NCBI RefSeq assembly: GCF_036203305.1
Contig: NZ_CP108131.1
Span: 7,068,001 to 7,132,000 of the forward strand
Reading direction: 5' to 3'
Length of the DNA stretch: 64,000 bases
Source: Streptomyces sp. NBC_00190
GTDB taxonomy: Bacteria; Actinomycetota; Actinomycetes; Streptomycetales; Streptomycetaceae
The notes below the pieces were generated by a model that did no database searches, had not been told where the DNA came from, and saw nothing but the letters and a program-made list of their open reading frames with translations. A program made the position numbers and the translations under genes. Shown here piece by piece: positions 1 through 64,000 of the stretch (the first letter of the stretch is position 1; the number at the start of each line of letters is the position of its first letter).

Positions 1-818
1 GCCGCTTCACCCACGAATCGCGGGTGGCCGCTTCGATCGACCACCCGCACATCGTGCCGATCTTCGAAGCGGGTGAGACCGAAGGCGTCCTGTACATCGC
101 CATGCGCTACGTCCCCGGTCCGGACCTGCGGGTCCTGCTGGACCGGGAGGGGCCGCTCCCCGTTCCGACCGCCCTGCGTATCGCCGCCCAGGTGGCATCG
201 GCACTCGACGCGGCCCATGAGCACGATCTGGTGCACCGCGACGTCAAGCCCGGCAACATCCTGGTCGCCGCGGGAACCGACAGCGAGCACCCCGAGCACG
301 TCTATCTCACGGACTTCGGACTGACGAAGAAGTCGCTGTCGCTGAGCGGGTTCACCACCGCGGGGGAATTCGTCGGCACGCTCGACTACATGGCGCCGGA
401 ACAGATCTCCGGCAGGCCGGTGGACGGCAGGTGCGATCTCTACAGCCTCGCCTGTGTCGTGTACGAAACACTGGCCGGCGGGCCGCCCTTCGAGCGTGAC
501 GGGGACGCTGCGGCTCTGCTGTGGGCGCATCAGTACGACCCGCCGCCGCCCCTGACCGAGAAGCGGCCGGAGATCGAACCCGCCGCCTCCGAGGTCCTGG
601 CGAAGGCCCTGGCGAAGGTCCCCGAGGACCGGTACGGATCCTGCCTGGAATTCGTGGCGGCCCTGCGCGCCGCCACCGGGGGCGGCGTCGGCGAGCGTGC
701 TGATCAGCCGGCCCGGGTGGATCCCCGGCCTCCCGGGGCATCGGAGACCCTCGTACCGCCACCGGAGCCTCCGGCCTGGGCCCTGCCGGTCTTCCGCGGC
801 CCGTCCGGCGGGCCGTAG
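1..818 (+). CDS. Ser/Thr protein kinase, 5'-truncated by the window
   Basis: The reading frame is already open at base 3 (residues RFTHESRVAASIDHPHIVPI), so the true start and the glycine loop lie outside the window. The visible part carries the catalytic loop HRDVKPGNIL, the DFG motif in TDFGLTKKS, an APE motif in MAPEQISGRPVDGRCDLYSL, and a normal C-lobe. This is a Hanks-type (Pkn) kinase that transfers phosphate from ATP to Ser/Thr. About 45 Pro-rich residues follow the kinase domain, with no membrane segment or PASTA repeat, so the visible protein looks cytosolic. It lies just upstream of, and converges on, a small LuxR-type regulator and a SpoIIE phosphatase; a functional link is only inference. 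Kinase identity is secure; the substrate is unknown. Confidence 0.93.
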   Translation, partial: RFTHESRVAASIDHPHIVPIFEAGETEGVLYIAMRYVPGPDLRVLLDREGPLPVPTALRIAAQVASALDAAHEHDLVHRDVKPGNILVAAGTDSEHPEHVYLTDFGLTKKSLSLSGFTTAGEFVGTLDYMAPEQISGRPVDGRCDLYSLACVVYETLAGGPPFERDGDAAALLWAHQYDPPPPLTEKRPEIEPAASEVLAKALAKVPEDRYGSCLEFVAALRAATGGGVGERADQPARVDPRPPGASETLVPPPEPPAWALPVFRGPSGGP

Positions 819-828
819 GGCACCGCGC

Positions 829-1065
829 TCACAGGCCCAGGGAGACGGCCAGCCGGGTCAGTTCCGCCGTGTTGTTGATGCCCAGCTTGGCCCGGATGCG
901 GCGGAGGTAGGCGTCGACCGTGTGCTTGGAGAGCCCCATCTGGCGGGCCGTCTGCAGGTAGGTGCACCCGGCGGCGATGTGGCGCAGTGCCTCCTGCTCG
1001 CGCGGGGCGAGTGAGGGGGTGGGCGCAGGGGGTTCGGTGTGCGGCGTGGCGAGTGCGAGGCTCAC
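829..1065 (-). CDS. Small LuxR-type HTH protein (78 aa)
   Basis: Residues 20-75 form a complete LuxR/GerE helix-turn-helix: LAPREQEALRHIAAGCTYLQ, then the recognition helix region LSKHTVDAYLRRIRAKLGI. There is no receiver or other sensory domain, so it is a free-standing DNA-binding module as in small Streptomyces regulators. The start is GTG at 1065, preceded by a GAGGGA ribosome binding site. The Lys-His-Thr-Val-Asp segment resembles the DNA-contacting helix of the family. It could be regulated by its own level or by dimerisation with another LuxR protein. The target is unknown. Confidence 0.85.
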   Translation of the reverse strand: MSLALATPHTEPPAPTPSLAPREQEALRHIAAGCTYLQTARQMGLSKHTVDAYLRRIRAKLGINNTAELTRLAVSLGL

Positions 1066-1241
1066 GAGATTCCCTCCGACGGGTCGGATCGGTCATCACT
1101 GCTCGCACCCTTGAAAGCAGGGGGGCATGTACCTAAATGTCGGTTTTGCCCTTGTTGAAAAGCTTGGCCGCGCGACTTCATGACCGTGTCCGCCGACTGT
1201 CACAGGCGCGTCACAGGGAACGTCTTCCTGCAACCGGAGCC

Positions 1242-3686
1242 TCAGTACCCGACGAGGGACTGCTCGGCCCAGATGGTCTTGCCGATGGGGGCGTGCCGGG
1301 TGCCCCAGCGCTGGGCGAGCTGGGCGACCAGCAGCAGCCCCCGCCCTCCCTCGTCGAAGATCCGCGCACGCCGCATGTGCGGGGCGGAATTGCTCGCGTC
1401 GGAGACTTCGCAGATCAGGGTGGATTTCTCGTGGATCAGCCGCAGCTGGATGGGCGGCTGGCCGTACCGGATGGCATTGGTGACCAGTTCGCTGACCAGG
1501 AGCTCGGTGACGAACGAGGCCTCTTCGAGCCCCCACGCCGTCAGCTGGTCGCTCGCGTGCCGACGGGCTTGGGCGACGACGGAGGGGTCGGAGGACAGGT
1601 CCAGGACGACGACCCGGTCGGAATGGAGGGCCCGCGTCCGGGCGACGAGGAGGGCGACGTCGTCGTCGGGAGGGTGGCTCAGCAGAGCTGTCAGCACACG
1701 GTCGCAGACCGTCTCCAGCGTGGAGGCGGGCTGGCTGAGGGCTACGAACATGCTGTCCAGGGCGTCGTCGATGTCGTGGTCGCGGAGTTGGAGCAGGCCA
1801 TCGGTGTACAGGGCGAGGACGCTGCCCTCGGGAAGCTCGACGTCGACGGTCTCGAAGGGCAGGCCCCCCAGGCCCAGCGGCGGGCCTGCCGGGACGTCGA
1901 GGAGGTAGACGGAACCTTCCGGGGAGACCACGGCGGGCGGGGGGTGGCCGGCCCGGGCGACGGTGCAGCGGCGGGTGACCGGGTCGTAGACCACGTACAG
2001 GCAGGTGGTGCCGATGCCCAAGGCGGCGGCTTCCCCGGCTGCTTCCTGGTCCGCCTCGTCGGCGGAGAGGTGGATGACGAGGTCGTCGAGGTGGGTGAGC
2101 AGCTCGTCGGGCGGCAGGTCGACGTCGGCCAGGGTACGGACCGCGGTGCGCAGCCGGCCCATGGTGGCGGCGGCACGGATGCCGTGGCCGACGACATCGC
2201 CCACGACCAGGGCCACCCGCGCGCCGGACAGCGGGATCACGTCGAACCAGTCGCCGCCCACGCCGGCCTGGCCACCGGCGGGCAGGTAGCGGGAGGCGAT
2301 CTCGAGTGCCGCATGATCGGGCAGCGTCTGCGGGAGCAGGCTGCGCTGCAGCGTCATGGTGTTGGTGTGCTCCCGGTTGTACCGGTACGCGGTGTGCATG
2401 CCGCCGGCGGCTCTGGTGGCGATCTCCTCGGCCAGCCGCAGGTCCTCCGGCTGGAAGGGCTCCGGGCGCTCGTGACGGCCGAAGACGGCCAGGCCGAGAG
2501 TGGCACCCCCGGCACGCAGCGGCACCACGACGATCGAGTGGGTGCCGTTCTCGCCGATCCAGGCAGCCCCGGGGTCCTCGCTCAGCCACCGGGCGACGGC
2601 CGCGTCGGCCGTCCCGTACACGGCGCCACGGCCTGCGGCCAGACACTCGGCGGGAGGCGACAGCGGCGGATAGACAACCGTCCCTCCGACCGGGACCGGG
2701 GATTCCGCGCCTCCCACGAGGACCGGCCGCACAGCGGTACGGCGCACGGTTACCGGACCGGCCACCGGACCGGATGACGGCGCGTCGCCGCGCGGGGGAG
2801 GTTCCAGCAGGTCCACGACCGCGAAGTCGGCGAGCCGGGGGACGGCGGCGTCCGCCAGCTCCTGCGCGGTGCGGGCGCTGTCGATGGTGGTGCCGATGGC
2901 GCCGACGGCGCCGACGGCGTCCGGCAGGAGCATCTGCTGCCGGTCGACCTCGATCCCGGTCCTGTCGTGCGCGGCCAGGCACACGGCGCGTACCCGGCCG
3001 TCCGGGTCCCGCAAAGGGGCCAGCGACGTCGTCCAGCTGCGCTCCGCGCCCGCACCCGTGGGGCGGACGAAGGCGTCCACGGACTGGGGCTCACCGGTCT
3101 CCAGCACCAGGCGCATCTTCCGTTCGGTCTCGTCGCTGGTGGGATCCGGCGCGATCTCCGGCAGGCGCAGCCCGCGCATCCCGGCCTCGGTGAGGGACAG
3201 CGTGCGCTCCACGCCAGCATTCGCCCGCACCAGCCGCAGGTCCTCGTCGAAGACCGCCAGGAAGCAGGGGGACTGGGTGAACGCCCACTCGTTCAGCGGA
3301 TCCTCCCAGGACGTGCGGGACTCCCCACCGGTCACGGCGGACACCACGAACCACTTGGCGCTCCCGCCGGTGGACGTCCAGCGGTGCGCGAGCAGTCCCA
3401 GTTCCAGCCGACGTCCGTCCCGGTGCCGCAGCGCCACGGTCCCGCTCCACCGTTGCTGCTCGGGCGGGATCCGCCGCGCCGTATCGCCGACGTCATCGGC
3501 GAGCAGCTGGGCGGCGGACAGCCCCACGACCTCGGAGGGTACGTAGCCGAGCAGTCGACGGGCTTCCTCGCTCCACTCGGTCACGACACCCTGCTCGCTG
3601 ATGGTGGCCGTGGCCGTGTACGCCGACCCGTGGGAGGCGCTCGACTGCGCCGGCCGCTCACCAGGAGAGGTGGGAAGTCGCTCCAT
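1242..3686 (-). CDS. PAS-PAS-GAF-SpoIIE phosphatase with C-terminal HATPase
   Basis: This 814-aa protein has a PAS domain (about residues 25-120, with TISEQGVVTEWSEEARRLLG), a second PAS (about 130-245), a GAF domain (about 265-420), a PP2C-type SpoIIE phosphatase (about 445-660) and a Ser-kinase-like HATPase (about 680-810). Metal-binding motifs are intact: VGGDWFDVI, GDVVGHGI, YTDGLL and PDDDVALL. The ATPase N-box ELLVSELVTNAIRYG and the G-box DEGGRGLLLVAQLA are present. Proteins of this build act in partner-switching pathways on anti-sigma or anti-anti-sigma proteins; the partner is not encoded nearby. Its first bases overlap the 3' end of the upstream phosphopantetheinyl transferase frame by 29 nt. 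It has no membrane segment, so it probably senses a cytosolic ligand. Confidence 0.9.
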   Translation of the reverse strand: MERLPTSPGERPAQSSASHGSAYTATATISEQGVVTEWSEEARRLLGYVPSEVVGLSAAQLLADDVGDTARRIPPEQQRWSGTVALRHRDGRRLELGLLAHRWTSTGGSAKWFVVSAVTGGESRTSWEDPLNEWAFTQSPCFLAVFDEDLRLVRANAGVERTLSLTEAGMRGLRLPEIAPDPTSDETERKMRLVLETGEPQSVDAFVRPTGAGAERSWTTSLAPLRDPDGRVRAVCLAAHDRTGIEVDRQQMLLPDAVGAVGAIGTTIDSARTAQELADAAVPRLADFAVVDLLEPPPRGDAPSSGPVAGPVTVRRTAVRPVLVGGAESPVPVGGTVVYPPLSPPAECLAAGRGAVYGTADAAVARWLSEDPGAAWIGENGTHSIVVVPLRAGGATLGLAVFGRHERPEPFQPEDLRLAEEIATRAAGGMHTAYRYNREHTNTMTLQRSLLPQTLPDHAALEIASRYLPAGGQAGVGGDWFDVIPLSGARVALVVGDVVGHGIRAAATMGRLRTAVRTLADVDLPPDELLTHLDDLVIHLSADEADQEAAGEAAALGIGTTCLYVVYDPVTRRCTVARAGHPPPAVVSPEGSVYLLDVPAGPPLGLGGLPFETVDVELPEGSVLALYTDGLLQLRDHDIDDALDSMFVALSQPASTLETVCDRVLTALLSHPPDDDVALLVARTRALHSDRVVVLDLSSDPSVVAQARRHASDQLTAWGLEEASFVTELLVSELVTNAIRYGQPPIQLRLIHEKSTLICEVSDASNSAPHMRRARIFDEGGRGLLLVAQLAQRWGTRHAPIGKTIWAEQSLVGY

Positions 3687-4506
3687 CGCCGCTCATCTCG
3701 CCCTCGCTAGTTCCTTGCCCGCTGTCCCACGGGAACCTGTACGGCCAGGGGCTCCACTGACAAGCATGATCCGGCGGGGCAAGGAGCACCAACGCAGTCC
3801 GGTCACGGGGCGCACAGCCGGCCGGACCCGAGGAGGAGGCTGCCGGGACGCCCGGTGGCGTGGCCGGATGCGCCAGGACGAGGGCGAGGACCGTGTCCCC
3901 CGCCCGCCACACCATCGCGCGGCGCCGGCCGCTGAGTGCGGGCGGCCGAAGGCCGAGGATCACGATGCGGCGCGGAGCGGCGCTGAAGATGCCGGTCCGG
4001 TCGGCCTTGACCGCGGCTTCCTTCAGGGCCCAGGCACCGGCCATGGCCTCGGGCCGGTCCGTGCCGATGAGGGAGAGCTCCTCGGGGGACAGGACGCGGT
4101 CCGCGACGCGGCGTACCGCGGCGGCCGAGCCGGTCTCGCACAGGTCCACACCGGCCGGTTCCGGTGCGAGGGCCGCGGCGACATGGCGGGCGGTGTGGCT
4201 GACGGAGACGTGCAGGGCGGGCATCGGGCTGCCGCCGACGACGACGTACGGGCTGCCGTCGGCACGCGGAAGGACCTCGACTTCGTTCCCCGGCGCTCCG
4301 ACGACCTCGCCGACCAGGCGCTTGGCGAGCAGGCGGCCGGCCAGCCACTCGGCCTGCCGCCAGGCCGGCAGCGCGCGGACCACGCGCTGTTCGGCCCGCG
4401 TGAGAGGCGGTGCCCCGTGGAGGTCCGCGCGCCGGGCCACCACGAGGCCGGCTCCGCCCCATCGGTGGATCCGACCCGGCGCGATCGACCGGAATGTGGT
4501 GGGCAT
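3658..4506 (-). CDS. 4'-phosphopantetheinyl transferase (Sfp/AcpT superfamily)
   Basis: It converts apo carrier proteins to holo form by attaching 4'-phosphopantetheine from CoA. The diagnostic motifs are present: VSVSHTARHVAAALAPEPAG with VDLCE (magnesium-binding Asp/Glu pair) and WALKEAAVKA. The start is the ATG at 4506 (MPTTFRSIAPGRIH), 11 nt after the PKS stop codon, which suggests translational coupling and service to the PKS carrier domain. The length is 282 aa. The recognisable domain ends near residue 220, and the last 60 or so residues are Pro/Ser/Trp-rich without family resemblance, so the 3' end may be a run-on frame. Confidence 0.88.
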   Translation of the reverse strand: MPTTFRSIAPGRIHRWGGAGLVVARRADLHGAPPLTRAEQRVVRALPAWRQAEWLAGRLLAKRLVGEVVGAPGNEVEVLPRADGSPYVVVGGSPMPALHVSVSHTARHVAAALAPEPAGVDLCETGSAAAVRRVADRVLSPEELSLIGTDRPEAMAGAWALKEAAVKADRTGIFSAAPRRIVILGLRPPALSGRRRAMVWRAGDTVLALVLAHPATPPGVPAASSSGPAGCAPRDRTALVLLAPPDHACQWSPWPYRFPWDSGQGTSEGEMSGDGATSHLSW

Positions 4507-4517
4507 GGCGGCGGGGG

Positions 4518-7500
4518 TCAGGCGACGGCGGCCGTGGCCGGCTGCCGCAGTTCGTGCTCCAGCGCGGTCACCGCCTGACGGATCTGGTCGGGCGTGTGGT
4601 CGCAGGTGACGAAGAAGCGCAGCCGGGCCAGCTCCTCCGGTACGGCCGGGTAGAGGATGGGGTTGACGCTGATGCCCTGCTGGAACAGGGCCTCCGCCAG
4701 CCGGAGGGTCCGCAGCGAGTCCCCGACGATGCACGGGACGATCGGCGTGTCGTGACTGTCGCCGATGTCGATGTCCGCGTCCCGCGCGAGGCGGACGAAC
4801 AGTGCGGCGTTCTCCGAAAGACGGGCCACGCGCTGCGGCTCGGCCCGCAGCAGCCGCAGGGCGGCCAGCGATGCGGCCGTGTCGGCCGGGGTCATGCCGG
4901 CGCTGTAGACGAAGCCCGGAACGGTGTAGCGCAGGTACTGGACGACCGAGCGCGTCCCGGCGACGTAGCCACCGCAGCTCGCCAGCGCCTTGGACAGGGT
5001 GCCCGACCACAGGTCGACGGCTGCCCGGTCGACGCCGAAGTGCTCGCCGATTCCGCGCCCCGTCGCGCCGATGGTTCCGATGCTGTGCGCCTCGTCGATC
5101 ATCAGCAGCGCGCCGTGCCGGCGCTTGACCTCTACGAGGGCGGGCAGATCGGCGATCCCGCCGTCCATGCTGTACACGCCTTCGATGACGACGAGCACGC
5201 GCCGGTACTGGTGGCGGACCTGCCCGAGGACGGCGTCGAGGGCGGCCGCGTCGTTGTGGGGGAACGGCCGCCGGGTCGCGCCGGAGAGCTTGCAGCCTTG
5301 CAGGATGCTGTCGTGGGCGAGGGAGTCGTGGATGACGAGGTCCCCCACTCCGACGAGGTGCCCGATCACGCTGACGTTGGTGGCGTGCCCGTTGGTCAGA
5401 GTGATCGCGTCTTCGCATCCGAGCAGGGCGGCGAGTTCCGTCTCCAGTTCCAGGTGGAGCGGACGGCTGCCGGACAGCAGCCGGCTGGCGGACACCGAGG
5501 TGCCGCAGCGTTCGATCGCCTCCTTGGCGGCCTCGCTCACCCGGGGGTGCGTGGCCATGCCCAGGTAGTTGTAGCTGGAGAAGGAGAGCAGCTCCCGGCC
5601 GTCGATGACCGTCTTGTCCGTCATGCCGCCCTCGTGGACGAGGAAGTACGGATTGGGCAGCCCCGTCCGGGCGAACGCGGCGATGCGCTCGTCGTGGGCG
5701 GTGACCTCCGGGAAGCGGTCGATCCGCGTGTGCTCCTCGGGGAGCGGGGCGGTGGCGGTGGCGGAGGCGTCGGGCGCGGACCGGTCCGTGGGCGGGTCGG
5801 CGGGCGGCGCCGGCGGGGCTTCGCCGCCGTGCACGGCGCGCTGGCCGGGGAACGCCGCCGGTGCCGTGCCCGCGCAGTCGCTCGCGATCATCGCGGCGAT
5901 GCTCCCGACGGTCGGCCGGTCAGCGGCCCTTTCGTCGAACGTCCACCGCGGCCACTGCCGCGTGAGGGAGGTGAACAGGTCGGTCAGCATCAGCGAGTCG
6001 AAACCGAGATCGTCGATCAGCAGCTGGTCGTCGCGCAGGTGACTCACGGGAAACGCGCTGATCCGGGCTACCCGCGCGAGCACCGTGTCGGTGACCTCGT
6101 CCGTGACCCCGTCCGTGACCTGGTCCGTGACCTCGTCGATGCCCCCGGTCGGCGAAAGCGCCTCGGCGGCCGGGGCCGGGGCCGGAGGAGCGGGCGGGCC
6201 GACGTCGGCGGCAGGCTGTGCGGTGAGCGCCCTGCCGAGGTGGGTGAGCAGGCTGACCTGCTGCTGAACCAGCTGGAGCAGTTCGCTCATGGCGTCGTTC
6301 ACCGGGTCGGCCGTCCGTTCGTTCGTCGGGTGGTCCATCGGGGTCTCCTGATGCGGTACGGGCTGGGGCTGGGGCGGGAGGTCGGCGGCGGGGGCGTCCT
6401 GCTTCGCGGGGCGCCCGGCCCGCACCCAGTAGGACTGGGCGTCGAGCCTCGCCACCGGCAGGTCGATCAGACGTCGGTCTTCCTCGGGAACCAGAGCGCG
6501 CGGGTCGACCGGGGCGCCCAGGACCGCGAGCCGTGCGAGCGCGCGGACGAAACCGTGTCCGTCGTCCGGCGCCACCCCCGCGGCGGCGACGACGTGGACG
6601 TCGTCGTGACCGGCGAGGTTGCGGCGGACCGAGGTGAGGAGCGAGTTGCCGCCGGTCACCTGGAGGAAGACGCGGGCCCCCTCGTCGTAGGCGGTACGGA
6701 CGGCACCGTCGAAGTGGACCGGCGTGGACGCGTGACGGGCCCACAGCCGGCGAAGCCGTTCGGGGTCGGTGCAGACCGCCGCGTTCACGGACGAGACGAA
6801 CGGCAGGACGGGGCTGCGGACGGGGAGGTCGGCGAGGTCCGCGCGCATGGCTTCGTCGGCGGAGGCCAGGCGCGGCGAGTGGAAGGCGTTCGACACCTCC
6901 AGCGCCACCGTGACGATCCCGGCCTCGGCGCAGGCCTGCCGCATGGCGGCGAGTCCTCGCGGCGTGCCGCTCACCACGACCTGGCGCGGCTGGTTGAAGC
7001 AGGCGAGCCACACGTCGTCGATGCCGTTGCTGAGCCTGCGGCAGGTCTCCTTGTCGCTCTGTACGGCGAGCATCCCGCCCCGCAGGCCCGTCTCGGCCTG
7101 CCGGAGGGCCGCGCCCCGGTGGACGAGCAGCCGGACGGTGTCCTCGGCGGTGAGCGCTCCGGCCGCCGCGGCCGCGGCGAACTCTCCGAGACTGTGGCCG
7201 AGGGCGAGGTCGGCGGTGACTCCGCAGTCGGCGAGGAGACGGGTGGCGGCCAGCTGGACGGTACCGAGCAGGGGCTGGCACACATCGGTGGCGGCGAGCC
7301 GCTCCCTCAGCTCCTCGGCGTCGCCGCGGGTGGTCGCGGCCTCGCCGTACAGCAGATCGGTGAGGTCGAAGCCGGCCTCCCGCCGGGCCACGGCGCCCAG
7401 GGCGTCGACGGTTGCCCGGAAGCCGGTGGACCTCTCGTACAGGTCCCGCATCATGCCCGGCCGCTGACTGCCCTGACCGGGGAAGAGGAAGGCGATGCGG

Positions 7501-9199
7501 CGCTGCGCGGCCGGCAGGGGGGCGTCGGCGGCGAAGGCGCCGTCACCGAGATCGCCCCTGGCACCGTCGGCGAGCTGTCGGCGGGCGCGGCGCAGCCGCT
7601 GGATGAACTCGTCGGTGCCGGTGGCCACGATCGCGAGCCGGGTCGTCAGCGGCACGCGCGCGCCCAGCGTATGGGCCAGTGCCGCGAGCGGCGGGCGGGG
7701 TGCGACGTCCACGGTGTCGAGTACGTCGCCCATGTACCGGTCCAGCAGCTCGGGGTTGCCGGCGGAGAGCAGGACGAGCTGAGGCCCGGCGCCCTGGGGG
7801 CGTACCGGGATGCCGGCGGGGGCCGGGGCGGCGGGCCGCTCCTCCAGAACCACGTGGACGTTCGTGCCGCCGAACCCGAACGAGCTGACGGCGGCACGCC
7901 GCGGGGCGCTCCCGCTCGGCCAGGGCCGCGCGGTGTCGGCGAACCGCAGGCCCGCGGCGCAGACGCCCAGGTCCGCATGCGGGGTCGTTTCCGGCTGCGG
8001 CACGATCGTGTCGTGGTGGACGACCAGGGCCGTCTTGATCAGTCCCGCGATGCCCGCCGCGGACAGGGAGTGCCCGATGAGGGCCTTGCCGGCGGCGAGG
8101 TAGCACAGAGAGGGGTCGTCGTCGGGGTACTCGGTGCGCAGTCGGCGCAGCGCCTCCACCTCGGCGCGGTCGCCGACGGTGGTGCCGGTGCCGTGGGCCT
8201 CCAGGAAGGCCACGGAGGAAGGGGCGACACCGGCGTCGTCGTACGCGCGGCGCATGGCGCGCAGCTGGCCTTCGGGAGTGGGTGCCAGCGGTCCGGGAGA
8301 CGCGCCGTCGTTGGCCGAGCCGATGCCCTTGATCACCGCGTAGACGCGGTCGCCGTCGGCGAGTGCGTCGGCGAGCGGCCGTATGACGACGGCACCGGCG
8401 CCTTCGCCGAGGACGAAGCCGTCGGCCCCTTCGTCGAACGGACGGCACACCCCGGTGGCGGACAGCGCGCGGAGCCTGGAGAAGCCGACCAGGCTGTCGG
8501 GGGTGAGGTTGAGGTACACGCCGCCCACGACGGCGATCCGGCAGGTGCCTTGGCGCAACTGTGCGATCGCCTGGTCGAGGGCGACCAGGGAGCCGGAACA
8601 GGCGGCGTCGACGGCGAAGCTGGGGCCGCCGAGGTCGAACTGGCGGCTGACGGTGCCGGACGCCATGTTGAGGAGGCTCCCGGGCAGGCTGAAGGCATGG
8701 AGGGGGCCGAACCGCTCCGCCTGCTCCTTGACGGCGTCCAGGCTGCCGGGGTGGTCCGCCGCCTGCGACTCCTCGGCCAGGGCCATGGCCCGGAGGGGGG
8801 CCGCCATGAGGTCCTTGTAGTCGGACACCGAAATCCCGAGGAAGACCCGGTGTTCTCCCGGTCGAAGTCGCCGCGGCCCAGCCCCGCGTCGTCGAGGGCC
8901 TCGCGGGCGACATCGAGCATCAGCCGGTGCTGCGGGTCCATGGCCTGGGCGCGGGAGGGCGGCACCCCGTAGTGCACGGCGTCGAAGCGGTCCACGTCGT
9001 CCAGGAAGGCGACCTGGTCGGTGTACGAGGCATGGGGGGCCGACGTGTTGCCGGGCTCGTGGAAGGGCTCGTGGTTCCAGCGTGCCGCCGGGACGGAGGA
9101 GAACTGCCGTTCTCCGCTCAGCAGGAGGTTCCAGTAGGCGCGGATGTCGGGGGCGCCGGGGAAGCGGCAGCCGAGTCCGGTGATGGCGATGTCGGTCAT
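4518..9199 (-). CDS. One-module type I PKS fused to alpha-oxoamine synthase (KS-AT-ACP-AOS), frameshifted
   Basis: After correcting one base this is a 1560-aa synthase. The ketosynthase (about 1-430) has MTDIAITGLGCRFPGAPD, the nucleophile in VDAACSGS (about C201), EAHGTGT and IGHSLSAAG. The acyltransferase (about 530-840) has FLFPGQGSQRPGM, GHSLGEFAAA and NAFHSP; the AFH motif points to malonyl-CoA. The carrier domain (about 925-1000) has LGFDSLM. The C-terminal PLP enzyme (about 1090-1550) is of the AONS/KBL/SPT class, with DEAHSIGTIGATG and PLP lysine in SGTLSKALAS. Known AOS domains release an acyl-thioester by decarboxylative condensation with an amino acid, giving an alpha-amino ketone. 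The KS is split: residues 1-117 lie in one frame and the rest in another, joined at C bases 8846-8848, where one extra G on the coding strand restores the family sequence. Its start codon overlaps the exporter stop (ATGA). Product unknown. Confidence 0.85.
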
Positions 9200-11552
9200 G
9201 AGGAGTCTTCCTTGGTCGCGATGGCCCGGGCGGGAAGCAGCCGGGGCGCGGGGACGGGGCAGGCGCCCTGGTGGTCGGCGGCGGGCGGGGTCGGGGGATG
9301 GAAAGAGGTGGGGACGGAGGGGTGCTGCCGGGGGTCTCTCCGGACGGGGTCCGGAGGGACGGCCGGGGGAGGACGGGTCGCCGGGCGCGGCACCTTGAGC
9401 CTCGGCAGCGGCGGCGCCCACCAGTTCAGGCCACCCGCCAGGCGCATGAGCGCCGGTACGAGGACGCCCCGTACGAGCGTGGCGTCGAGGAGGACTCCGA
9501 GGCCCGCGCCGATCCCGAAGAACTGCAGCAGGGAGACCTGGGAGGTGCCGAAGCTCAGGAGGGTGAACGCGAGCAGGGCACCGGCGGTCGTGACGATGCC
9601 GCCCGTGTGGGCGAGGCCCGAGACGATCGAGCGGGCGTTGTCCTGCCCGGCGTCGTGCGCATCCTTGATCCGCGCGAGGACGAACACCTCGTAGTCCACC
9701 GAGAGCCCGAAGACGATGCAGAACAGCAGCACCGGCATCGTCGTACTGAGCGGTCCGGGCGTGAAATCGAGCAGGTGGTGCAGATGGCCCATCTGGAAGA
9801 TCCACACCATGGCACCGAGGACGGCCGCGAGGCCCAGGGCGTTCAGCGCGATCGCCTTCAGCGGCAGGAGCAGGCTGCGCGTGAAGCCGAACAGCAGAAC
9901 GAACGTGGTGACGGTGATCAGGGTGAGCGCCAGCGGGATCCGGTCTCCCACCGTGTCCTTGGCGTCCACCAGTACCGCGCTCTGTCCGCCGACGAGGACG
10001 TCGGTGCCCGCCGGGGCGGGAGTCGCCCGGATGTCGTGCACGAGCTGCTGGGCCGCGCGCGAGCGGGGGTCGGCCAGCGGCACCACGGAGAGCGGGACCT
10101 GGCCGGTGCCGGCGGGCCCGGCCATGGATCCGCCGCCGGAGAGCACTGCCTCCTCTCCGTTCCGGAAGCTGCTGCCGGGCCCCACGACCTGGGCGACCTG
10201 GGGGAGCGCGGACAGCCGGCGGGCGTAGTCCTCCTGCGCCGACGGGGACGCCGTCGTACCCGTGGTGACGACCGTGAGCGCGCTGGAACCCTTCATCTCG
10301 AACGCGTCGCGCAGCAGGTCGCCGGTCTGACGGCTGGACGCGCTCACCGGCAGCGCCCGGTCGTCGGGGGTGGCGAAGCCGGCGTGCGCGAAGGGCGCGG
10401 CGAGCACCAGCAGCAGGCCGATCACGGGCAGCGCCGCGATCAGCGGGCGGCGTACGACGAACCGCGCCAGCCCTTCCCACAGGCGCGACCGCGAGCCGGC
10501 GTGGGCCCGGCGGCGCCACGGCACGGGCCAGGCGTTGACCCGCTTTCCGAGCAGCGTGAGCAGGGCCGGCAGTACGGTCACGGCGCTCACCGCCGCGATC
10601 GCCACGACGGCGATGCCCGCGTAGGCGAAGGAGCGCAGGAAGTACGGCGGGAAGACGAGCAGCGTCGCGAGCGCGGCGCAGACCGTCGCGGCACTGAAGG
10701 CGATCGTGTGGCCCGCGCTGCGGACGGTCCGGATGGCGGCGTTGCGCGGCCTGCATCCCTTGGCGAGCTCCTCACGGAACCGCGAGACGATCAGCAGCCC
10801 GTAGTCGATGCCCAGCCCCAGGCCGAGCGCCGTCGTGAGGTTCAGCGCGAACACGGACACATCGGTGACGGCGCCGAGAACGCTCAGGACCAGCAGCGTT
10901 CCGGCGACGGCCAGAACCCCGATCAGCAGGGGCAGCGCGGCGGCCACCACACTGCCGAACACCAGGACCAGCAGGATCAGGGTTCCCGGCAGGACGACGG
11001 CCTCGGCCCGCTTCAGGTCGGACTCCGAGATGTCCTGGAGCTCGGCGTCGACGAGCGCCGTCCCTCCCACACGCACGGTCAGCTCCGTCGTGGCAGCCGT
11101 CGGGGTGGTCAGCTCCTCGCTCAGCTGCTTGATGCGCGTTCCGAGCTGCTCGCCCTCACCGTCCACGTGTGCGACCAGCATGGCCGCATGGCCGTCCCGG
11201 CTGCGCAGCTCCGCGGCGTCGGAGGTCCAGTACGAGGTCACGGCGCTCACATGCGGCTGGGCGGCGAGGCGTCTGGTCAGGTCCTCGCCCGCATCCCGGG
11301 CTGCCGGGCCGTCGACGGAACCGCTGCGGGCCTGTGCGACGACGACCAGGTTGGGGGACGCTCCCCCAGGTGCTCGGCCGCCACACGGGCGGCACGGCTG
11401 GACTCGGACCGCGGATCGTCGTATCCCTGCGTCTTCAGACGGCCGGTCGCGTCCGCACCGAACACGGCGGACAGCAGGAGGAAGACGAGCGCGGCGAGTA
11501 GCACGAGGCGGGGACGGCCGGTGACGAAGCGTCCCCGTGCACGACGGGACAT
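9196..11552 (-). CDS. MMPL/RND family transporter, frameshifted near N-terminus
   Basis: A predicted 785-aa inner-membrane exporter with two homologous six-helix bundles. The proton-relay type motifs LGLGLGIDYGLLIVSRF and LSVDYEVFVLARIKDA sit in the two halves. The N-terminus (MSRRARGRFVTGRPRLVLLA, first membrane helix) is read from ATG 11552 in one frame to about residue 67, then continues as PNLVVVAQARSG in another. Adding one base to the five-G run at 11353-11357 joins them seamlessly, so this is either a sequencing error or a recent inactivating mutation. MMPL proteins often export lipids made by adjacent polyketide synthases, and the ATGA overlap with the PKS supports that role here. The cytosolic C-tail (about 110 aa) is Pro-rich. 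Confidence 0.85.
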
Positions 11553-11921
11553 CAGGGCCTCCGATGCGGATGGCGTATCGCTCCTGCTCTTGCGCAGGAA
11601 GGTCGATTGCCACCGTGGCCCGGAGGAGGGACGTAGCCCCAGTCCCGGCTACTCGTCACTTGACAGGAGCCGATGGGGCGGGTCGGGGCGCGGGCAGGGT
11701 GCACCGGCCTCCGCCGGTCGAAGAAGCCCAGCTTTTACCAAGATTCATTTTCTGCGTCAAGCCACGTGTTGAAGTGGCGTGACGCACGTCCCCCGGCAGG
11801 GTTTATTTGAAGTGCGCCCTCACCGGGGAATTCCCGGAGGAAATGAGGTCGAAATATCATCCCGACCCGTTTCCCCGGGCGGAATGCAACCCCTCTTTTT
11901 TACACCGAATGGAGAATTCCC
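11553..11921. promoter_or_regulatory. Divergent intergenic region, exporter / secreted protein
   Basis: This 369-bp region separates the minus-strand MMPL operon from the plus-strand secreted protein gene. It becomes AT-richer after 11730. It contains a short GTCA-CT-TGAC dyad at about 11655-11664 on the exporter side. From about 11734 to the start codon it is clearly related to 13405-13589 upstream of the paralogue, including the 28-bp GTCA-N20-TGAC element and a CCGGG/CCCGG inverted repeat near 11824-11838 in the transcribed leader. Confidence 0.6.
11756..11783 (+). promoter_or_regulatory. Shared dyad element, copy A (GTCA-N20-TGAC)
   Basis: A 28-bp element beginning GTCAAG and ending GTGAC, with 9 of 11 positions of its two arms complementary. 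Three further copies with identical length lie upstream of other genes in the next 5 kb. It ends 138 nt before the start codon of the secreted 144-aa protein. It could be the operator of a dimeric regulator or an unusual promoter; the sequence alone does not decide. Confidence 0.6.
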
Positions 11922-12356
11922 ATGTTCGAGCTCTTCTCGACCCGTCGTGTCGTTCTGGCCGGAGCTTCCCTGGCGCTGCTGGGTGGCGGTATCGCCCTGC
12001 CTGCGACCGCGATGGCCGCTCCGGCCGCCGCCCCGCAGCAGGCCGTCTCCCTCGCCCATGGCGACAGCGCCGACGGCATCGGTACCGGCGGTGACTCCAA
12101 CGCCGAGAACACCACGGTCGGCGGTGAGGCCACCGGCGGCGCCGCGAACTCCGGTGTCGGCGAGTGCGGGGGCAAGTGCGATATCAGCACCGGTAGCGCC
12201 AAGGGCGGCAACGCCAGCGCCGATGCCACCAACCTGGGCGACGCCACGTCCGTGGGAGGTAACGGCACCGGCACGGGCGGCACCGTGAGTAAGGTCGACA
12301 CGCAGGTCATCAAGAACCAGATCCTGCAGAACCTCAAGGCCAAGCTTGCCAATTGA
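11922..12356 (+). CDS. Secreted small Gly/Asn/Thr-rich protein A (144 aa)
   Basis: The protein has a signal peptide: Arg-rich start MFELFSTRRVVLAGASLALL, hydrophobic core, and cleavage after TAMAAPA near residue 32. The mature part is low-complexity and rich in Gly, Asn, Thr and Ala, with DSNAENTTVGGEATGGAANS, one CGGKC cysteine pair, and GGNASADATNLGDATSVGG. The C-terminus is a short basic amphipathic segment. I do not recognise a characterised family. The regular Gly-Asn-Ala pattern suggests a beta-rich extracellular or cell-wall protein; the paired cysteines probably form a disulfide. A GGAG site precedes the ATG in a block (GGAGAATTCC) repeated before all three paralogues. The nearly identical paralogue begins at 13590. 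Confidence 0.8.
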   Translation: MFELFSTRRVVLAGASLALLGGGIALPATAMAAPAAAPQQAVSLAHGDSADGIGTGGDSNAENTTVGGEATGGAANSGVGECGGKCDISTGSAKGGNASADATNLGDATSVGGNGTGTGGTVSKVDTQVIKNQILQNLKAKLAN

Positions 12357-12415
12357 GGGCCACTGACAGCCCCGCAGCCCCGGGAGCGCGTCCCGGTCCG
12401 CCGCACCGCACAGCA

Positions 12416-12448
12416 GACGCCGGAGAGGCCCACGGCCTCTCCGGCGTC
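12416..12448. terminator. Bidirectional terminator hairpin
   Basis: A perfect 15-bp stem (12416-12430 with 12434-12448, arm GACGCCGGAGAGGCC) with a 3-nt loop lies between the convergent ends of the 144-aa gene and the repeat-rich secreted gene. A shortened copy lies after the paralogue at 14093-14125. Confidence 0.85.
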
Positions 12449-12473
12449 CGTCACGTACTGGGGTGATCCAGGA

Positions 12474-13241
12474 TTAGGAGCCCGTGGCCGTCGCGTCACC
12501 GCTCGAGGCGGTGGCGTCGCCGGTGTTGGTGGCGTCGGCGCTGGCATTGCCGCTCGTCGCGGCACCCGTGACGATCGTGCACCTGCCGATGCAGGTGCCG
12601 ACGCCGCCGGAGGTGGCGGAGCCGCTGGTGGCGGTTCCTCCGACGGTGGTGTTCTCGGCGTTGGCGTTGCCGCTGACGGCGCTGGCGGAACCGCCGTTGC
12701 CCCTGTTCTTGGCGCCTCGGGCATGCGCGCCTTGTCCGACCGAGGTCACGGAGGCGGAGCGGCCGCCGCTCACGACGTCACCGCTCAGAACCTCACCGCT
12801 CCAGGTGGTGTTGACGCTGTCGTGGCAAAGGCCGCTGCACGCGTTGAAGGCGCCGTCACCCACGGAGGTGTTGGTGCTGGTGTCGCAGAGGCCCGTGCAC
12901 TCGTTGAACGCACCCGCCCCCACAGTGGTGTTGGTGCTGCCGCCGCACAGGCCCTCGCACGCGCCGGAGGCGCCGTCGCCCACCGCGGTGTTGGTGCTGT
13001 CGTGGCAGAGGCCCTTGCACACGCCGGAGGCGCCGTCGCCCGTGCCGGTGTTGGTGGTGCCGTGGCAGAGGCCCTCGCACACGCCGGGGGCGCTGTACGC
13101 CGCGGCGCTGTTGATGCTGCCGTAGCCGTACTGCGGGGCCGCCGGTGCGGCCATCGCGGTCGTCGGCAGCGCCACGCCGCCGGCCAGTGCCACGGATGCC
13201 GCGGCCAGCACGATACGACGGGTCCAGGAACGCTCGTTCAT
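12474..13241 (-). CDS. Secreted protein with five Cys-containing 20-aa repeats (255 aa)
   Basis: A signal peptide (MNERSWTRRIVLAAASVALA, cleavage near TAMAAPAAPQ) is followed by five tandem 20-aa units of the type GVCKGLCHDSTNTAVGDGAS. Each has a CxGLC pair, then a Thr-Asn-Thr stretch. The C-terminal 90 residues match the conserved domain of the two 144-aa neighbours: NANAENTTVGGTATSGSATS, a CIGRC pair, and GNASADATNTGDATASSGDA. It is therefore a long member of the same family in opposite orientation. The start is the ATG at 13241, after the same GGAGAATTCC block. The function is unknown. The regular cysteine pairs suggest a disulfide-stapled repeat or metal binding. Confidence 0.8.
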   Translation of the reverse strand: MNERSWTRRIVLAAASVALAGGVALPTTAMAAPAAPQYGYGSINSAAAYSAPGVCEGLCHGTTNTGTGDGASGVCKGLCHDSTNTAVGDGASGACEGLCGGSTNTTVGAGAFNECTGLCDTSTNTSVGDGAFNACSGLCHDSVNTTWSGEVLSGDVVSGGRSASVTSVGQGAHARGAKNRGNGGSASAVSGNANAENTTVGGTATSGSATSGGVGTCIGRCTIVTGAATSGNASADATNTGDATASSGDATATGS

Positions 13242-13589
13242 CGGAATTCTCCGGGATTCGTGTATGAGGTCTCCGCCTGTGGCAAATCGGGCGGCTATGC
13301 GGGGCCCGACGTTATCGTGCGGATCATGTCGCGAGCAGGATCTGGCGAAGTGCGGCGTGTTCACGCGCCCTTCCCGGTCTTCACCGCTGCGGCGGCAGTC
13401 AACTACCAAGATCGATTCTCGACGTCAAGTCCCGTATTCAAGTGGCGTGACGTGCGTTCCCTCGCAGGGTTTATTTGAAGTACGCCCTCACCGGGGAACT
13501 CCCGGAGAACCCGAGGTCGAAGAAATTGTTCCCGGCTCGTTCCGCGGGGCGGTTTGCAGACTCTTTTTGATATTGAATGGAGAATTCCC
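13242..13589. promoter_or_regulatory. Divergent promoter region between secreted paralogues
   Basis: These 348 bp separate the starts of the repeat-rich gene (minus) and the second 144-aa gene (plus). The right-hand part from about 13405 is a diverged copy of 11734-11921, including the 28-bp dyad and a CCGGG/CCCGG leader hairpin near 13491-13505. No open frame of interest was seen. Confidence 0.6.
13424..13451 (+). promoter_or_regulatory. Shared dyad element, copy B (GTCA-N20-TGAC)
   Basis: The 28-bp element starts GTCAAGTCCCG and ends AGTGGCGTGAC. It ends 138 nt before the ATG at 13590, the same spacing as copy A before its own gene, as expected from duplication of the whole unit. Confidence 0.6.
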
Positions 13590-14024
13590 ATGTTCGAGCG
13601 TTTCTCGACCCGTCGTGTCGTTCTGGCCGGTGCTTCCCTGGCGCTGGTGGGTGGCGGTATCGCCCTGCCTGCGACCGCGATGGCCGCTCCGGCCGCCGTC
13701 CCGCAGCAGGCCGTCTCCCTCGCCCATGGCGACAGCGCCGACGGCGTCGGTACCGGCGGTGACTCCAACGCGGAGAACACCACGGTCGGTGGTACGGCCA
13801 CCGGCGGCGCCGCGAACTCCGGTGTCGGCAGCTGCAAGGGCAAGTGCGTGATCACCACCGGCAACGCCACCGGCGGCAACGCCAGCGCCGACGCCACCAA
13901 CCTGGGCGACGCCACGTCCGTGGGCGGTGACGGCACCGGCACCGGCGGCACCGTGAACAAGGTCAACAAGGGCCAGCTCAAGAAGCAGCTCAAGCAGGAC
14001 CTGAAGGCGAAGCTCGGCAAGTGA
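13590..14024 (+). CDS. Secreted small Gly/Asn/Thr-rich protein B (144 aa)
   Basis: This is a paralogue of the 11922-12356 product with the same length and signal peptide (MFERFSTRRVVLAGASLALV). The mature part has DSNAENTTVGGTATGGAANS, a CKGKC pair and GGNASADATNLGDATSVGGD. The C-terminus is more basic (Lys-rich) than in copy A. The ATG at 13590 is chosen because it aligns with copy A and has GGAG upstream; an earlier in-frame ATG at 13554 would add a non-signal extension. Promoter, coding region and terminator are all duplicated, so this is a recent segmental duplication. The function is unknown. Confidence 0.8.
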   Translation: MFERFSTRRVVLAGASLALVGGGIALPATAMAAPAAVPQQAVSLAHGDSADGVGTGGDSNAENTTVGGTATGGAANSGVGSCKGKCVITTGNATGGNASADATNLGDATSVGGDGTGTGGTVNKVNKGQLKKQLKQDLKAKLGK

Positions 14025-14092
14025 GGGCTGACAGCCCCCTGCCTCCAGCCTCCGGGAGTCCGTCCCGGGGCGAGCCGCCACCCCATACCGCA

Positions 14093-14125
14093 GACGCCGG
14101 AGAGGCCCGCAGTCTCTCCGGCGTC
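14093..14125 (+). terminator. Terminator hairpin after secreted protein B
   Basis: Arms GACGCCGGAGAG (14093-14104) and CTCTCCGGCGTC (14114-14125) form a 12-bp stem. It is homologous to the terminator at 12416-12448. Confidence 0.75.
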
Positions 14126-14285
14126 CGCGGTGCGCGGCGGCGGCTCGCCCCGGTACATGGCCAGGTCAGAGCGCTACGCGTGCCGTCGGTCCGGGGCGGT
14201 GCGACGCTGAGGGAGGATGCGGCCGAGGGGGAGCGGGGTGCGCGGCCGGGGTGAGCGGGCGTCCTGCGAACCGTGAGGAGACCCC

Positions 14286-14843
14286 ATGAAGGGCACAACG
14301 CAAGGCCGCGTGGCCGGCGCCCCGACCCATTGGCTCGTGGCGGGCGCCGTGACGTGCGGCCTGTTGCTGGCAGCCGGTCCGGGAGCCGCGGCGCAGGAGA
14401 CGGCCGGGCAACGGGCGCCCGCCGCCCCCTGTTCGAGCAAGCAGCTCATCGCGGACAGCGCGCAACGGATCGGCGTCAGCCAGGTGCGGATCACCGTCAT
14501 CAACGACGGTCCGAAGGCGTGCGTCCTGAAGGGGTTTCCCACCGTGGCCCTCGCCGGTCAGGGATCGCCGGACCGCAACAAGCCCCTGAACGTGGTCCGT
14601 CGGGGCCAGGCGCGCGCCGTGCCGCTGGCCGTTGGCGGCCGTGCCTCGACGCAGCTCTCCTTCACCCCGGTGCTCGGTGAGGGAGAGGGGTACTGCGCGT
14701 CCGGCGCCGAGCCGACCGTCGCACCCTCGATCGTGCTGGGCGTGGGAGGGGGCGGGCTCCAGGTGGCGCCCGATGACGGTGGGGAGTTCGCGCTCTGCGG
14801 CAACACCGTGCGCGCCACGGCGTTCCGCGGCGGCGGCTCCTGA
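14286..14843 (+). CDS. Secreted DUF4232 protein
   Basis: This 185-aa protein has an N-terminal signal peptide (hydrophobic segment WLVAGAVTCGLLLAAGPGAA). The mature region is of the DUF4232 type: paired cysteines (APCSS, KACVLKGFPTVALAG), the family-like RITVINDG stretch, and a C-terminal pair in GYCASG and FALCGNT. DUF4232 proteins are common in Streptomyces as exported or lipid-linked proteins of unknown role. There is no lipobox, so it is probably secreted. The GAGGAG at about 14275-14280 is a good ribosome binding site. Confidence 0.8.
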   Translation: MKGTTQGRVAGAPTHWLVAGAVTCGLLLAAGPGAAAQETAGQRAPAAPCSSKQLIADSAQRIGVSQVRITVINDGPKACVLKGFPTVALAGQGSPDRNKPLNVVRRGQARAVPLAVGGRASTQLSFTPVLGEGEGYCASGAEPTVAPSIVLGVGGGGLQVAPDDGGEFALCGNTVRATAFRGGGS

Positions 14844-14887
14844 GTTCCTGACCCGGTTTCCCTTTCCCGTACATCCGGCTCCCCGTG

Positions 14888-14934
14888 ACGTCGGGCCTCC
14901 GCCACCTCGGTCGTAGGGGGCGGAGGCCCGACGT
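14888..14934 (+). terminator. Strong terminator hairpin
   Basis: A 16-bp perfect stem (14888-14903 with 14919-14934, arm ACGTCGGGCCTCCGCC) with a 15-nt loop starts 45 nt after the DUF4232 stop codon. Confidence 0.85.
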
Positions 14935-15002
14935 TCGTGTTCAGGCTTCGCGCCCCGGCACCGGCTTCGGCACAGCGGAGCACCACGAAAGCACTCGCGC
15001 CT

Positions 15003-15030
15003 GTCAAGACACGAATTCCCGAGACATGAC
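15003..15030 (+). promoter_or_regulatory. Shared dyad element, copy C (GTCA-N20-TGAC)
   Basis: The 28-bp element starts GTCAAGACACG and ends CGAGACATGAC, with 8 of 11 arm positions complementary. It ends 122 nt before the ATG of the tryptophan-dioxygenase-like gene. It shares the preceding bases GCCTGTCAAG (with one change) with copy D. Confidence 0.6.
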
Positions 15031-15152
15031 GTCCGGTCTCCCGATCATGCCTAGTGGAATCCGGTACCCCGCTCGGCCGACGTGAGGCCGACCGTCGGCC
15101 GGAAACGTTCTTGCGTCGAACTGCGGCACACCGACATGGGAGACGAGTGGCG

Positions 15153-16331
15153 ATGACTTCCGAGAACAGCACGATTCGATGTCCCCGGGACGAATCACGT
15201 ACGTCGACCCTTCGGGGATTCAAGCGCTGGACGCCCGCCGATCAGGTGCCGGTGGAATCCGACGGCATCTCCCTGGCCCGGTCCCTCACCGCACACGTGC
15301 GACGGACAGGAAAGCATTTCCTGCCGGAGCACATGCTGGTCCGGCTGAGCGATGTCCGGCATCGGCATGCCGAAGACCGCCCGTTCCTGACCGCCTTTCT
15401 CGACTGCATGCTCGACAAACACGAGGGGCGTTTCCGGAATCGCGCCTACCTCGCGCTGCCGGTCCTGGAGCTCCTCATGGACGAACGGCATTGCGGACCG
15501 AGCGCGGACCGGATGTCCACCATGCTCATGTCCGACGTCGTTCGTTTCGAGATCAAGGCGGCGGGCGGCTCTCGCGAAGGACCCAGCCGGGGCCGACCGG
15601 ATCCGGCGACGCTGGACACCAGGTTGCGGCACGCCCTGCGGTTCGTGACGCAGGGACCCGGCCGGCCGGACGCCGGCGACCTGCCGTCACGGGCGGCGCA
15701 CACACCGCTGTCCCGGCTGGAGGCCCTCGTCAACCACCTTCCCCGGCCCCCGGCGACGGACGCCTGGCGGTGGTTCGACGTCACCGTGCAGCCCGTCTAC
15801 GTACTGCACGACGAGTACTTCTTCATCCGCGTCCTGCAGACCCGCGAAATGCTCTTCACCGCGACGGTGGCAGACATGAAGGCGGCCATCGGGGCGCTGC
15901 GCGCGGGACGCCTCGACGACGCCGCGGAGCGAATAGAGCATGCGGTTTCGATGTTCGAGCGCGCTGCTGCGCTGTTCCGCGTTGCCGCCACGATGCGGGC
16001 GGAGCAGTTCTCCGCCTTCCGGCAGTACACCCAGGGTGCCGACGCCATTCAGTCCGCGCAGTACGAGCGGTTCGCGAGCCTGTGCGGTGTTCCTCCCGTC
16101 CGGCGCCCGCGTTCGGCCGCCTTCACGAGTGCGCCCGCCCTACGGGCCGAGGCGGAGGATCCCGGCCACGACACCGTCACACAGGCATATCTCGACCTCC
16201 GGGGCGAAGGGGGCTTCGACCGGACGCAGTGGAACCTTCTCGACGCGGCGCTCAGCCGGCTGGAAGCCAGGCACCAGCGGTGGAAGTCGGCCCACCGCGG
16301 CCTTGCCGCGCGCGTGCTCGGCGATGCGTGA
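15153..16331 (+). CDS. Tryptophan 2,3-dioxygenase-like heme protein
   Basis: The 392-aa protein is alpha-helical with three features of the tryptophan 2,3-dioxygenase/PrnB superfamily: HDEYFFIRVLQTREMLF (the HDE...Q.ELWF-like helix), FRQYTQGADAIQSAQYERF (the FRDYL-PASGFQS-like segment), and the terminal WKSAHRGLAARVLG, whose His (about H381) aligns with the proximal heme ligand of the family. Such enzymes insert O2 into indole rings or act on tryptophan-derived compounds. It is longer than bacterial TDO (about 280 aa) and divergent, so substrate and even catalysis are uncertain. The ATG at 15153 follows GGGAGA. It stands alone, with no kynureninase or formamidase nearby, but shares the 28-bp element with secreted-protein genes. 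Confidence 0.65.
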   Translation: MTSENSTIRCPRDESRTSTLRGFKRWTPADQVPVESDGISLARSLTAHVRRTGKHFLPEHMLVRLSDVRHRHAEDRPFLTAFLDCMLDKHEGRFRNRAYLALPVLELLMDERHCGPSADRMSTMLMSDVVRFEIKAAGGSREGPSRGRPDPATLDTRLRHALRFVTQGPGRPDAGDLPSRAAHTPLSRLEALVNHLPRPPATDAWRWFDVTVQPVYVLHDEYFFIRVLQTREMLFTATVADMKAAIGALRAGRLDDAAERIEHAVSMFERAAALFRVAATMRAEQFSAFRQYTQGADAIQSAQYERFASLCGVPPVRRPRSAAFTSAPALRAEAEDPGHDTVTQAYLDLRGEGGFDRTQWNLLDAALSRLEARHQRWKSAHRGLAARVLGDA

Positions 16332-16377
16332 GCCGTGCCCATCGCGGAGAGGCAGCCCAGCGCGGCCTCTGTCGCCT

Positions 16378-16405
16378 GTCAAGTCCCGAAAAATCGCGGC
16401 ATGAC
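16378..16405 (+). promoter_or_regulatory. Shared dyad element, copy D (GTCA-N20-TGAC)
   Basis: The 28-bp element starts GTCAAGTCCCG and ends CGCGGCATGAC, with 8 of 11 arm positions complementary. It lies in the 322-bp gap before the DUF6777 gene, 248 nt from its start. The rest of that gap holds a tandem TTCGCGGGAGCGGA pair near 16520-16546 and no gene I can support. Confidence 0.55.
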
Positions 16406-16653
16406 GAGACATCGAGGTCAGAGGCTTACTCAAGACACGGGCTCACGCACAGCAGGTGGCCCCACCCGCGTCGACTCGTGAAGGACGGCCTCGTCCGGCC
16501 ATCTCTTCACCCTTTTTCGCGGGAGCGGATTTCGCGGGAGCGGAGTTTCCATGATCCACGCCTCCAGGACGCGGAGGCCATAATGGCTGTAAGGAGCGCG
16601 CAGATGCGAACAACCACCATTTTCCCGATGTCCTGCCTCGGGGGGAGAGTGTC

Positions 16654-18657
16654 GTGAGTTCCCTACCTCCTCCGGGCGAGCGCCCCACCGGCCCCCCGTC
16701 CGGTCCGCTGTCCGATCGGCCGACGAACGAGCATCCCCCGCCGCCGGGGCCTCCGCCCTCGGGGCCTCCGCCCCCGCCGGGGCCTCCTGGCCCGCCGACC
16801 GTAAGCGGCGAGCCGGGTGAGCCGGGCGAGCCGGACAAGCAGGGCGGGCATCGCGGAGGCTCTGCTCGCGGGTGGCGGTCGCGCAAGACGGTGCTGAGCG
16901 CCAGCGGCGTGGTGGTCATGGCGACGGCAGTGGTCCTCGGCTTCACCGTCCTGGGCGGGAACAAGGCAGCCGGGGGAGAGGTCTTCCTCCAGGCCACCTC
17001 GGCGGCCGGCCCCGATCCGTTCACCCCGTCGACGGCCACGGAGTCCGCGACCGTCGCGGTCATGCCCGTAACCGCTGCCAAGTCGACGGACGCCGCGCGC
17101 ACGCTCGAGGTCAACGGTGCGTACCCGGGGCTGTACGGAGGTACACGGAACGTCGCGAGCTGCGACGTCGAGAAGCAGATCAAATTCCTGGGGCAGCACC
17201 CGGCCAAGGGGAAGGCCTTCGCCGCCCCGCTGCGCATCCAGCAGCCCGAGATCCCCGCCTATCTGCGGTCACTGACGCCCGTTCGGCTGGCCTGGGACAC
17301 GCGGGTCACCAACCACGGGTACAAGAACGACGCGCCCGTCGGTTATCAGGCGATCCTGCAGGCGGGCACGCCCGTCCTGGTCGACGACCGTGGTGTCCCG
17401 CGTGTGCGCTGCGCTTGCGGCAACCCGCTGGCCCCGCCCGTCGCCGTCAAGGGCAAGCAGACGTACAGCGGCAAGCAGTGGTCGTCGTTCCGGCCCTCCG
17501 GCCTCGTTGCGGTCAAACCCGCCGAGAAGCCGGTGAAGACCGTCACGATGTTCGACCAGGAGCGCAAGGGATGGTACGTGCGCCCGAGCGGAGACGCGCA
17601 GGGCAGGCATGACCACGAGGTGCCTCCTCCCAAGGGCCAGAAGCCCGACTCGCCGTACCCGGTCCTGCCCCTGCCCCGCGAGGACTCTATGGAGAGGCCC
17701 CCTGTCCAGGACCCGGAGAAGGTCCCGGGCCAGGAGCCCGGAAAGGTGCCGGACACCAAGCCGAAGGTGGTGCCTGACCAGGACTCGAACAAGGTGCCGG
17801 AGCAGAAGCCGGACACCAAGCCCGAGCAGAAGCCTGACACCAAGCCGGAGAAGGAGCCCGAGCAGAACCCGCAGAAGGAGCCGGACACGAAGCCGGAGCA
17901 GAAGCCGGACACGAAGCCGGAGCAGAAGCCGGACACGAAGCCGGAGCAGAAGCCGGACACGAAGCCGGAGCAGAAGCCGGACACCAAGCCGGAGCAGAAG
18001 CCGGACACCAAGCCGGAGCAGAAGCCGGACACCAAGCCCGAGCAGAAGCCGGACACCAAGCCCGAGCAGAAGCCGGACACGAAGCCCGAGCAGAAGCCGG
18101 ACACCAAGCCCGAGCAGAAGCCGGACACCAAGCCGGAGAAGGAGCCCGAGCAGAACCCCCAGAAGGAGCCGGACACGAAGCCGGAGAAGGTGCCTGAGCA
18201 GAAGCAGGAGAAGGTGCCGGACACGAGCCCGCAGAAGGTGCCGGACACGAAGCCGGAGCAGAAGCCGGACACGAAGCCCGAGCAGAAGCCGGAGCAGAAG
18301 GTCCCGGACACGAGCCCGCAGAAGGTGCCTGAGCAGAAGCAGGAGAAGGTGCCGGACACGAGCCCGCAGAAGGTGCCGGACACGAAGCCCGAGCAGAAGC
18401 CGGAGCAGAAGGTCCCGGACACGAGCCCGCAGAAGGTGCCTGAGCAGAAGCAGGAGAAGGTGCCGGACACGAGCCCGCAGAAGGTGCCGGACACGAAGCC
18501 CGAGCAGAAGCCGGAGCAGAAGCCGGACACGAGCCCGCAGAAGGTGCCGGACACGAGCCCGGAAAAGGTCCCGGACCAGAACCAGAACCAGAACCCGGAG
18601 ACCGGCCAGAACCAGGACTCCGACACGCAGTCGGGCAACGAGGAACAGTCCGGATGA
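16654..18657 (+). CDS. DUF6777 membrane-anchored protein with long charged repeat tail
   Basis: The 667-aa protein starts at GTG 16654 behind GGGGGGAGA. It begins with a Pro-rich cytosolic segment (1-70), then one membrane helix (about 78-100, SASGVVVMATAVVLGFTVLG). The DUF6777-like extracellular domain (about 105-310) has GEVFLQATSAAGPDPFTPST, GAYPGLYGGTRNVASCDVEK, QAGTPVLVDDRG and the CACGNPLAPP pair. From about residue 350 it is built almost entirely from KPDTKPEQ-type repeats rich in Lys, Pro, Glu and Asp. DUF6777 occurs in Streptomyces surface proteins, often next to Ser/Thr kinases; its role is unknown. The tail is probably an extended wall-spanning spacer. It ends near the convergent methyltransferase gene. 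Confidence 0.8.
   Translation: MSSLPPPGERPTGPPSGPLSDRPTNEHPPPPGPPPSGPPPPPGPPGPPTVSGEPGEPGEPDKQGGHRGGSARGWRSRKTVLSASGVVVMATAVVLGFTVLGGNKAAGGEVFLQATSAAGPDPFTPSTATESATVAVMPVTAAKSTDAARTLEVNGAYPGLYGGTRNVASCDVEKQIKFLGQHPAKGKAFAAPLRIQQPEIPAYLRSLTPVRLAWDTRVTNHGYKNDAPVGYQAILQAGTPVLVDDRGVPRVRCACGNPLAPPVAVKGKQTYSGKQWSSFRPSGLVAVKPAEKPVKTVTMFDQERKGWYVRPSGDAQGRHDHEVPPPKGQKPDSPYPVLPLPREDSMERPPVQDPEKVPGQEPGKVPDTKPKVVPDQDSNKVPEQKPDTKPEQKPDTKPEKEPEQNPQKEPDTKPEQKPDTKPEQKPDTKPEQKPDTKPEQKPDTKPEQKPDTKPEQKPDTKPEQKPDTKPEQKPDTKPEQKPDTKPEQKPDTKPEKEPEQNPQKEPDTKPEKVPEQKQEKVPDTSPQKVPDTKPEQKPDTKPEQKPEQKVPDTSPQKVPEQKQEKVPDTSPQKVPDTKPEQKPEQKVPDTSPQKVPEQKQEKVPDTSPQKVPDTKPEQKPEQKPDTSPQKVPDTSPEKVPDQNQNQNPETGQNQDSDTQSGNEEQSG
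17797..18560 (+). repeat. In-frame 24-bp tandem repeats (KPDTKPEQ)
   Basis: About 760 bp of coding repeats. The core unit AAGCCGGACACGAAGCCGGA plus GCAG recurs ten or more times without spacers. A larger unit, KVPEQKQEKVPDTSPQ followed by KVPDTKPEQKPEQ, recurs three times at 18190-18540. Synonymous ACC/ACG and CCG/CCC differences between units show that some copies are old and others recently expanded. Length polymorphism and assembly collapse are likely here. Confidence 0.9.
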
Positions 18658-18740
18658 TTCCGACCTGACTGTTCGAGCACCCGACCGGCCGACCTCGCCC
18701 GCCCCCCGGGCACGGCCGGGCGGTCGCGCGGTGCCGGCGA

Positions 18741-19568
18741 TCATCCGGCCCCGTGCCGGCCCAGGACCATCCAGGCTCGGGCGGTGAGGGGGATCGACCC
18801 GTCGGAGGCAGCGGGGAGGGAGGTACGCAGACGCTCCCGCAGCCTGGCGCGCCGATCCGGGGGCAGCGCGGCGGCGTAACCCGGGGCGGGTCCTTGGCCG
18901 CCCAGGAACGGTGACCAGTAGTCGTCGAAGTCGCGGAAGCGTGTCGGTACGTCGATCGCCGTGACGAGCACGGACGTCAGGCCGGCGCCGGCGAACAGCG
19001 CACGCAGCGGGTCAGGCCGGCACAGCGGGAAGCGTGTCCCCTCGTGCAGATCGCGTGCCCGGTCGTCGAGTGATGCGGCGGCATCCCAGAAGCGGCGGAT
19101 GAGCTGCATGCCCTCGGCGTAGTCCCACACGTAGGCGCCCACGACGGCGCCCGGCAGCGCGACGCGCGCCATTTCGGACACGGCTCGCGCCGGATCGGAC
19201 ACGAAGTTCAGCGTCAGCCCGCTGACGACGGCGCCGGCCACGGCGTCGGGGACCGGCAGGGCCATGGCGTCGCCGACGACGAAATGCGCGCGGGGATGGG
19301 ACACCAGGCGACGGGCGTGGTGAACGTACCCCGCCGAGGAGTCCACGCCGACCACCTCGCCGGCCCCGCCCACATCCAGCGCTGCCCGGGAGACCGCGCC
19401 CGTACCGCAGCCGATGTCCACCCAGCGCTCACCCGGGGCCACGCCGAGCCGGCCCGCGAACTCGGCAGCCACCGCCCGGCTCCACCGCCCGATGTACGGT
19501 TCGTACGCTGCGCCGACGGCCCACGTGTCGTGACCGTCGCCCTGCCGCGTCACAGCACCGCACCCCAT
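18741..19568 (-). CDS. Class I SAM-dependent methyltransferase
   Basis: The 275-aa protein has a Rossmann-type methyltransferase fold. Motif I is WVDIGCGTGAVSRAAL, the SAM-binding acidic residue is in VGVDSSAGYVHHARR, motif II is FVVGDAMALPVPD, and a UbiE/Coq5-like helix follows (NFVSDPARAVSEMARVALPG). The substrate cannot be read from sequence, and small-molecule methylation is most likely. The start could be ATG 19568 or the GTG five codons later. It converges on the DUF6777 gene, and its upstream region faces the SpoIIE phosphatase gene at 19721. Confidence 0.85.
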   Translation of the reverse strand: MGCGAVTRQGDGHDTWAVGAAYEPYIGRWSRAVAAEFAGRLGVAPGERWVDIGCGTGAVSRAALDVGGAGEVVGVDSSAGYVHHARRLVSHPRAHFVVGDAMALPVPDAVAGAVVSGLTLNFVSDPARAVSEMARVALPGAVVGAYVWDYAEGMQLIRRFWDAAASLDDRARDLHEGTRFPLCRPDPLRALFAGAGLTSVLVTAIDVPTRFRDFDDYWSPFLGGQGPAPGYAAALPPDRRARLRERLRTSLPAASDGSIPLTARAWMVLGRHGAG

Positions 19569-19720
19569 TTCCGCCCGGCCGGTCGGCCGCCTACGCGGAC
19601 CTTAGCGCCGCCCTTCCCGGGCCGGCTCCGGGCAGGCGCACGACACACCGTCCGGTCGCGGTCCCGGTCGCCGGGCGGCCCCTCGGGAGCGATACTGAAG
19701 ACACGCTGCGTGGAGGCGAC

Positions 19721-21796
19721 ATGCGCGAAACGGACCATGGCGGCCCGAGTCAGGCCTCGGCGTCCGTCAGTGACATGGCAGCGGTCGTACTGGACGACGA
19801 GGGCTTGGTCATTGCCTGCTCCCGGATGGCTGCGACGCTGCTGGATTGTTCACCGGGCCAGCTGTGTGCTCCTCTGCTGGCGCTGCTTCCGCCCAGCGGA
19901 ACGGAAGCCGGGCCGGGCGGGCGCCTGCTGACAGTGCCCGGAGGGGACCAAGCGGATCAGCAGGCCGGTTCGGTGTTCCAGGTGGTCCGGCTGGGGGCGC
20001 GGTCCGCAGGTGCACCCTCTTCCGGCGAGCGGTGGCTGGTGCTGGTCACGCAGGCCGAAACCGCAGCGGAAACAGCCGAGCGGGACTCGGAGCGACGCAG
20101 GGCCGGGCTGGCCCGCGCCGCGGCCGCCACCATCGGGGCCTCCCTGGACATGACGGGCATGGCCGAGACGCTGGTGGATCTGCTCGTCCCTGATTTCGCC
20201 GACCTGGCGACCGTGGACCTCGCAGAGCCGGTGCTGGTGGGCGACGAGCCGCCGCACCTCGCCGCCAGCGGTGATGTCCGCCTGCGCCGGGCCGCCGCCG
20301 CGCAGAGTCCGGGGATATCCGCGGAGGACCTCCTGCCGGTCGGAGAGGCGCTACCTCCCGTACCGGACAGTGAGCTGATGCGCCCCCTCATGGACGGACG
20401 GCCCGTGCTGGTGTCCGACGTCTCCGCTCTCCGTTCGGCGCTCGGCGTGGATGCCGAGAGCCTGCTGCTGTTCGTCCCGAGCGAGGCGCACTCGTCCGTG
20501 GCGGTGCCGCTCTACGCGCGAGGCCTCGTCCTCGGCTGCGTCACGGTCTGGCGCAGCCAGTTGCCGTCCGCATTCAGCGAGGAGGACGCGGCCCTCCTGC
20601 TGGACGTCGTCTCCAGGGCCGCCCTCGGTCTGGACAACGCCCGCCGCTACACCAGGGAGCACCGGTCGGCGGTGGCCCTGCAGCGGAGCCTGCTGCCGCA
20701 CCCCGCCCTGAACACCCCTGCCGCGGACGCCGCGGGGATCTATCAGCCGGCGAGCGGCGGCGTGGGAGTCGGCGGGGACTGGTTCGACGTGATCCCCCTG
20801 CCGTCGTTGCGCGTGGCGTTCGTCGTCGGAGACGTCGTCGGCCACGGACTCGACGCCACCGCGGCCATGGCGCGACTGCGGACCGCCGTGCAGACCCTGG
20901 CGGACCTCGACCTGGATCCGGGCGAGCTGCTCACGCACCTCGACGACCTGGTGCTCGGCTTCTCCAGCGAGCAGACGAGCGGCGACGTCGGCTCCGAGCC
21001 GGCCGTGCTCGGAGCGACGTGCCTGTACGCCGTCTACGACCCGGTGACCAGACACTGCACCGCTGCCACGGCGGGACATCCGCCGCCGGCCCTGCTGTCG
21101 CCCGGCGAGGAGCCGGACTTCGTCGGCATGACGCCGGGACCGCCGCTGGGCGTGGGCGGAATGCCGTTCGAGGTGACCGAGTTCGGTGTGACGCCCGGCA
21201 GCATGCTGGCGTTCTTCACGGACGGACTCGTCGGGAGCCGCGGCGGCGACATCGAGGAGGGGATGGAGAGACTGAGGACCTCGCTCGCCGGCGCGGACCC
21301 GAGCGGGCCCCTGGGCGACATCAGCCAGAGCATCGTCGACGGGGTGCTGCCTCGGGAGCCCGCCGCCGACGACGTCGCCCTGCTGCTGGCCCGCACCCGC
21401 GCGCTCTCGTCCGACCAGGTCGCCGAGTGGCAGCTCGAAGCCGACCTGTCCCTCGTCGCGCACGCCCGTGAGCTGGTGCTGGGCCAGCTGTCCGACTGGG
21501 AGCTGGACGACCTGGGCTTCGTGACGGAGCTCGTCGTCAGCGAGCTCGTCACGAACGCCATCCGCTACGCGGGCGGCCCGGTCGGGCTCCGGCTGATCCG
21601 GGACCGGGTGCTGGTCTGCGAGGTGTCCGACCCCAGCAGTACCCAGCCGCGCCTGCGCCGCGCGCGGGAGACGGACGAGGGCGGACGTGGCCTCTTCCTC
21701 ATCGCCCAGGTCACCGACCGCTGGGGCAGCCGGTTCACCAGTACCGGGAAGACCATCTGGACGGAGCAGGCCATCGACGGCGCCTCAGCGGCGTGA
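19721..21796 (+). CDS. PAS/GAF-SpoIIE phosphatase with HATPase (691 aa)
   Basis: The N-terminal PAS-like region (about 15-115) is followed by a GAF domain (about 140-320), a SpoIIE PP2C phosphatase (about 345-550) and a HATPase (about 565-685). Active-site motifs are complete: VGGDWFDVI, GDVVGHGLDA, FFTDGLVGSR and ADDVALLLA. The kinase-like half has VVSELVTNAIRYAGG and DEGGRGLFLIAQV. It closely resembles the products at 1242 and 28287 and probably serves a separate anti-sigma partner-switching pathway. The stop codon overlaps the convergent P-type ATPase gene by 12 nt. Confidence 0.9.
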   Translation: MRETDHGGPSQASASVSDMAAVVLDDEGLVIACSRMAATLLDCSPGQLCAPLLALLPPSGTEAGPGGRLLTVPGGDQADQQAGSVFQVVRLGARSAGAPSSGERWLVLVTQAETAAETAERDSERRRAGLARAAAATIGASLDMTGMAETLVDLLVPDFADLATVDLAEPVLVGDEPPHLAASGDVRLRRAAAAQSPGISAEDLLPVGEALPPVPDSELMRPLMDGRPVLVSDVSALRSALGVDAESLLLFVPSEAHSSVAVPLYARGLVLGCVTVWRSQLPSAFSEEDAALLLDVVSRAALGLDNARRYTREHRSAVALQRSLLPHPALNTPAADAAGIYQPASGGVGVGGDWFDVIPLPSLRVAFVVGDVVGHGLDATAAMARLRTAVQTLADLDLDPGELLTHLDDLVLGFSSEQTSGDVGSEPAVLGATCLYAVYDPVTRHCTAATAGHPPPALLSPGEEPDFVGMTPGPPLGVGGMPFEVTEFGVTPGSMLAFFTDGLVGSRGGDIEEGMERLRTSLAGADPSGPLGDISQSIVDGVLPREPAADDVALLLARTRALSSDQVAEWQLEADLSLVAHARELVLGQLSDWELDDLGFVTELVVSELVTNAIRYAGGPVGLRLIRDRVLVCEVSDPSSTQPRLRRARETDEGGRGLFLIAQVTDRWGSRFTSTGKTIWTEQAIDGASAA

Positions 21797-24517
21797 GACG
21801 GCGTCTGCCGACCGACGGGCCAGGAGCTTGCCCAGTTCCCACAGGAGCAGAAGTGCGAGGGCGGCCAGCAGCGCCCAGCCGAACTGCCGCGCGTTGATCT
21901 GGGTCGTCCCGAGGATGCGGCGGAAGCCGTCCATCTGGGTCACCAGCACCGCGAGCACGAACTGGGCCAGTGCCACCCAGTTCATCTGCCTGCTGTCGAA
22001 GGTGGACGTCGTCAGCACCGAATGCTTCTCGCTGCGGCACTCGAACGCGGCCACGATCAGACAGAGGGCGAAGGCGGTGAATGCGATCGACTGTCCGGTC
22101 CCGGCGCTGTCGAAGCGGGCCGGGCCGAGCTTGATCAGTCCGAGCAGGACGACGGTGATCGCCAGCCCCGCCAGCCCGACCGTGATCAGTACGGGCCGGG
22201 TGAGCACCGACTCACCTCGCGGACGCGGCCTGCGCCGCATGAGCCCGGGGCTCTCCCGGTCGAAGCCGAGCGCGAATCCGAACGAGGCGTTGACGACGAA
22301 GTGGATCCACAGCACCTGCGGCGGGGTGAAGGGCTCACCGGCGGCGATGTTGAAGACGGTGGCCCCGAGGAAGGTCAGGACGAAGGTGACCAGCAGGAGA
22401 AGTACGAACCGGATGTACTTGGTGAGGTTGTCGTAGATCCTCCGGCCCTGCTCCACGGCGTAGACGATCGTGGCGAACCTGTCGTCGGAGAGGACCATGC
22501 GTCCGGCGTTCTTCGCCACGTCCGTGCCGCTGCCCATGGCGATGCCGATGTCGGCGGCCTTGATGGCGGGCGCGTCGTTGACACCGTCCCCGGTCATCGC
22601 CACGACATCGCCCTTCTTCTTGAGCGTGTCGGCGAGCAGCACCTTGTGCTCCGGCGCGACGCGCCCCACCACACCGATGCCGTCGATGCGGGCGAGTTGC
22701 TCGTCCTCGCTCATGGCGGCGAAATCGGCGCCCAGGACCGCCTCGCCGGGGATGCCGAGCTGCCGGGCGATCGCCGCACCGGTGGTGACGTCGTCACCGG
22801 TCACCATGCGGACCCGGATGTGCCCCGCCTGGGCGCCGGCCACGGCGGCCTTCGCGTCCTCACGGGGCGGGTCGACCATGCCGACGAGACTGGTCATCCG
22901 CAGCTCGGTGACGTAGGCGAGCAGGTCGCCGTCAGGTTCGAAGCCGGCCGGGTCCAGATCACGGGTGGCCGCCGCCATCACCCGGCGCCCCTCGCTGCCC
23001 ATCCGCTCGGTCTGCGCCTCGGCACGCGCGACCAGTTCGGCGTCCCACGGGATGGTCTCGCCCGCCGCGAGCGCGGTGGCGGCCCGCGCCACGACCGCCG
23101 GTACCGCGCCTTTGACGAAGCACCGGACGACCTGCCGCCCGGAGGCGTCGACCGCTGAGTTGAAGGTGGCCATCAGCTTGTATTCCGGGTCGAACGGGAG
23201 CGTGGCGATCCGGGGAAGGCCCTCCCTGGTGGCGTCGATGTCCAGCCCGGCCTTGTGCGCGAGCACCAGCAGCGCGCCCTCGGTGGGATCGCCCACCACC
23301 GCGCCGTCGACCAGCTTCGCGTCGCTGGCCACCACGTACGGCAGGATCGCGTCCTCGATGCCGGCGGAGGAACCCGCGGCATGGTGGATCTTCCCGTCGA
23401 GCCCGTAGCCCCTACCCGAGACGGTGTACCGGTCGGTGGGACTCACGACTTCGACGGCGGTCATCTGGTTCATGGTCAGGGTGCCGGTCTTGTCCGAGTT
23501 GATCGCCGACGTGAACGCCAGCGTTTCGACCGACGGCAGCTCCTTGACGATGGCGTTCCGCTTCGCCAGGTTGAGGCTGCCGACGGACAGGATCGCCTGG
23601 GTCACGGTCGGCAGGGCCTCGGGGATGGCGGCAATGGCCAGCGAGACCGCGCTGACGAACAGGACGTCCCAAGCCTGATCCCGTTGCCGCCCCAGGACGA
23701 ACATCACGATCATGGTCAGGCCCGCCGCCCCCGTGATCCACAGCGTCAGGGTGTCGAGCTCCCTGGTGAGCGGCGGCACCTCCTTCTCGGTGGTCGCCAG
23801 CATCCCGGAGATCTTGCCGACCTCGGTCGCGGCACCGGTCGCGGTGACGACGAGTACGCCGCTGCCGTGGGTGACCGGGGTGTTCATGAACGCCATGTTC
23901 GTCCGGTCGCCGGGTGCCGGCAGCGGGCCCGGGAGTGCGTCGACGTCCTTCGAGGCGGGAACGCTCTCGCCGGTGAGCGCCGACTCGTCGATCTGCAGGG
24001 CGCTGGCCTCGATGATGCGTCCGTCCGCCGCCACCTGGTCCCCGGCGGCGATGAGCACGATGTCGCCGACGACAAGCTCTTCGGCGGGGATCTCGGCCTC
24101 CGTCCCGTCCCTGCGCACCCGCGCCGTCGTCTTCATCATCGACTGCAGCGCGTTCATCGCGCTCTCGGCCTTGCCCTCCTGGCGCAGGCCCACGACCGCG
24201 TTCAGCAGGGTCAGGACGATCAGCAGGATCGCGGTGGTCCACTCCTTGATGAGCAGCGAGACGACCGCCGCGGCCACAAGGACGATCTGCATGTAACTGC
24301 GGTACTGCTTGAGGAACCGGCGCCAGGCCGCAGGCCCCTTCTCCTCGGGCAGCGCGTTCGGGCCGTGCGCGGTCAGGAGCTCCGCGGCCCGTCCTGCGGA
24401 GAGACCGACCGCCGGATCGACACCGAACGCGGCTACGACCTCCTCGGGAGCGTGCGAGTACCAGCCGTCCCCAGAGGCCCGAGGCTGCTCTCCCACGGCA
24501 TTCGAACGCACCGTCAT
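21785..24517 (-). CDS. P-type cation ATPase (P2-type, Ca/Mg/Na/K/H-like)
   Basis: The 910-aa pump has the actuator motif LTGESVPAS, the ion-path sequence AIPEALPTVT in M4, and the phosphorylation site SDKTGTLTMNQM. The nucleotide-binding domain has FVKGAVPA, and the hinge is MTGDGVNDAPAIKAADIGIA. It has an N-terminal cation-ATPase domain (YSHAPEEVVAAFGVDPAVGL) and a six-helix C-terminal bundle. This places it among P2-type ATPases. The PEALPT sequence differs slightly from the PEGLP of SERCA-type pumps, so the ion is uncertain. It is third in an operon after the three-helix protein and PPK2. Pumps of this kind near PPK2-type genes suggest energy or stress homeostasis (inference). Confidence 0.88.
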   Translation of the reverse strand: MTVRSNAVGEQPRASGDGWYSHAPEEVVAAFGVDPAVGLSAGRAAELLTAHGPNALPEEKGPAAWRRFLKQYRSYMQIVLVAAAVVSLLIKEWTTAILLIVLTLLNAVVGLRQEGKAESAMNALQSMMKTTARVRRDGTEAEIPAEELVVGDIVLIAAGDQVAADGRIIEASALQIDESALTGESVPASKDVDALPGPLPAPGDRTNMAFMNTPVTHGSGVLVVTATGAATEVGKISGMLATTEKEVPPLTRELDTLTLWITGAAGLTMIVMFVLGRQRDQAWDVLFVSAVSLAIAAIPEALPTVTQAILSVGSLNLAKRNAIVKELPSVETLAFTSAINSDKTGTLTMNQMTAVEVVSPTDRYTVSGRGYGLDGKIHHAAGSSAGIEDAILPYVVASDAKLVDGAVVGDPTEGALLVLAHKAGLDIDATREGLPRIATLPFDPEYKLMATFNSAVDASGRQVVRCFVKGAVPAVVARAATALAAGETIPWDAELVARAEAQTERMGSEGRRVMAAATRDLDPAGFEPDGDLLAYVTELRMTSLVGMVDPPREDAKAAVAGAQAGHIRVRMVTGDDVTTGAAIARQLGIPGEAVLGADFAAMSEDEQLARIDGIGVVGRVAPEHKVLLADTLKKKGDVVAMTGDGVNDAPAIKAADIGIAMGSGTDVAKNAGRMVLSDDRFATIVYAVEQGRRIYDNLTKYIRFVLLLLVTFVLTFLGATVFNIAAGEPFTPPQVLWIHFVVNASFGFALGFDRESPGLMRRRPRPRGESVLTRPVLITVGLAGLAITVVLLGLIKLGPARFDSAGTGQSIAFTAFALCLIVAAFECRSEKHSVLTTSTFDSRQMNWVALAQFVLAVLVTQMDGFRRILGTTQINARQFGWALLAALALLLLWELGKLLARRSADAVSRR

Positions 24518-24581
24518 CGTCCTGCCTCCGATCCGTGGCCACGGATGCGTCCGGGCCGGTCGCGCGCCGCTCCGACAGGTA

Positions 24582-25571
24582 CTAGCCCCGCTTCTTCTTC
24601 CGCCGGCCTCTCCGCCCGGTGGCCCGCGCGGCCGACGGATGCCGGTCGGCGTACGGATCGGCCGGTGCCCCGGCAGGGGCCTCCCGCTCCAGGTCCCGTT
24701 TGGTGACGAGCAGGTCCTTCCGCGCCTCGTCCCCGACGTCGGGGTACTGAGGATCGATGTCGATCAGGGTGTGCGCGAGGATCGCCGCCGCGCAGATCCG
24801 CGCGAACCACTTCCGGTCCGCCGGCACGACGTACCACGGTGCCCACTTCGTACTCGTGGCCGACAGCATGTCGGAGAACGCGTGCTGGTAGTCGTCCCAC
24901 CGGCGCCGCTCCCGGACATCGGCCGCGGAGAACTTCCAGTTCTTCTCCGGCCGGTCGATCCGCTTCAGGAACCGGGTGCGCTGCTCCTCCTTGGACAGGT
25001 TCAGGAAGATCTTCACCACCTTGAACCCGTTGTCCGTGAGGTACCGCTCCCAACGGTTGATCTCCCGGTAGCGCCCGTCCCACAGGCCCCGCCCACCTGC
25101 GATCTCCGGCAGCCTCTGCCGAAGAAGGATCTCGGGGTGGACCCGCACGACGAGGACCTCCTCGTAGTGCGAGCGGTTGAAGATGGCGATCTCGCCGCGC
25201 GCGGGCAGCCGCTGCGCGTAGCGCCACAGGTAGTCGTGGTCGAGTTCCTCGGCGGAGGGCACCTTGAAGCTGCTGACCCGTACGCCCTGGGGATTGACGC
25301 CGCTCATCACGTGGCGGATCGTCCCGTCCTTGCCCCCGGCGTCGAGTGCCTGGAGGCAGAGCACCACTCCGTACGTGTCCTGGGCGGCCAGTCGCTCCTG
25401 GTACTCGGCCAGCAGCGACACCCCGGTCTGCAGCAGCTCGATCCCGTCCCGCTTCTTCAGACCGGCCTTGTAGCGAGGATCGAAGTCCCGCTCCAGGCGC
25501 ACTTTCGACCCCGGTCGCACCCGTAGCGGCGCGATGAAATCCGCGATGCGTTCGGCTCTCTCGTCCGACAT
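24582..25571 (-). CDS. ppk2: PPK2-family polyphosphate kinase
   Basis: The 329-aa protein is of the PPK2 family, which uses polyphosphate to phosphorylate nucleotides. It carries the Walker A-like LQALDAGGKDGTIRHVMSGV, the segment with INRWERYLTDNG and KIFLNLSKEEQRTRF, and the Walker B-like NRSHYEEVLVVRVHP. The C-tail is very basic (GRRGRRKKKRG). It is the length of class I/III single-domain PPK2. ATG 25571 is preceded by GGAGG; GTG three bases earlier is also possible. The upstream three-helix gene ends 6-7 nt away. The substrate (ADP, GDP or AMP) is not resolved. Confidence 0.9.
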   Translation of the reverse strand: MSDERAERIADFIAPLRVRPGSKVRLERDFDPRYKAGLKKRDGIELLQTGVSLLAEYQERLAAQDTYGVVLCLQALDAGGKDGTIRHVMSGVNPQGVRVSSFKVPSAEELDHDYLWRYAQRLPARGEIAIFNRSHYEEVLVVRVHPEILLRQRLPEIAGGRGLWDGRYREINRWERYLTDNGFKVVKIFLNLSKEEQRTRFLKRIDRPEKNWKFSAADVRERRRWDDYQHAFSDMLSATSTKWAPWYVVPADRKWFARICAAAILAHTLIDIDPQYPDVGDEARKDLLVTKRDLEREAPAGAPADPYADRHPSAARATGRRGRRKKKRG

Positions 25572-25577
25572 CACCTA

Positions 25578-25940
25578 TCAGTCCTCCGCGGGTCCGGGGT
25601 GAGTAATGGCCTCACCCGCAGCGGTGCGGCAAGCGGCACGGAGCTCGCTGCGGGACCGGCGTTCGACCAGGATCGGCACGTAGGCCCTGACCCTGGCCTG
25701 GCGGAACGAGTCGTACGCGGCCTTCACCGTCGCCTCGACGGTGACCGCGTCGACCGAGGGATAAGCAGCCCTCAGCCGCGCCACCATGTTCCGGATGGAC
25801 ACCAGTTGCTCGTGTGAGCCCGGCGGCGGGACGGTCGGAGGCCGTGCCGGACCGGCGCCCTCGACCGGCCCGGGGTGGCCGCTCAAGCCGCCGACGGGGA
25901 GGCATGCGGCGATGTGAGGAGTCTGCTCTTCGACCGCCAT
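25578..25940 (-). CDS. Three-helix bundle dimerization domain protein (120 aa)
   Basis: After a Pro/Gly-rich N-terminus, residues 45-105 form helices matching the small actinobacterial 'three-helix bundle dimerization domain' family: IRNMVARLRAAYPSVDAVTV, AAYDSFRQARVRAYVPILVE and RRSRSELRAA. Such proteins accompany stress and dormancy genes in Streptomyces; no biochemical role is known to me. It is the first gene of the operon with PPK2 and the P-type ATPase. Confidence 0.75.
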   Translation of the reverse strand: MAVEEQTPHIAACLPVGGLSGHPGPVEGAGPARPPTVPPPGSHEQLVSIRNMVARLRAAYPSVDAVTVEATVKAAYDSFRQARVRAYVPILVERRSRSELRAACRTAAGEAITHPGPAED

Positions 25941-26177
25941 GGCCGCACCTCACCGAACCCATGCCCCACGACCACCGGATCGCAGAACCGCACATCCCGC
26001 CACAGACGCGACAGGATCCCTCGCGCTCATTGTCTGCTCGCCTGAACAAGATCGCCCCCTCAGGCCGGGGCGGGAGCCGCGGAGGGAGGCGCCGGCACCG
26101 CGTCCGGCCACTGATCGAGGGGACTCGGCAACACAATTCGCGGCGCGGCAGAGCACTGTGGATCTATCCTGCCCGCC

Positions 26178-26969
26178 GTGATCGACTGGACAAGTATCGA
26201 AGCCGCAGACTGCGCCGTGCCCGCCGACCGTCCCATGGAAGAACTGGTGCGAGGGCTCTCCCGCGCATTGGCGGATCCCGATCCGCTGATCCGCGACGGA
26301 GCGCCCTACTCCGTCCTCTCGGCCTGGATAGCCCGCGGGGTGATCGACGCACCCCGGCGGTTGGAGCTGGGCGACGAGATGGCTGCCCGCTTCGCCGACC
26401 GGGAGGTCCAGGCCCGCACCTTCGCCCCGCTCGTGCTCGACATGCTCGTGAGCAAGGGGGACTTCAGGGCCGGGTGGGTGGACGCGTTCGAGCGCTGGTA
26501 CCCGATGGAGAAGGACCTGCGAGGCCACGACGAGAAGCTCGGCTGGCTCCACGCGGTCGCGCACGGCGCGGACCTGCTGGGCCGGTTCGGTTGTCACTCC
26601 GAGGTGGAGCCGGCGCGGATGCTGGACCTCGCCGCCGCGCGGCTGACGGCCCGTACCGATCACGTATTCGGCCAGTTGGAGGACGACCGGCTGGGGAAGG
26701 CGGTCGCGCGTATCCTCACCCGGCCCGACATGAGCGAGCGCGACGCGACCGCGTGGCTGGACCCGATCGCCGCCCGCTTCGGAGCCGACCGCATCACGAC
26801 TCCGGTACCCGCGCACCTCACCAACTGCCTGCGCACCCTGCGCCTGCTCTACGTCCTCGCGGACCGGGGCGTGCGGCCGAGCGCCGAGTCGGCGCCGGAC
26901 GCCCTTCACCACCGTGAGGCGGTCAAAGGGCGTATCGCCGAGGTCCTCGATCTGATCGTCAAACGGTGA
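26178..26969 (+). CDS. DUF2785 protein
   Basis: The 263-aa protein is all-helical and soluble. It matches DUF2785 through LIRDGAPYSVLSAWI and GWLHAVAHGADLLG, followed by helical repeats. The family has no assigned biochemical function that I know of. The start is GTG at 26178. The 237-bp gap before it is a divergent promoter region shared with the three-helix/PPK2 operon, and I see no other element in it. The gene converges on the solute-binding lipoprotein. Confidence 0.8.
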   Translation: MIDWTSIEAADCAVPADRPMEELVRGLSRALADPDPLIRDGAPYSVLSAWIARGVIDAPRRLELGDEMAARFADREVQARTFAPLVLDMLVSKGDFRAGWVDAFERWYPMEKDLRGHDEKLGWLHAVAHGADLLGRFGCHSEVEPARMLDLAAARLTARTDHVFGQLEDDRLGKAVARILTRPDMSERDATAWLDPIAARFGADRITTPVPAHLTNCLRTLRLLYVLADRGVRPSAESAPDALHHREAVKGRIAEVLDLIVKR

Positions 26970-26980
26970 CCACGGCCCGC

Positions 26981-27004
26981 GGCCGGGCCGGCGCACGCCC
27001 GGCC
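26981..27004. terminator. Terminator hairpin between convergent genes
   Basis: Arms GGCCGGGC (26981-26988) and GCCCGGCC (26997-27004) with an 8-nt loop lie between the DUF2785 stop codon and the solute-binding protein stop codon. Confidence 0.6.
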
Positions 27005-27020
27005 GGGGCCGCCCCGGTCC

Positions 27021-28166
27021 TCAGCCCGAGACGGCCTTGGCCCAGCCGCGGTTGACGGTCTCCCTCGCCTTCGCCGTCTGCGCCTCGGTCGGGAACGTCG
27101 GCGTGCCCTCGACCGTGGGCAATTTCTCCGCGGCGGCCTTGTCGAGGGTGCCGTCCTTCTCCATGGCGTCCATGAGGACGGGGCGTGCGTAGGCGCCGAG
27201 CCGGAGGTTCTGGCCCTCCGGGCTGAAGAGGTACTCCTGCCACAGACGTGCCGCCGCGGGGTGCGGGGCGTCCTTGTTCACCGCGCTCGCGTAATACTCG
27301 GCGAAGCTGCCGTCGAAGGGGATGGCTGTCCGCCAGTCGACGTCCGAGCCCTTCCTGCGGAATTCGTCGGCGTATCCGAGGTTGAGGAAGTCCCAGTCGA
27401 TGCTGATCGGGGTCTCGCCCCTCTCGATCGTGGCCGGGGTGGATTCGACCGGGATGAAATTGCCGTTCTTGCTGAGCTCGGCGAAGAATTCGATACCGGG
27501 CTGGATGTCGTCGAAGGAACCCCCGTTCGCCAGGGCCGCCGCATACACGCCGGCGAAGGCGGAGCCGGACTTGGTGGGGTTGCCGTTGAGCGAGACCTGG
27601 CCCTTGTACTCGGGCTTGCGCAGATCGGCGAAGGTCGAGGGGCAGATCTTGACGCGGCTGGCGTCGCAGCCGATCGAGATGTAGCCGCCGTAGTTGTTGG
27701 CCCAGCGGGCCCGCGGGTCCTTCTGCTCCTTGGGGATCTCGTCGTACGCGGCGACCTTGTACGGGGCGAGCAGGCCCTGCCGGGCCGCGGACTGCGCGAA
27801 CGAGCCCCCCACGTCGATCGCGTCGGGGGCGCGGCCCGCTCCCCTGTGCTCCTTCAGGGCGTTGATCTCGTCCTGGCTGGACCCCTCCGGGTTCTCCACC
27901 GCGACCTTGATCCCGTACTTCTTCTCGAAGCCGTCGATCAGTGCGCCGTAGTTGGCCCAGTCGCGGGGGAGCGCGATCGTGTTGAGCGAGCCCTCCTTCT
28001 TCGCCGCTGCGGTCAGTGCCTCCGCGCCGCCGGCGTCCGCGGCTGAGGTGGCCACCGCGGGCTTTGCGGGTGCGGCGGTGGGGGCGTTTCCGCAGGCGCC
28101 GAGGGGCGCCGCGGCGAGGGCCAGGCAGACGGCGACGGAGGCTTTCCGGAGACGGGGTGCGGGCAC
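27021..28166 (-). CDS. ABC transporter solute-binding lipoprotein
   Basis: The 381-aa protein has a lipoprotein signal: basic start MPAPRLRKAS, hydrophobic core and lipobox LGACG with Cys25 as the acylated residue. The mature part has the class-D (iron/putrescine/thiamine-like) solute-binding fold: EKKYGIKVAVENPEGSSQDE, APDAIDVGGSFAQSA, ISIDWDFLNLGYADE and ARLWQEYLFSPEGQNL. No permease or ATPase gene is adjacent, so it must work with a transporter encoded elsewhere or act as a sensor component. It precedes nothing in its own operon. The ligand is unknown. Confidence 0.85.
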   Translation of the reverse strand: MPAPRLRKASVAVCLALAAAPLGACGNAPTAAPAKPAVATSAADAGGAEALTAAAKKEGSLNTIALPRDWANYGALIDGFEKKYGIKVAVENPEGSSQDEINALKEHRGAGRAPDAIDVGGSFAQSAARQGLLAPYKVAAYDEIPKEQKDPRARWANNYGGYISIGCDASRVKICPSTFADLRKPEYKGQVSLNGNPTKSGSAFAGVYAAALANGGSFDDIQPGIEFFAELSKNGNFIPVESTPATIERGETPISIDWDFLNLGYADEFRRKGSDVDWRTAIPFDGSFAEYYASAVNKDAPHPAAARLWQEYLFSPEGQNLRLGAYARPVLMDAMEKDGTLDKAAAEKLPTVEGTPTFPTEAQTAKARETVNRGWAKAVSG

Positions 28167-28286
28167 AAAGGCTCCATAACGGGCGGTCGCGTACTGTCGA
28201 GGCCAGCGTACGTTCGGCGGCCTCGGCAGCGCAGTCCCAGCAGGTGTGTCCGCCCCCTTCCCTGCGGCTGCCGTACCGGCGCGTTC

Positions 28287-31121
28287 TCAGAGCGCCTCGT
28301 CGTCCCACCCGGCCAGGAGCGCCTCCCCCAGATCCGTCCCGGACGGTGCGGCCCCGTCCTGGAGGGCCTGCTCGCTCCAGATGATCTTGCCGCGAGCCGT
28401 GTAGCGGGTGCCCCAGCGCTCGGCGAACTGCGCGACGAGGAACAGGCCGCGGCCGCCCTCGTCGGTGGCCTCGGCCCGGCGCAGGTGCGGGGAGGTGCTG
28501 GACCCGTCGGAGACCTCGCAGATCAGGCTGCGGTCGTACAGCAGCCTCACCCGGATGGGCTCGGTGCCGTAGCGGATGGCGTTGGTCATCAGCTCGCTGA
28601 GGATGAGTTCCGTGGTGAAGGTGATGTCCTCCAGGCCCCAGTCGGCCAGTCGGCGGGCGCAGGCGTTCCGTACCGGGGACACCGCCGCCGGGTCGGGAGA
28701 CACGTCCCACTCGGCGATCCGCTCGGGGTCCAGTCGGCGGGTGCGGGCGACCAGCAGCGCGATGTCGTCGCCGGGCCTGGTGGGCAGCATCGCGTCGATC
28801 ACCGCGGTGCAGGTTTCCTCCGGGGTGCGGGCGGGCCCTTCCAGGGCGGCGCGCAGCGCTGTCAGGCCTGCGTCCAGATCGCGGTCGCGGCTCTCGATCA
28901 GCCCGTCGGTGAAGAGCGCCAGCCGGGAGCCCTCGGGCAGGGTGAGCGTCATGGTCTCCATGGGCATGCCCGTGCCCAGGCCCAGCGGCGGGGAGACCGG
29001 CACCTCGGGGAAGGAGACGGTTCCGTCGGGGCGGACCAGGGCGGGGCCCGGATGACCGGCGGTGGCGGCGGTCACCAGCCCGGAGACGGGATCGTAGATG
29101 GCGCACAGGCAGGTGGCTCCGGTGATCCCCTGCCACTCCTGCTCGTCGGCGTCGATGTGGGCGACCAGCTCGTCCAGGTGGCTCAGGAGCTCGTCCGGGG
29201 GCAGGTCGAGGGTGGAGAAGTTGTACACGGCGGTGCGCAGACGGCCCATCGTGGCGGCGGCGTGCAGACCGTGGCCGACGACGTCGCCGACCACCAGGGC
29301 CACCCGGGTGCCGGGCAGTGGGATGACATCGAACCAGTCACCGCCCACCCCGGCCTGGGCGGACAGATAGCGGTGGGCGACCTCCACCGCGGACTGCTCC
29401 GGTACGCCCCGGGGCAGCAGGCTGCGCTGCAGGGTGACGGCCATGGTGTGCTCGCGGGTGTAGCGGCGGGCGTTGTCGACGGACAGTGCCGCCCGGGCGG
29501 TCAGCTCCTCGGCGAAGGACACGTCCTCCTCGTCGAACGCCGCGGAGTCCTGCCCCCGCCAGTAGCCGGCCATCCCCAGCACCACGCCCCGGGCCCGCAG
29601 GGGCACGGCGATCATGGAGTGGATGCCGCGGTCCAGGATCAGCACGGCGTTGGCCGGGTCCTGGGCCCGCCAGTGGTGGGTGGCGCGCAGGTCCGCCTCC
29701 AGGACCGCGTGGCCGCCGGCCAGTCCGGCGGCCATGGGGCTGGTGGGAACGAACCGGATCAGCTTGCCGATGGGGTAGAGGGGGTGGGCGCCCTCAAGGC
29801 CGACGGAGGCGGTGCGGCGCATCTCGGTGCTCGCTTCGGGCGGCTCCTCGCCGCGCAGCACCGGGTCCAGCAGGTCGACCGTGACCACGTCGGCGAAGCG
29901 CGGGACCGCCACCTCCGCCAGTTCCTCCGCGGTGCGCTCCACGTTCAGCGTCGTTCCGACCTGCACTCCCGCGTCGTAGAGCAGCTTCAGCCGCTCGCGG
30001 GCCACCTCGGCCCTGCCGGAGAGTGCCCGCAGCTCGGTGGTGTCCCGCAGTGTGACGACGGTCCCGGCCTGCCCGTAGGGGGCGGTGGGCCGGATGTTCA
30101 CCGCCAGCAGCCGGTCGGCGGCCATGTGCAGCTCGTCGGTCACCGCACGGCCCGATGCGATCGGCTCGGTGATTCCCTCCTCCAGGTCCAGGTCCGTGAC
30201 GGGGCGCCCTTCCGCGTCCGCCGGCAGGTCCAGCAGCCGCCGCGCCTCGTCGTTGGCCAGCAGCAGCCGTCCGCCGCCGCCGACGATCAGCACGCCCTCT
30301 CGTACGGCGTGCAGCACCGCGTCGTGGTGCTCGTACATCCTCGTCATCTCGGCCGGCCCCAGGCCGTGGGTCCGGCGCAGCAGCCGGCGGCTCACCAGAG
30401 CGGTTCCGCCGGCGGACAGGGCGAGCACCAGGGCCGCGCTGCCGAGGACGACCGGCAGCTGCCGGTTCACCATGCCCTGGACGTTCTGGACCGTGACCGG
30501 GGAGGAGACGATGGCGATGACGCGGCCCGTGTCGTCCTTGACGGGGACCACCGAGACCACGGACTGCCCCAGGGACCCTTCGAACGTCTCGGTGAACGAC
30601 TTTCCTGCCGCCGCCTTGGAGAAGGGGCCGACGACGTGCTTCCCGATCTGTCGCGGGTCGCTGTGGGTGAGGGTGACCCCGTCGAGCGAGTAGGTGTTGA
30701 TGCCGTCGACCCCGGCGATCTTCCGGGCCGCCTGGGCGCTCGGCTGCAGCACCGCGCTCGGATCGGGACTGCGCAGGGCCTCGACGATCCCCGGGGATTC
30801 CGCGAACGTTCCGGCGGCGGCGAGCGTACGGTGCCGGGCGTCCAGCATGGCCGCGTTCCGGCCCTGCACCACGAGGGCCACCACCGCGGCGGCGACGAGA
30901 AGGACCACGACGGCCAGTTGCAGGAGGAACACCTCGCCGGCCACGCTCTGCACGCTCAGCAGGGAGGACAGGCGCTGCGGCCGCGGCGTCCTGACCTTGG
31001 GCGGCCGGGCCTGCTCCTGATGTTCCTGGTGGCGTCCTGAGCGCGGGCGCCGAGGGAGAGAGGAAGAGCTCATGGGGGATCGGAGCAGCCAACGCCGGAA
31101 GGGTTCCAGGAGGTCGCTCAT
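28287..31121 (-). CDS. Membrane sensor phosphatase: Cache-PAS-GAF-SpoIIE-HATPase
   Basis: The 944-aa protein has two membrane helices (about 63-86 and 218-240) flanking an extracellular Cache/CitA-like sensor domain (GIVEALRSPDP, GVDGINTYSLDG, SVVSVVPVKDDTGRVIAIVS). A PAS domain (about 265-330), GAF (about 395-545), SpoIIE phosphatase (about 565-770) and HATPase (about 800-905) follow. Catalytic motifs are intact: VGGDWFDVI, GDVVGHGLHA, FTDGLIESRD and GDDIALLVA, plus ELILSELMTNAIRYG and DEGGRGLFLVAQFA. It should couple an external ligand to a partner-switching pathway. Of the three such enzymes here, only this one spans the membrane. Start ATG 31121; an internal Met at residue 17 is an alternative. 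Confidence 0.9.
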   Translation of the reverse strand: MSDLLEPFRRWLLRSPMSSSSLPRRPRSGRHQEHQEQARPPKVRTPRPQRLSSLLSVQSVAGEVFLLQLAVVVLLVAAAVVALVVQGRNAAMLDARHRTLAAAGTFAESPGIVEALRSPDPSAVLQPSAQAARKIAGVDGINTYSLDGVTLTHSDPRQIGKHVVGPFSKAAAGKSFTETFEGSLGQSVVSVVPVKDDTGRVIAIVSSPVTVQNVQGMVNRQLPVVLGSAALVLALSAGGTALVSRRLLRRTHGLGPAEMTRMYEHHDAVLHAVREGVLIVGGGGRLLLANDEARRLLDLPADAEGRPVTDLDLEEGITEPIASGRAVTDELHMAADRLLAVNIRPTAPYGQAGTVVTLRDTTELRALSGRAEVARERLKLLYDAGVQVGTTLNVERTAEELAEVAVPRFADVVTVDLLDPVLRGEEPPEASTEMRRTASVGLEGAHPLYPIGKLIRFVPTSPMAAGLAGGHAVLEADLRATHHWRAQDPANAVLILDRGIHSMIAVPLRARGVVLGMAGYWRGQDSAAFDEEDVSFAEELTARAALSVDNARRYTREHTMAVTLQRSLLPRGVPEQSAVEVAHRYLSAQAGVGGDWFDVIPLPGTRVALVVGDVVGHGLHAAATMGRLRTAVYNFSTLDLPPDELLSHLDELVAHIDADEQEWQGITGATCLCAIYDPVSGLVTAATAGHPGPALVRPDGTVSFPEVPVSPPLGLGTGMPMETMTLTLPEGSRLALFTDGLIESRDRDLDAGLTALRAALEGPARTPEETCTAVIDAMLPTRPGDDIALLVARTRRLDPERIAEWDVSPDPAAVSPVRNACARRLADWGLEDITFTTELILSELMTNAIRYGTEPIRVRLLYDRSLICEVSDGSSTSPHLRRAEATDEGGRGLFLVAQFAERWGTRYTARGKIIWSEQALQDGAAPSGTDLGEALLAGWDDEAL

Positions 31122-31597
31122 AGTCCATTTTCTAACCTCTGGGGGTCATCGGCAGCGGGGGAGCGAGAAGGCCGCCCGAGCAGGAGCGATCCGCGTGAGA
31201 GGCGCCGGCCATCGGTCATCGGGCCGTCGGCCGGGCGGCCCATCGGCCGGCGCGAGGAGCCGGCGGCGGGGGCCGCCGTGCTGGCAGTGGCACCAGCGGG
31301 CACACCGCGTGGCTCCGGGTGCACAGCGTGATCGTTCGGTACGCTGAGTGACGAACGTGCGTACGCTGCGTCACCGGGGAAACGACCCACACCTTTCGAG
31401 AGGCGCTGACATGCCCTTCTCCGCTCCCGGCCGGCCGGCGATCTGCCCCCTGCGCCGCTCGACCGATGGGCTGGGTCGTCCGCGGGCGGTGCGCCCCGCG
31501 CAACGAGTACCCGGATCCGAACCGCGCCGGCAGGAACCGTACGCGCGAGGCGTTGGCTGAACGAGCCCCTCTCCCCACTGGACAACGGAGACCCACG
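31122..31597. promoter_or_regulatory. Intergenic region upstream of the split-LodA operon
   Basis: These 476 bp lie between the divergent SpoIIE gene and the LodA-N gene. They contain a near-direct repeat, GTACGCTGAGTGAC and GTACGCTGCGTCAC, at about 31337-31376 that may be an operator or promoter. A 49-codon frame (ATG 31411, GAGAGG upstream, product MPFSAPGRPAICPLRRSTDG and onward) has a plausible ribosome site, but its composition is not convincing. No other feature was seen. Confidence 0.4.
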
Positions 31598-33022
31598 GTG
31601 ATCGAACGGATCTGGCTCCACCCACCTCTCGCCTTCGCCCGCCTGGGCCCGTCCCCCACCCCGTGCGGCAATTACCACTACGGCGAAAGCGACCTGTCGC
31701 CCCGGGGCACGGGCAAGACCACCGTGGTGCCCGCGCCCACCTTCGAAGTCACCGATGACGGCACCCTGACGGAGCGGCAGCCCGATCCCGGGGAACGGGT
31801 CCGGTTCAAGGACGTCAACGGCTTCCGGCCGATCTGCCCCTTCTTCGAACTGCACGGCACCTGGACGTCGGCCGACGGGCAGCGCCACACCGACGAGCCG
31901 GTCACCGTCGACGTCCTCACCGAATTCGGCATCGATCTGGCCGACGTGAAGTGGACGGTGAAGGTCGCCAACCTCAAGGCGCACCAGTGCACCCGCTCGC
32001 CCGGCGACCGGATCGAGGCCGCCGTCGAACTGAGCGGCGACCACCACCTGCGGGAACCGCTGAAAGGACGGTCGCCCGCCGGAGCGGACCGGCCCCTCGT
32101 GCCGCCGGGGCAGAGCGTGCCGCTCGGCTCCGTCCAGCTGCCCCGCCCGGGCGGCGGGTTTCCCGAGCTGCGGCTGCGCTTCACGCCCGGCACGGGGGTC
32201 GTGTACGGCCCGAGCAACCTGCTCGACCGGACCAGCCGGTACCTCCTGCCGGAAGAGCGGTTGTTCCTGGCGCCGGACGCGGCCTGGTGCGGGTTCACCC
32301 TTTCCGGCGCCACCGACGCGCGGACCTTTCCCGGAGCGCTCTTCGCCGGATCGACGCCCGAGGACGGCGGAGTGAGCCTCGGTCTGGTCGACGACGTGTG
32401 CGACGGCCTGGTCGGCGTCACGCTCGGAGGCCTGACCGCCCGCGCGCGGATCGTCGTCACACCGCCGGACTTCGCGCCCGACCGCCGGCCCTTCACCTCC
32501 CTCGCCGACGGGCTGGCGGACCGGGTCCAGCGGGAGGAGGTGAGCGACCCCGTGTACATCACCGCGAACCGTGACCTGACGGCGCTGGAAGTGCGCGACC
32601 TGTTCGAACGGGTTCTGGAGGCCATGGACGCGGTCAACGTGGACGCCCAGAACGACCGCGCGACCCTGGAGAACGTGCGCAGGGCCCGGCGCCTGGGCCT
32701 GCCCGAGGACGAGGCCCGGGAACGGACCTTCGGTCCGCCGGACCCACTCCCGGGGGTGACGCTCCCCCTCACCGAGCGCGGCCGCCGGCGGCACCGGAGG
32801 TTCGTGGCACTGGAGTTCCTGGAAGACCTGTTCCGGGAACGGCCCGAACTCCTCCGGCAGGTCATCAGGACCCCGGTGGAGGAGCAGCGGTGGCACGACC
32901 GCCGCATGCCGGTCGCGGTACGCGGCTCCGACGCCTACCCCATGCACCTGACGCGTCGCCAGTACAACCTGCTGGCGGGCTGGGTCAGTTCGCTGCGGGA
33001 GAACGTGGAGGAGGGCACATGA
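31598..33022 (+). CDS. LodA/GoxA-like N-terminal half (split quinoprotein, 474 aa)
   Basis: The sequence follows the N-terminal two thirds of LodA/GoxA quinoproteins: IERIWLHPPLAFARLGPSPT (family pattern RIHPAIGIARVGNS), VRFKDVNGFRPICPFFELHG (FKDADG-IKRQAARFRIYG), VKWTVKVANLKAHQ (WTVHLANKKA), LVDDVCDGLVGVTL (DDVSDGPVTAxV), IVVTPPDFAPDRRPF, and it ends at MHLTRRQYNLLAGWV (LTLTPTQYALLQRWA). In typical LodA proteins the chain then continues into the catalytic part; here it stops. The missing part is encoded two genes downstream. No cysteine lies in the last 200 residues, so this half alone cannot form the quinone. Start GTG 31598 has CGGAG upstream; its stop overlaps the next ATG (ATGA). Assignment is by motif reading, without an alignment. 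Confidence 0.75.
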   Translation: MIERIWLHPPLAFARLGPSPTPCGNYHYGESDLSPRGTGKTTVVPAPTFEVTDDGTLTERQPDPGERVRFKDVNGFRPICPFFELHGTWTSADGQRHTDEPVTVDVLTEFGIDLADVKWTVKVANLKAHQCTRSPGDRIEAAVELSGDHHLREPLKGRSPAGADRPLVPPGQSVPLGSVQLPRPGGGFPELRLRFTPGTGVVYGPSNLLDRTSRYLLPEERLFLAPDAAWCGFTLSGATDARTFPGALFAGSTPEDGGVSLGLVDDVCDGLVGVTLGGLTARARIVVTPPDFAPDRRPFTSLADGLADRVQREEVSDPVYITANRDLTALEVRDLFERVLEAMDAVNVDAQNDRATLENVRRARRLGLPEDEARERTFGPPDPLPGVTLPLTERGRRRHRRFVALEFLEDLFRERPELLRQVIRTPVEEQRWHDRRMPVAVRGSDAYPMHLTRRQYNLLAGWVSSLRENVEEGT

Positions 33023-34458
33023 GCCTCCTGTTGCAGATCGGGCGCCGCCCACCGGAACCGGAGACGGAGCCGGTATCCGGGCCGCGCGGCCTCGGCGCCG
33101 AGACCCGGGTCGTCCGCAGTGCCCACGGCACCCACCTGTTCCTGGCCGACGGCAGCCGGATCTACGACCTGCCGGAAGCCGCCGCCGCCCGGCTGGAGCG
33201 CTGGGCGGCCACGGCACACACACCCGCGCAGGACGCCGCCCTCGCCGCCGACCTGGGCCTTCCGCTGTGGGGCGCCGCGCCCGGACTGCCCGCCCCGCGC
33301 ATCGACGGCACCCCGGCCGAAGTACCGCCCCTGTCCTCGCTGTCGCTCAACGTGATGCAGGCCTGCAACCTCAGCTGCGGTCACTGCTACGCCGACGAGG
33401 GCCGCTTCGGCGGCTCCGCCCGGGCCATGCCCCGCGAGACCGCCTTCGCCGCCGTGGACCGGCTGCTCGCGGAGGCCGCACCCGGAGCCGGGGTCGTGGT
33501 CGGCTTCATGGGCGGCGAACCCCTGCTCGCCCGGGACCTGGTCCACGAGGTGGTCCGGTACGCGGTCGGGGCCGGCGAGGACAGCGGGCACGCGGTCCGC
33601 TTCGCCCTCACCACCAACCTGACCACCGTCCGGCCCGCGGACGCCGAACTCTTCGCCGCCCACCCCTTCACGGTGGCCGTCAGCCTCGACGGCGACCGTG
33701 CCGGGCACGATGCGCTGCGCCGGGCACCGGGCGGCGGCAGCGCCTACGACCGACTGCGTACCGGACTGGCGGTGCTGGCCCGGTACGGGCGGCCCCGGCA
33801 CCTGTCGGCGCGGGTCAGCGTGACGCCGTACACAGGGCGGCTGCCGGACATCCTGGAGCACGGGATCGGCCTGGGCTTCGACGAGGTGGGCTTCGCGGCG
33901 GTGGTGAGCGCGCCGGATCCGGCGTACGAGATCGACACCGCGGCCTTCACCGGCTTCCTCGACGGGATGGTCGAGTGCGGTGAGAAGGCCCTGCGCGAGC
34001 TGTCGGCGGGCCGCCCGTACCCGTTCGGGAACTTCCAGACCGCGATGTACGAACTCCACACGGGTGGCCACCGCCCCTACCCGTGCGGCGCCGGCGCCGG
34101 TTACCTCAGCGCCTCCGCCGAAGGCGGCCTCTACGCCTGCCACCGCCTGGTCGACGACCCGGACTTCGCCATGGGCTCGCTGGCCGACGGACCCGACCGG
34201 GCCGCCCGGGAACGCCACCTGGCCGCCCGGCACGTGGACCGGGCCGAGCCGTGCCGGTCCTGCTGGGCCCGCTACCTGTGCGGCGGCGGCTGCTACCACG
34301 AGGTCAGCCGGCGCGGCCGGCCCGGCTGCGACTACATCCGCGGCTGGCTCGACTTCTGCCTGCGCGCGTACGTCGAACTCACCGAGGCGGCACCGGGGTT
34401 CTTCGCGCTGCCGCCCGTATCCGACCTGCCGAGCGACCCGGCCGCCCTCGCCCGCTGA
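33019..34458 (+). CDS. Radical SAM/SPASM protein-modifying enzyme
   Basis: The 479-aa protein has an N-terminal domain of about 100 residues (GTHLFLADGSRIYDLPE), then the radical SAM cluster motif QACNLSCGHCYADEG (C116, C120, C123), the SAM-binding GFMGGEPLLA and the beta-strand FALTTNLTTV. A SPASM domain with many cysteines follows (YPCGAGAGYLSASAEGGLYA with ACHRLV, then PCRSCWARYLCGGGCYHEV and GCDYIRGWLDFC), giving two auxiliary Fe-S clusters. SPASM enzymes such as AnSME, PqqE and QhpD modify peptide or protein side chains; QhpD cross-links Cys to acidic residues in a quinohemoprotein subunit. Its position between the two LodA-like halves, coupled by ATGA to the first, makes one of those halves the likely substrate (inference). 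Confidence 0.88.
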   Translation: MSLLLQIGRRPPEPETEPVSGPRGLGAETRVVRSAHGTHLFLADGSRIYDLPEAAAARLERWAATAHTPAQDAALAADLGLPLWGAAPGLPAPRIDGTPAEVPPLSSLSLNVMQACNLSCGHCYADEGRFGGSARAMPRETAFAAVDRLLAEAAPGAGVVVGFMGGEPLLARDLVHEVVRYAVGAGEDSGHAVRFALTTNLTTVRPADAELFAAHPFTVAVSLDGDRAGHDALRRAPGGGSAYDRLRTGLAVLARYGRPRHLSARVSVTPYTGRLPDILEHGIGLGFDEVGFAAVVSAPDPAYEIDTAAFTGFLDGMVECGEKALRELSAGRPYPFGNFQTAMYELHTGGHRPYPCGAGAGYLSASAEGGLYACHRLVDDPDFAMGSLADGPDRAARERHLAARHVDRAEPCRSCWARYLCGGGCYHEVSRRGRPGCDYIRGWLDFCLRAYVELTEAAPGFFALPPVSDLPSDPAALAR

Positions 34459-34474
34459 CCTGAAGGAGCCGACC

Positions 34475-36373
34475 ATGGACCAGCCGATCCCCGGGAGCGC
34501 GGGCGTCTCCACGCCCGCGGGGAAGATCTTCCCCCGCAACCTCACCGCCCGCGCCGCGCACAGGGTGGCCGGCAACCCGTCCGGCTCCCGCCCCGAGAGC
34601 GGTGTCGACAACTGCTTCCCCGGGCTGGAGTTCGACCAGCGCAACCTCGACAAGGCCTTCTTCCGCGGGCTCGTCTTCGACTTCCACCACGACACCGGAT
34701 CCCGCTTGCTCGCCGTCAAGGGCGGGGTCGCCGAGGAACAGGGGATCTCCGACGCCGACCTGGGGGACAGCACCGGGGACGACGAACAGCGGCTGCACCT
34801 GTGGGCCGTGTGCGGGCGTACCACCGTGGACCAGGCAGAGGCCGAGGCGCCGGTCTTCCACGCGGTCGACCTGGACGGCCCGGGGATGTGGCGGCTGGTG
34901 CACGACCTGCTGCCGGGGACGATCTCCATCGTCGTGGGCCGGGGTTCCGGCAGCCGGTCGCCCGGCGCCTTCTGGGTTCCCGGCGGCCTGGGCAGCTGGC
35001 GGACACAAGGCCGGAGCGCGGTGCAGCGCGATGACGCGGGCGTGCTGGAAGTGGCCATCCTGACCGCCGAGCGGGCCGACTACCTGGACGAGGACGGGGT
35101 CATCGAACCGGACGTGTACGAGCCCGGCGACCTGACCCGCAGCCTGTGCGCGCCCTGGCAGTACGACTTCCGGGAGTGCGGCTGCTACTACTGGGCCGCC
35201 TCGAAACCCGACATCTCCGCCACATCCGGCGGCGAGTACCGCAACCTCAACTTCCAGCGCAGCGACCGCACCACCGTGCCACCCGCCCCGGACCTGACCA
35301 CCTACCTGGAGCGCGGGCCGCTCGAACTCGACCACCCCGAACTGATCATGAACTGGAACGTGCTCCCCGTCGTCCTCAACGGGCGCGAGGACGACGCCCT
35401 GGGCGTGCCCGCCCCGCTGGACCTGCCCCTGATGGAGCCGCAGGACGTCATCAGGGAACTGACCCGCCTCGCCGTCGTCGAGCACGCGCTGTGCCTCGAA
35501 TACCTCTACGCCCACTACTCGCTCGACGCTCCGATGACCCTGCCCGAGGACACCCCCGAGGACGTCCCGGTCCGGCGCGTCTTCGCGGCCGCGCAGGAGG
35601 TCTTCGGGGTGGCCGAGGACGAGATGCGCCATCTGCGGTGGGTCAACGAGATCCTCGGCGTGCTGGGGCGCCCGCTCCAACTCGACAGGCCCGCCGACGA
35701 CTTCGTCATCCAGCAGCAGACCGGTCACCAGTTCAGGCTGGAGCCGCTCACACCCGAGCAGCTGGAGTGGTTCATCGCGGTCGAGAAACCGAGCGCCCAG
35801 ATCGACCCGGACGGCATCGACGGGATGTACGTGCGGCTGCACCACACCATCGTGAACAACCCGAGCGCCTTCCCCCAGGCCGAACGGCTGGCCCACCTGA
35901 TCAAGCTCATCATCGACGAGGGCGATGACCACTACCACCGGTTCACGGCGATCCGCGGACATCTGGCGGGTCTGGACCCGGACGGCTACCTGCGCCGACT
36001 GACGCCGCCGAACGACACGCTGGACGTGGAGCTGCTCCGCCTCGCGGACCTCAACTACGCCATGGTGCTGGGCGCGTTGCGCGCCACGCTGGAGGCGGGC
36101 GACAGGGCGGGCGGACTCCTGAGGGCCCAAGCGGTGCGCTCCATGCAGAACCTGCACGAGCTCAACCACCGGCTCGCCGCACGCGGAGTGGCACCCCGGT
36201 TCGCCGCGCCTTCCCCGGCGCTGTCGGACGGGCAGGCGCCCCGGGCCGCCGCGCGGGCCGTGGGCGAGGTGGTGCGTTCCATCCGTTCACTCGCGGACGG
36301 CAGCCTGCAGGAGCAGATGGACCGTCAAGAGGAGGGCGCGCGCGCCTTGGTCGCGGCGTGCAGCCTGCAATGA
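34475..36373 (+). CDS. LodA/GoxA-like catalytic half fused to a ferritin-like domain (632 aa)
   Basis: Residues about 40-310 match the C-terminal catalytic part of LodA/GoxA: VDNCFPGLEFDQRNLDKAFF (family GGPFFPGIE region), then SLCAPWQYDFRECGCYYWAA (family LAVPWQADFxxC-xWWPAQRPD). D231 and C235 have the D-x3-C spacing of the CTQ site (Asp512/Cys516 in LodA), and W294 in IMNWNVLPVV lies 59 residues on, close to the 65-residue Cys-Trp spacing in LodA. Residues about 320-500 are a ferritin-like domain of the VioB/iminophenylpyruvate-dimer-synthase type: VVEHALCLEYLYAHYS, EDEMRHLRWVNEILGVLGRP (E383, H386), IIDEGDDHYHRF. The tail is helical. ATG 34475 follows GAAGGAG. The fold predicts a protein-derived quinone oxidase plus a diiron-type module; substrate unknown. 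Confidence 0.75.
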   Translation: MDQPIPGSAGVSTPAGKIFPRNLTARAAHRVAGNPSGSRPESGVDNCFPGLEFDQRNLDKAFFRGLVFDFHHDTGSRLLAVKGGVAEEQGISDADLGDSTGDDEQRLHLWAVCGRTTVDQAEAEAPVFHAVDLDGPGMWRLVHDLLPGTISIVVGRGSGSRSPGAFWVPGGLGSWRTQGRSAVQRDDAGVLEVAILTAERADYLDEDGVIEPDVYEPGDLTRSLCAPWQYDFRECGCYYWAASKPDISATSGGEYRNLNFQRSDRTTVPPAPDLTTYLERGPLELDHPELIMNWNVLPVVLNGREDDALGVPAPLDLPLMEPQDVIRELTRLAVVEHALCLEYLYAHYSLDAPMTLPEDTPEDVPVRRVFAAAQEVFGVAEDEMRHLRWVNEILGVLGRPLQLDRPADDFVIQQQTGHQFRLEPLTPEQLEWFIAVEKPSAQIDPDGIDGMYVRLHHTIVNNPSAFPQAERLAHLIKLIIDEGDDHYHRFTAIRGHLAGLDPDGYLRRLTPPNDTLDVELLRLADLNYAMVLGALRATLEAGDRAGGLLRAQAVRSMQNLHELNHRLAARGVAPRFAAPSPALSDGQAPRAAARAVGEVVRSIRSLADGSLQEQMDRQEEGARALVAACSLQ

Positions 36374-37398
36374 CATCCCCGGCGCTGCGGACGCCTGCCG
36401 CTCCCCACGCCTCCGCGACCGTCGATATCGCCGGATCGGGACTTGCCGAACTGACCTGCGCCTGGCTGCTGCTCGCCCGTGGCCACCGGGTCCGTCTCCG
36501 GTCGCCCGGGCCGGCGGCAGGCCCCCGTCCGCTGCTGCTGGGCGGACCCACGATGGACCTGCTGCGCTCCCTGTGGGGCGGCGAGCTGCCGACGCACTGC
36601 CATCAGCTCACACACCGCCAGGTGTACTGGGGGCCCGACGCCGACGCGACCGGCCGGCGCATGCCCCAGCCGGCCACCGTCGTGGACGGCGCCCGCCTCG
36701 CCGAACACCTGCTCGGCCGCCTCGCCGCCCGGCACCCGGACGTCCTCTCCGAGACGCCCGGCCCACCGCGGTGGACCGTCACGGCCGCCGGTTCGTCCGG
36801 TCACTGGACGGCCGGGCGGCGCCACCTCCTGGCCGGGGAGGCCCCGCTGGCGCCAGGTACGGACGAGAGCACCGCCCGGCTCGTCTGCACCGAACGCGCG
36901 TGGCTGCACCTCACCCCACTGGGCGACGGGCGCGCCCTGCTCCAAGCCATGGTCCCCGGTCCGGCCACCCGGCCGACGGAGCTGCTGGAGTCGCTGCTCG
37001 CGGGCTCGGCTCTGGCCCCCGCTCTGCGGCACGCCCCCCGGACCGCCGTAGCCCTGCCCGCCGCCCCGCGCCTGCACCGCACCCCGGCGGTGCCCGGCCG
37101 GATCCTGGTGGGCGCCGGCGCGATCCGCTACGACCCGCTCAGCGGCACCGGATCGGCCCAGGCCCTGCGTACCGCCATCCTTGCCGCGGCCTCCCTCCAC
37201 GCCATGGTCACCGGGGCGCCGCAGGGACCCCTGTGCACCCACTACACATCGCGCCTGCGCAGGGCCTTCCGCGCCCACCTCGCCACCTGTGCCCGGCTCT
37301 ATCCGCAGGCGTTCGCCTCTCCTTCGTGGCAGCACGAGATCGACGCCGGCCGGCGGCAGGCTCGCCTGCTCCGGGGTGATGGGGATCCTGCGGACTGA
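36370..37398 (+). CDS. LodB-like FAD-dependent oxidoreductase
   Basis: The 342-aa flavoprotein has an N-terminal dinucleotide fold (TVDIAGSGLAELTCAWLLLA) and the second FAD-binding motif VGAGAIRYDPLSGTGSAQAL, which matches the GDAAxxFDPLSGxGL motif of LodB-like and tryptophan-halogenase-like flavoproteins. LodB is required to form the cysteine tryptophylquinone of LodA, so this is the expected maturation partner for the split quinoprotein. The first fold has GSGLAE in place of the usual GxGxxG, and the protein is somewhat short. ATG 36370 overlaps the previous stop codon (ATGA). It is the last gene of the operon. Confidence 0.78.
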   Translation: MTSPALRTPAAPHASATVDIAGSGLAELTCAWLLLARGHRVRLRSPGPAAGPRPLLLGGPTMDLLRSLWGGELPTHCHQLTHRQVYWGPDADATGRRMPQPATVVDGARLAEHLLGRLAARHPDVLSETPGPPRWTVTAAGSSGHWTAGRRHLLAGEAPLAPGTDESTARLVCTERAWLHLTPLGDGRALLQAMVPGPATRPTELLESLLAGSALAPALRHAPRTAVALPAAPRLHRTPAVPGRILVGAGAIRYDPLSGTGSAQALRTAILAAASLHAMVTGAPQGPLCTHYTSRLRRAFRAHLATCARLYPQAFASPSWQHEIDAGRRQARLLRGDGDPAD

Positions 37399-37455
37399 GG
37401 ATCCTCGCGCGCGCATCCTTCTGATCTGCCGCGCCGTGGCATCCGCGGCCCGTGC

Positions 37456-37665
37456 TCAGAGCGCCGCGGCGACCTCGTAGCCGGCCTCGACGATGGCGGC
37501 GCGGATCAGACGGTCGTCGAGCGGGGCGCCGCTCACCGTGACGGCCTGCGCGTCGAGGTCGACGACGACGCCGCTCACCCCGGGCACCTGATTGACCTGC
37601 TCGGTGATGTGGCCGGCACAGTGGCCGCAGGTCATGCCGGTCACGCGGTAGCGCTGCTCATCCAT
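37456..37665 (-). CDS. copZ: CopZ-like copper chaperone (HMA domain, 69 aa)
   Basis: A single heavy-metal-associated domain with the copper site MTCGHCAGHI (CxxC) and the normal beta-alpha-beta-beta-alpha-beta length. ATG 37665 has GAGGAGA upstream. It probably hands Cu(I) to the CopA ATPase encoded 1 kb away on the same strand. A Cys-rich gene is divergently encoded upstream, so they may share control. Confidence 0.92.
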   Translation of the reverse strand: MDEQRYRVTGMTCGHCAGHITEQVNQVPGVSGVVVDLDAQAVTVSGAPLDDRLIRAAIVEAGYEVAAAL

Positions 37666-37946
37666 GGCGTTCTCTCCTCGACAGTGGCGTACAGGGTGGA
37701 GGCCGCGGGCGGCTCCCGCCCGGTGAGCGCGGGGACCGTCTGCCTCTCCCACGTAGTCGTACGGAGGGGCCTTCTGGTTTCCGCGACTTGGGGGCGGCCG
37801 GCGGCAGCGGAAGCACAGGCCCGCCCCGCTGTGCTCCCGCGGGGGTTCACCAGGGTGCTTGCGCCCGCCACCGAACGGGCATTCCCTTCACGTCCGGTGG
37901 CGGGAGGCCGTTCCGCAGACGGACGTGAAAGGAAAGGGCGCACGTG
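37666..37946. promoter_or_regulatory. Divergent leader with two mutually exclusive hairpins
   Basis: The 281-bp region between copZ (minus) and the Cys-rich gene (plus) contains two inverted repeats close to the plus-strand gene. Hairpin 1 pairs 37864-37873 (CCCGCCACCG) with 37895-37904 (perfect, 10 bp). Hairpin 2 pairs 37882-37896 with 37920-37934 (14 of 15), and its right arm contains the GGAA ribosome binding site. The two share bases 37895-37896 and are interleaved, so only one can form. This is the layout of a translational switch or attenuator; the ligand is unknown. Confidence 0.5.
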
Positions 37947-38162
37947 ATGACCGATATCAATTCCCTGGCACCAATAGCGACGTTCTGCGGCAAGTGCGAC
38001 TGCGGCTGCCCCCAGCTGTTCGTCGACGAGTCCGCGCCCGTCGAAAGGCGGGTCGTCATCACCGACGACTTCGGACAGCGCGTGGAGATGAGCGCCGACC
38101 AGTTCGGCTCCCTCATCGAGGACGCGAAGGCGGGCAAACTCGACGCCGTCGCGGTCGCCTGA
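37947..38162 (+). CDS. Small Cys-rich protein, CxxCxCxC (71 aa)
   Basis: The protein starts MTDINSLAPIATFCGKCDCG and has four cysteines in the pattern CxxCxCxC, followed by a Pro, a short beta segment (RRVVITDDFGQRVEM) and a helix (FGSLIEDAKAGKL). There is no signal peptide. The cysteine cluster suggests Cu(I), Zn or Fe-S binding, and the position between copper genes favours copper; this is inference. I do not recognise a named family. ATG 37947 is used, with GTG 37944 as the alternative; the ribosome site AAAGGAAAG lies inside a leader hairpin. Confidence 0.75.
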   Translation: MTDINSLAPIATFCGKCDCGCPQLFVDESAPVERRVVITDDFGQRVEMSADQFGSLIEDAKAGKLDAVAVA

Positions 38163-38180
38163 GGCGACGGGGCCGCCCCC

Positions 38181-38207
38181 GGCCCGGCGGCGTTCAGCTG
38201 CCGGGCC
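38181..38207. terminator. Terminator hairpin between Cys-rich gene and PCu(A)C gene
   Basis: Arms GGCCCGGCGGC (38181-38191) and GCTGCCGGGCC (38197-38207) pair at 10 of 11 positions with a 5-nt loop. It follows the Cys-rich gene stop codon and overlaps the 3' end of the convergent copper-chaperone gene. Confidence 0.65.
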
Positions 38208-38721
38208 GGACCACGACCGCGATCGTCTCGACCGGTCCGCTGTGGCGGAAGTGCAGGACGAAGGGAATCATCTGCCCCGCCCGCCAGCGTTCCTTCACCC
38301 TCACCATCACGTCCACCTCGAAGGGGGACATGCTGACGGTGCCCCCGGCCGGGATGGCGAGGGGACCGGTCATGCTCATGGAATCGGCCCCCGTGCCCGT
38401 GCTCCGGTGCCGACTCAGCATGGTCTGCTCCACGGCCGGGGAGGTGACGGCTACCAGCTGGTCGTCCGCGCCGCCCAGGTTCGAGATCCGGAAGAACGCC
38501 GCAGTGTTCTCCTTGTCGGCGTACGGGAGGAAGACGCGGCCGCCGTCGACCGCGACGCGGGGTGGGGTGCCGGCAGCTCCGGAGCCGGCCCAGGCCGTCA
38601 GCCCGCACAGGCCGACCAGGCACGCGATCACAGGAACGGCCGCGGCCAGGTACGCCTCACGCAGACGCCGCTGCGTCGGCCGCCGGCCCTCCACCACTTC
38701 CCGTCGAGCGGAATCGGTCAT
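38194..38721 (-). CDS. Membrane-anchored PCu(A)C-like copper chaperone (DUF461)
   Basis: The 175-aa protein has an N-terminal membrane anchor (about 22-46, AYLAAAVPVIACLVGLCGLT) and an extracytoplasmic PCu(A)C-like cupredoxin domain: FFRISNLGGADDQLVAVTSP, EQTMLSRHRSTGTGADSMSM, IPAGGTVSMSPFEVDVMVRV. Such proteins carry Cu(I) to cytochrome oxidase or take part in periplasmic copper handling. The usual H-x-M pair is altered here (DVM in place of HVM), but Met and His ligands remain in the first loop. Its ATG overlaps the CopA stop codon (ATGA), so it is co-translated with the pump. Confidence 0.82.
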   Translation of the reverse strand: MTDSARREVVEGRRPTQRRLREAYLAAAVPVIACLVGLCGLTAWAGSGAAGTPPRVAVDGGRVFLPYADKENTAAFFRISNLGGADDQLVAVTSPAVEQTMLSRHRSTGTGADSMSMTGPLAIPAGGTVSMSPFEVDVMVRVKERWRAGQMIPFVLHFRHSGPVETIAVVVRPGS

Positions 38722-41024
38722 CGTTCACTTCCTCCCCGGGCGCGGCGGGCCCGTGCACCGGCGGTCCGGCCCGCGGGGTCCCAGCCGCGAAGGCGCAGGC
38801 TGTTCCCCACGACCAGGAGCGAGCTGGCCGACATGGCCGCCGCGGCGACCATCGGGTTGAGCAGCCCGACGGCTGCCAGCGGGACGGTGACGAGGTTGTA
38901 GCCGAACGCCCAGACCAGATTGACCCGGATGGTCGCGAGGGTGCGCCGGGCCAGGCGGACCGCGTCCGCGACCGCCTCCACGTCACCGCGCACGAGGGTC
39001 ACGTCGGCCGCCCCGATGGCGACGTCCGTACCGCTGCCCATGGCGATCCCGAGATCCGCGGCGGCCAGCGCGACGGCGTCGTTGACACCGTCGCCGACGA
39101 CGGCGACCCGTCGGCCCTCGTCCCTCAACCGCCTTACGAGCGCGGCCTTGTCCTCCGGGGTGCAGCGGACATGGAGACGGGTGATCCCGAGCGCGGAGGC
39201 GACGGCCTCGGCGGGGGCCTCGCGGTCGCCGGTGGCCAGGACCGGCTCCACCCCCAGCCGCCGAAGGCGGTCGACGGCCCGGTAACTGCCCGGACGCACG
39301 ACGTCCCCGAGGCCGACCAGCGCTTGGCCGGCGCCGTCGACCCTTACCAGGACGGGGGTCAGCGCGGCGGCCTCGGCGGCGGCCAGTGCCTTCGCCAGCG
39401 CCTCGGGGAGGTCGGCGCCCGGCGCGCACACCTCGACCACCCGGCCGTCGACCACACCGCTGACACCCGCCCCGGGGGTGGCCCGGAAATCCGTCACCGG
39501 CGGCAGAGTCCCACCGGGCAGGTTCCGCCGCGCGTACGCGGCCAGCGCGATTCCGAGAGGATGCTCGGAGCCCTGCTCCACCGATCCGGCCAGCCTCAGG
39601 ACGGTTTCCCGGCCCAGGCCTTCGGGGAGCGGCGTGAGCTGGGCGACGGTCATGTGCCCGGTCGTGAGGGTGCCGGTCTTGTCCAGTACGACCGTGTCGA
39701 CGTGCCGCAGAGCCTCCAGGGCCCGCGGTCCCCCGACCAGGATGCCCAGTTGGGCGCCGCGGCCGGTCGCGGCCAGCAGTGCGGTGGGAGTCGCGAGGCC
39801 GAGAGCGCAGGGGCAGGCGACGACGAGGACGGCCACGGCCGCGGTCACCGCGGGCTGCGGATCCGCACCGGCGCCGAGCCAGAAGCCGAGCACGGTGACC
39901 GCCAACGACAGGACGACGGGGACGAAGACGCCCGCCACGCGATCGGCCAGACGCTGCGCCGCCGCCTTGCCTGCCTGGGCATCGGTGACCATGCGGGTGA
40001 TGCGGGCGAGCCGGGTGTCCGCGCCGACCGCGGTGGCCCGTACGACGAGCAGCCCGCCCACGTTCACCGCCGCGCCGATCACGGTCCGGTCCGGCCCGAC
40101 CTCGACGGGATCGCTCTCGCCGGTCAGCAGGGACAGGTCCAAGGCGGAGTTCCCGGACACCACGACGCCGTCCGTGGCGATGCGCTCCCCGGGCCGGACG
40201 ACGAATTCCTGCCCGACGGTGAGCTGTTCGACCGGGATCCGCCGATCCTCGCCGTTCTCGCGGACGGTCACGTCCTTGACCGCCAGCGCGGAAAGCGATC
40301 GCAACGCCGCGCCCGTACCGCGCCGTGCCCGCGCTTCCAGGAACCGGCCGGTCAGGACGAACAGCGGTACGCCGACCGCCGCTTCCAGATAGACGTGGGC
40401 GACCTCGCCTCCGGCGGAGGGGAGGAGGGTGAAGGGCATCCGCATACCCGGCTGCCCCGCGCCGCCGAGGAACAACGCGTACAGGGACCAGAGGAACGAG
40501 GCGACGACACCGAGCGAGACCAGCGTGTCCATGGTGGCCGCCGAGTGCCGCAGGCCCCGCAGCGCGCGGACATGGAAGGGCCAGGCGCTCCAGACGGCCA
40601 CGGGTGCGGCGAGCGCGAGGCACAGCCACTGCCAATTGCGGAACTGCAGAGCCGGGACCATCGACAGGACCATGACCGGCACACAGAGCAGCGCCGTGAT
40701 CAGCAGCCGCTCGCGCTCGATGCGGTCCTCCTCCTTCCTCTTCTCCGGTACCGGATCCGCCGACCCGTTCTCCGCCTGTCCCCGGGGCTCGGGAGGCGCG
40801 TGGACCTCAGCTGTGTACCCCGCACGCTCGACCTCCGCCACCAGCTCGTCCGCCGTGGTGCCGGGCGGATGGATCACCCGCGCCCGGCCGGTGGCCAAGT
40901 TGACCGTGGCGCTGACCCCGTCGATCTTTCCGAGCCGCTTCTCCACGCGGTTGACGCAGGCCGCACAGGTCATGCCGCCGACGGTGAGGTCCGTGGTGGA
41001 GGCGGTCGCCAGCTCCGGGGTCAT
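38718..41024 (-). CDS. copA: Copper-translocating P1B-type ATPase CopA
   Basis: The 768-aa pump starts with one HMA domain (GGMTCAACVNRVEKRLG), followed by eight expected helices. It has the actuator LLTGESDPVE, the P1B intramembrane motif VVACPCALGLATP (CPC), phosphorylation site VVLDKTGTLTTG, the SEHPLG motif of P1B pumps and hinge VGDGVNDAVALAAADLGIA. The NPMVAAAAMSASSLLVVGN segment in the last helices fits Cu(I) pumps. ATG 41024 overlaps the stop of the upstream 83-aa gene, giving a three-gene coupled copper operon. Confidence 0.93.
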   Translation of the reverse strand: MTPELATASTTDLTVGGMTCAACVNRVEKRLGKIDGVSATVNLATGRARVIHPPGTTADELVAEVERAGYTAEVHAPPEPRGQAENGSADPVPEKRKEEDRIERERLLITALLCVPVMVLSMVPALQFRNWQWLCLALAAPVAVWSAWPFHVRALRGLRHSAATMDTLVSLGVVASFLWSLYALFLGGAGQPGMRMPFTLLPSAGGEVAHVYLEAAVGVPLFVLTGRFLEARARRGTGAALRSLSALAVKDVTVRENGEDRRIPVEQLTVGQEFVVRPGERIATDGVVVSGNSALDLSLLTGESDPVEVGPDRTVIGAAVNVGGLLVVRATAVGADTRLARITRMVTDAQAGKAAAQRLADRVAGVFVPVVLSLAVTVLGFWLGAGADPQPAVTAAVAVLVVACPCALGLATPTALLAATGRGAQLGILVGGPRALEALRHVDTVVLDKTGTLTTGHMTVAQLTPLPEGLGRETVLRLAGSVEQGSEHPLGIALAAYARRNLPGGTLPPVTDFRATPGAGVSGVVDGRVVEVCAPGADLPEALAKALAAAEAAALTPVLVRVDGAGQALVGLGDVVRPGSYRAVDRLRRLGVEPVLATGDREAPAEAVASALGITRLHVRCTPEDKAALVRRLRDEGRRVAVVGDGVNDAVALAAADLGIAMGSGTDVAIGAADVTLVRGDVEAVADAVRLARRTLATIRVNLVWAFGYNLVTVPLAAVGLLNPMVAAAAMSASSLLVVGNSLRLRGWDPAGRTAGARARRARGGSER

Positions 41025-41272
41025 CGCGCACCGTCCGTCCGAGTGCCACCCGCGCCGCTGTGACCGTGCGGCCCGGGGCTGCCGCTGTCGGGGGTGGCGC
41101 CGGTCCCGCTGGAGCGCATACCCGGTGCGACCGGACCGGCCGAGGCACCGATCACGTACGACAGGCAGAACATCAGCCCCAGCAGGACCAGGAACCCCGC
41201 GAGCGCCGGCGGCGGCACCCACCGCCGCAGCGAGAGGTCCGTGCCGCCGGGGGACTGCTGTGGTTGCGTCAT
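41021..41272 (-). CDS. Small single-span membrane protein in copper operon (83 aa)
   Basis: One membrane helix (about 22-44, PPALAGFLVLLGLMFCLSYV) is followed by a Gly/Ser/Pro-rich tail with GPHGHSGAGG. I recognise no family. It is the first gene of the copA operon, coupled by ATGA to copA. The two His residues and Met residues in the tail could bind copper, and a role as a CopA accessory is inference. Start ATG 41272 (MTQPQQSPGGTDLSLRRW). Confidence 0.7.
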   Translation of the reverse strand: MTQPQQSPGGTDLSLRRWVPPPALAGFLVLLGLMFCLSYVIGASAGPVAPGMRSSGTGATPDSGSPGPHGHSGAGGTRTDGAR

Positions 41273-41430
41273 TGCCACTCCAGTGACGGGCGCGGTCCGG
41301 CGCCCTTCGCTCGTCAGGTGCTGCGGTACGCAGACCGCTGCCGAGGGGGCATCCCGCGGTGCGCTGATGCCGTCCCCACGAGTAGTCGGGGCGAGGCGTC
41401 GATGAGTTCCCGCCGGTCCGGGTACCTTGT

Positions 41431-41445
41431 TGCACATTAATTGCA
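41431..41445. promoter_or_regulatory. AT-rich palindrome upstream of tsaD
   Basis: TGCACATTAATTGCA has TGCA/TGCA arms around an AT-rich centre and sits 26 nt before the tsaD start, in the only AT-rich part of the 199-bp divergent region with the copper operon. The size and the TG...CA ends recall Fur/Zur-type 7-1-7 boxes, but the match to the actinobacterial Zur consensus is incomplete. Confidence 0.4.
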
Positions 41446-41471
41446 GTAACTGATTATGCGCGAAAGAGGTT

Positions 41472-42533
41472 GTGGTGGGCTCTCCGGTGGTGCTGGGCAT
41501 CGAGTCGTCCTGTGACGAGACCGGGGCCGGGATCGTGTCCGGCGGACGGCTGCTCGCGCACGTGGTGGCGTCGAGCATGGACGAGCACGCCCGCTTCGGC
41601 GGGGTCGTGCCGGAGATCGCCGCCCGCGCGCACGTACAGGCCTTCAACCCGGTCGTGCGGGAGGCGCTGGACCAGGCGGGGCTGCGGATCAAGGACATCG
41701 ACGCGGTCGCGGTGACGACCGGGCCGGGCCTGTCGGGTGCGCTGCAGGTGGGGTTGGCCGGGGCGAAGACCCTGGCCTACGCGGCCGGGGTGCCGTTGTA
41801 CGGGGTGCACCACCTGGCCGGGCACGTCGCCGCCGACACCCTGGAGCACGGGCCGCTCCCGAACCCGTGCATGGTGCTGATCGTCTCGGGCGGGCACACC
41901 TCGCTGCTGTTCGTACGGGACCTCGTACGCGATCCGATCCTCCACCTCGGCGACACCGTGGACGACGCGGCGGGGGAGTGCTTCGACAAGGTCGCGCGGG
42001 TCTTCGGCCTGCCCTATCCCGGTGGGCCGGCCATCGACCGGGCGGCGCGCGGTGGCAACGGCTGCGCGGTGGCGCTCCCGCGGCCCTTGACCCGGCCGGG
42101 CGACGCCCCGTACGCCTTCTCCTTCTCCGGGCTGAAGACCGCGGCCGCGCGCTGGGCCGAGCAGCACCGCATACGAGGCGAGGGGATCCCCCTCGCCGAT
42201 GGCGCCGCCTCGCTCCAGGAGGCCGTCGCCGACGTGTTGACCCGCAAGGCGCTGGCCGCCTGCCGGGAGTACGAGGTGCGCACGCTCGTCGTGGTGGGCG
42301 GGGTCGCCGCCAACTCGCGGGTGCGGGCGCTGGCCGAGGAGCGGTGCGCGGCCGCCGGCGTCGAGCTGCGGGTACCGCCGCTGACGCTGTGCACCGACAA
42401 CGGGGCGATGATCGCCGCCGTCGGCGACCTGCTGGTCCGGGCGGGCTCGGCTCCCGCACGGCTCGACATGTCGATCGACCCGTCCGCGCCGCTGGAGTAC
42501 GCGGCCCTGCACCCCGCCGCCGCGCTGCCGTGA
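41472..42533 (+). CDS. tsaD: tRNA threonylcarbamoyl transferase TsaD (Kae1/YgjD)
   Basis: The 353-aa protein has the ASKHA-fold motifs [30 protein letters not shown], the metal-binding H-x3-H in [21 protein letters not shown] and [15 protein letters not shown]. It transfers the threonylcarbamoyl group to A37 of tRNAs reading ANN codons, together with TsaB and TsaE. Those genes are normally linked to tsaD in actinomycetes, but here the gene stands alone next to copper genes. It may therefore be a second copy; the window cannot show this. The start is GTG 41472. Confidence 0.92.
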
Positions 42534-42807
42534 GATCGGCCCAGGTGAGCTGGATCTCGGTGTCTGCGTGCTCGATCAGCAGCCAGTACCACTCCGGGCG
42601 CCCCGCGCCCCGCGCGCCGTTCGCCGCTCGTGGAAGCCTCACGAAGGGCACGCCGCACGTTGTCTGATTAGCGCCGTACCTTTCTTACGGGTCGGGAGAA
42701 TCTCGGATTGCAACAGGCGGTGATCGAACGTGCTGCCGTTGGGCGCCTCAATGTGCCCCCGCCGTACGTCGGTCACCGATCCCCCCAGCACCGTGAGAGG
42801 TACCACG
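42534..42807. other. Intergenic region with possible gene remnant
   Basis: On the minus strand at 42651-42530 a frame reads MPFVRLPRAANGARGAGRPE followed by [20 protein letters not shown]. It looks more like protein than chance but runs straight into the tsaD 3' end and cannot be a complete gene. The rest (42660-42807) is relatively AT-rich near 42665-42715 and should hold the promoter of the secreted protein gene. Confidence 0.3.
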
Positions 42808-43482
42808 ATGACAACAAACCGCGTCAAGCGCTTCGCGGCCCGCGCGCTGACAATGACGGCGGCGGCCTGCGCAGTCGCGGCGGCAAGCACCCTTCCGGCG
42901 TCCGCTGCCGACCAGCCGACCCGGCCGCTGCTCATGGCGGACTGCGCCTCGGGCGAAGGTAAGTGCACGTTCAACTCGCCCCAGCTCGGCGAGGCGTACC
43001 TGGGTGACTTCCGTCAGGTGTCGAACTCGGTGTTCAACTGCAGCACGTCCGACGCCACTCAGGCGATGACGTGGGACGACACGGTGGGATCCACCGACTC
43101 GTTGGGCGTCTCCGTCACCGCCGGAGGCAAGATCGCGGGCATCGTGGACCTCAGCATAACGGCGAGTTACAGCCACAGTTGGTCGAGCACTCACTCGGAG
43201 AGCAGCTCGCTCAACATGACGGTGAAGCCCGGCGAGGTGGGCTGGATCTCACGCGCCCAGGTGATGCAGAAGGTCTCCGGCACCTGGCAGACCCACTACG
43301 ACAGCCCCAAGTGGGGCCACTACTACTGGTTCTTCCAGGACACCATCACCAGCCCGGCCAAGAACGGCACTGACGGCAAGAGCAATGCGGTGGTGGTGAA
43401 GAGCCGGAAGATGACCGATGCGGAGAAGCGTTCCTGCTCCGACGAGTCCCGCACGGGCCGTGCCTTCGTCCAGGAACGCTGA
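42808..43482 (+). CDS. Secreted beta-rich protein, possibly aerolysin-like
   Basis: The 224-aa protein has a signal peptide (RVKRFAARALTMTAAACAVA, cleavage near ASAADQP). The mature part alternates Ser/Thr-rich strands: SVTAGGKIAGIVDLSITASY, SHSWSSTHSESSSLNMTVKP and PGEVGWISRAQVMQKVSGTW. Amphipathic Ser/Thr-rich hairpins followed by a PGxxGWI turn resemble aerolysin/ETX-MTX2 pore-forming proteins, but this is a weak structural guess. Four cysteines lie near the ends. ATG 42808 follows GAGAGG. Confidence 0.6.
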   Translation: MTTNRVKRFAARALTMTAAACAVAAASTLPASAADQPTRPLLMADCASGEGKCTFNSPQLGEAYLGDFRQVSNSVFNCSTSDATQAMTWDDTVGSTDSLGVSVTAGGKIAGIVDLSITASYSHSWSSTHSESSSLNMTVKPGEVGWISRAQVMQKVSGTWQTHYDSPKWGHYYWFFQDTITSPAKNGTDGKSNAVVVKSRKMTDAEKRSCSDESRTGRAFVQER

Positions 43483-43500
43483 GTAGCGACTCGCCTGTGA

Positions 43501-43544
43501 CCCCGGCCCCCTGACCCCGCCCGTGCGGGGGCAGGGGGCCGGGG
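43501..43544 (+). terminator. Long terminator hairpin
   Basis: Arms 43501-43520 and 43525-43544 pair at 19 of 20 positions around a 4-nt loop. It follows the secreted protein stop codon by 18 nt. Confidence 0.85.
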
Positions 43545-43657
43545 CAGCACGCGGCCGCCGGGCTGTGCCCGGCGGCCGGAAAACCGTGGGCCGCCGCGGG
43601 GCACTGCCCACTACGATCGGGTCCTCACCTGATCATGGCGGTACGACGGAGGCAGCG

Positions 43658-44623
43658 ATGACACAGGCCCCTTCGCGGATACCCGCCCACCCCGAACGGC
43701 TTGAGCAGGGACACCCGTTCCGACAATGGAAGACGTGCCGCATACCCGGCACCGAGCTCACCCTCACCGGGTACTCGCGCGCCAACGACAAGACGTTCTT
43801 CCACATACCGGAACTGCGCTGCGCGCTCGACGCCGGACTGGCGGAAGGCCGTCAGACGGACACCGTCTTCCTCACCCACACCCACCACGACCATTCCAAG
43901 GACCTCGACTACCTCGCCGCCAGGCCCGCCGGTGTCGACATCCACCTGCCCGCCGCGGCGGTGCCGTACGTGGAGACCTTTCTGCGGGCCTCCGCCGAAC
44001 TGAACCACGGCGCCGCCTACGATCCGGCCCTCGCCGCGAAATGCCGGCTGCACGGGGTGCGCGGCGGCGACGAGTTCACTTTCGGACGCCGTGGGCACCA
44101 CGTGCGGGTAGTGGAGTGCGCGCACAAGGTGCCGTGCGTGGGATACGCGTTCTCCGAACGCCGCAAGGCACTGCTGCCCGAGTACGAGGAATTGCGGCAG
44201 TCCCTCGCCGAACAGGGCCGGGGCGCGGAGTTCGGCCGCATCCTGGCGCAGCGCCGCCAGGACGGCATCGAGGTCGAACGCGAGGTGCTGGGGCCGCTGT
44301 TCGCCTTCCTCGGCGACACCCATGTCAGCGTGTTCGCGGACAATCCGTGGCTCTTCGACTACCCGGTGCTCATCACCGAGTGCACCTATCTCGACGACGC
44401 CGAACTCGAGCGGGCCGACCGGGTCGGACACACCGTCTGGAGTCGGCTGAAGCCCGTCGTCGAGGCCCACCCGCACACCCTCTTCGTCCTCACCCACTTC
44501 AGCCTGCGCCACTCGGACCAGGACGTCCTCGCCTTCTTCGGCGACGAGCGGCCCGGCAACGTGCTGCTGTGGGTGCACCCGGACAGCCGGCTGCCCGAAC
44601 AGCACCAGCAGCCGGGTCGGTGA
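43658..44623 (+). CDS. Metallo-beta-lactamase-fold hydrolase, RNase Z-like
   Basis: The 321-aa protein carries the MBL metal motif in FLTHTHHDHSKDLDYL (HxHxDH) and later ligands in VVECAHKVPCVGYAF and VLTHFSLRHSD. The GYAFSERRKALLPEYEELR region resembles the substrate-side insertion of tRNase Z-type proteins. It may be a tRNase Z paralogue or another phosphodiesterase; plant and bacterial long-form homologues exist. ATG 43658 follows GGAGG. It stands alone downstream of a strong terminator. Confidence 0.75.
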   Translation: MTQAPSRIPAHPERLEQGHPFRQWKTCRIPGTELTLTGYSRANDKTFFHIPELRCALDAGLAEGRQTDTVFLTHTHHDHSKDLDYLAARPAGVDIHLPAAAVPYVETFLRASAELNHGAAYDPALAAKCRLHGVRGGDEFTFGRRGHHVRVVECAHKVPCVGYAFSERRKALLPEYEELRQSLAEQGRGAEFGRILAQRRQDGIEVEREVLGPLFAFLGDTHVSVFADNPWLFDYPVLITECTYLDDAELERADRVGHTVWSRLKPVVEAHPHTLFVLTHFSLRHSDQDVLAFFGDERPGNVLLWVHPDSRLPEQHQQPGR

Positions 44624-44731
44624 CCGGGCGCTGCGTCCGCGTCGACGGGGGTAGCGGTGTCGCGCGGGCGGGTCTCGGGCTGCTTCGGCTTCTCGCCCAC
44701 GCCGCCCCCGGGAACGCGTGCGATCGAGTGT

Positions 44732-45706
44732 TCAGCGTTCGAGTGGGGCCCGGAGCGCCTCGGCGATCTCGGCGGGAGCCTCCTCGGCCATGAAGTGGCC
44801 GCACGTGACGGTCCTGTGCTGCAGGTCGGCGGCCCAGGTGTGCCACAGGGCGGCCGCGTCGAAGCCGAGGGCGGCGCCCCAGTCCTGCTGGAGCACGGTG
44901 ACGGGCATCTTCAGCTGATGGCCGGCCGCCCGGTCCACCCGGTCGTGCTCCATCAGGTGCCGGTCTGCTCGTACGCGTGTCCCGCGCGCAGCACGGCCGG
45001 GGCCGGGACGGACGCCGGGTCGCGCGGGTCGTGGCCGACCAGGGAGGCCAGGACCCGCGCGGCGTCCTCCACCGTGCGGGTGATGGGGCCGACGTGGTCG
45101 AGCGACCAGGACAGGGACGTCACGCCGTACCGGGGGACCAGTCCGTACGTCGGCTTCAGGCCGACGACCCCGTTCAGTGCGGCGGGTACCCGGATCGACC
45201 CCCCGGTGTCGGTCCCCAGCGCGAACGTGGCGGCTCCGGCGGCCACGGCGACCGCCGATGGAGCCACCGGCGACCCGCCCCCGGTCCCAGGCGTTGCCGG
45301 TCTGAGGTGTGGTCAGGCCGTAGGCGAATTCGTGCGTGTGGGTCTTGCCGACGAAAGCCGTGCCGGCCGCGGAGAGTTGCGCTGCGACCGTGGCGTCGGC
45401 CACCGCCCGGTGGCCGTCACGTACCCGGGAGCTCGCGGACGTGGCCATCCCGGCCACATCGATCAGGTCCTTCAACCCGGCGGGAATGCCGTGCAGAGGT
45501 CCTCTGATCCGGTCGGTGGCGGCCTCGTCCGCCGCACGTCGCGCTGCCTGCCGTGCGTGATCCGCCGTTACCGCGGCGTAGGCCCGCAGGCGCGGTTGGA
45601 CCTGCTCGATGCGCTCCAGTACCGAGTCCACCAGCTCGACCGGAGACAGCCGCCGGGTCCGTATGGCCTCGGCGGCGTCGGCCACGGTCAGTTCAAACGG
45701 CTGCAT
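44732..45706 (-). pseudogene. Decayed amidase joined to the 3' end of an alpha/beta hydrolase
   Basis: The 5' part (45706 to about 45260) is an intact amidase-signature N-terminus: ELTVADAAEAIRTRRLSPVE, PLHGIPAGLKDLIDVAG (catalytic Lys), [20 protein letters not shown]. The GGSSGGS loop with the cis-serine is broken: GGSIGG is followed by a frame change at about 45259 that an 8-base deletion explains. The amidase then resumes in another frame ([40 protein letters not shown]) and stops at 44953. The remaining 74 codons, in the original frame, encode a haloacetate-dehalogenase-type C-terminus (ALWHTWAADLQHRTVTCGHF, MAEEAPAEIAEAL). So two genes were fused by deletion and neither can be functional. 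Confidence 0.8.
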
Positions 45707-45902
45707 CGTGCTGCTCCCCTCCCGCGCGGTACGCGGCGGCCGGCGGTGTGTCCCCGAAGTCCAGTTCCCGCAGGACGGAGACGACGGAATGGATGTGGTC
45801 GGCGGTGGCCGCCACTCCCGCGTGGCGCTCGTTCGCCAGCGGGAGTCCGGATCGCGCGGCCCAGCGAGCCGCCTCCGGCGGCGTGAGATCAGCGGCGGAC
45901 AT
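45693..45902 (-). CDS. AtzG-like small protein (DUF4089, 69 aa)
   Basis: The protein begins MSAADLTPPEAARWAARSGL and continues with PLANERHAGVAATADHIHSV, matching the DUF4089/AtzG-like family that pairs with AtzE-type amidases. It overlaps the amidase start by 14 nt. Since the amidase is broken, this partner is probably idle. Start ATG 45902. Confidence 0.75.
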   Translation of the reverse strand: MSAADLTPPEAARWAARSGLPLANERHAGVAATADHIHSVVSVLRELDFGDTPPAAAYRAGGEQHDAAV

Positions 45903-45955
45903 GTGTGGCCTTCCTGATCGGGCTGAGGGGCGGCGAGTGATCACCGCCACGCTAA

Positions 45956-45976
45956 AGCTAACAGGTTGCGTTAGCT
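45956..45976. promoter_or_regulatory. Inverted-repeat operator upstream of the amidase operon
   Basis: AGCTAAC and GTTAGCT arms with a 7-nt spacer lie 54 nt before the AtzG-like gene. It is a typical TetR-size operator, distinct in sequence from the TTAAAGC-type operators nearby. Confidence 0.6.
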
Positions 45977-45996
45977 GACGGCAGAGCCTACGTTAC

Positions 45997-46019
45997 TTAA
46001 AGCGAACCAATCGCTTTTG
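45997..46019. promoter_or_regulatory. TetR-type operator, copy upstream of MBL gene
   Basis: TTAAAGC-N9-GCTTTTG with centre GAACCAATC. It matches the three operators at 47702-47803 in arm sequence and exact N9 spacing, and lies 41 nt before the MBL-fold gene start. Confidence 0.7.
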
Positions 46020-46060
46020 AGTGTGGATCCGCCCTCCGTAGACGAAGGAAGACATCTCTC

Positions 46061-46996
46061 GTGCGCACAGCTCCGCCCGCCGAAACCGCCCCGCCCGCCG
46101 CCGCTCCGTCCTGGGCGATCGGTGACGTCACCGTCCACCGCATCGACGAGATCCCGCTGCCGCCGGAGACCGGCCCCTGGCTCCTGCCGGCCGCCACCGC
46201 CGACGTCGTCGCCGAACAGGGCTGGCTCCGGCCCGACTTCGCGGATCGCGACGGGATCCTGCGCATCGACAGCCACAGCTTCGCCCTGGTCGTGGACGGA
46301 CTGCGCGTACTCGTCGACACCGGAGTCGGCAACGGGAAGACGCGCGCGAACCCGGCATGGCACGACCTCCGCACCGACTACCTCGCACGCCTCGCGGCGG
46401 CGGGGTTCGCTCCGGAGGCCGTCGACCTGGTGGTGCTGACCCATCTGCACACCGATCACGTCGGCTGGAACACGCGGGAAGCCGAAGGCGCTTGGGTGCC
46501 GACGTTCCCCAACGCCCGCTACCTCACGGCGAAGGCGGAGTACGACTTCTGGGCCGCGTACGACATGGAGGAGGCGCGGCGCGCCATGTTCCGCGACTCC
46601 GTGCATCCGGTCGAGGAGGCGGGTCTGCTCGACCTGGTCGACGTGCCGTCCGAGGGCATCGACATCGCCGCCGGTCTGCGCCTGGTGCCGGCCCCGGGGC
46701 ACACTCCTGGCCACGTCGCCGTCCAGGTGAGCAGTGCCGGTGCCACGGCGGTGATCACCGGGGACTGCATCCATCACCCCGTACAGCTGGCGCATCCGGG
46801 AATCGGCAGCTGTGTCGACATCGACCCCGAGCAGGCCGAGGCGACCCGCCGTTCGCTGCTCGCCTCGCTCGCCGACACCGACGGCCTGCTCCTCGGCACT
46901 CACTTCCCTCCGCCGACCGCCGGCCGTGTCGTCACCATGGGCGACGCCTACCGGCTCGAGCCCGTGCCCGGCCGGGGCGCGGTGGCCGGAGCCTGA
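46061..46996 (+). CDS. Metallo-beta-lactamase-fold hydrolase (lactonase-like)
   Basis: The 311-aa protein has the metal motif LTHLHTDHVGWN (HxHxDH), then PAPGHTPGHVAVQV, ITGDCIHHPVQLAHP and LLGTHFPPPTAGRV, all ligands in order. This spacing is typical of the AHL-lactonase/AttM-like and related MBL hydrolases. The natural substrate is unknown. The GTG 46061 start lies 41 nt after an operator identical in layout to those of the TetR/MFS pair, so it is probably induced together with the exporter. Confidence 0.85.
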   Translation: MRTAPPAETAPPAAAPSWAIGDVTVHRIDEIPLPPETGPWLLPAATADVVAEQGWLRPDFADRDGILRIDSHSFALVVDGLRVLVDTGVGNGKTRANPAWHDLRTDYLARLAAAGFAPEAVDLVVLTHLHTDHVGWNTREAEGAWVPTFPNARYLTAKAEYDFWAAYDMEEARRAMFRDSVHPVEEAGLLDLVDVPSEGIDIAAGLRLVPAPGHTPGHVAVQVSSAGATAVITGDCIHHPVQLAHPGIGSCVDIDPEQAEATRRSLLASLADTDGLLLGTHFPPPTAGRVVTMGDAYRLEPVPGRGAVAGA

Positions 46997-47119
46997 CCGC
47001 CGGCGCATCGGGCCGCGGCGGCCGACGCGGGACCGCGGGGTGGAGTCGACCGCCTCGGTGGCATCCTGCGGCGGAGCGAACCGGCTGGAGGCGGCCTCTC
47101 GTGAACCCGCCGCGCCCGG

Positions 47120-47692
47120 TCAGCGGGACGTGTCGCCGCCGTTCAGGACGTCCTGCACGAGCCGGCGCGCGTAGGCGGCGGTGAGGTCGCCGGGACGGAA
47201 GAGGATGTGGTACATCATGGGCGCCACGACCCGGTCGAGGACCGACTCGACGTCGGGGGCGTCCTCGCCGCGCTCCGCGGCCCGGGCGAGCATGATGTCG
47301 ATCTGCTCGGCCGCGTACGCGGAGCACCGCGCCGCGTTGTCACCGCCGGGGTCCCCGAGCAGGGCGTCGCGAATGTAGGCCCGGCCGATGGGAGAGGCCA
47401 TCTCCTCGATGAACTGCTCGGCCCAGTTCCGCAGGTCGGTCGGCAGGTCTCCGTGGTCCCGCGGCGGAGCGTCCGGCCGCAGGTGCTCCACGGCGACGTC
47501 CGACAGCAGCTCCTGCAGGTCGCCCCAGCGCCGGTAGATCGTCGACGGCGTGACGCCCGCGCGGGCCGCGACGAGCGGAACGGTCAGCTCGGGGCGGCCC
47601 ACTTCCTCCTGGAGTTCGCGCACGGCGGTATGGACCGCTTCCTGGACACGGGCGCTGCGGCCGCCCGGGCGAACCATGGGTTTGCGACTCAT
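47120..47692 (-). CDS. TetR-family repressor
   Basis: The 190-aa protein has an N-terminal TetR HTH (VQEAVHTAVRELQEEVGRPE, then VPLVAARAGVTPSTIYRRWG, with the recognition helix TPSTIYRRWG). A C-terminal helical ligand domain of a subfamily common next to MFS exporters follows (LRNWAEQFIEEMASPIGRAY). It is divergent to the MFS gene, with three operator copies between their starts. The same operator upstream of 46061 predicts a three-gene regulon. Confidence 0.9.
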   Translation of the reverse strand: MSRKPMVRPGGRSARVQEAVHTAVRELQEEVGRPELTVPLVAARAGVTPSTIYRRWGDLQELLSDVAVEHLRPDAPPRDHGDLPTDLRNWAEQFIEEMASPIGRAYIRDALLGDPGGDNAARCSAYAAEQIDIMLARAAERGEDAPDVESVLDRVVAPMMYHILFRPGDLTAAYARRLVQDVLNGGDTSR

Positions 47693-47701
47693 GTGAGCAG
47701 C

Positions 47702-47803
47702 TTAAAGCAAAGTTCTTGCTTCATGGGGGCAACTTAAAGCGAACCGATTGCTTTAGCCCCGAAGGGTGAAGTAGCGTGCTTAAAGCAAACCATCCGCTTT
47801 AAG
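47702..47803. promoter_or_regulatory. Three TetR operators between the tetR and MFS starts
   Basis: Site 1 at 47702-47724 (TTAAAGC-N9-GCTTCAT, weakest), site 2 at 47734-47756 (TTAAAGC-N9-GCTTTAG) and site 3 at 47779-47803 (CTTAAAGC-N9-GCTTTAAG, perfect 8-bp arms). Centres are AAAGTTCTT, GAACCGATT and AAACCATCC. Site 3 ends 3 nt before the MFS ribosome site, and site 1 lies 9 nt upstream of the tetR start codon. Confidence 0.8.
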
Positions 47804-47816
47804 TCGGGAGTTGTTG

Positions 47817-49115
47817 ATGGTGAAGCGCCTGCCCTTCGTGCTGGACGCATCCATCCTGATCACCCTGCTGGCCGCCTCCAGCGCGCCCACTCCCCTCTAC
47901 CCCGTGTATCAGGACCGGTGGGAGCTGTCCGCGCTGTCCGTGACGGTGGTCTTCAGCGCGTACACCCTCGCCCTGCTGGCGGCCCTGCTCACCACCGGGG
48001 CCCTGTCCGACCACGTAGGGCGGCGTCCCGTGCTCATGTGCGCGCTCACGCTGGAAGCGGCCTCGATGGCAGCGTTCGCGAGCGCCGACGGCATGGGAGC
48101 CCTCATCGCCGCGCGCGTGCTGCAAGGACTCGCCACCGGCGCGGCCACCAGCGCGGCGGGGGCCGCCCTGGTCGATCTCGACGAGCCGGGGCACCCCGGC
48201 CGGTCCGCCCTCACCAACAGCATCGCGCCGGCGGCAGGGATGGCTGTCGGCGTCCTGACATCCACCGTGCTCATCCGCTACGTACCCGGGCCGACCGTGA
48301 CCGTGTACCTCGCGTTGATGCTCGTATTCCTCGGGCAGGCAGCCGCCGTCTCCCTTTCCCCCGAGACCGCCCGTCCCCACGCCGGGGCGTGGCGCTCCTT
48401 GCGTCCGCGCCTCGCCGTCTCCCCGGCCGCCCGCGGGCCCCTTGTGATCAGCGGCGGGGGAGTCATCGCCGTATGGGCGCTCGGAGGCTTCTACTCCTCC
48501 CTCGGCCCGGCCTTCGTCCGCCTCGTGGCCCCCGACGCTCCGCAGGCGGCCGGAGGCATGGTCTTCTTCACCCTGAGCCTGTCGGCGGCGCTCACGGTCC
48601 GGGCCACCCGCGGCCTACCCCCCGTGACCGCCACGCTCCTGGGCTGCTCGGCGGTTCCCGTTGCCGTGGCCCTGTCCCTGGCCGCCATCCACCTGGTGAG
48701 CCTGCCCGCCGTCTTCGCCGCGGCCCTCCTGGCCGGTGTCGCCTTCGGCGCGGTGTCACAGGGCTCGCTGCGCATGGTCCTCGCCCCGGTCCCGCAGCCC
48801 GACCGGAGCACGACGCTGGCCGCGTACTACGTGCTCTCCTACGTGGCGATGAGCCTGCCGGCCGTGGCCGCAGGCCTCCTGACGGAGGTGTACGGCCTGC
48901 GGACAGCGGCCCATCTGTACGCCGTCCTCGTCGCCCTGCTCGCCACGGCCGCGCTGCTCACCCTCGTTGCCGCCGCGCTCCCTCATCCCGGACCCGGGTT
49001 CCCCCGGAGCGTGGTCGCCGCCCCGGAGGTCCCCGCGGGACCACCGGCCGATGTCACGGTCGGACGAGGCCGTGTGGCCTGGGCACGGAGTGACCGCGGT
49101 AGTACACGAGGGTGA
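47817..49115 (+). CDS. MFS transporter (drug/sugar efflux type)
   Basis: The 432-aa protein has 12 predicted membrane segments. The MFS signature GALSDHVGRRPVLMCALTLE follows TM2, and the start VKRLPFVLDASILITLLAAS is a typical exporter N-terminus. The C-terminal 30 residues are a hydrophilic Gly/Ala/Arg tail. ATG 47817 is placed after GGGAG (47806-47810); TTG codons upstream are alternatives. The divergent TetR gene and the operator beside the ribosome site suggest inducible efflux. Confidence 0.88.
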   Translation: MVKRLPFVLDASILITLLAASSAPTPLYPVYQDRWELSALSVTVVFSAYTLALLAALLTTGALSDHVGRRPVLMCALTLEAASMAAFASADGMGALIAARVLQGLATGAATSAAGAALVDLDEPGHPGRSALTNSIAPAAGMAVGVLTSTVLIRYVPGPTVTVYLALMLVFLGQAAAVSLSPETARPHAGAWRSLRPRLAVSPAARGPLVISGGGVIAVWALGGFYSSLGPAFVRLVAPDAPQAAGGMVFFTLSLSAALTVRATRGLPPVTATLLGCSAVPVAVALSLAAIHLVSLPAVFAAALLAGVAFGAVSQGSLRMVLAPVPQPDRSTTLAAYYVLSYVAMSLPAVAAGLLTEVYGLRTAAHLYAVLVALLATAALLTLVAAALPHPGPGFPRSVVAAPEVPAGPPADVTVGRGRVAWARSDRGSTRG

Positions 49116-49174
49116 GAGGCCCGGAGCCACCGGACGAGCGGGTCGTGGGTCGGGGGTCCCCGCCCCGCCCCCCG

Positions 49175-49603
49175 CTACTCCTCCAGCAGGCCCGGGACCT
49201 GCCGCGGCCGTCCGTCGGCGTCGATGGCGACGAAGGTCAGGACGGCGGTGGCGACCTCGGTGGCGGGAGTGGTGGTGATGTTCCAGCGTTCCGCGGTGAC
49301 CCGGACGGAGACGGTCATGGAGGTCCGGCCAGCTCGTTCGAGCGTGGCGTGGACGGTCAGCAGGTCCCCGGCACGGGCTGGGGAGTGGAAGGTCATGCGG
49401 TCCACGGAGACCGTGACGGCGGGGCCGTCGGCATGGCGGCCCGCCGACGCCGCGGCCGCGTCGTCGATGAGCTTCATGACGACGCCGCCATGAATGGTCC
49501 CGTAGAGGTTGGTGTCGTGCTCGCTCATGATGTGGGCGAGGGTCACACGGGAGTCGGCCGGCGCCTTGTGGGCCCTGGCGCCTGCGGTGATGTCCGCGGT
49601 CAC
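49175..49603 (-). CDS. Hotdog-fold acyl-CoA thioesterase (YciA/BFIT-like)
   Basis: The 142-aa protein is a single hotdog domain: RVTLAHIMSEHDTNLYGTIH, then GGVVMKLIDDAAAASAGRHA (the NxxGTIHGGxxMKxID active-site helix with catalytic Asp), VTVSVDRMTFHSPARAGDLL. This hydrolyses acyl-CoA to free acid and CoA. GTG 49603 follows GAAGGAGAG. The upstream transcript contains a cobalamin riboswitch, which is unusual for this family. Confidence 0.88.
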   Translation of the reverse strand: MTADITAGARAHKAPADSRVTLAHIMSEHDTNLYGTIHGGVVMKLIDDAAAASAGRHADGPAVTVSVDRMTFHSPARAGDLLTVHATLERAGRTSMTVSVRVTAERWNITTTPATEVATAVLTFVAIDADGRPRQVPGLLEE

Positions 49604-49740
49604 GGAGCTCTCCTTCGCGAGTCGTGCGGGGGCGGTCCCGGTGGACCGGCCGCAGGCGCGAAGGAGCGGCGGGCACGCATGCGCCCGCTGCCGCCGGCCC
49701 GCCCTCGAGGCCACCGAGATCTCCGTACGCGTCTTTCGCG

Positions 49741-49960
49741 CACGGGCAGCGGCAGGTCTTCGGACTCGCGGGCGGGCCGGCGTACGCATGGCGCGTACGG
49801 AGGCACCTACTGGCCGTTGCTTCCCAGGTCCGTCCCGGACCCAGTGCGTATGACGGCGGTCGTTCCCGCTCACCGCTGCGGGGCAGTCCCGGATTCCCAC
49901 CGGGTTCCCTCTTGCGACGCATCCCGCCTGGCTGACGGGGCGAACCAGCTGCCGGGCCAG
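49741..49960 (-). ncRNA. Cobalamin (B12) riboswitch
   Basis: Read on the minus strand, the region holds the conserved core GGGAACCCGGTGGGAATCCG (49909 down), then GGGACTGCCCCGCAGCGG, CGACCGCCGTCATACGCACT, and the closing segment GAGTCCGAAGACCTGCCG (about 49767-49750). These are, in order, the invariant blocks of the actinobacterial AdoCbl riboswitch. The 5' edge is about 49960. It points towards the thioesterase start, 137 nt downstream of its 3' end. No B12 biosynthesis or B12-independent isozyme gene is adjacent. Confidence 0.92.
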
Positions 49961-50176
49961 CCTAAGGGCTGTCCCGCGGGCGCGGGTGCCGCTCGTGCGT
50001 GACCCCCGCCTCACCCGGCCGGCTCCGGCTGCTCGGCGGCCGACCGTTGCCGCGGTACGGATTCGGCCTGCCGTAGGACCGTAGGACGGCCCGGCCGACC
50101 GCCAGGGCCGGGACCAGGACCAGGGGTGATGGAAAGTCACTGGCTTCCCGTGCCCTCCAGCGGCGAGACTTCCGGC

Positions 50177-51085
50177 GTGACGCTTCACGAGAATGAGATC
50201 CCCGTCGACGAAACGCTGGTCCGGTCACTGCTGAAGGCGCAGCGCCCGGAGTGGGCCGCCCTGCCGTTGTCGCCCGCAGGCGCAGGCACGGACAACACCA
50301 TGTACCGGCTGGGCGATGACCTGCTCGTGCGACTTCCGCGAACCGCCGACAACGGACAGTCCGTGCGGAAGGAGCAGGAATGGCTGCCCCGCCTGGCGCC
50401 CCTCCTCCCGTGTCCGGTTCCCGAGCCCGTCCACGCCGGGACACCCACCGACGCCTTCCCGGTCGTCTGGTCGGTCTATCGCTGGATCGACGGTGACGAA
50501 GCCGGCCCGGACACCGTCCGGGACTGGGCCGCCTTCGGAGCCGACCTGGCGGCGGTCGTGAGGGAGCTCCACGGCATCGACCTCATGGGAGCGACCCGCG
50601 CAGATGGCCTCAGCTGGTACCGCGGAGGCAGCCTGGGGCCGTGCGACCAGTGGATCAGTGGATGTCTCGACGATTGCCGGACCACCGTGGGTTCTGAGCT
50701 CGACGTCGACACTCTGGAACAGCTGTGGCGAGCCGCGCTCGCACTGCCCGAGCCCTCCGGACCTCACGTGTGGCTCCACGGAGACCTCAAGCCGACCAAC
50801 CTCCTGGTCCGGGACGGCAAGCTCCACTCGGTCATCGACTTCGGAGGACTCTCGGTCGGATTTCCCGACGCTGAGCACTCCACGGTCTGGGACCTGCCGT
50901 CACAAGCCCGACAGGCCTACTGGGACACCTTGAACCTCGACGATTCGACCTGGACCCGCGCCCGCGCCTGGGCGGTCGCGGTGGGCGTCAGCGGGATCTC
51001 CTACTACTGGGACACCTTCCCCGCCTTCGTCGCCGAATGCCGAGCACGCCTCCAGGCGATCCTCGCCGACGCCGCCACGCGTTGA
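50177..51085 (+). CDS. APH-family phosphotransferase
   Basis: The 302-aa protein has the aminoglycoside-phosphotransferase/choline-kinase fold: GTDNTMYRLGDDLLVRLPR, catalytic loop WLHGDLKPTNLLV and metal-binding VIDFGGLSVG. It phosphorylates a small hydroxylated compound; sequence does not show whether aminoglycoside resistance results. The start is uncertain: GTG 50177 (VTLHENEIPVDETLVRSLL) fits the family N-terminus best, and an ATG at 50129 adds 16 residues. It is divergent to the riboswitch-thioesterase unit. Confidence 0.8.
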   Translation: MTLHENEIPVDETLVRSLLKAQRPEWAALPLSPAGAGTDNTMYRLGDDLLVRLPRTADNGQSVRKEQEWLPRLAPLLPCPVPEPVHAGTPTDAFPVVWSVYRWIDGDEAGPDTVRDWAAFGADLAAVVRELHGIDLMGATRADGLSWYRGGSLGPCDQWISGCLDDCRTTVGSELDVDTLEQLWRAALALPEPSGPHVWLHGDLKPTNLLVRDGKLHSVIDFGGLSVGFPDAEHSTVWDLPSQARQAYWDTLNLDDSTWTRARAWAVAVGVSGISYYWDTFPAFVAECRARLQAILADAATR

Positions 51086-51149
51086 GCGGCCTCCCCGACC
51101 CAGGAGGAAGCGCCGTACGGCGCAGGTTCAGTGACAGTGGGTGGGACGT

Positions 51150-51349
51150 TCAGAGCCCGTGCTGGTCGAGAACGGCCATCAGCTTCCGCTTGGTGTCGTT
51201 TCCCTCGACGGTGGCGGTGATCGCTTCGTCCCCGATCTCCAGCCGGGAGACGGCGGAGAGATAGCCGCGCCCCCGCTCGAAGGAACGCGCCCCGCCAGTC
51301 GGCGCAGGTCCTTCTCGGTGAAACGCAAGGCATGTGTCACGGCATCCAT
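51150..51349 (-). pseudogene. Fragment of a SWIM zinc-finger protein, frameshifted
   Basis: The frame starting at ATG 51349 reads MDAVTHALRFTEKDLRRLAG and continues in another frame as ARSFERGRGYLSAVSRLEIG, then DEAITATVEG. This is the N-terminal part of Streptomyces SWIM zinc-finger family proteins. The frames meet at the C run 51290-51293; one added base joins them. The zinc-finger part itself is missing, since the frame stops 17 residues later. It is a remnant. Confidence 0.6.
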
Positions 51350-51433
51350 TCAATCGAAGGGGAGGCCACCGGCACCACGTTTCGGTTCCCACGCCTTGGG
51401 CGGTCCGGGCCACGGCGGGGGCAGCCCTGCGGT

Positions 51434-52984
51434 TCAGCTCCGCAGGCACCACTCGACGAACCCCGCGACGCTTCCGTCCACCCCGGCCTCCTCGTTCGCC
51501 ACCGCGGCCGTGCGGAAGAAGTGGACCTCCCGGAAGTTGAGTTCCATGGCCTGCACGAGGCTGTGCAGGCCGAGCGCCTCACGGAGCCAGGTCCGGGCGC
51601 CGGTACTGTCTTCGAGGCCGGCCGGTACCAGGCCGTGCTCGGCGAGCAGGTCCGTCTTGCTGATGGCGACCGCGAGGCGCGAGCGCTGCAGTGGGGCGCC
51701 CATCGCGGCCACGGCCTGGACCGAGCGGGCGAAGACCTCCTCCGGATCGACCGTGGAGCCGAGGGTGCGGTCCAGCAGCGGGCCGGGCGGCGGCTCCATG
51801 GTGGTCCAGAACGCCTTCACCGCCATCGGGTCCAGCACGAAGACGAAGGTGCGCGCGGCCCGTGCGTAGCGCAGCGCGTCGGTGTCCTCGCGGTCGACGA
51901 ACCGCTCGCCGGCCGTGTCGAAGAGGTGGATCAGCCGCTGGGACCGGCCGCCGCCGAGGACGAAGGAGTGTGCGCGGGGCAGGGTCTTCTGGGTGGCGCG
52001 GGTGTGCCCCCGCATCCGCAGTACTTCGCGCAGCACCTGGTAGTTGGTGTCCGACTCCTCGTCGGCGAGGGTGATCGCCGGACCGCCGTTCGCCGCGGCG
52101 TGCTCCAGGGACAGCAGCATGGCCGCCATCAGCTGGGTCTTGCCCGCCGCCTGTCCGCCGATCAGCGGTATCACCACCTCGGGCATGTGGCCGGCGTCCG
52201 TGTTCATCGGCTTCCCGCAGTGCGGGTGGACGCAGTACGCCTGGAGCCGCGAGTTCCGGCCCATCAGCATCAGCAGCGTCGGCATGCGCTGTCCGCACTC
52301 GCAGCGGCGCCGGAAGATCCCGTACGTCCCCGGGCGGATGTCGGCGTGCCGACGCCGGCAGGTGGGGCTGGGGCAGTCGTACGACGGGTAGGGCACTCGC
52401 TCGAAGCAGTGCGGGCAGAGCATTCCGGTGCGCAGCCGCTTCATCCACAGCACTGCCCGGTCGACGGCCCTCAGGGTGCCGGCGAGGAGCCGGGCACCGC
52501 CCGTCAGCAGCGCCAGGACGAGCGCGTGCAGGGCGAACAGCAGGCCGAGCAGCGGAACGGCCAAGGCCGCGCCCGCGCAGAGTCCCAGGTACAGAGTCAG
52601 GCCGTACGGGATCGTGAAGGCCCGGTGCCTTGTCGGGGCGACGAACTGCCGTGAGGTCACGGCGCGGAAGGAATCGCCGACCGTGGTGGTGTACGAGCGC
52701 CCCTCCAGCGTGAGCAGTTGGCGCAGGTCGCGTGAGGCCGGACCGAAGAAGTAGTTGCGGTACGCCTTCACCTCCTCGTCCTGGGGGCGGTAGGGAGGCA
52801 GCGTCCGGAACTCGGGGGTGCGCCGGTACACGACGCCGACCAGCGTGCGTCCGTACCCGGCGAGCACCTGCATGACCAGCGCGAGACCCCGCAGGGTGGC
52901 GATGAAGGGGACGAAGGCCAGGTACCAGGAGAGCCCGAAGAGGAAGAGGACGGGGAGCAGGACGAACCTGACGATTTCAGCCAC
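51434..52984 (-). CDS. Membrane-linked double-GTPase-2-type TRAFAC NTPase with Zn ribbons
   Basis: The 516-aa protein has an N-terminal hydrophobic segment (IVRFVLLPVLFLFGLSWYLA) and a second one at about 125-160. Cys-rich zinc ribbons follow (LCPHCFERVPYPSYDCPSPT, then CECGQRMP and YCVHPHCGKPMN). The GTPase domain has P-loop IGGQAAGKTQLMAA, Walker B LIHLFDTAGERF and the NKxD-like SKTDLLAEHG. This matches what Pfam calls double-GTPase 2, found with GTPase-associated protein 1. It is the last gene of the operon. Its membrane helices suggest that the complex works at the membrane. Confidence 0.8.
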   Translation of the reverse strand: MAEIVRFVLLPVLFLFGLSWYLAFVPFIATLRGLALVMQVLAGYGRTLVGVVYRRTPEFRTLPPYRPQDEEVKAYRNYFFGPASRDLRQLLTLEGRSYTTTVGDSFRAVTSRQFVAPTRHRAFTIPYGLTLYLGLCAGAALAVPLLGLLFALHALVLALLTGGARLLAGTLRAVDRAVLWMKRLRTGMLCPHCFERVPYPSYDCPSPTCRRRHADIRPGTYGIFRRRCECGQRMPTLLMLMGRNSRLQAYCVHPHCGKPMNTDAGHMPEVVIPLIGGQAAGKTQLMAAMLLSLEHAAANGGPAITLADEESDTNYQVLREVLRMRGHTRATQKTLPRAHSFVLGGGRSQRLIHLFDTAGERFVDREDTDALRYARAARTFVFVLDPMAVKAFWTTMEPPPGPLLDRTLGSTVDPEEVFARSVQAVAAMGAPLQRSRLAVAISKTDLLAEHGLVPAGLEDSTGARTWLREALGLHSLVQAMELNFREVHFFRTAAVANEEAGVDGSVAGFVEWCLRS

Positions 52985-52990
52985 GGAGTG

Positions 52991-55483
52991 TCACCGTCCC
53001 TTCTTCTTCCGGGAGCTGTCGGATGCCGAGGTGCCGGACGCCGCGGTGTCCGGCGGGTCGGCGGCGGCGGGCGCGGTGCGCCGGCCGCGGAACCAGAGCT
53101 TGCGGGGCGGGCCGGGCCGCCGGGCCTCGGCCCCGTCGGCGTAGTGGTCGGCGAGTGCGGCCTCGTGGGGCCGCACCGCCTGCTCCAGCCGTTTCAGGTC
53201 CGCCACGTGCCAGTGCCCTTCGGGATGGGCCCGGATGGCCTCGACGATCTCCTCCTGGGCCTGGGAGAGCCGGGCCCCCGCGGGCAGGGTGGCGACGGTG
53301 GCGACATGACTGAGCAGGATGTCGTCGATCCGTTCGCCTCCCGTCACCCCCTGGCGCACGAGCGACAGGTACCGGTCCAGGTCGCGGTTGTTCAGCTCCG
53401 CGAGGCGGCCACGGAACCGGCTGACATCGGCGGGCAGGCGCAGCAGGGCCGGCACCAGGTAGAGACGCTTCAACGCCCGCGGCGCCGCCCACGGGCCGGT
53501 CTGCTGGATCTCGAACGCGGCGAAGAGTTCCGTGGCCTCGCGGGCGTCACGGAGAGCGTCCTCCAGGTCGAGGGTGATCCGTACGCGCTCCGCGGCGTCT
53601 GCCGGCAGCCAGGCGAAGCGGCGCGGATGGGAGAGCAGGCGGCACAGGTCGAGACAGTCCGTGAGCGCGTCCTCGTCCTCGATCCCCTGGCTCAGGGCGC
53701 GGTCGAACCACTCGCCGACCACCGTGTCCACCGGCTCCGAGACGGGCAGCCCCGCCGCGATACGGGCCGCCTCCTGGTGCGTCCAGGTGCGCGAGGGCTG
53801 CCGCCACAGGCCGCGCAGCAACTCCTCGTCGGGCGACGTGCGTCCGCGGATCGTCAGGATCTTGAACATGAGCGGGACCGTGTTCCAGGGATCGCGCTCG
53901 GCCCTCGCCCGCAGGTGGTGCTCCAGGAGCAGGGGCCGGCCCACCAGGTCGCCTTCGCGCAGGAGCTCGGCGGGGAACTGCGCGAAGAGCTGTTCCTGCC
54001 CCGCGCGGCGTTCCAGCGCCTCCTCCACCGCCGTGGCCAGCGAGGTCCTCATCACGGGCAGGACGTGGACGAGTTCGGCCACCTCGTGGCGGAACCCCGG
54101 CGCGGGTGCCGTGGTCCCCAGCAACGCGTGGGACAGGGTGAGCGTCTCGCCCGCCATGACCTCCGGCGGCACCGGGAGGCGGGTGCCGACGGCCCAGAGC
54201 AGCAGGCGCGTGCGCTCGCGCGCGGTCCGTACCTCCGTCTCCAGCAGCCGTTCCCACAGGGCGGCGGCCCGCTCGCGTGCCGCCGGATCGGTGATCGGTA
54301 CGGGCTCGACGGCGTCCTCGGCGGCGGTCGTGTAGGCCCGCATACGCAGCCCGTACAGCTTTCCCTCGATCTCCCGGTGGACCGCCGGGTCACCGCCGGC
54401 CTTCGCGGCCACGCTCAGCGCGGTCAGCCGGGCGTCGTCCAGGCCCCGGTGCTCACGGTGGATGTCCGCGGCCACGGCCGCCCGGCGCGCCCCCAGATGG
54501 TCTGCCCCGGCCAGCCAGTCGATCACCGCGTGGACGTCGGGCGCGGCGAGCGCGATGCCGCCGGAGGCCGCCGCCGCGGCGACGGGGGCGTGCCAGTCGT
54601 CCGCAGTCTCCTCCCCGCCCTCGGCGTAATCCGCCGTCCAGGACCAGACGGGCCGGACGGAGCCGACACCGATCCTGGTGAGGAGCCGGACCAGTGCGGG
54701 GACGGGCACCTCGGGGAACACGCCCCGGGCGAAGTCGAACACGGTGTAGGCCGCTTCGTCGTCCGGCGCGAAGGTGAGCGGCGGCTCGGGCACGGTGCCG
54801 ATCAGGTGCAGCCGGCTGCGGGCCGGACGCAGGACGTAGGTGGCGAAGGACAGGCCGCGGGAGAGCGAGGGCGGCAGCAGGTAGGAGACCGCGGCGAACC
54901 AGTGCGCGATCTGCTCGGTCGAATGGTCTACCACCACCACCGAGCCGTGCTCGGTGAGCGCGGCGAACACGGCGGCCAGCAGCTCCGGCAGCCGGGCCGC
55001 GTGGGGATGGCCGCGCAGGAACTCGCCCACGGCGCGGACACCGAGCGGCCCGGGAGCGGGTCCGGCCAGCGTCGGGATCTCCGTGCTCGGGGACACCGTG
55101 CGGGTCCACACCGGCGAGTTCCACAACTCGATCGGCAGCATTCCGCCCCCGGCCGCCGGGAAGTCCTCACTGTGCAGGGCGTGGGCGAAGTAGTTGCCGA
55201 AACGCCGGGCGGAGTCGCGGCCCACGTACCGCACGCACAGCGCGGTGGCGCTGCGCCCCGCCCGGTCGTAGGGCCGGTAGCAGAGGTTGACCGGGCAGCG
55301 CTCCAGCGACTCCGGCGTGTCCGACTCCACCAGCGAACGGGGCGGCTCGTACCCGGCCAGTGCCTCCACGGCCAGCCGGGTCTCTGCCGTGACGCCCGCG
55401 CTGACGGCATTGAACTGGAAGCCGGAGAACCCGCTGAGCCCGTGCTCGCAGGAGGTGTAGTAGAGCTGCTGGAATTGCTTCAT
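52991..55483 (-). CDS. GTPase-associated protein 1 (GAP1-like)
   Basis: The 830-aa protein begins MKQFQQLYYTSCEHGLSGFS and continues GFQFNAVSAGVTAETRLAVE, which is the characteristic N-terminal domain of GTPase-associated protein 1. This is followed by YFAHALHSEDFP and a long, mostly helical middle and C-terminal part, with a basic tail. No catalytic motif is recognised. It overlaps the upstream GTPase gene by ATGA and is followed 6 nt later by the second GTPase. It is thought to be an adaptor or effector-coupling component; function unproven. Confidence 0.8.
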   Translation of the reverse strand: MKQFQQLYYTSCEHGLSGFSGFQFNAVSAGVTAETRLAVEALAGYEPPRSLVESDTPESLERCPVNLCYRPYDRAGRSATALCVRYVGRDSARRFGNYFAHALHSEDFPAAGGGMLPIELWNSPVWTRTVSPSTEIPTLAGPAPGPLGVRAVGEFLRGHPHAARLPELLAAVFAALTEHGSVVVVDHSTEQIAHWFAAVSYLLPPSLSRGLSFATYVLRPARSRLHLIGTVPEPPLTFAPDDEAAYTVFDFARGVFPEVPVPALVRLLTRIGVGSVRPVWSWTADYAEGGEETADDWHAPVAAAAASGGIALAAPDVHAVIDWLAGADHLGARRAAVAADIHREHRGLDDARLTALSVAAKAGGDPAVHREIEGKLYGLRMRAYTTAAEDAVEPVPITDPAARERAAALWERLLETEVRTARERTRLLLWAVGTRLPVPPEVMAGETLTLSHALLGTTAPAPGFRHEVAELVHVLPVMRTSLATAVEEALERRAGQEQLFAQFPAELLREGDLVGRPLLLEHHLRARAERDPWNTVPLMFKILTIRGRTSPDEELLRGLWRQPSRTWTHQEAARIAAGLPVSEPVDTVVGEWFDRALSQGIEDEDALTDCLDLCRLLSHPRRFAWLPADAAERVRITLDLEDALRDAREATELFAAFEIQQTGPWAAPRALKRLYLVPALLRLPADVSRFRGRLAELNNRDLDRYLSLVRQGVTGGERIDDILLSHVATVATLPAGARLSQAQEEIVEAIRAHPEGHWHVADLKRLEQAVRPHEAALADHYADGAEARRPGPPRKLWFRGRRTAPAAADPPDTAASGTSASDSSRKKKGR

Positions 55484-56670
55484 CCCCGGCCCGCCTTCGG
55501 CACCGAACCGAACTCGCTCAGCAGCCACAGCAGAGGGTCGGCCACCCGGTAGGGCTGGATGCCGGTGGGGGCGACCCGGGCGTCGGGGGTGGGGTTGCGG
55601 CCCAGGGCGGAGACCCCGAAGTAGCGGTAGCGGGAGTAGTGGTTGTTCAGCAGTTGGTCGATCGGAACCCCGTCCCAGTCCTTGAGGAGCCGGCGCACCT
55701 CCTCGTGGACGCTGAGGCTGTCGCCGACGTCGAACCGGCCGCGCGAGGGCGCGTGGTCGCGCAGCGGGCTGCTGGGTTCGAGCAGGTGCCAGAAGGCGTC
55801 CATCTTCGAGAAGACCACGGCGACGGGGGTGTCGAGCAACCGGTCGGAGCGGCCGGAACGGGGCGCGAGGAGCAGGCTGGTGACCCGGGAGAGGACGTTG
55901 ACGGGAGAGTCCAGGCCCTCGGTGCCCGGCAGCGGCGTACCGGGCAGCGCGTTGTCGCGGGCGCCCGGCATCTGCAGCGGATCGAGCAGCAGCACGATGC
56001 CGTCGGCGTTGGCCAGGTACCGGGTGTTGAGCTCCACGCTCTCCCGGGAGCTGAAGTCCTCACCGGCGGTGTCGAAGAACGACAGGACGGTGTGCTGCGG
56101 GCGTTCGCCGAGCAGGGTGCGCCGGCGCAGGCCGAACCGGAAGACCAGCGGGTCCACCCGGTTGAGGGTGGTGGAGGCGGTCTGGGTGCCGGGGAACATC
56201 TGGTTGTCGCGGTAGAGACGGTCCTCGTAGTCGGAGCTGTAGCGCCGCATCGTCGCGTCGTCCGTGCCCATCAGGGCGGCTCCGTACGCCTCGCCCACCC
56301 GGTTGCGCACCTCGTGGAGGAGCACGGTCATGTAGACGGTCTTGCCCGACGCCTTCGGGCCGACCATGGCGATCAGACGGTTCTCCACCATGCCGAACTG
56401 GACGGGCAGTTCGGAGTGGCAGACCGGGCAGATCCGGTAGGTGCTCTCACCGTCGCAGTCAGGGCAGACGGCCGTGGGCTTGCGGCCGTCCGCGGCGAAG
56501 TCCGGGCCGAGGTCGTGGCTGCGGCGCGGTCCCTTGCGCTGGTCGAGCACCTGGTCGCGACGGCGCGCGCACTGCTTTCCGGTCCGGCTCAGGCGGCTGT
56601 TGCAGCGGAAACGGATCTCCCGCGGGGTGAAGCCCTCGTAACAGTAGGGGCAGGTGAGACGTTTGGCCAT
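55480..56670 (-). CDS. Double-GTPase-1-type TRAFAC NTPase with N-terminal Zn ribbons
   Basis: The 396-aa protein starts with zinc-binding pairs (MAKRLTCPYCYEGFTPREIR, AVCPDCDGES and RICPVCHSELP). The GTPase domain has P-loop MVGPKASGKTVYMTVLLHEV, Walker B SFFDTAGEDFSSRE and SKMDAFWHLL in the NKxD position. There are no membrane segments. It overlaps the Hsp70-like gene by one base (TGATG) and the GAP1 gene by ATGA. It matches the family Pfam lists as double-GTPase 1. Confidence 0.8.
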   Translation of the reverse strand: MAKRLTCPYCYEGFTPREIRFRCNSRLSRTGKQCARRRDQVLDQRKGPRRSHDLGPDFAADGRKPTAVCPDCDGESTYRICPVCHSELPVQFGMVENRLIAMVGPKASGKTVYMTVLLHEVRNRVGEAYGAALMGTDDATMRRYSSDYEDRLYRDNQMFPGTQTASTTLNRVDPLVFRFGLRRRTLLGERPQHTVLSFFDTAGEDFSSRESVELNTRYLANADGIVLLLDPLQMPGARDNALPGTPLPGTEGLDSPVNVLSRVTSLLLAPRSGRSDRLLDTPVAVVFSKMDAFWHLLEPSSPLRDHAPSRGRFDVGDSLSVHEEVRRLLKDWDGVPIDQLLNNHYSRYRYFGVSALGRNPTPDARVAPTGIQPYRVADPLLWLLSEFGSVPKAGRG

Positions 56671-58775
56671 CAGGTGACTCGCAGTCTGTGCAGCGCCGTC
56701 GGGCGGATGTCGATACCGGATTCGGCGCCCGCGTCGGCCGGGAAGCAGACCAGCCAGGACGGGCCGCGGGTGGCGGGCAGCGGGAACTCCACGGTCATGG
56801 GGGCGCCGGCAGACAGCCGCTGCGCGGGCACCTCGTGCAGGACGGTTCCCTCGGCGGTACTGGTGGGGCGGAAGCGGCCGAGGCTGTGGACGATGCGGAC
56901 ACCGGGCAGGTCGCAGCCCGTCTCCGAGGTGAAGGTGACCGAAGCGACCCGGCCCTTGAGACGCCGGCGCACGACCGGCTCGTACGCGACGACGGTGGGT
57001 TCGGCGGGGACGAGCAGTGAGGACGCGCCTTCGCAGCCCCCGTGGAGCTCCGGGACCAGCGCCTCCACGGTGAGGGTGACGGCTCCCCGGCCCACGGCCA
57101 GGTCGAACCCGCCGTCGTGCTCGTACACCCGGCGCCGGCACACGACGTCCCCGTCACCGGGGCCCGCAGCGGCGGTGCCCCCTTCCCGGCGCCAGCGGAC
57201 CCGCGCGCTCAGGGCGCCCTCGGGCCACGCCCAGAGGACGAGGAGGTGGTCCCCGCGCCGGATGAACTGGAGCTGGTCGACCGGCACCGCGAACAGGACG
57301 CGCGGCTCGGTCGCAGACCCCGTCGGGGCCCCGGCCGTGGTGTCGTACGGGCTGCCGTGGCCGGGCGGGGCCGCGGCCCCGGGCCCCGGCGACGGTGGCT
57401 CCGCCGCCTCCGTGGGGGCCGCGGTGTGCGCGGCCCCGGGCTCCGGCGGACCGGCGTACGAGGGTTCGGCGGGGGGTGGACCGGCGTACGGGGCCTCCGG
57501 GCGGGGTGCTTCGGTGTACGGGGGCTCCGCGGGGGGTGCATCGGCGTACCCGGGTTCGGCGTGCGGCGCGTGCGGAGCCCCGGTGTGCGGCGGCTGGGCG
57601 TACGGCTGTCCGGCCTCTTCGGGCTCCACTGGTTCGAAGGCGCTCCGGAGTCCGCCCGGCCCGGCCTGCTCGGCCGTCTGCCCGGCGTCCTGGACGGCCG
57701 ACGCGCCGCCCTGCCGTGACCCGGGCTCGGGGTCCTCCGTCCGGGAGCGCCCGGTGCGGGGCTCCGGGTCCGTCGCGGCGACGGCGGGCTCCGGGTCCGT
57801 CAGGCCGGCGGCGTCCCGGCCGAGGTACCCGGCTTCCGCGCGCGGGTGACCGGCGCCCGGTCTCGCGTACCCGGCTTCGGCCCGCACCGACTGCGCGGGG
57901 GATCCGCTGACGACGCGCAGAACGCCGAAGTCCCGCAGTGACAACAGCCCCAGCACGACGGCCAGTCCGGGGCGGTCGCAGCGCACCGAAAGGCCCCGCG
58001 CGGCCGGGAGGGCCTCGATCCCGGCCTGCAGCTCGGGCGCGGCGCCCATCCCGCCGGCGAGCAGTACGGTGTCCACGGCCGGTTCCGCGGTGGTCAGTTG
58101 CTCCGCGACGGCGGCGAGCACGCGCTCCCGCAGGGGCCCCACCGCCCGCTCGAAGGCGGTCCGTTCCAGGGTCAGCGGGTGGTGCTCGCCGACCGCGTCC
58201 TCCACGGACCCGGTGGCGACGTCCGAGCCGTCGAGCCCCTGTCGGAGCGTCCGCGCAGCCCCGAGCGGGTCCGCGCCCTCCGGCAGGCCCCCGTTCAGTT
58301 CCGCGGCGACCGCCGCGTCCCAGGCGTCGCCGCCGAGCGGCAGGCTGAGGGCGCGGACCACGTGCACGGTGAGGTCGGGGGCGATCGCCAGGACGCTCAG
58401 GTCCAGCGTCGTCGCCCCCTGGTCGCAGACGAGGACCGTGTGGTCCACGCCCTCCGCGATCGCCCCGTAGTGCAGCGCCGCGGCCACGGGCTCCGGTACG
58501 ACGCGCGCGACGTCGAGTCCGGCGCGCTCCACCGCGTACCGCAGCTCGTCCTCGCGCCCGCCCGACACCGGGAGTCCGATGAGGGCCGCGCGGTCCGGCT
58601 CCACCGCGAAGGAGTCCTCCGCGGCCCGGGAGGAGCCGAGCAGCAGGGGCAGCGCGCGGACCGGGTCGAGCACCCCGTCCACGCCTGCCAGTTCGGTCGT
58701 GGTCACCTCGGGACGGCCGTCGGGGCCGACCCGCGCGACGCGCCCGTACCGGTGTCCGAGGTCGATGGCGATCAT
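56670..58775 (-). CDS. Hsp70-like ATPase with Pro-rich linker and beta-rich C-terminus
   Basis: The 701-aa protein has an actin/Hsp70-type ATPase domain (1 to about 330): MIAIDLGHRYGRVARV, RVVPEPVAAALHYG, TVLVCDQGATTLDLSVLAI and DTVLLAGGMGAAPELQAGIE. A low-complexity linker (about 340-500) repeats YAGPPPAEPSYAGPPEP-like units. A beta-rich domain (about 505-701) takes the place of the usual substrate-binding domain. A diverged Hsp70 next to a ClpB-like ATPase suggests a dedicated remodelling machine. Start ATG 58775 overlaps the upstream stop (ATGA). Confidence 0.82.
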   Translation of the reverse strand: MIAIDLGHRYGRVARVGPDGRPEVTTTELAGVDGVLDPVRALPLLLGSSRAAEDSFAVEPDRAALIGLPVSGGREDELRYAVERAGLDVARVVPEPVAAALHYGAIAEGVDHTVLVCDQGATTLDLSVLAIAPDLTVHVVRALSLPLGGDAWDAAVAAELNGGLPEGADPLGAARTLRQGLDGSDVATGSVEDAVGEHHPLTLERTAFERAVGPLRERVLAAVAEQLTTAEPAVDTVLLAGGMGAAPELQAGIEALPAARGLSVRCDRPGLAVVLGLLSLRDFGVLRVVSGSPAQSVRAEAGYARPGAGHPRAEAGYLGRDAAGLTDPEPAVAATDPEPRTGRSRTEDPEPGSRQGGASAVQDAGQTAEQAGPGGLRSAFEPVEPEEAGQPYAQPPHTGAPHAPHAEPGYADAPPAEPPYTEAPRPEAPYAGPPPAEPSYAGPPEPGAAHTAAPTEAAEPPSPGPGAAAPPGHGSPYDTTAGAPTGSATEPRVLFAVPVDQLQFIRRGDHLLVLWAWPEGALSARVRWRREGGTAAAGPGDGDVVCRRRVYEHDGGFDLAVGRGAVTLTVEALVPELHGGCEGASSLLVPAEPTVVAYEPVVRRRLKGRVASVTFTSETGCDLPGVRIVHSLGRFRPTSTAEGTVLHEVPAQRLSAGAPMTVEFPLPATRGPSWLVCFPADAGAESGIDIRPTALHRLRVT

Positions 58776-60892
58776 GCTCGTCCGCTCCCTTCGTCCGCGA
58801 ACGACGCCGCGCCGTGGCCGCCCCGCCGCGCGCCGTCGGGGCTGACCTGCGCCGTACCGTCGGCCGCGATGCCGACCCGGATCCGGCTGCCCGGATCCGG
58901 TCGGTGCGCCAGCAGGTGGCTGACGACGGCCGAGCGCACCAGCTCCAGCTCGTTGCGGATCTGCCGTCCTCCGTACGCCTGGTGCTCGGGGTCCGACATC
59001 CGCTCCGTGATCCACGGGTGCAGGGTGTCCGGGTCGGCGATCAGCTCCACGCGGTGGCGTTCGCGGACCGACTCGGCGAGCTGGCGCAGCAGCCGGTCGG
59101 CGATGCTGACGACGTGCTCGTGGCGCAGCATGTCGAAGACGACCACGCCAGGCTTGAGCCGCCCGTAGATCTCGGGCCTGCCGATCTGGCGGAACTTGTC
59201 CTCCACCGCCCGGGTGAAGTGCGCTTCCAACTGTCCGTACGAGAGCTCGTCGCGCTCCTCCAACAGGCTCTGGACCTGCTCCGCGCCCGTGTTGGAGGTG
59301 AAGATGATCAGACACTGGGAGAAGTGCGCCGTCTGGCCGCGCCCGTCGGTGAGCCGGCCGTCCTCCAGGATCTGCAGGAACTTGTCCAGGACCTTGGGGT
59401 GGGCCTTCTCGATCTCGTCGAAGAGCAGCACGCTGAACGGCCGTTCCTGCACCCGACGGGTCAGCTCCCCGCCCTGTTCGTGGCCGATGAAGCCGGGCGG
59501 CGCACCGGCCAGCCGCTCGGCGGCGTGCTCCTGCTGGTACTCGCTCATGTCGAAGCGGGCGTAGGCGCTTTGGTCGCCGAACATCAACTCGGCCACTGCC
59601 TTGGCGAGTTCGGTCTTGCCCACACCGGTGGGTCCCACGAAGAAGAACGCGCCCCGGGGACGGGCGGTCCCCGAACTGCCGAAGTCGACGCCCACGAACG
59701 CGGACTGGAGGGCCGAGGCGACGGCGTTCACGGCCGTGGACTGGCCCACCACCCGGGTGCCGAGGGCCTTGGCGGCCCCCGCGACGGTCTCCCGGTCGAG
59801 CTGGGTCCACGGATCGACGCTCACGTTGAGCCGGTGCAGCTCCATCAGCCGGTCCGGCTTGCGCATGGGCGCGTTGCGCAGCCACGAGGTCCTGGCCAGG
59901 GAGTCGATGTCCCAGCCCGCCATGCCGTCGGTTGCGCCGACGAGGGCTTCGAGGTCGGCGCGGGAGGAGTCCTGCGCCCCGTTGAAGTAGCGCTGCAGCC
60001 AGCTGAGCCACAGACGGCGCTCGCTCGGGTCGGGCGGGCTGATGTGCAGGGCGGCGATCCTGGGGTCCTCCAGGTGGAACCAGCCGGGCAGCCGTCCGAT
60101 GTCACCGACCGCGCACAGGACCGCGTTGCGCGCGTGCGGGGTCGGGCCGGAGGCCGAGCGCGGGGTCACGGCCTCCGTCATCGCGGCGCGCAGCCGCAGA
60201 TAGCCCAGGCGGGATTCGGCCTGGTCGGCCGGGAGGTGGTGGTCGACGTCCTCGAAGACGAAGGCGGTGGCCGCGTCCGGCGAGGCCACGAGGCGGTGCA
60301 CGGTGGCCACGACGTCCTCGAAGGCGCGTGGCCGGCCCGACTGCCGGGGCGCCAGCAGACGCTCTCGGCCGCGGTCCCGCTCACCGCCGCGCCGGCTCCG
60401 TGCCGTGCCCGGCTCGCCGTCGGGTGCCCCGTCCGGGTTCCCGTGGCCCTCCGGCGGCCGGGTCCCCGCAGCGTCCGAGGGCGTGCCGGCCGCCCCGTCG
60501 TCCGTTCGCGCCTTCTCGGACGGCCGCCCCTCCCGCAGGCGGTCGAAGTTCTCCGCGTGGCCCGGCAGCGGGAAGGTCAGTCCGCCCACCGGGTCCCACC
60601 AGCCGACGGTCTCCGCGCCGCGTCGTTCCAGCTGGCGGGCGACCACCACGCGGAAGGAGGCGGGCCGGTCGGCGAACCACCAGCGGTCCCTGATCTGCCC
60701 GTTCATGATCACTTGGCGTCCGCGGCGCAGCTCCCAGTCCAGCGACACCGCCCACAGCGGCATCATGCCGTCCGCGGTGACCGGCTCCCCGTCGCCCGGG
60801 TGTCCGCTGTGGTGGTCCGCGGCCGGGGGGCGTCCCGCGGCGTCGGCGCCGTTCGCCCGCTTCGTCCAGTCGGCCGCGCTCACCGGGTCCAC
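58772..60892 (-). CDS. ClpA/B-like AAA+ ATPase with degenerate first module
   Basis: The 706-aa protein has an active second AAA+ module: Walker A FFVGPTGVGKTELAKAVAEL, Walker B FSVLLFDEIEKAHPKVLDKF, sensor 1 IIFTSNTGAEQV and a ClpB-type C-domain with GGRQIRNELE (sensor 2). Before it lies a degenerate AAA module with a Walker-B-like AFVFEDVDHHL but no Walker A (about 185-345). The N-terminal region (about 40-110, MPLWAVSLDWELRRGRQVIM) is specific to this protein. It is an unfoldase or complex remodeler paired with the Hsp70-like product. GTG 60892 overlaps the upstream gene by 13 nt. Confidence 0.85.
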   Translation of the reverse strand: MDPVSAADWTKRANGADAAGRPPAADHHSGHPGDGEPVTADGMMPLWAVSLDWELRRGRQVIMNGQIRDRWWFADRPASFRVVVARQLERRGAETVGWWDPVGGLTFPLPGHAENFDRLREGRPSEKARTDDGAAGTPSDAAGTRPPEGHGNPDGAPDGEPGTARSRRGGERDRGRERLLAPRQSGRPRAFEDVVATVHRLVASPDAATAFVFEDVDHHLPADQAESRLGYLRLRAAMTEAVTPRSASGPTPHARNAVLCAVGDIGRLPGWFHLEDPRIAALHISPPDPSERRLWLSWLQRYFNGAQDSSRADLEALVGATDGMAGWDIDSLARTSWLRNAPMRKPDRLMELHRLNVSVDPWTQLDRETVAGAAKALGTRVVGQSTAVNAVASALQSAFVGVDFGSSGTARPRGAFFFVGPTGVGKTELAKAVAELMFGDQSAYARFDMSEYQQEHAAERLAGAPPGFIGHEQGGELTRRVQERPFSVLLFDEIEKAHPKVLDKFLQILEDGRLTDGRGQTAHFSQCLIIFTSNTGAEQVQSLLEERDELSYGQLEAHFTRAVEDKFRQIGRPEIYGRLKPGVVVFDMLRHEHVVSIADRLLRQLAESVRERHRVELIADPDTLHPWITERMSDPEHQAYGGRQIRNELELVRSAVVSHLLAHRPDPGSRIRVGIAADGTAQVSPDGARRGGHGAASFADEGSGRA

Positions 60893-62319
60893 GTCCAGTC
60901 CTTCGCGGCGGCCGGCGGCTTGGGCGGCTGCCCCCCGGACCGCTTGCCCTGCCAGGTGAGTTCACCGGGGACGAAGCCGTTCCCGTCGACGATCGCCTCG
61001 TGCACCCGCTCCAGGAGGTCCTCGGTGCGGTCGCACGCCGCGCCGTCCGGATCCGGACGGAGAACGACGTCGGGCTCGCCGTCGACCTGGTAGAGGAGGA
61101 TGGCGTCTTCGCCGTCCGTGCCGATCGTGGTCCGGTACGTCGCCCCGCTCGGGCGTTCGAAGCTCAGCAGCAGGCGCCCGTCCTGCTCCGCGCCGCCGGT
61201 GAAGGCGAAACCCTCACCGAGCATGGCGTCCTGCAGCGCCTGCGCGAGATCCATCCGACGCGTATAGGCCAACTGGAGTTCGTCCAGCCGTGCTTCGGCT
61301 CCGACGAGCAACTCCTCCAGCGCCGCGACCGCAGTCAGCGCGTCCGCCGCCGCACCGGTCGCGAGCGGCTCCGTGACGGTTGTCAGCGCCGCCTCGATCC
61401 GCTCCGCGAGCTCCGGATCGGCCAGCTCCAAGGCCTCGGCGGCCGCCTCCTGCACCGACTCCCGTACGACGCCGAGCCGGTCCGCCGCCTCGGCGAGCAC
61501 CGCTGCGAACCGCTCCCGCTCGGCCTCCACCGCAGCCTGCCGGTCCGCCTCCCGTTCGGCGGCGACTTCCTCCGCCTGTCGTGCGGCCTCCCGCTCCCGC
61601 TCGGCCTGGCGCAGCTCCTCGGCGACCCGCTCCCCGGCAGTCGCGGCATGCCGGGCGAGCGCGTGTTCCACGGTGCCGAGCAACGCCTGGAAGCGCGTCT
61701 CCCCGCCCGGGCCGGTCGCGGCGCGCAGCTCGCCGAGCAGGTCGACGCAGTGCCGGTACCCCTGCTGGTCGTGCTCCCGGGCTTCCGGCCCGATCCGGGC
61801 GAGGCGTTCCTCCAGCCCGGCCAGGACGGCTCCGTGGCCGGCGCCCCGGCCGGGAGCCTCCCCCTCCCGGCCGAGCAGGACCACCCGGCCGCGCAGCTCC
61901 TCGATCGCCCCGCCGAGGTCCTCGGCGCGTCCGGCGCGGCCCCGCAGCAGGTCCAGCTGCTCCCGCAGGACCCGGACCTCGGAGTCCTGCGCGCGGACCC
62001 GGTCCAGCAGCTCTCCCACCTCGGCCAGCCGACGCGCGTCGGCGCCGGACTGCTCCTGGCGCGACCGGGCGGCATGCGCCTCCTGCCGTGCGGCACGGCG
62101 GGCGGCCAGCTCGGTCTCCCTGCGCTCGGCCTCAGCCCGGGCCCGTTCCCGGCGCGCTGCCGCCTCGCGGGCCCGCTGCGCGGCGCGCTCGGCCCGTTCC
62201 TTGGCCCGCTGCGCCTCCTGCCGCCTGCGTGCCGCCTCCCGGGTCCGGCGCCGTTGCGCCTCCAGCCGCGCGTAGGCCGGCGCGACCGTGACGGTGCTGT
62301 ACTTCGGTGATCCGCTCAT
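60880..62319 (-). CDS. Long coiled-coil protein
   Basis: Of its 479 residues, the first 350 or so are dominated by Ala/Arg/Glu heptads (RLEAQRRRTREAARRRQEAQ, ERAERAAQRAREAAARRERA, and LREQLDLLRGRAGRAEDLGG), predicting a long coiled coil. The C-terminal 120 residues are globular (FAFTGGAEQDGRLLLSFERP, TYRTTIGTDGEDAILLYQVD). No enzymatic motif is seen. It is coupled to the radical SAM gene by ATGA. It could be a scaffold or GrpE-like partner for the Hsp70-like ATPase (guess). Confidence 0.75.
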   Translation of the reverse strand: MSGSPKYSTVTVAPAYARLEAQRRRTREAARRRQEAQRAKERAERAAQRAREAAARRERARAEAERRETELAARRAARQEAHAARSRQEQSGADARRLAEVGELLDRVRAQDSEVRVLREQLDLLRGRAGRAEDLGGAIEELRGRVVLLGREGEAPGRGAGHGAVLAGLEERLARIGPEAREHDQQGYRHCVDLLGELRAATGPGGETRFQALLGTVEHALARHAATAGERVAEELRQAEREREAARQAEEVAAEREADRQAAVEAERERFAAVLAEAADRLGVVRESVQEAAAEALELADPELAERIEAALTTVTEPLATGAAADALTAVAALEELLVGAEARLDELQLAYTRRMDLAQALQDAMLGEGFAFTGGAEQDGRLLLSFERPSGATYRTTIGTDGEDAILLYQVDGEPDVVLRPDPDGAACDRTEDLLERVHEAIVDGNGFVPGELTWQGKRSGGQPPKPPAAAKDWTWTR

Positions 62320-62966
62320 GCTTCTCTCCCTGCCTCGGCCCGCAGGACGAAGCCCCGTGCCGCGAGTCGTTCCTCGAACCCTTCCCGGAACCCCGGAGCC
62401 GGCGGCACCCCCGCCCAGGACAGCGACCCGTCGGCCTCGACGGACAGCTCCACGCCCGCGCTGGTGTCCGGCTCGGTCCCCACGTGCGCGTAGCGGTCGG
62501 TCAGGGCGACGATGCGCTGGTTGGACGAACCGCGCCAGCGCAGGCCGTGCCGCCGGGAGGCCACGTACGGGCCGTCGACCAGGAGGTCGAGGCGCTGCAG
62601 CAGCCCGCGCCGGTCCGGGCCGCCCCGGCGCAGGGCCTCGTACCGGAACCCGGAGTAGGCCATCGCACCGAAGTCGGGGCGCCGCGCCCGGACGGAGTCG
62701 AGCAGCGCGGCCAGCGCGGCCGCCTGGCTGAAGGGCTCCCCACCGGACAGCGTGACGCCCTCGATGTCCGGCAACCCGCACAGCCAGTCGGCGAGTTCGG
62801 CCACGGCGTGGTCGGTGCCGCCCTCGAAGGGCAGGGTCTCCGCCGCCACGCAGCCCCGGCAGCGCAGCGGGCAGCCCTGCACCCAGATCACGGCCCGGGT
62901 CCCCGGCCCCAGGACGGTACAGCGGTCGAGCCTCCTCGCCACCGAGAGCCGGGTCACCTCTGCCAT
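62316..62966 (-). CDS. Small radical SAM enzyme (activase-like)
   Basis: The 216-aa protein has the cluster motif IWVQGCPLRCRGCVAAETLP (Cx3Cx2C), the SAM motif VTLSGGEPFSQAAALAALLD and LDLLVDGPYV, typical of NrdG/PflA-size radical SAM proteins. It has no SPASM or extra clusters. No glycyl-radical enzyme is encoded nearby, so it probably modifies a component of this operon. Start ATG 62966; the kinase gene overlaps its 5' end by 13 nt. Confidence 0.87.
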   Translation of the reverse strand: MAEVTRLSVARRLDRCTVLGPGTRAVIWVQGCPLRCRGCVAAETLPFEGGTDHAVAELADWLCGLPDIEGVTLSGGEPFSQAAALAALLDSVRARRPDFGAMAYSGFRYEALRRGGPDRRGLLQRLDLLVDGPYVASRRHGLRWRGSSNQRIVALTDRYAHVGTEPDTSAGVELSVEADGSLSWAGVPPAPGFREGFEERLAARGFVLRAEAGREA

Positions 62967-64000
62967 ACGGTGTTCTCCTTCATGCTCTTCGCGTCCTTCG
63001 CGTCCTTCGCGTCCTTCGCGTACGGCGCCGCGCCGTCGGCGGGCGGCCCCGGCGCCTGGGCCGGATAGCCGTCCGCGCCGTGTTCGGCCAGGTCGCACCA
63101 GGGGCACCACGGCCGCTCCGCCGTGTGCACGTGCAGGGGGTTCCTCCGGCAGGTCCTCAGCCGCGCCGGCTCCGACTCCGCGGCCAGAGCCTCGGCCCAG
63201 GCCGACGCGGGGGGACGTACCCCGCCGAACGCGGCCCGGAAGAGCGCGGTGAGCCGGCGCGGGAGCAGGTCGACGGGCGGCGCGGACCGGGGCAGGACCA
63301 CCGAGGTCCGGTCGAGCAGGCGGCACCGTCCGTGCAGGATGTTGTCGTCGTACGAGAGATAGTCGGCGTCGGCCGCGGGATGCCCGGCGAAGGGGTGGAG
63401 CCCGCACATCAGCAGCTCGTGGAGCAGGACCGCGAGCACGAAATCGTCGGCCGCCCGGTCCGGAGCCGTTCCGGCAGGCGCGCCGATCCGTTCGGGCGCC
63501 GTGTGGCCCGGGCTGCCCATCCGTCCGGCGAACACCTCGCCGCCGTCCGTGAACTGCCAGGAGTCGACGTCGGCGATCCCGACCCCGCCGTGCGCGTCGA
63601 CCCAGAGGTTGTCCGGCTTCAGGTCGCCCACCACATAGCCCTCGGCGTGCAGGTCCGCGAGGAGACGGGCGAGCGAGAGGCCGGCGGCGAGCGCGGTGGC
63701 CCACGTCGCGCGGGGGAGGTGCGCCCGGCGGGCCTGCGGGGTCAGCAGCTGCGCGAACGGCTGGTGGGCGTGGCGCATGTCGGCCATCACGTAGCCGTCC
63801 ACTCCGTCGGGGCCCGGCCCGCCAGCCCGGACCCCCACCATCGGCCAGGCCACCCGCGGGGTGGTCCCGGACAGCAGCCGGACGGCGCGCGGCTCGCGGC
63901 GCTGGCGCACCAGCCGGGCGATGCGGCGCCGGTAGGCGGCCGGGTCCGGCGGGGCGGGGACGAGTTTGGCCACCAGCGGGCGCGCGTGCTCCACCGCGTA
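62954..64000 (-). CDS. Protein kinase-like protein, 5' end outside window
   Basis: The kinase lobes are recognisable: PLVAKLVPAP (ATP-binding Lys), LHAEGYVVGDLKPDNLWVDA (catalytic loop with Asp and Asn), GIADVDSWQF (DVDS in place of DFG) and GHTAPERIG. A C-terminal zinc knuckle-like pair (PWCPWCDLAEH) follows. The sequence before the first in-frame Met is still open at 64000 and continues the kinase N-lobe (YAVEHARPLVAKL), so the gene begins outside. Near the end lies the repeat KDAKDAKDAK, from three tandem 9-bp units at 63000-63040. It is the most upstream gene visible in the eight-gene operon. Confidence 0.82.
   Translation of the reverse strand, partial: YAVEHARPLVAKLVPAPPDPAAYRRRIARLVRQRREPRAVRLLSGTTPRVAWPMVGVRAGGPGPDGVDGYVMADMRHAHQPFAQLLTPQARRAHLPRATWATALAAGLSLARLLADLHAEGYVVGDLKPDNLWVDAHGGVGIADVDSWQFTDGGEVFAGRMGSPGHTAPERIGAPAGTAPDRAADDFVLAVLLHELLMCGLHPFAGHPAADADYLSYDDNILHGRCRLLDRTSVVLPRSAPPVDLLPRRLTALFRAAFGGVRPPASAWAEALAAESEPARLRTCRRNPLHVHTAERPWCPWCDLAEHGADGYPAQAPGPPADGAAPYAKDAKDAKDAKSMKENTVWQR

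Follow-up and report, generated by a model that had tools for sequence, protein, structure and literature searches.

Here, we describe a compact operon of four genes on the + strand of a 64,000-nucleotide stretch of DNA (the window) from the soil bacterium Streptomyces sp. NBC_00190. Gene 1 (LodN; 31598..33022, 474 aa, GTG start) encodes the N-half of a LodA/GoxA-type quinoprotein, and its start agrees with 33 aligned homologues, the majority of which share it. Gene 2 (33019..34458, 479 aa) encodes a QhpD-type radical SAM/SPASM enzyme, gene 3 (LodC; 34475..36373, 632 aa) a quinoprotein C-half (about residues 17-310 of the product) followed in the same chain by a ferritin-like domain (model match over residues 317-577), and gene 4 (36370..37398, 342 aa) a flavoprotein that is a short relative of QhpG. 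The tight coupling of the four genes, pointed out in an earlier interpretation made without database searches (the sequence-only reading), is evident from ATGA overlaps at the gene 1/gene 2 and gene 3/gene 4 junctions and a gap of 16 bases between genes 2 and 3. LodN and LodC are not a single polypeptide; they are encoded by two genes that are separated by the 1.4-kb radical SAM gene. A search of other genomes for the four-gene order showed that it is shared, and its presence in other organisms indicates that it is not an assembly error. Placement of the radical SAM gene amid the halves holds for the window and other genomes, but not for a second form of the operon, in which the order is LodN, LodC, radical SAM enzyme, flavoprotein.

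Two halves of a LodA/GoxA-type quinoprotein

The likeness to LodA/GoxA is genuine but remote. Single sequences remained below the curated cut-offs of Pfam (LodA_N, E 0.12; LodA_C, 24.5 bits, cut-off 25) and NCBIfam (GoxA, 15.1 bits, cut-off 750; LodA, 17.5 bits, cut-off 600), whereas family alignments were clear. The N-half family matched 12 single-chain LodA/GoxA proteins with an hhalign E-value of 6.9e-15 over 275 columns. The C-half family did so with E 3.3e-7 over 85 columns, a match limited to the surroundings of the cofactor, and a wider C-half set reached E 1.9e-8 against the LodA/GoxA profile. These comparisons uphold the initial claim that the two genes are complementary LodA/GoxA-type halves, although at the level of families and not of single-sequence HMM searches.

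The predicted structure of the N-half aligns to LodA residues 2-420; the N-terminal part of the LodA fold is thus present. Structure comparison of the C-half returned a list filled by ferritin-like chains, with LodA not among the matches, which is why profile comparison was used for this half. Between them the two halves cover one LodA, corresponding to consecutive, non-overlapping parts (2-420 for the N-half; position 516 for C235 of the C-half). Modelled alone, the C-half has low confidence at residues 1-52, 221-237, 275-278, and 299-307, cofactor site included, as expected if a partner chain completes this site. Over 19 loci, evolutionary distances of the N-half, the C-half, and the radical SAM enzyme are mutually correlated (r 0.92-0.97, with none of 2000 permutations as high); the correlation between N-half and C-half divergence is r 0.968.

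Affiliation of the accompanying enzymes and the ferritin-like domain

The family closest to the gene 2 product is QhpD (NCBIfam TIGR03906, E 2.3e-77, 260.6 bits, cut-off 453), followed by PapB (E 6.6e-62), and this ranking recurred in all four split-operon relatives tested. The protein has a SPASM domain (TIGR04085, 50.1 bits, cut-off 27), a CX3CX2C motif at residues 116-123 (CNLSCGHC at 116), and more cysteines from residue 356 onward. The solved structure nearest to it by sequence is CteB (5wgg, E 1.6e-36), a ranthipeptide maturase that acts on short RiPP precursors. PMC8172795 describes Cys-Asp/Glu thioether formation by QhpD and Cys-Asp thioether formation by PapB.

A flavoprotein gene follows the halves, as the sequence-only reading had it, but its product is QhpG-like and not, as proposed there, LodB-like. 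Scores were 64.2 bits for QhpG (E 1e-17, cut-off 240), 22.8 bits for GoxB (NF038174, E 4e-5, cut-off 400), and 16.7 bits for LodB (NF038171, E 3.1e-3, cut-off 400). QhpG was also the best family for the flavoproteins of 10/10 split-operon relatives tested, five of which (L022, L037, L039, L041, and L063) exceeded the QhpG cut-off. By comparison, all nine control flavoproteins encoded beside single-chain LodA/GoxA proteins had their top score with GoxB (five) or LodB (four) and never with QhpG, a pattern that holds even within one plasmid (L063). At locus L035, no flavoprotein is annotated adjoining the operon on the same strand; an upstream ORF on the opposite strand matches gene 4 weakly (E 4.3e-4).

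The ferritin-like domain of gene 3 belongs to PF12902 (E 8.5e-13), passing the Pfam cut-off and agreeing in fold. Other ferritin-like proteins of PF12902 are CC_0557 (PDB 3hl1) and VioB; in the window the domain is instead fused to a quinoprotein C-half. C-halves of the second form are devoid of it, and a separate ferritin-like gene lies upstream in six of seven such loci.

Predicted cofactor site and two additional cysteines

The C-half contains the motif C225-x5-D231-x3-C235-x-C237-x2-W240-x5-D246, in which alignments show the catalytic Asp and the cysteine tryptophylquinone (CTQ) pair C235/W240 to be retained. D231 (codon 35165..35167; this and the following codons on the + strand) is the conserved Asp of tryptophylquinone enzymes, aligning with LodA D512 and GoxA D678 and corresponding to QhpC D33; PMC7876137 describes this conservation, including Asp33 of QhpC. 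The predicted CTQ cysteine C235 (35177..35179) aligns with LodA C516 and GoxA C682. Profile alignments place LodA W581 and GoxA W697 on the column of W240 (35192..35194), the predicted CTQ tryptophan, and a Trp occupies this position in 240/240 C-halves with the motif. W294, which had been taken for the key Trp, aligns with a later Trp and is discarded as the quinone residue.

Two further cysteines, C225 (35147..35149) at -6 from the catalytic Asp and C237 (35183..35185) at +2 from the CTQ cysteine, are invariant in alignments A1 and A3. Each is paired with an invariant Asp, six residues on for C225 (D231) and nine residues on for C237 (D246, 35210..35212; Asp in all 240 motif-bearing C-halves). 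Cys was found at the C225 position in 121/121 and 119/120 of the C-halves examined, and 240 of 241, including gene 3, combined Cys at -6 and +2 with an Asp nine positions after the second Cys, the sole exception being a 189-aa fragment without the motif. Another cysteine, C47, is nearly invariant in the window's form (A1) but replaced in three of ten rows of A3, all three from operons that carry the radical SAM gene.

Both additional cysteines are present in 19/19 scored loci with a QhpD-type gene. Neither is present in any of the 22 scored LodA/GoxA loci without such a gene, a control set that includes several close relatives (L044-L047) and was viewed over 6.0 to 19 kb per locus, such that the short loci L048, L055, and L043 could miss a remoter gene. 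Judged from the sequences, two invariant additional cysteines accompany the QhpD-type radical SAM gene. This association, the QhpD affinity of gene 2, and the ferritin-like fusion in gene 3 had all gone unnoticed in the sequence-only reading.

Distribution of split loci

The halves are separate genes in all 19 split loci, and the radical SAM gene adjoins the C-half gene in each of them. Split C-halves form a single clade with a support of 100/100, so that the co-occurrence of the Cys pair with the radical SAM gene counts as one evolutionary event and not many. Because the rows entering this tree had already been grouped by the Cys at -6, it tests the groups as clades and not the association of Cys and radical SAM gene. 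Three loci were dropped from the counts: L024 duplicates locus L001, L023 has a ferritin-like match only, and L058 has a degenerate site without Asp-x3-Cys. A second, single-chain LodA of L063 was missed by the search patterns and is outside the scored set, while a second LodA of L020, scored Ala/Ser, shares its locus with a split operon and is in neither count. The radical SAM gene near LodA at L071 is not of QhpD type, and this locus was counted as being without a QhpD-type gene. L032, located in another genome of the same genus, carries a radical SAM fragment and both cysteines and lies outside the 19-locus set. One scan of genome contigs gave two loci. A candidate tie to neighbouring copper genes was rejected, as the copper-binding motif seen in ORFs of the window was found in 0/18 other loci scanned.

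Proposed maturation and alternative explanations

Sequence comparisons and structure models make it probable, in our view, that the four genes specify a LodA-like CTQ enzyme of two chains, together with its own maturation enzymes of the quinohemoprotein amine dehydrogenase (QHNDH) type, by which the C-half would be cross-linked and then oxidised. We infer the following thioether and maturation chemistry, of which no report was found in the literature searched. The chain split would leave the C-half accessible to the radical SAM enzyme ahead of pairing with the N-half. On the free C-half, the QhpD-type enzyme would form two thioethers between Cys-S and Asp methylene groups, C225-D231 and C237-D246, flanking the CTQ site like C27-D33 and C41-D49 in QhpC. 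The QhpG-type flavoprotein might then hydroxylate W240 within the C237-D246 ring, and addition of C235 to the hydroxylated W240 would yield CTQ. Association of the C-half with the N-half would finally give an active amine or amino-acid oxidase, with the fused ferritin-like domain possibly processing the H2O2 or the imine that is formed, or else supplying metal.

Alternatively, but in our judgement unlikely, a split LodA could acquire its CTQ in the LodA/GoxA way, the first hydroxylation occurring without the flavoprotein and the second being catalyzed by it, while the radical SAM enzyme would introduce a different modification that is dispensable for CTQ, either a cross-link elsewhere in the C-half, e.g., at C47, or one on the ferritin-like domain. 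The Asp-x3-Cys site and W240 are indeed common to LodA/GoxA, and C47 is nearly invariant in the window's form; yet the operons with replaced C47 still carry the radical SAM gene, and so does the second form, in which the C-half has no ferritin-like domain. The affiliation of the flavoprotein with QhpG and not LodB/GoxB also argues against this explanation, as does the location of the radical SAM-tracking Cys pair at the CTQ site itself.

It is quite improbable that C225 and C237 constitute a metal site or disulphide and that the radical SAM enzyme modifies an unlinked peptide or small molecule. Metal binding by Cys pairs is frequent, and LodA maturation reportedly appears to be copper-dependent (PMC7876137). 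However, the radical SAM gene adjoins the C-half gene throughout the split loci, each of the two cysteines has its invariant Asp, no conserved small gene is evident from the annotation of the operons, and the two nearest families, QhpD and PapB, act on proteins or peptides bearing Cys and Asp. Least probable of all is that the halves do not form a single LodA, with the C-half acting as a free-standing QhpC-like electron carrier joined to a ferritin-like protein and the N-half serving as an independent binding protein. The halves are separate genes in all 19 split loci, and the CTQ region is as compact as that of QhpC; yet the halves match successive LodA parts, co-vary in divergence, and leave the cofactor site of the partnerless C-half model at low confidence.

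Relation to known CTQ enzymes

The proposed two-chain enzyme shares the N-half fold, domain order, catalytic Asp, CTQ Cys and Trp, the PGDLT..PWQxD motif, and a downstream flavoprotein gene with LodA, the L-lysine 6-oxidase of Marinomonas mediterranea, and GoxA, the glycine oxidase of Pseudoalteromonas luteoviolacea. Both of these are single chains and have LodB or GoxB as partner, and the 22 scored relatives have no adjoining QhpD-type radical SAM gene. The -6 position is Ala in LodA, Gly in GoxA, and Cys in the window, a Cys at +2 is present in the window but in neither LodA nor GoxA, and the CTQ residues are separated by 65 positions in LodA, 15 in GoxA, and 5 in the window.

QhpD and QhpG, to which the radical SAM enzyme and the flavoprotein are nearest, belong to QHNDH maturation, although both proteins of the window fall under the curated cut-offs. 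Around the QhpC CTQ pair C37/W43, QhpD cross-links C27 with D33 and C41 with D49 (PMC7876137 and PMC8172795). QHNDH and the window have a common Cys-x5-Asp-x3-Cys..Cys..Trp-x5-Asp pattern, in which the C225/D231 spacing equals that of C27/D33, whereas C237/D246 spans nine residues against eight for C41/D49 and C237 is at +2 from the CTQ Cys instead of +4. The third QhpC cross-link, C7-E16, has no clear counterpart in the window's C-half, where C47 is not invariant. A direct sequence match to QhpC was rejected: a search with the 38-residue motif matched LodA and GoxA and no QHNDH subunit, and the QhpC likeness consequently rests on residue spacing from the two papers. None of the four gene products is QhpA, QhpB, QhpC, or QhpF. 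The QHNDH substrate is a 9-kDa subunit and that of PapB a short RiPP precursor, as compared with half of a LodA fold proposed here.

The two CTQ routes, LodA/GoxA (one chain and one flavoprotein) and QHNDH (a small subunit, a radical SAM enzyme, and a flavoprotein), have been treated as separate; if the proposal is true, they can combine, and the operon is a natural case of a radical SAM enzyme working on half a large oxidase. On balance, we lean towards a large uncharacterised bacterial quinoprotein group in which a QhpC-like CTQ segment, cross-linked by the radical SAM enzyme, would be placed in a two-piece LodA fold, apparently for cross-linking and oxidation before assembly, joining both routes and, with the fused or adjacent ferritin-like protein, forming a two-step oxidase system. 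Many hypothetical or ferritin-like proteins would thereby gain meaning: gene 3 has at least 602 matches at E <= 1e-5, some perhaps to one domain only, and the free-standing C-half has 1333.

Operon layout and identity of the C-half

Sequence and structural models indicate that LodN and LodC::ferritin are the two halves of one LodA/GoxA-type quinoprotein, with intact cysteine tryptophylquinone (CTQ) residues and paired cysteines and aspartates. The four genes lie on the forward strand in the order LodN (gene 1, 31598-33022), a radical SAM/SPASM enzyme (gene 2, 33019-34458), LodC::ferritin (gene 3, 34475-36373) and a flavoprotein (gene 4, 36370-37398), and are as tightly coupled as the sequence-only reading had it, their junctions being two ATGA overlaps and one 16-base gap. 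That reading had also taken the gene 3 product for the C-terminal part of LodA/GoxA, and profile matches bear this out, both for the gene 3 family against single-chain LodA/GoxA (E 3.3e-7) and for a wider set of C-halves (E 1.9e-8). W240 of gene 3 shares a column of the family alignments with the tryptophan of LodA YWW581PP and GoxA SWW697, and C235 falls in the column of LodA C516 (numbers counted from the printed alignment). C682 and W697 of GoxA, numbered from the alignments, are its CTQ pair. Modelled alone, the C-half has low confidence in parts, including the cofactor site, which fits a need for the N-half.

Cofactor-site motif and its co-occurrence with the radical SAM gene

Gene 3 carries the motif C225-x5-D231-x3-C235-x-C237-x2-W240-x5-D246, the distinctive feature of which is a pair of extra cysteines. 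In QhpC, the substrate subunit of quinohemoprotein amine dehydrogenase (QHNDH), the radical SAM enzyme QhpD forms the thioethers C7-E16, C27-D33 and C41-D49, and the CTQ is C37-W43 (PMC8172795); C41-D49, W42-W43, C37 and D33 are given in PMC7876137 as well. Both motifs have the same spacing from cysteine to aspartate (6), from aspartate to CTQ cysteine (4) and from tryptophan to aspartate (6), but differ between CTQ cysteine and second cysteine (2 in gene 3, 4 in QhpC) and between second cysteine and tryptophan (3 and 2, respectively).

If the radical SAM enzyme cross-links these residues, the extra cysteines should be present with the enzyme and absent without it. Among loci with DNA context, both cysteines occurred in 19/19 scored loci with a QhpD-type gene, whereas in the 22/22 scored loci without such a gene in the fetched DNA position -6 to the conserved aspartate was Ala, Gly or Ser and position +2 to the CTQ cysteine was never Cys. 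Counted from alignments, the -6 residue is Ala in LodA and Gly in GoxA. The Streptomyces sp. NBC_00190 genome (8.9 Mb) has only one match to gene 3; it also holds a single-chain LodA (L042), with Ala and Ser at the two sites, and no QhpD-type gene was found in the 10 kb around it. Both cysteines, D246 and W240 were present in all 121 fused-type C-halves (gene 3 and 120 listed of 602 matches) and in 119 of the 120 free-standing C-halves listed of 1333 matches, the sole exception being a 189-residue fragment without the motif. The split C-halves form one clade in the tree (support 100/100), so the association reflects one event, long maintained, and not repeated gain. Across 19 loci, the N-half, the C-half and the radical SAM enzyme diverge in step.

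Helper enzymes and proposed maturation

Judged by sequence similarity, the helper enzymes are closest to those of the QHNDH system. The gene 2 product, of the radical SAM/SPASM type with CX3CX2C at residue 116, ranks the QhpD family best and PapB next among NCBIfam models, and among solved structures CteB is nearest to it by sequence. The same ranking, QhpD ahead of PapB, holds for all four radical SAM enzymes tested from split-operon relatives (L034, L036, L037, L039). The description of the gene 4 flavoprotein as LodB-like has to be abandoned, as it scores 16.7 bits for LodB, 22.8 for GoxB and 64.2 for QhpG. QhpG was top-scoring for 10/10 flavoproteins of split-operon relatives, five of which exceeded its cut-off (240 bits). 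Nine control flavoproteins adjoining single-chain LodA/GoxA scored GoxB (five) or LodB (four) first, with QhpG second at best. On one Bradyrhizobium plasmid (L063), the split-operon flavoprotein reached 272.6 bits for QhpG and that of the single-chain LodA 194 bits for GoxB.

Most likely, thioethers C225-D231 and C237-D246 would be made on the free C-half and W240 would be hydroxylated by the flavoprotein, as QhpG dihydroxylates an unmodified tryptophan of cross-linked QhpC (PMC7876137). The CTQ would then be closed with C235, and the C-half would assemble with the N-half into an enzyme that may oxidise an amine or amino acid. The rhizobial split operons L036, L037 and L039 have genes for peptidases (serine protease, C25, S8) in their vicinity; a protease, QhpE, takes part in QHNDH maturation (PMC7876137).

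Beyond the C-half, gene 3 encodes a ferritin-like domain (PF12902), in which E336, E383, H386, E482 and H486 are invariant (39 sequences) and look like metal ligands. It is weakly matched (E 0.0057) by the model of VioB, an enzyme acting after an amino-acid oxidase. PF12902 genes adjoin fungal lodA genes (PMC4417212), and a role for the domain can be guessed from these neighbours and the VioB match.

Distribution and novelty

The four-gene order of the window (form A) recurs in six other Streptomyces loci (L001, L002, L017-L020), Streptomyces NBC_00073 (L038), Nostoc UHCC 0302 (L034), Rhizobium sophoriradicis (L036) and Microvirga (L070); Nostoc UHCC 0926 (L035) has its first three genes. Form B, LodN - LodC - radical SAM - flavoprotein, was found at seven loci (Rhizobium leguminosarum, two Bradyrhizobium, Mycetohabitans, Embleya and two Streptomyces genomes). 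A separate ferritin-like gene precedes the operon at six of them; none was seen at L021. Of 392 genomes of the genus, at least 10 had a match at E <= 1e-10: form A at full length in six, including the own genome, form B in two, and just the ferritin-like domain in two. These counts are lower bounds because few candidates were scored per genome. Across the phylum, 2 of 296 genomes had a match; one was the own genome, and in the other just the ferritin-like domain matched.

In Nostoc UHCC 0302, the beginning of the N-half gene (L034:5019-6653) codes for a ferritin-like domain (17-243 matching PF12902 at E 1.5e-39), and a match to the N-half family comes only later, at positions 216-466, as if this domain had replaced the first part of the N-half. 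The Bradyrhizobium plasmid (L063:2654-17071) carries a form B operon and, about 6 kb on, the single-chain LodA with its GoxB-like flavoprotein. In genome G348 (L020), the N-half gene extends over two reading frames, as does the last part of the fused C-half gene, suggesting decay or sequence error; a second LodA-like gene follows. In Mesorhizobium huakuii (L071:5977-8621), two LodA/GoxA pieces lie side by side and lack the extra cysteines; they may represent either another type of split or a broken gene. The radical SAM gene found 2.4 kb downstream of them is not of the QhpD type.

The LodA-like proteins surveyed in PMC4417212 range from 481 to 1413 aa; its sections 6 and 7 report lodB genes that are split but no such lodA, and 'radical SAM' is absent from the main text. 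In the mostly open-access literature searched, LodA together with radical SAM led only to PMC7876137, which treats QHNDH, and no title on LodA/GoxA/LodB, tryptophylquinone, CTQ or QhpD/QhpG concerned a split LodA, a report elsewhere being possible. NCBI already labels some C-halves 'LodA/GoxA family CTQ-dependent oxidase'; the family link is thus partly known to annotators.

Downstream neighbours

According to PMC7876137, the maturation of LodA appears to depend on copper. Just downstream of the operon, on the reverse strand, are genes for a small protein with the heavy-metal motif GMTCGHC (37450-37665) and a P-type ATPase with GMTCAAC (38718-41435); no such motif was found nearby in the 18 other loci scanned. 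A 71-aa protein (P0365) with the motif CGKCDCGCP is encoded after the operon on the forward strand (37947-38163).
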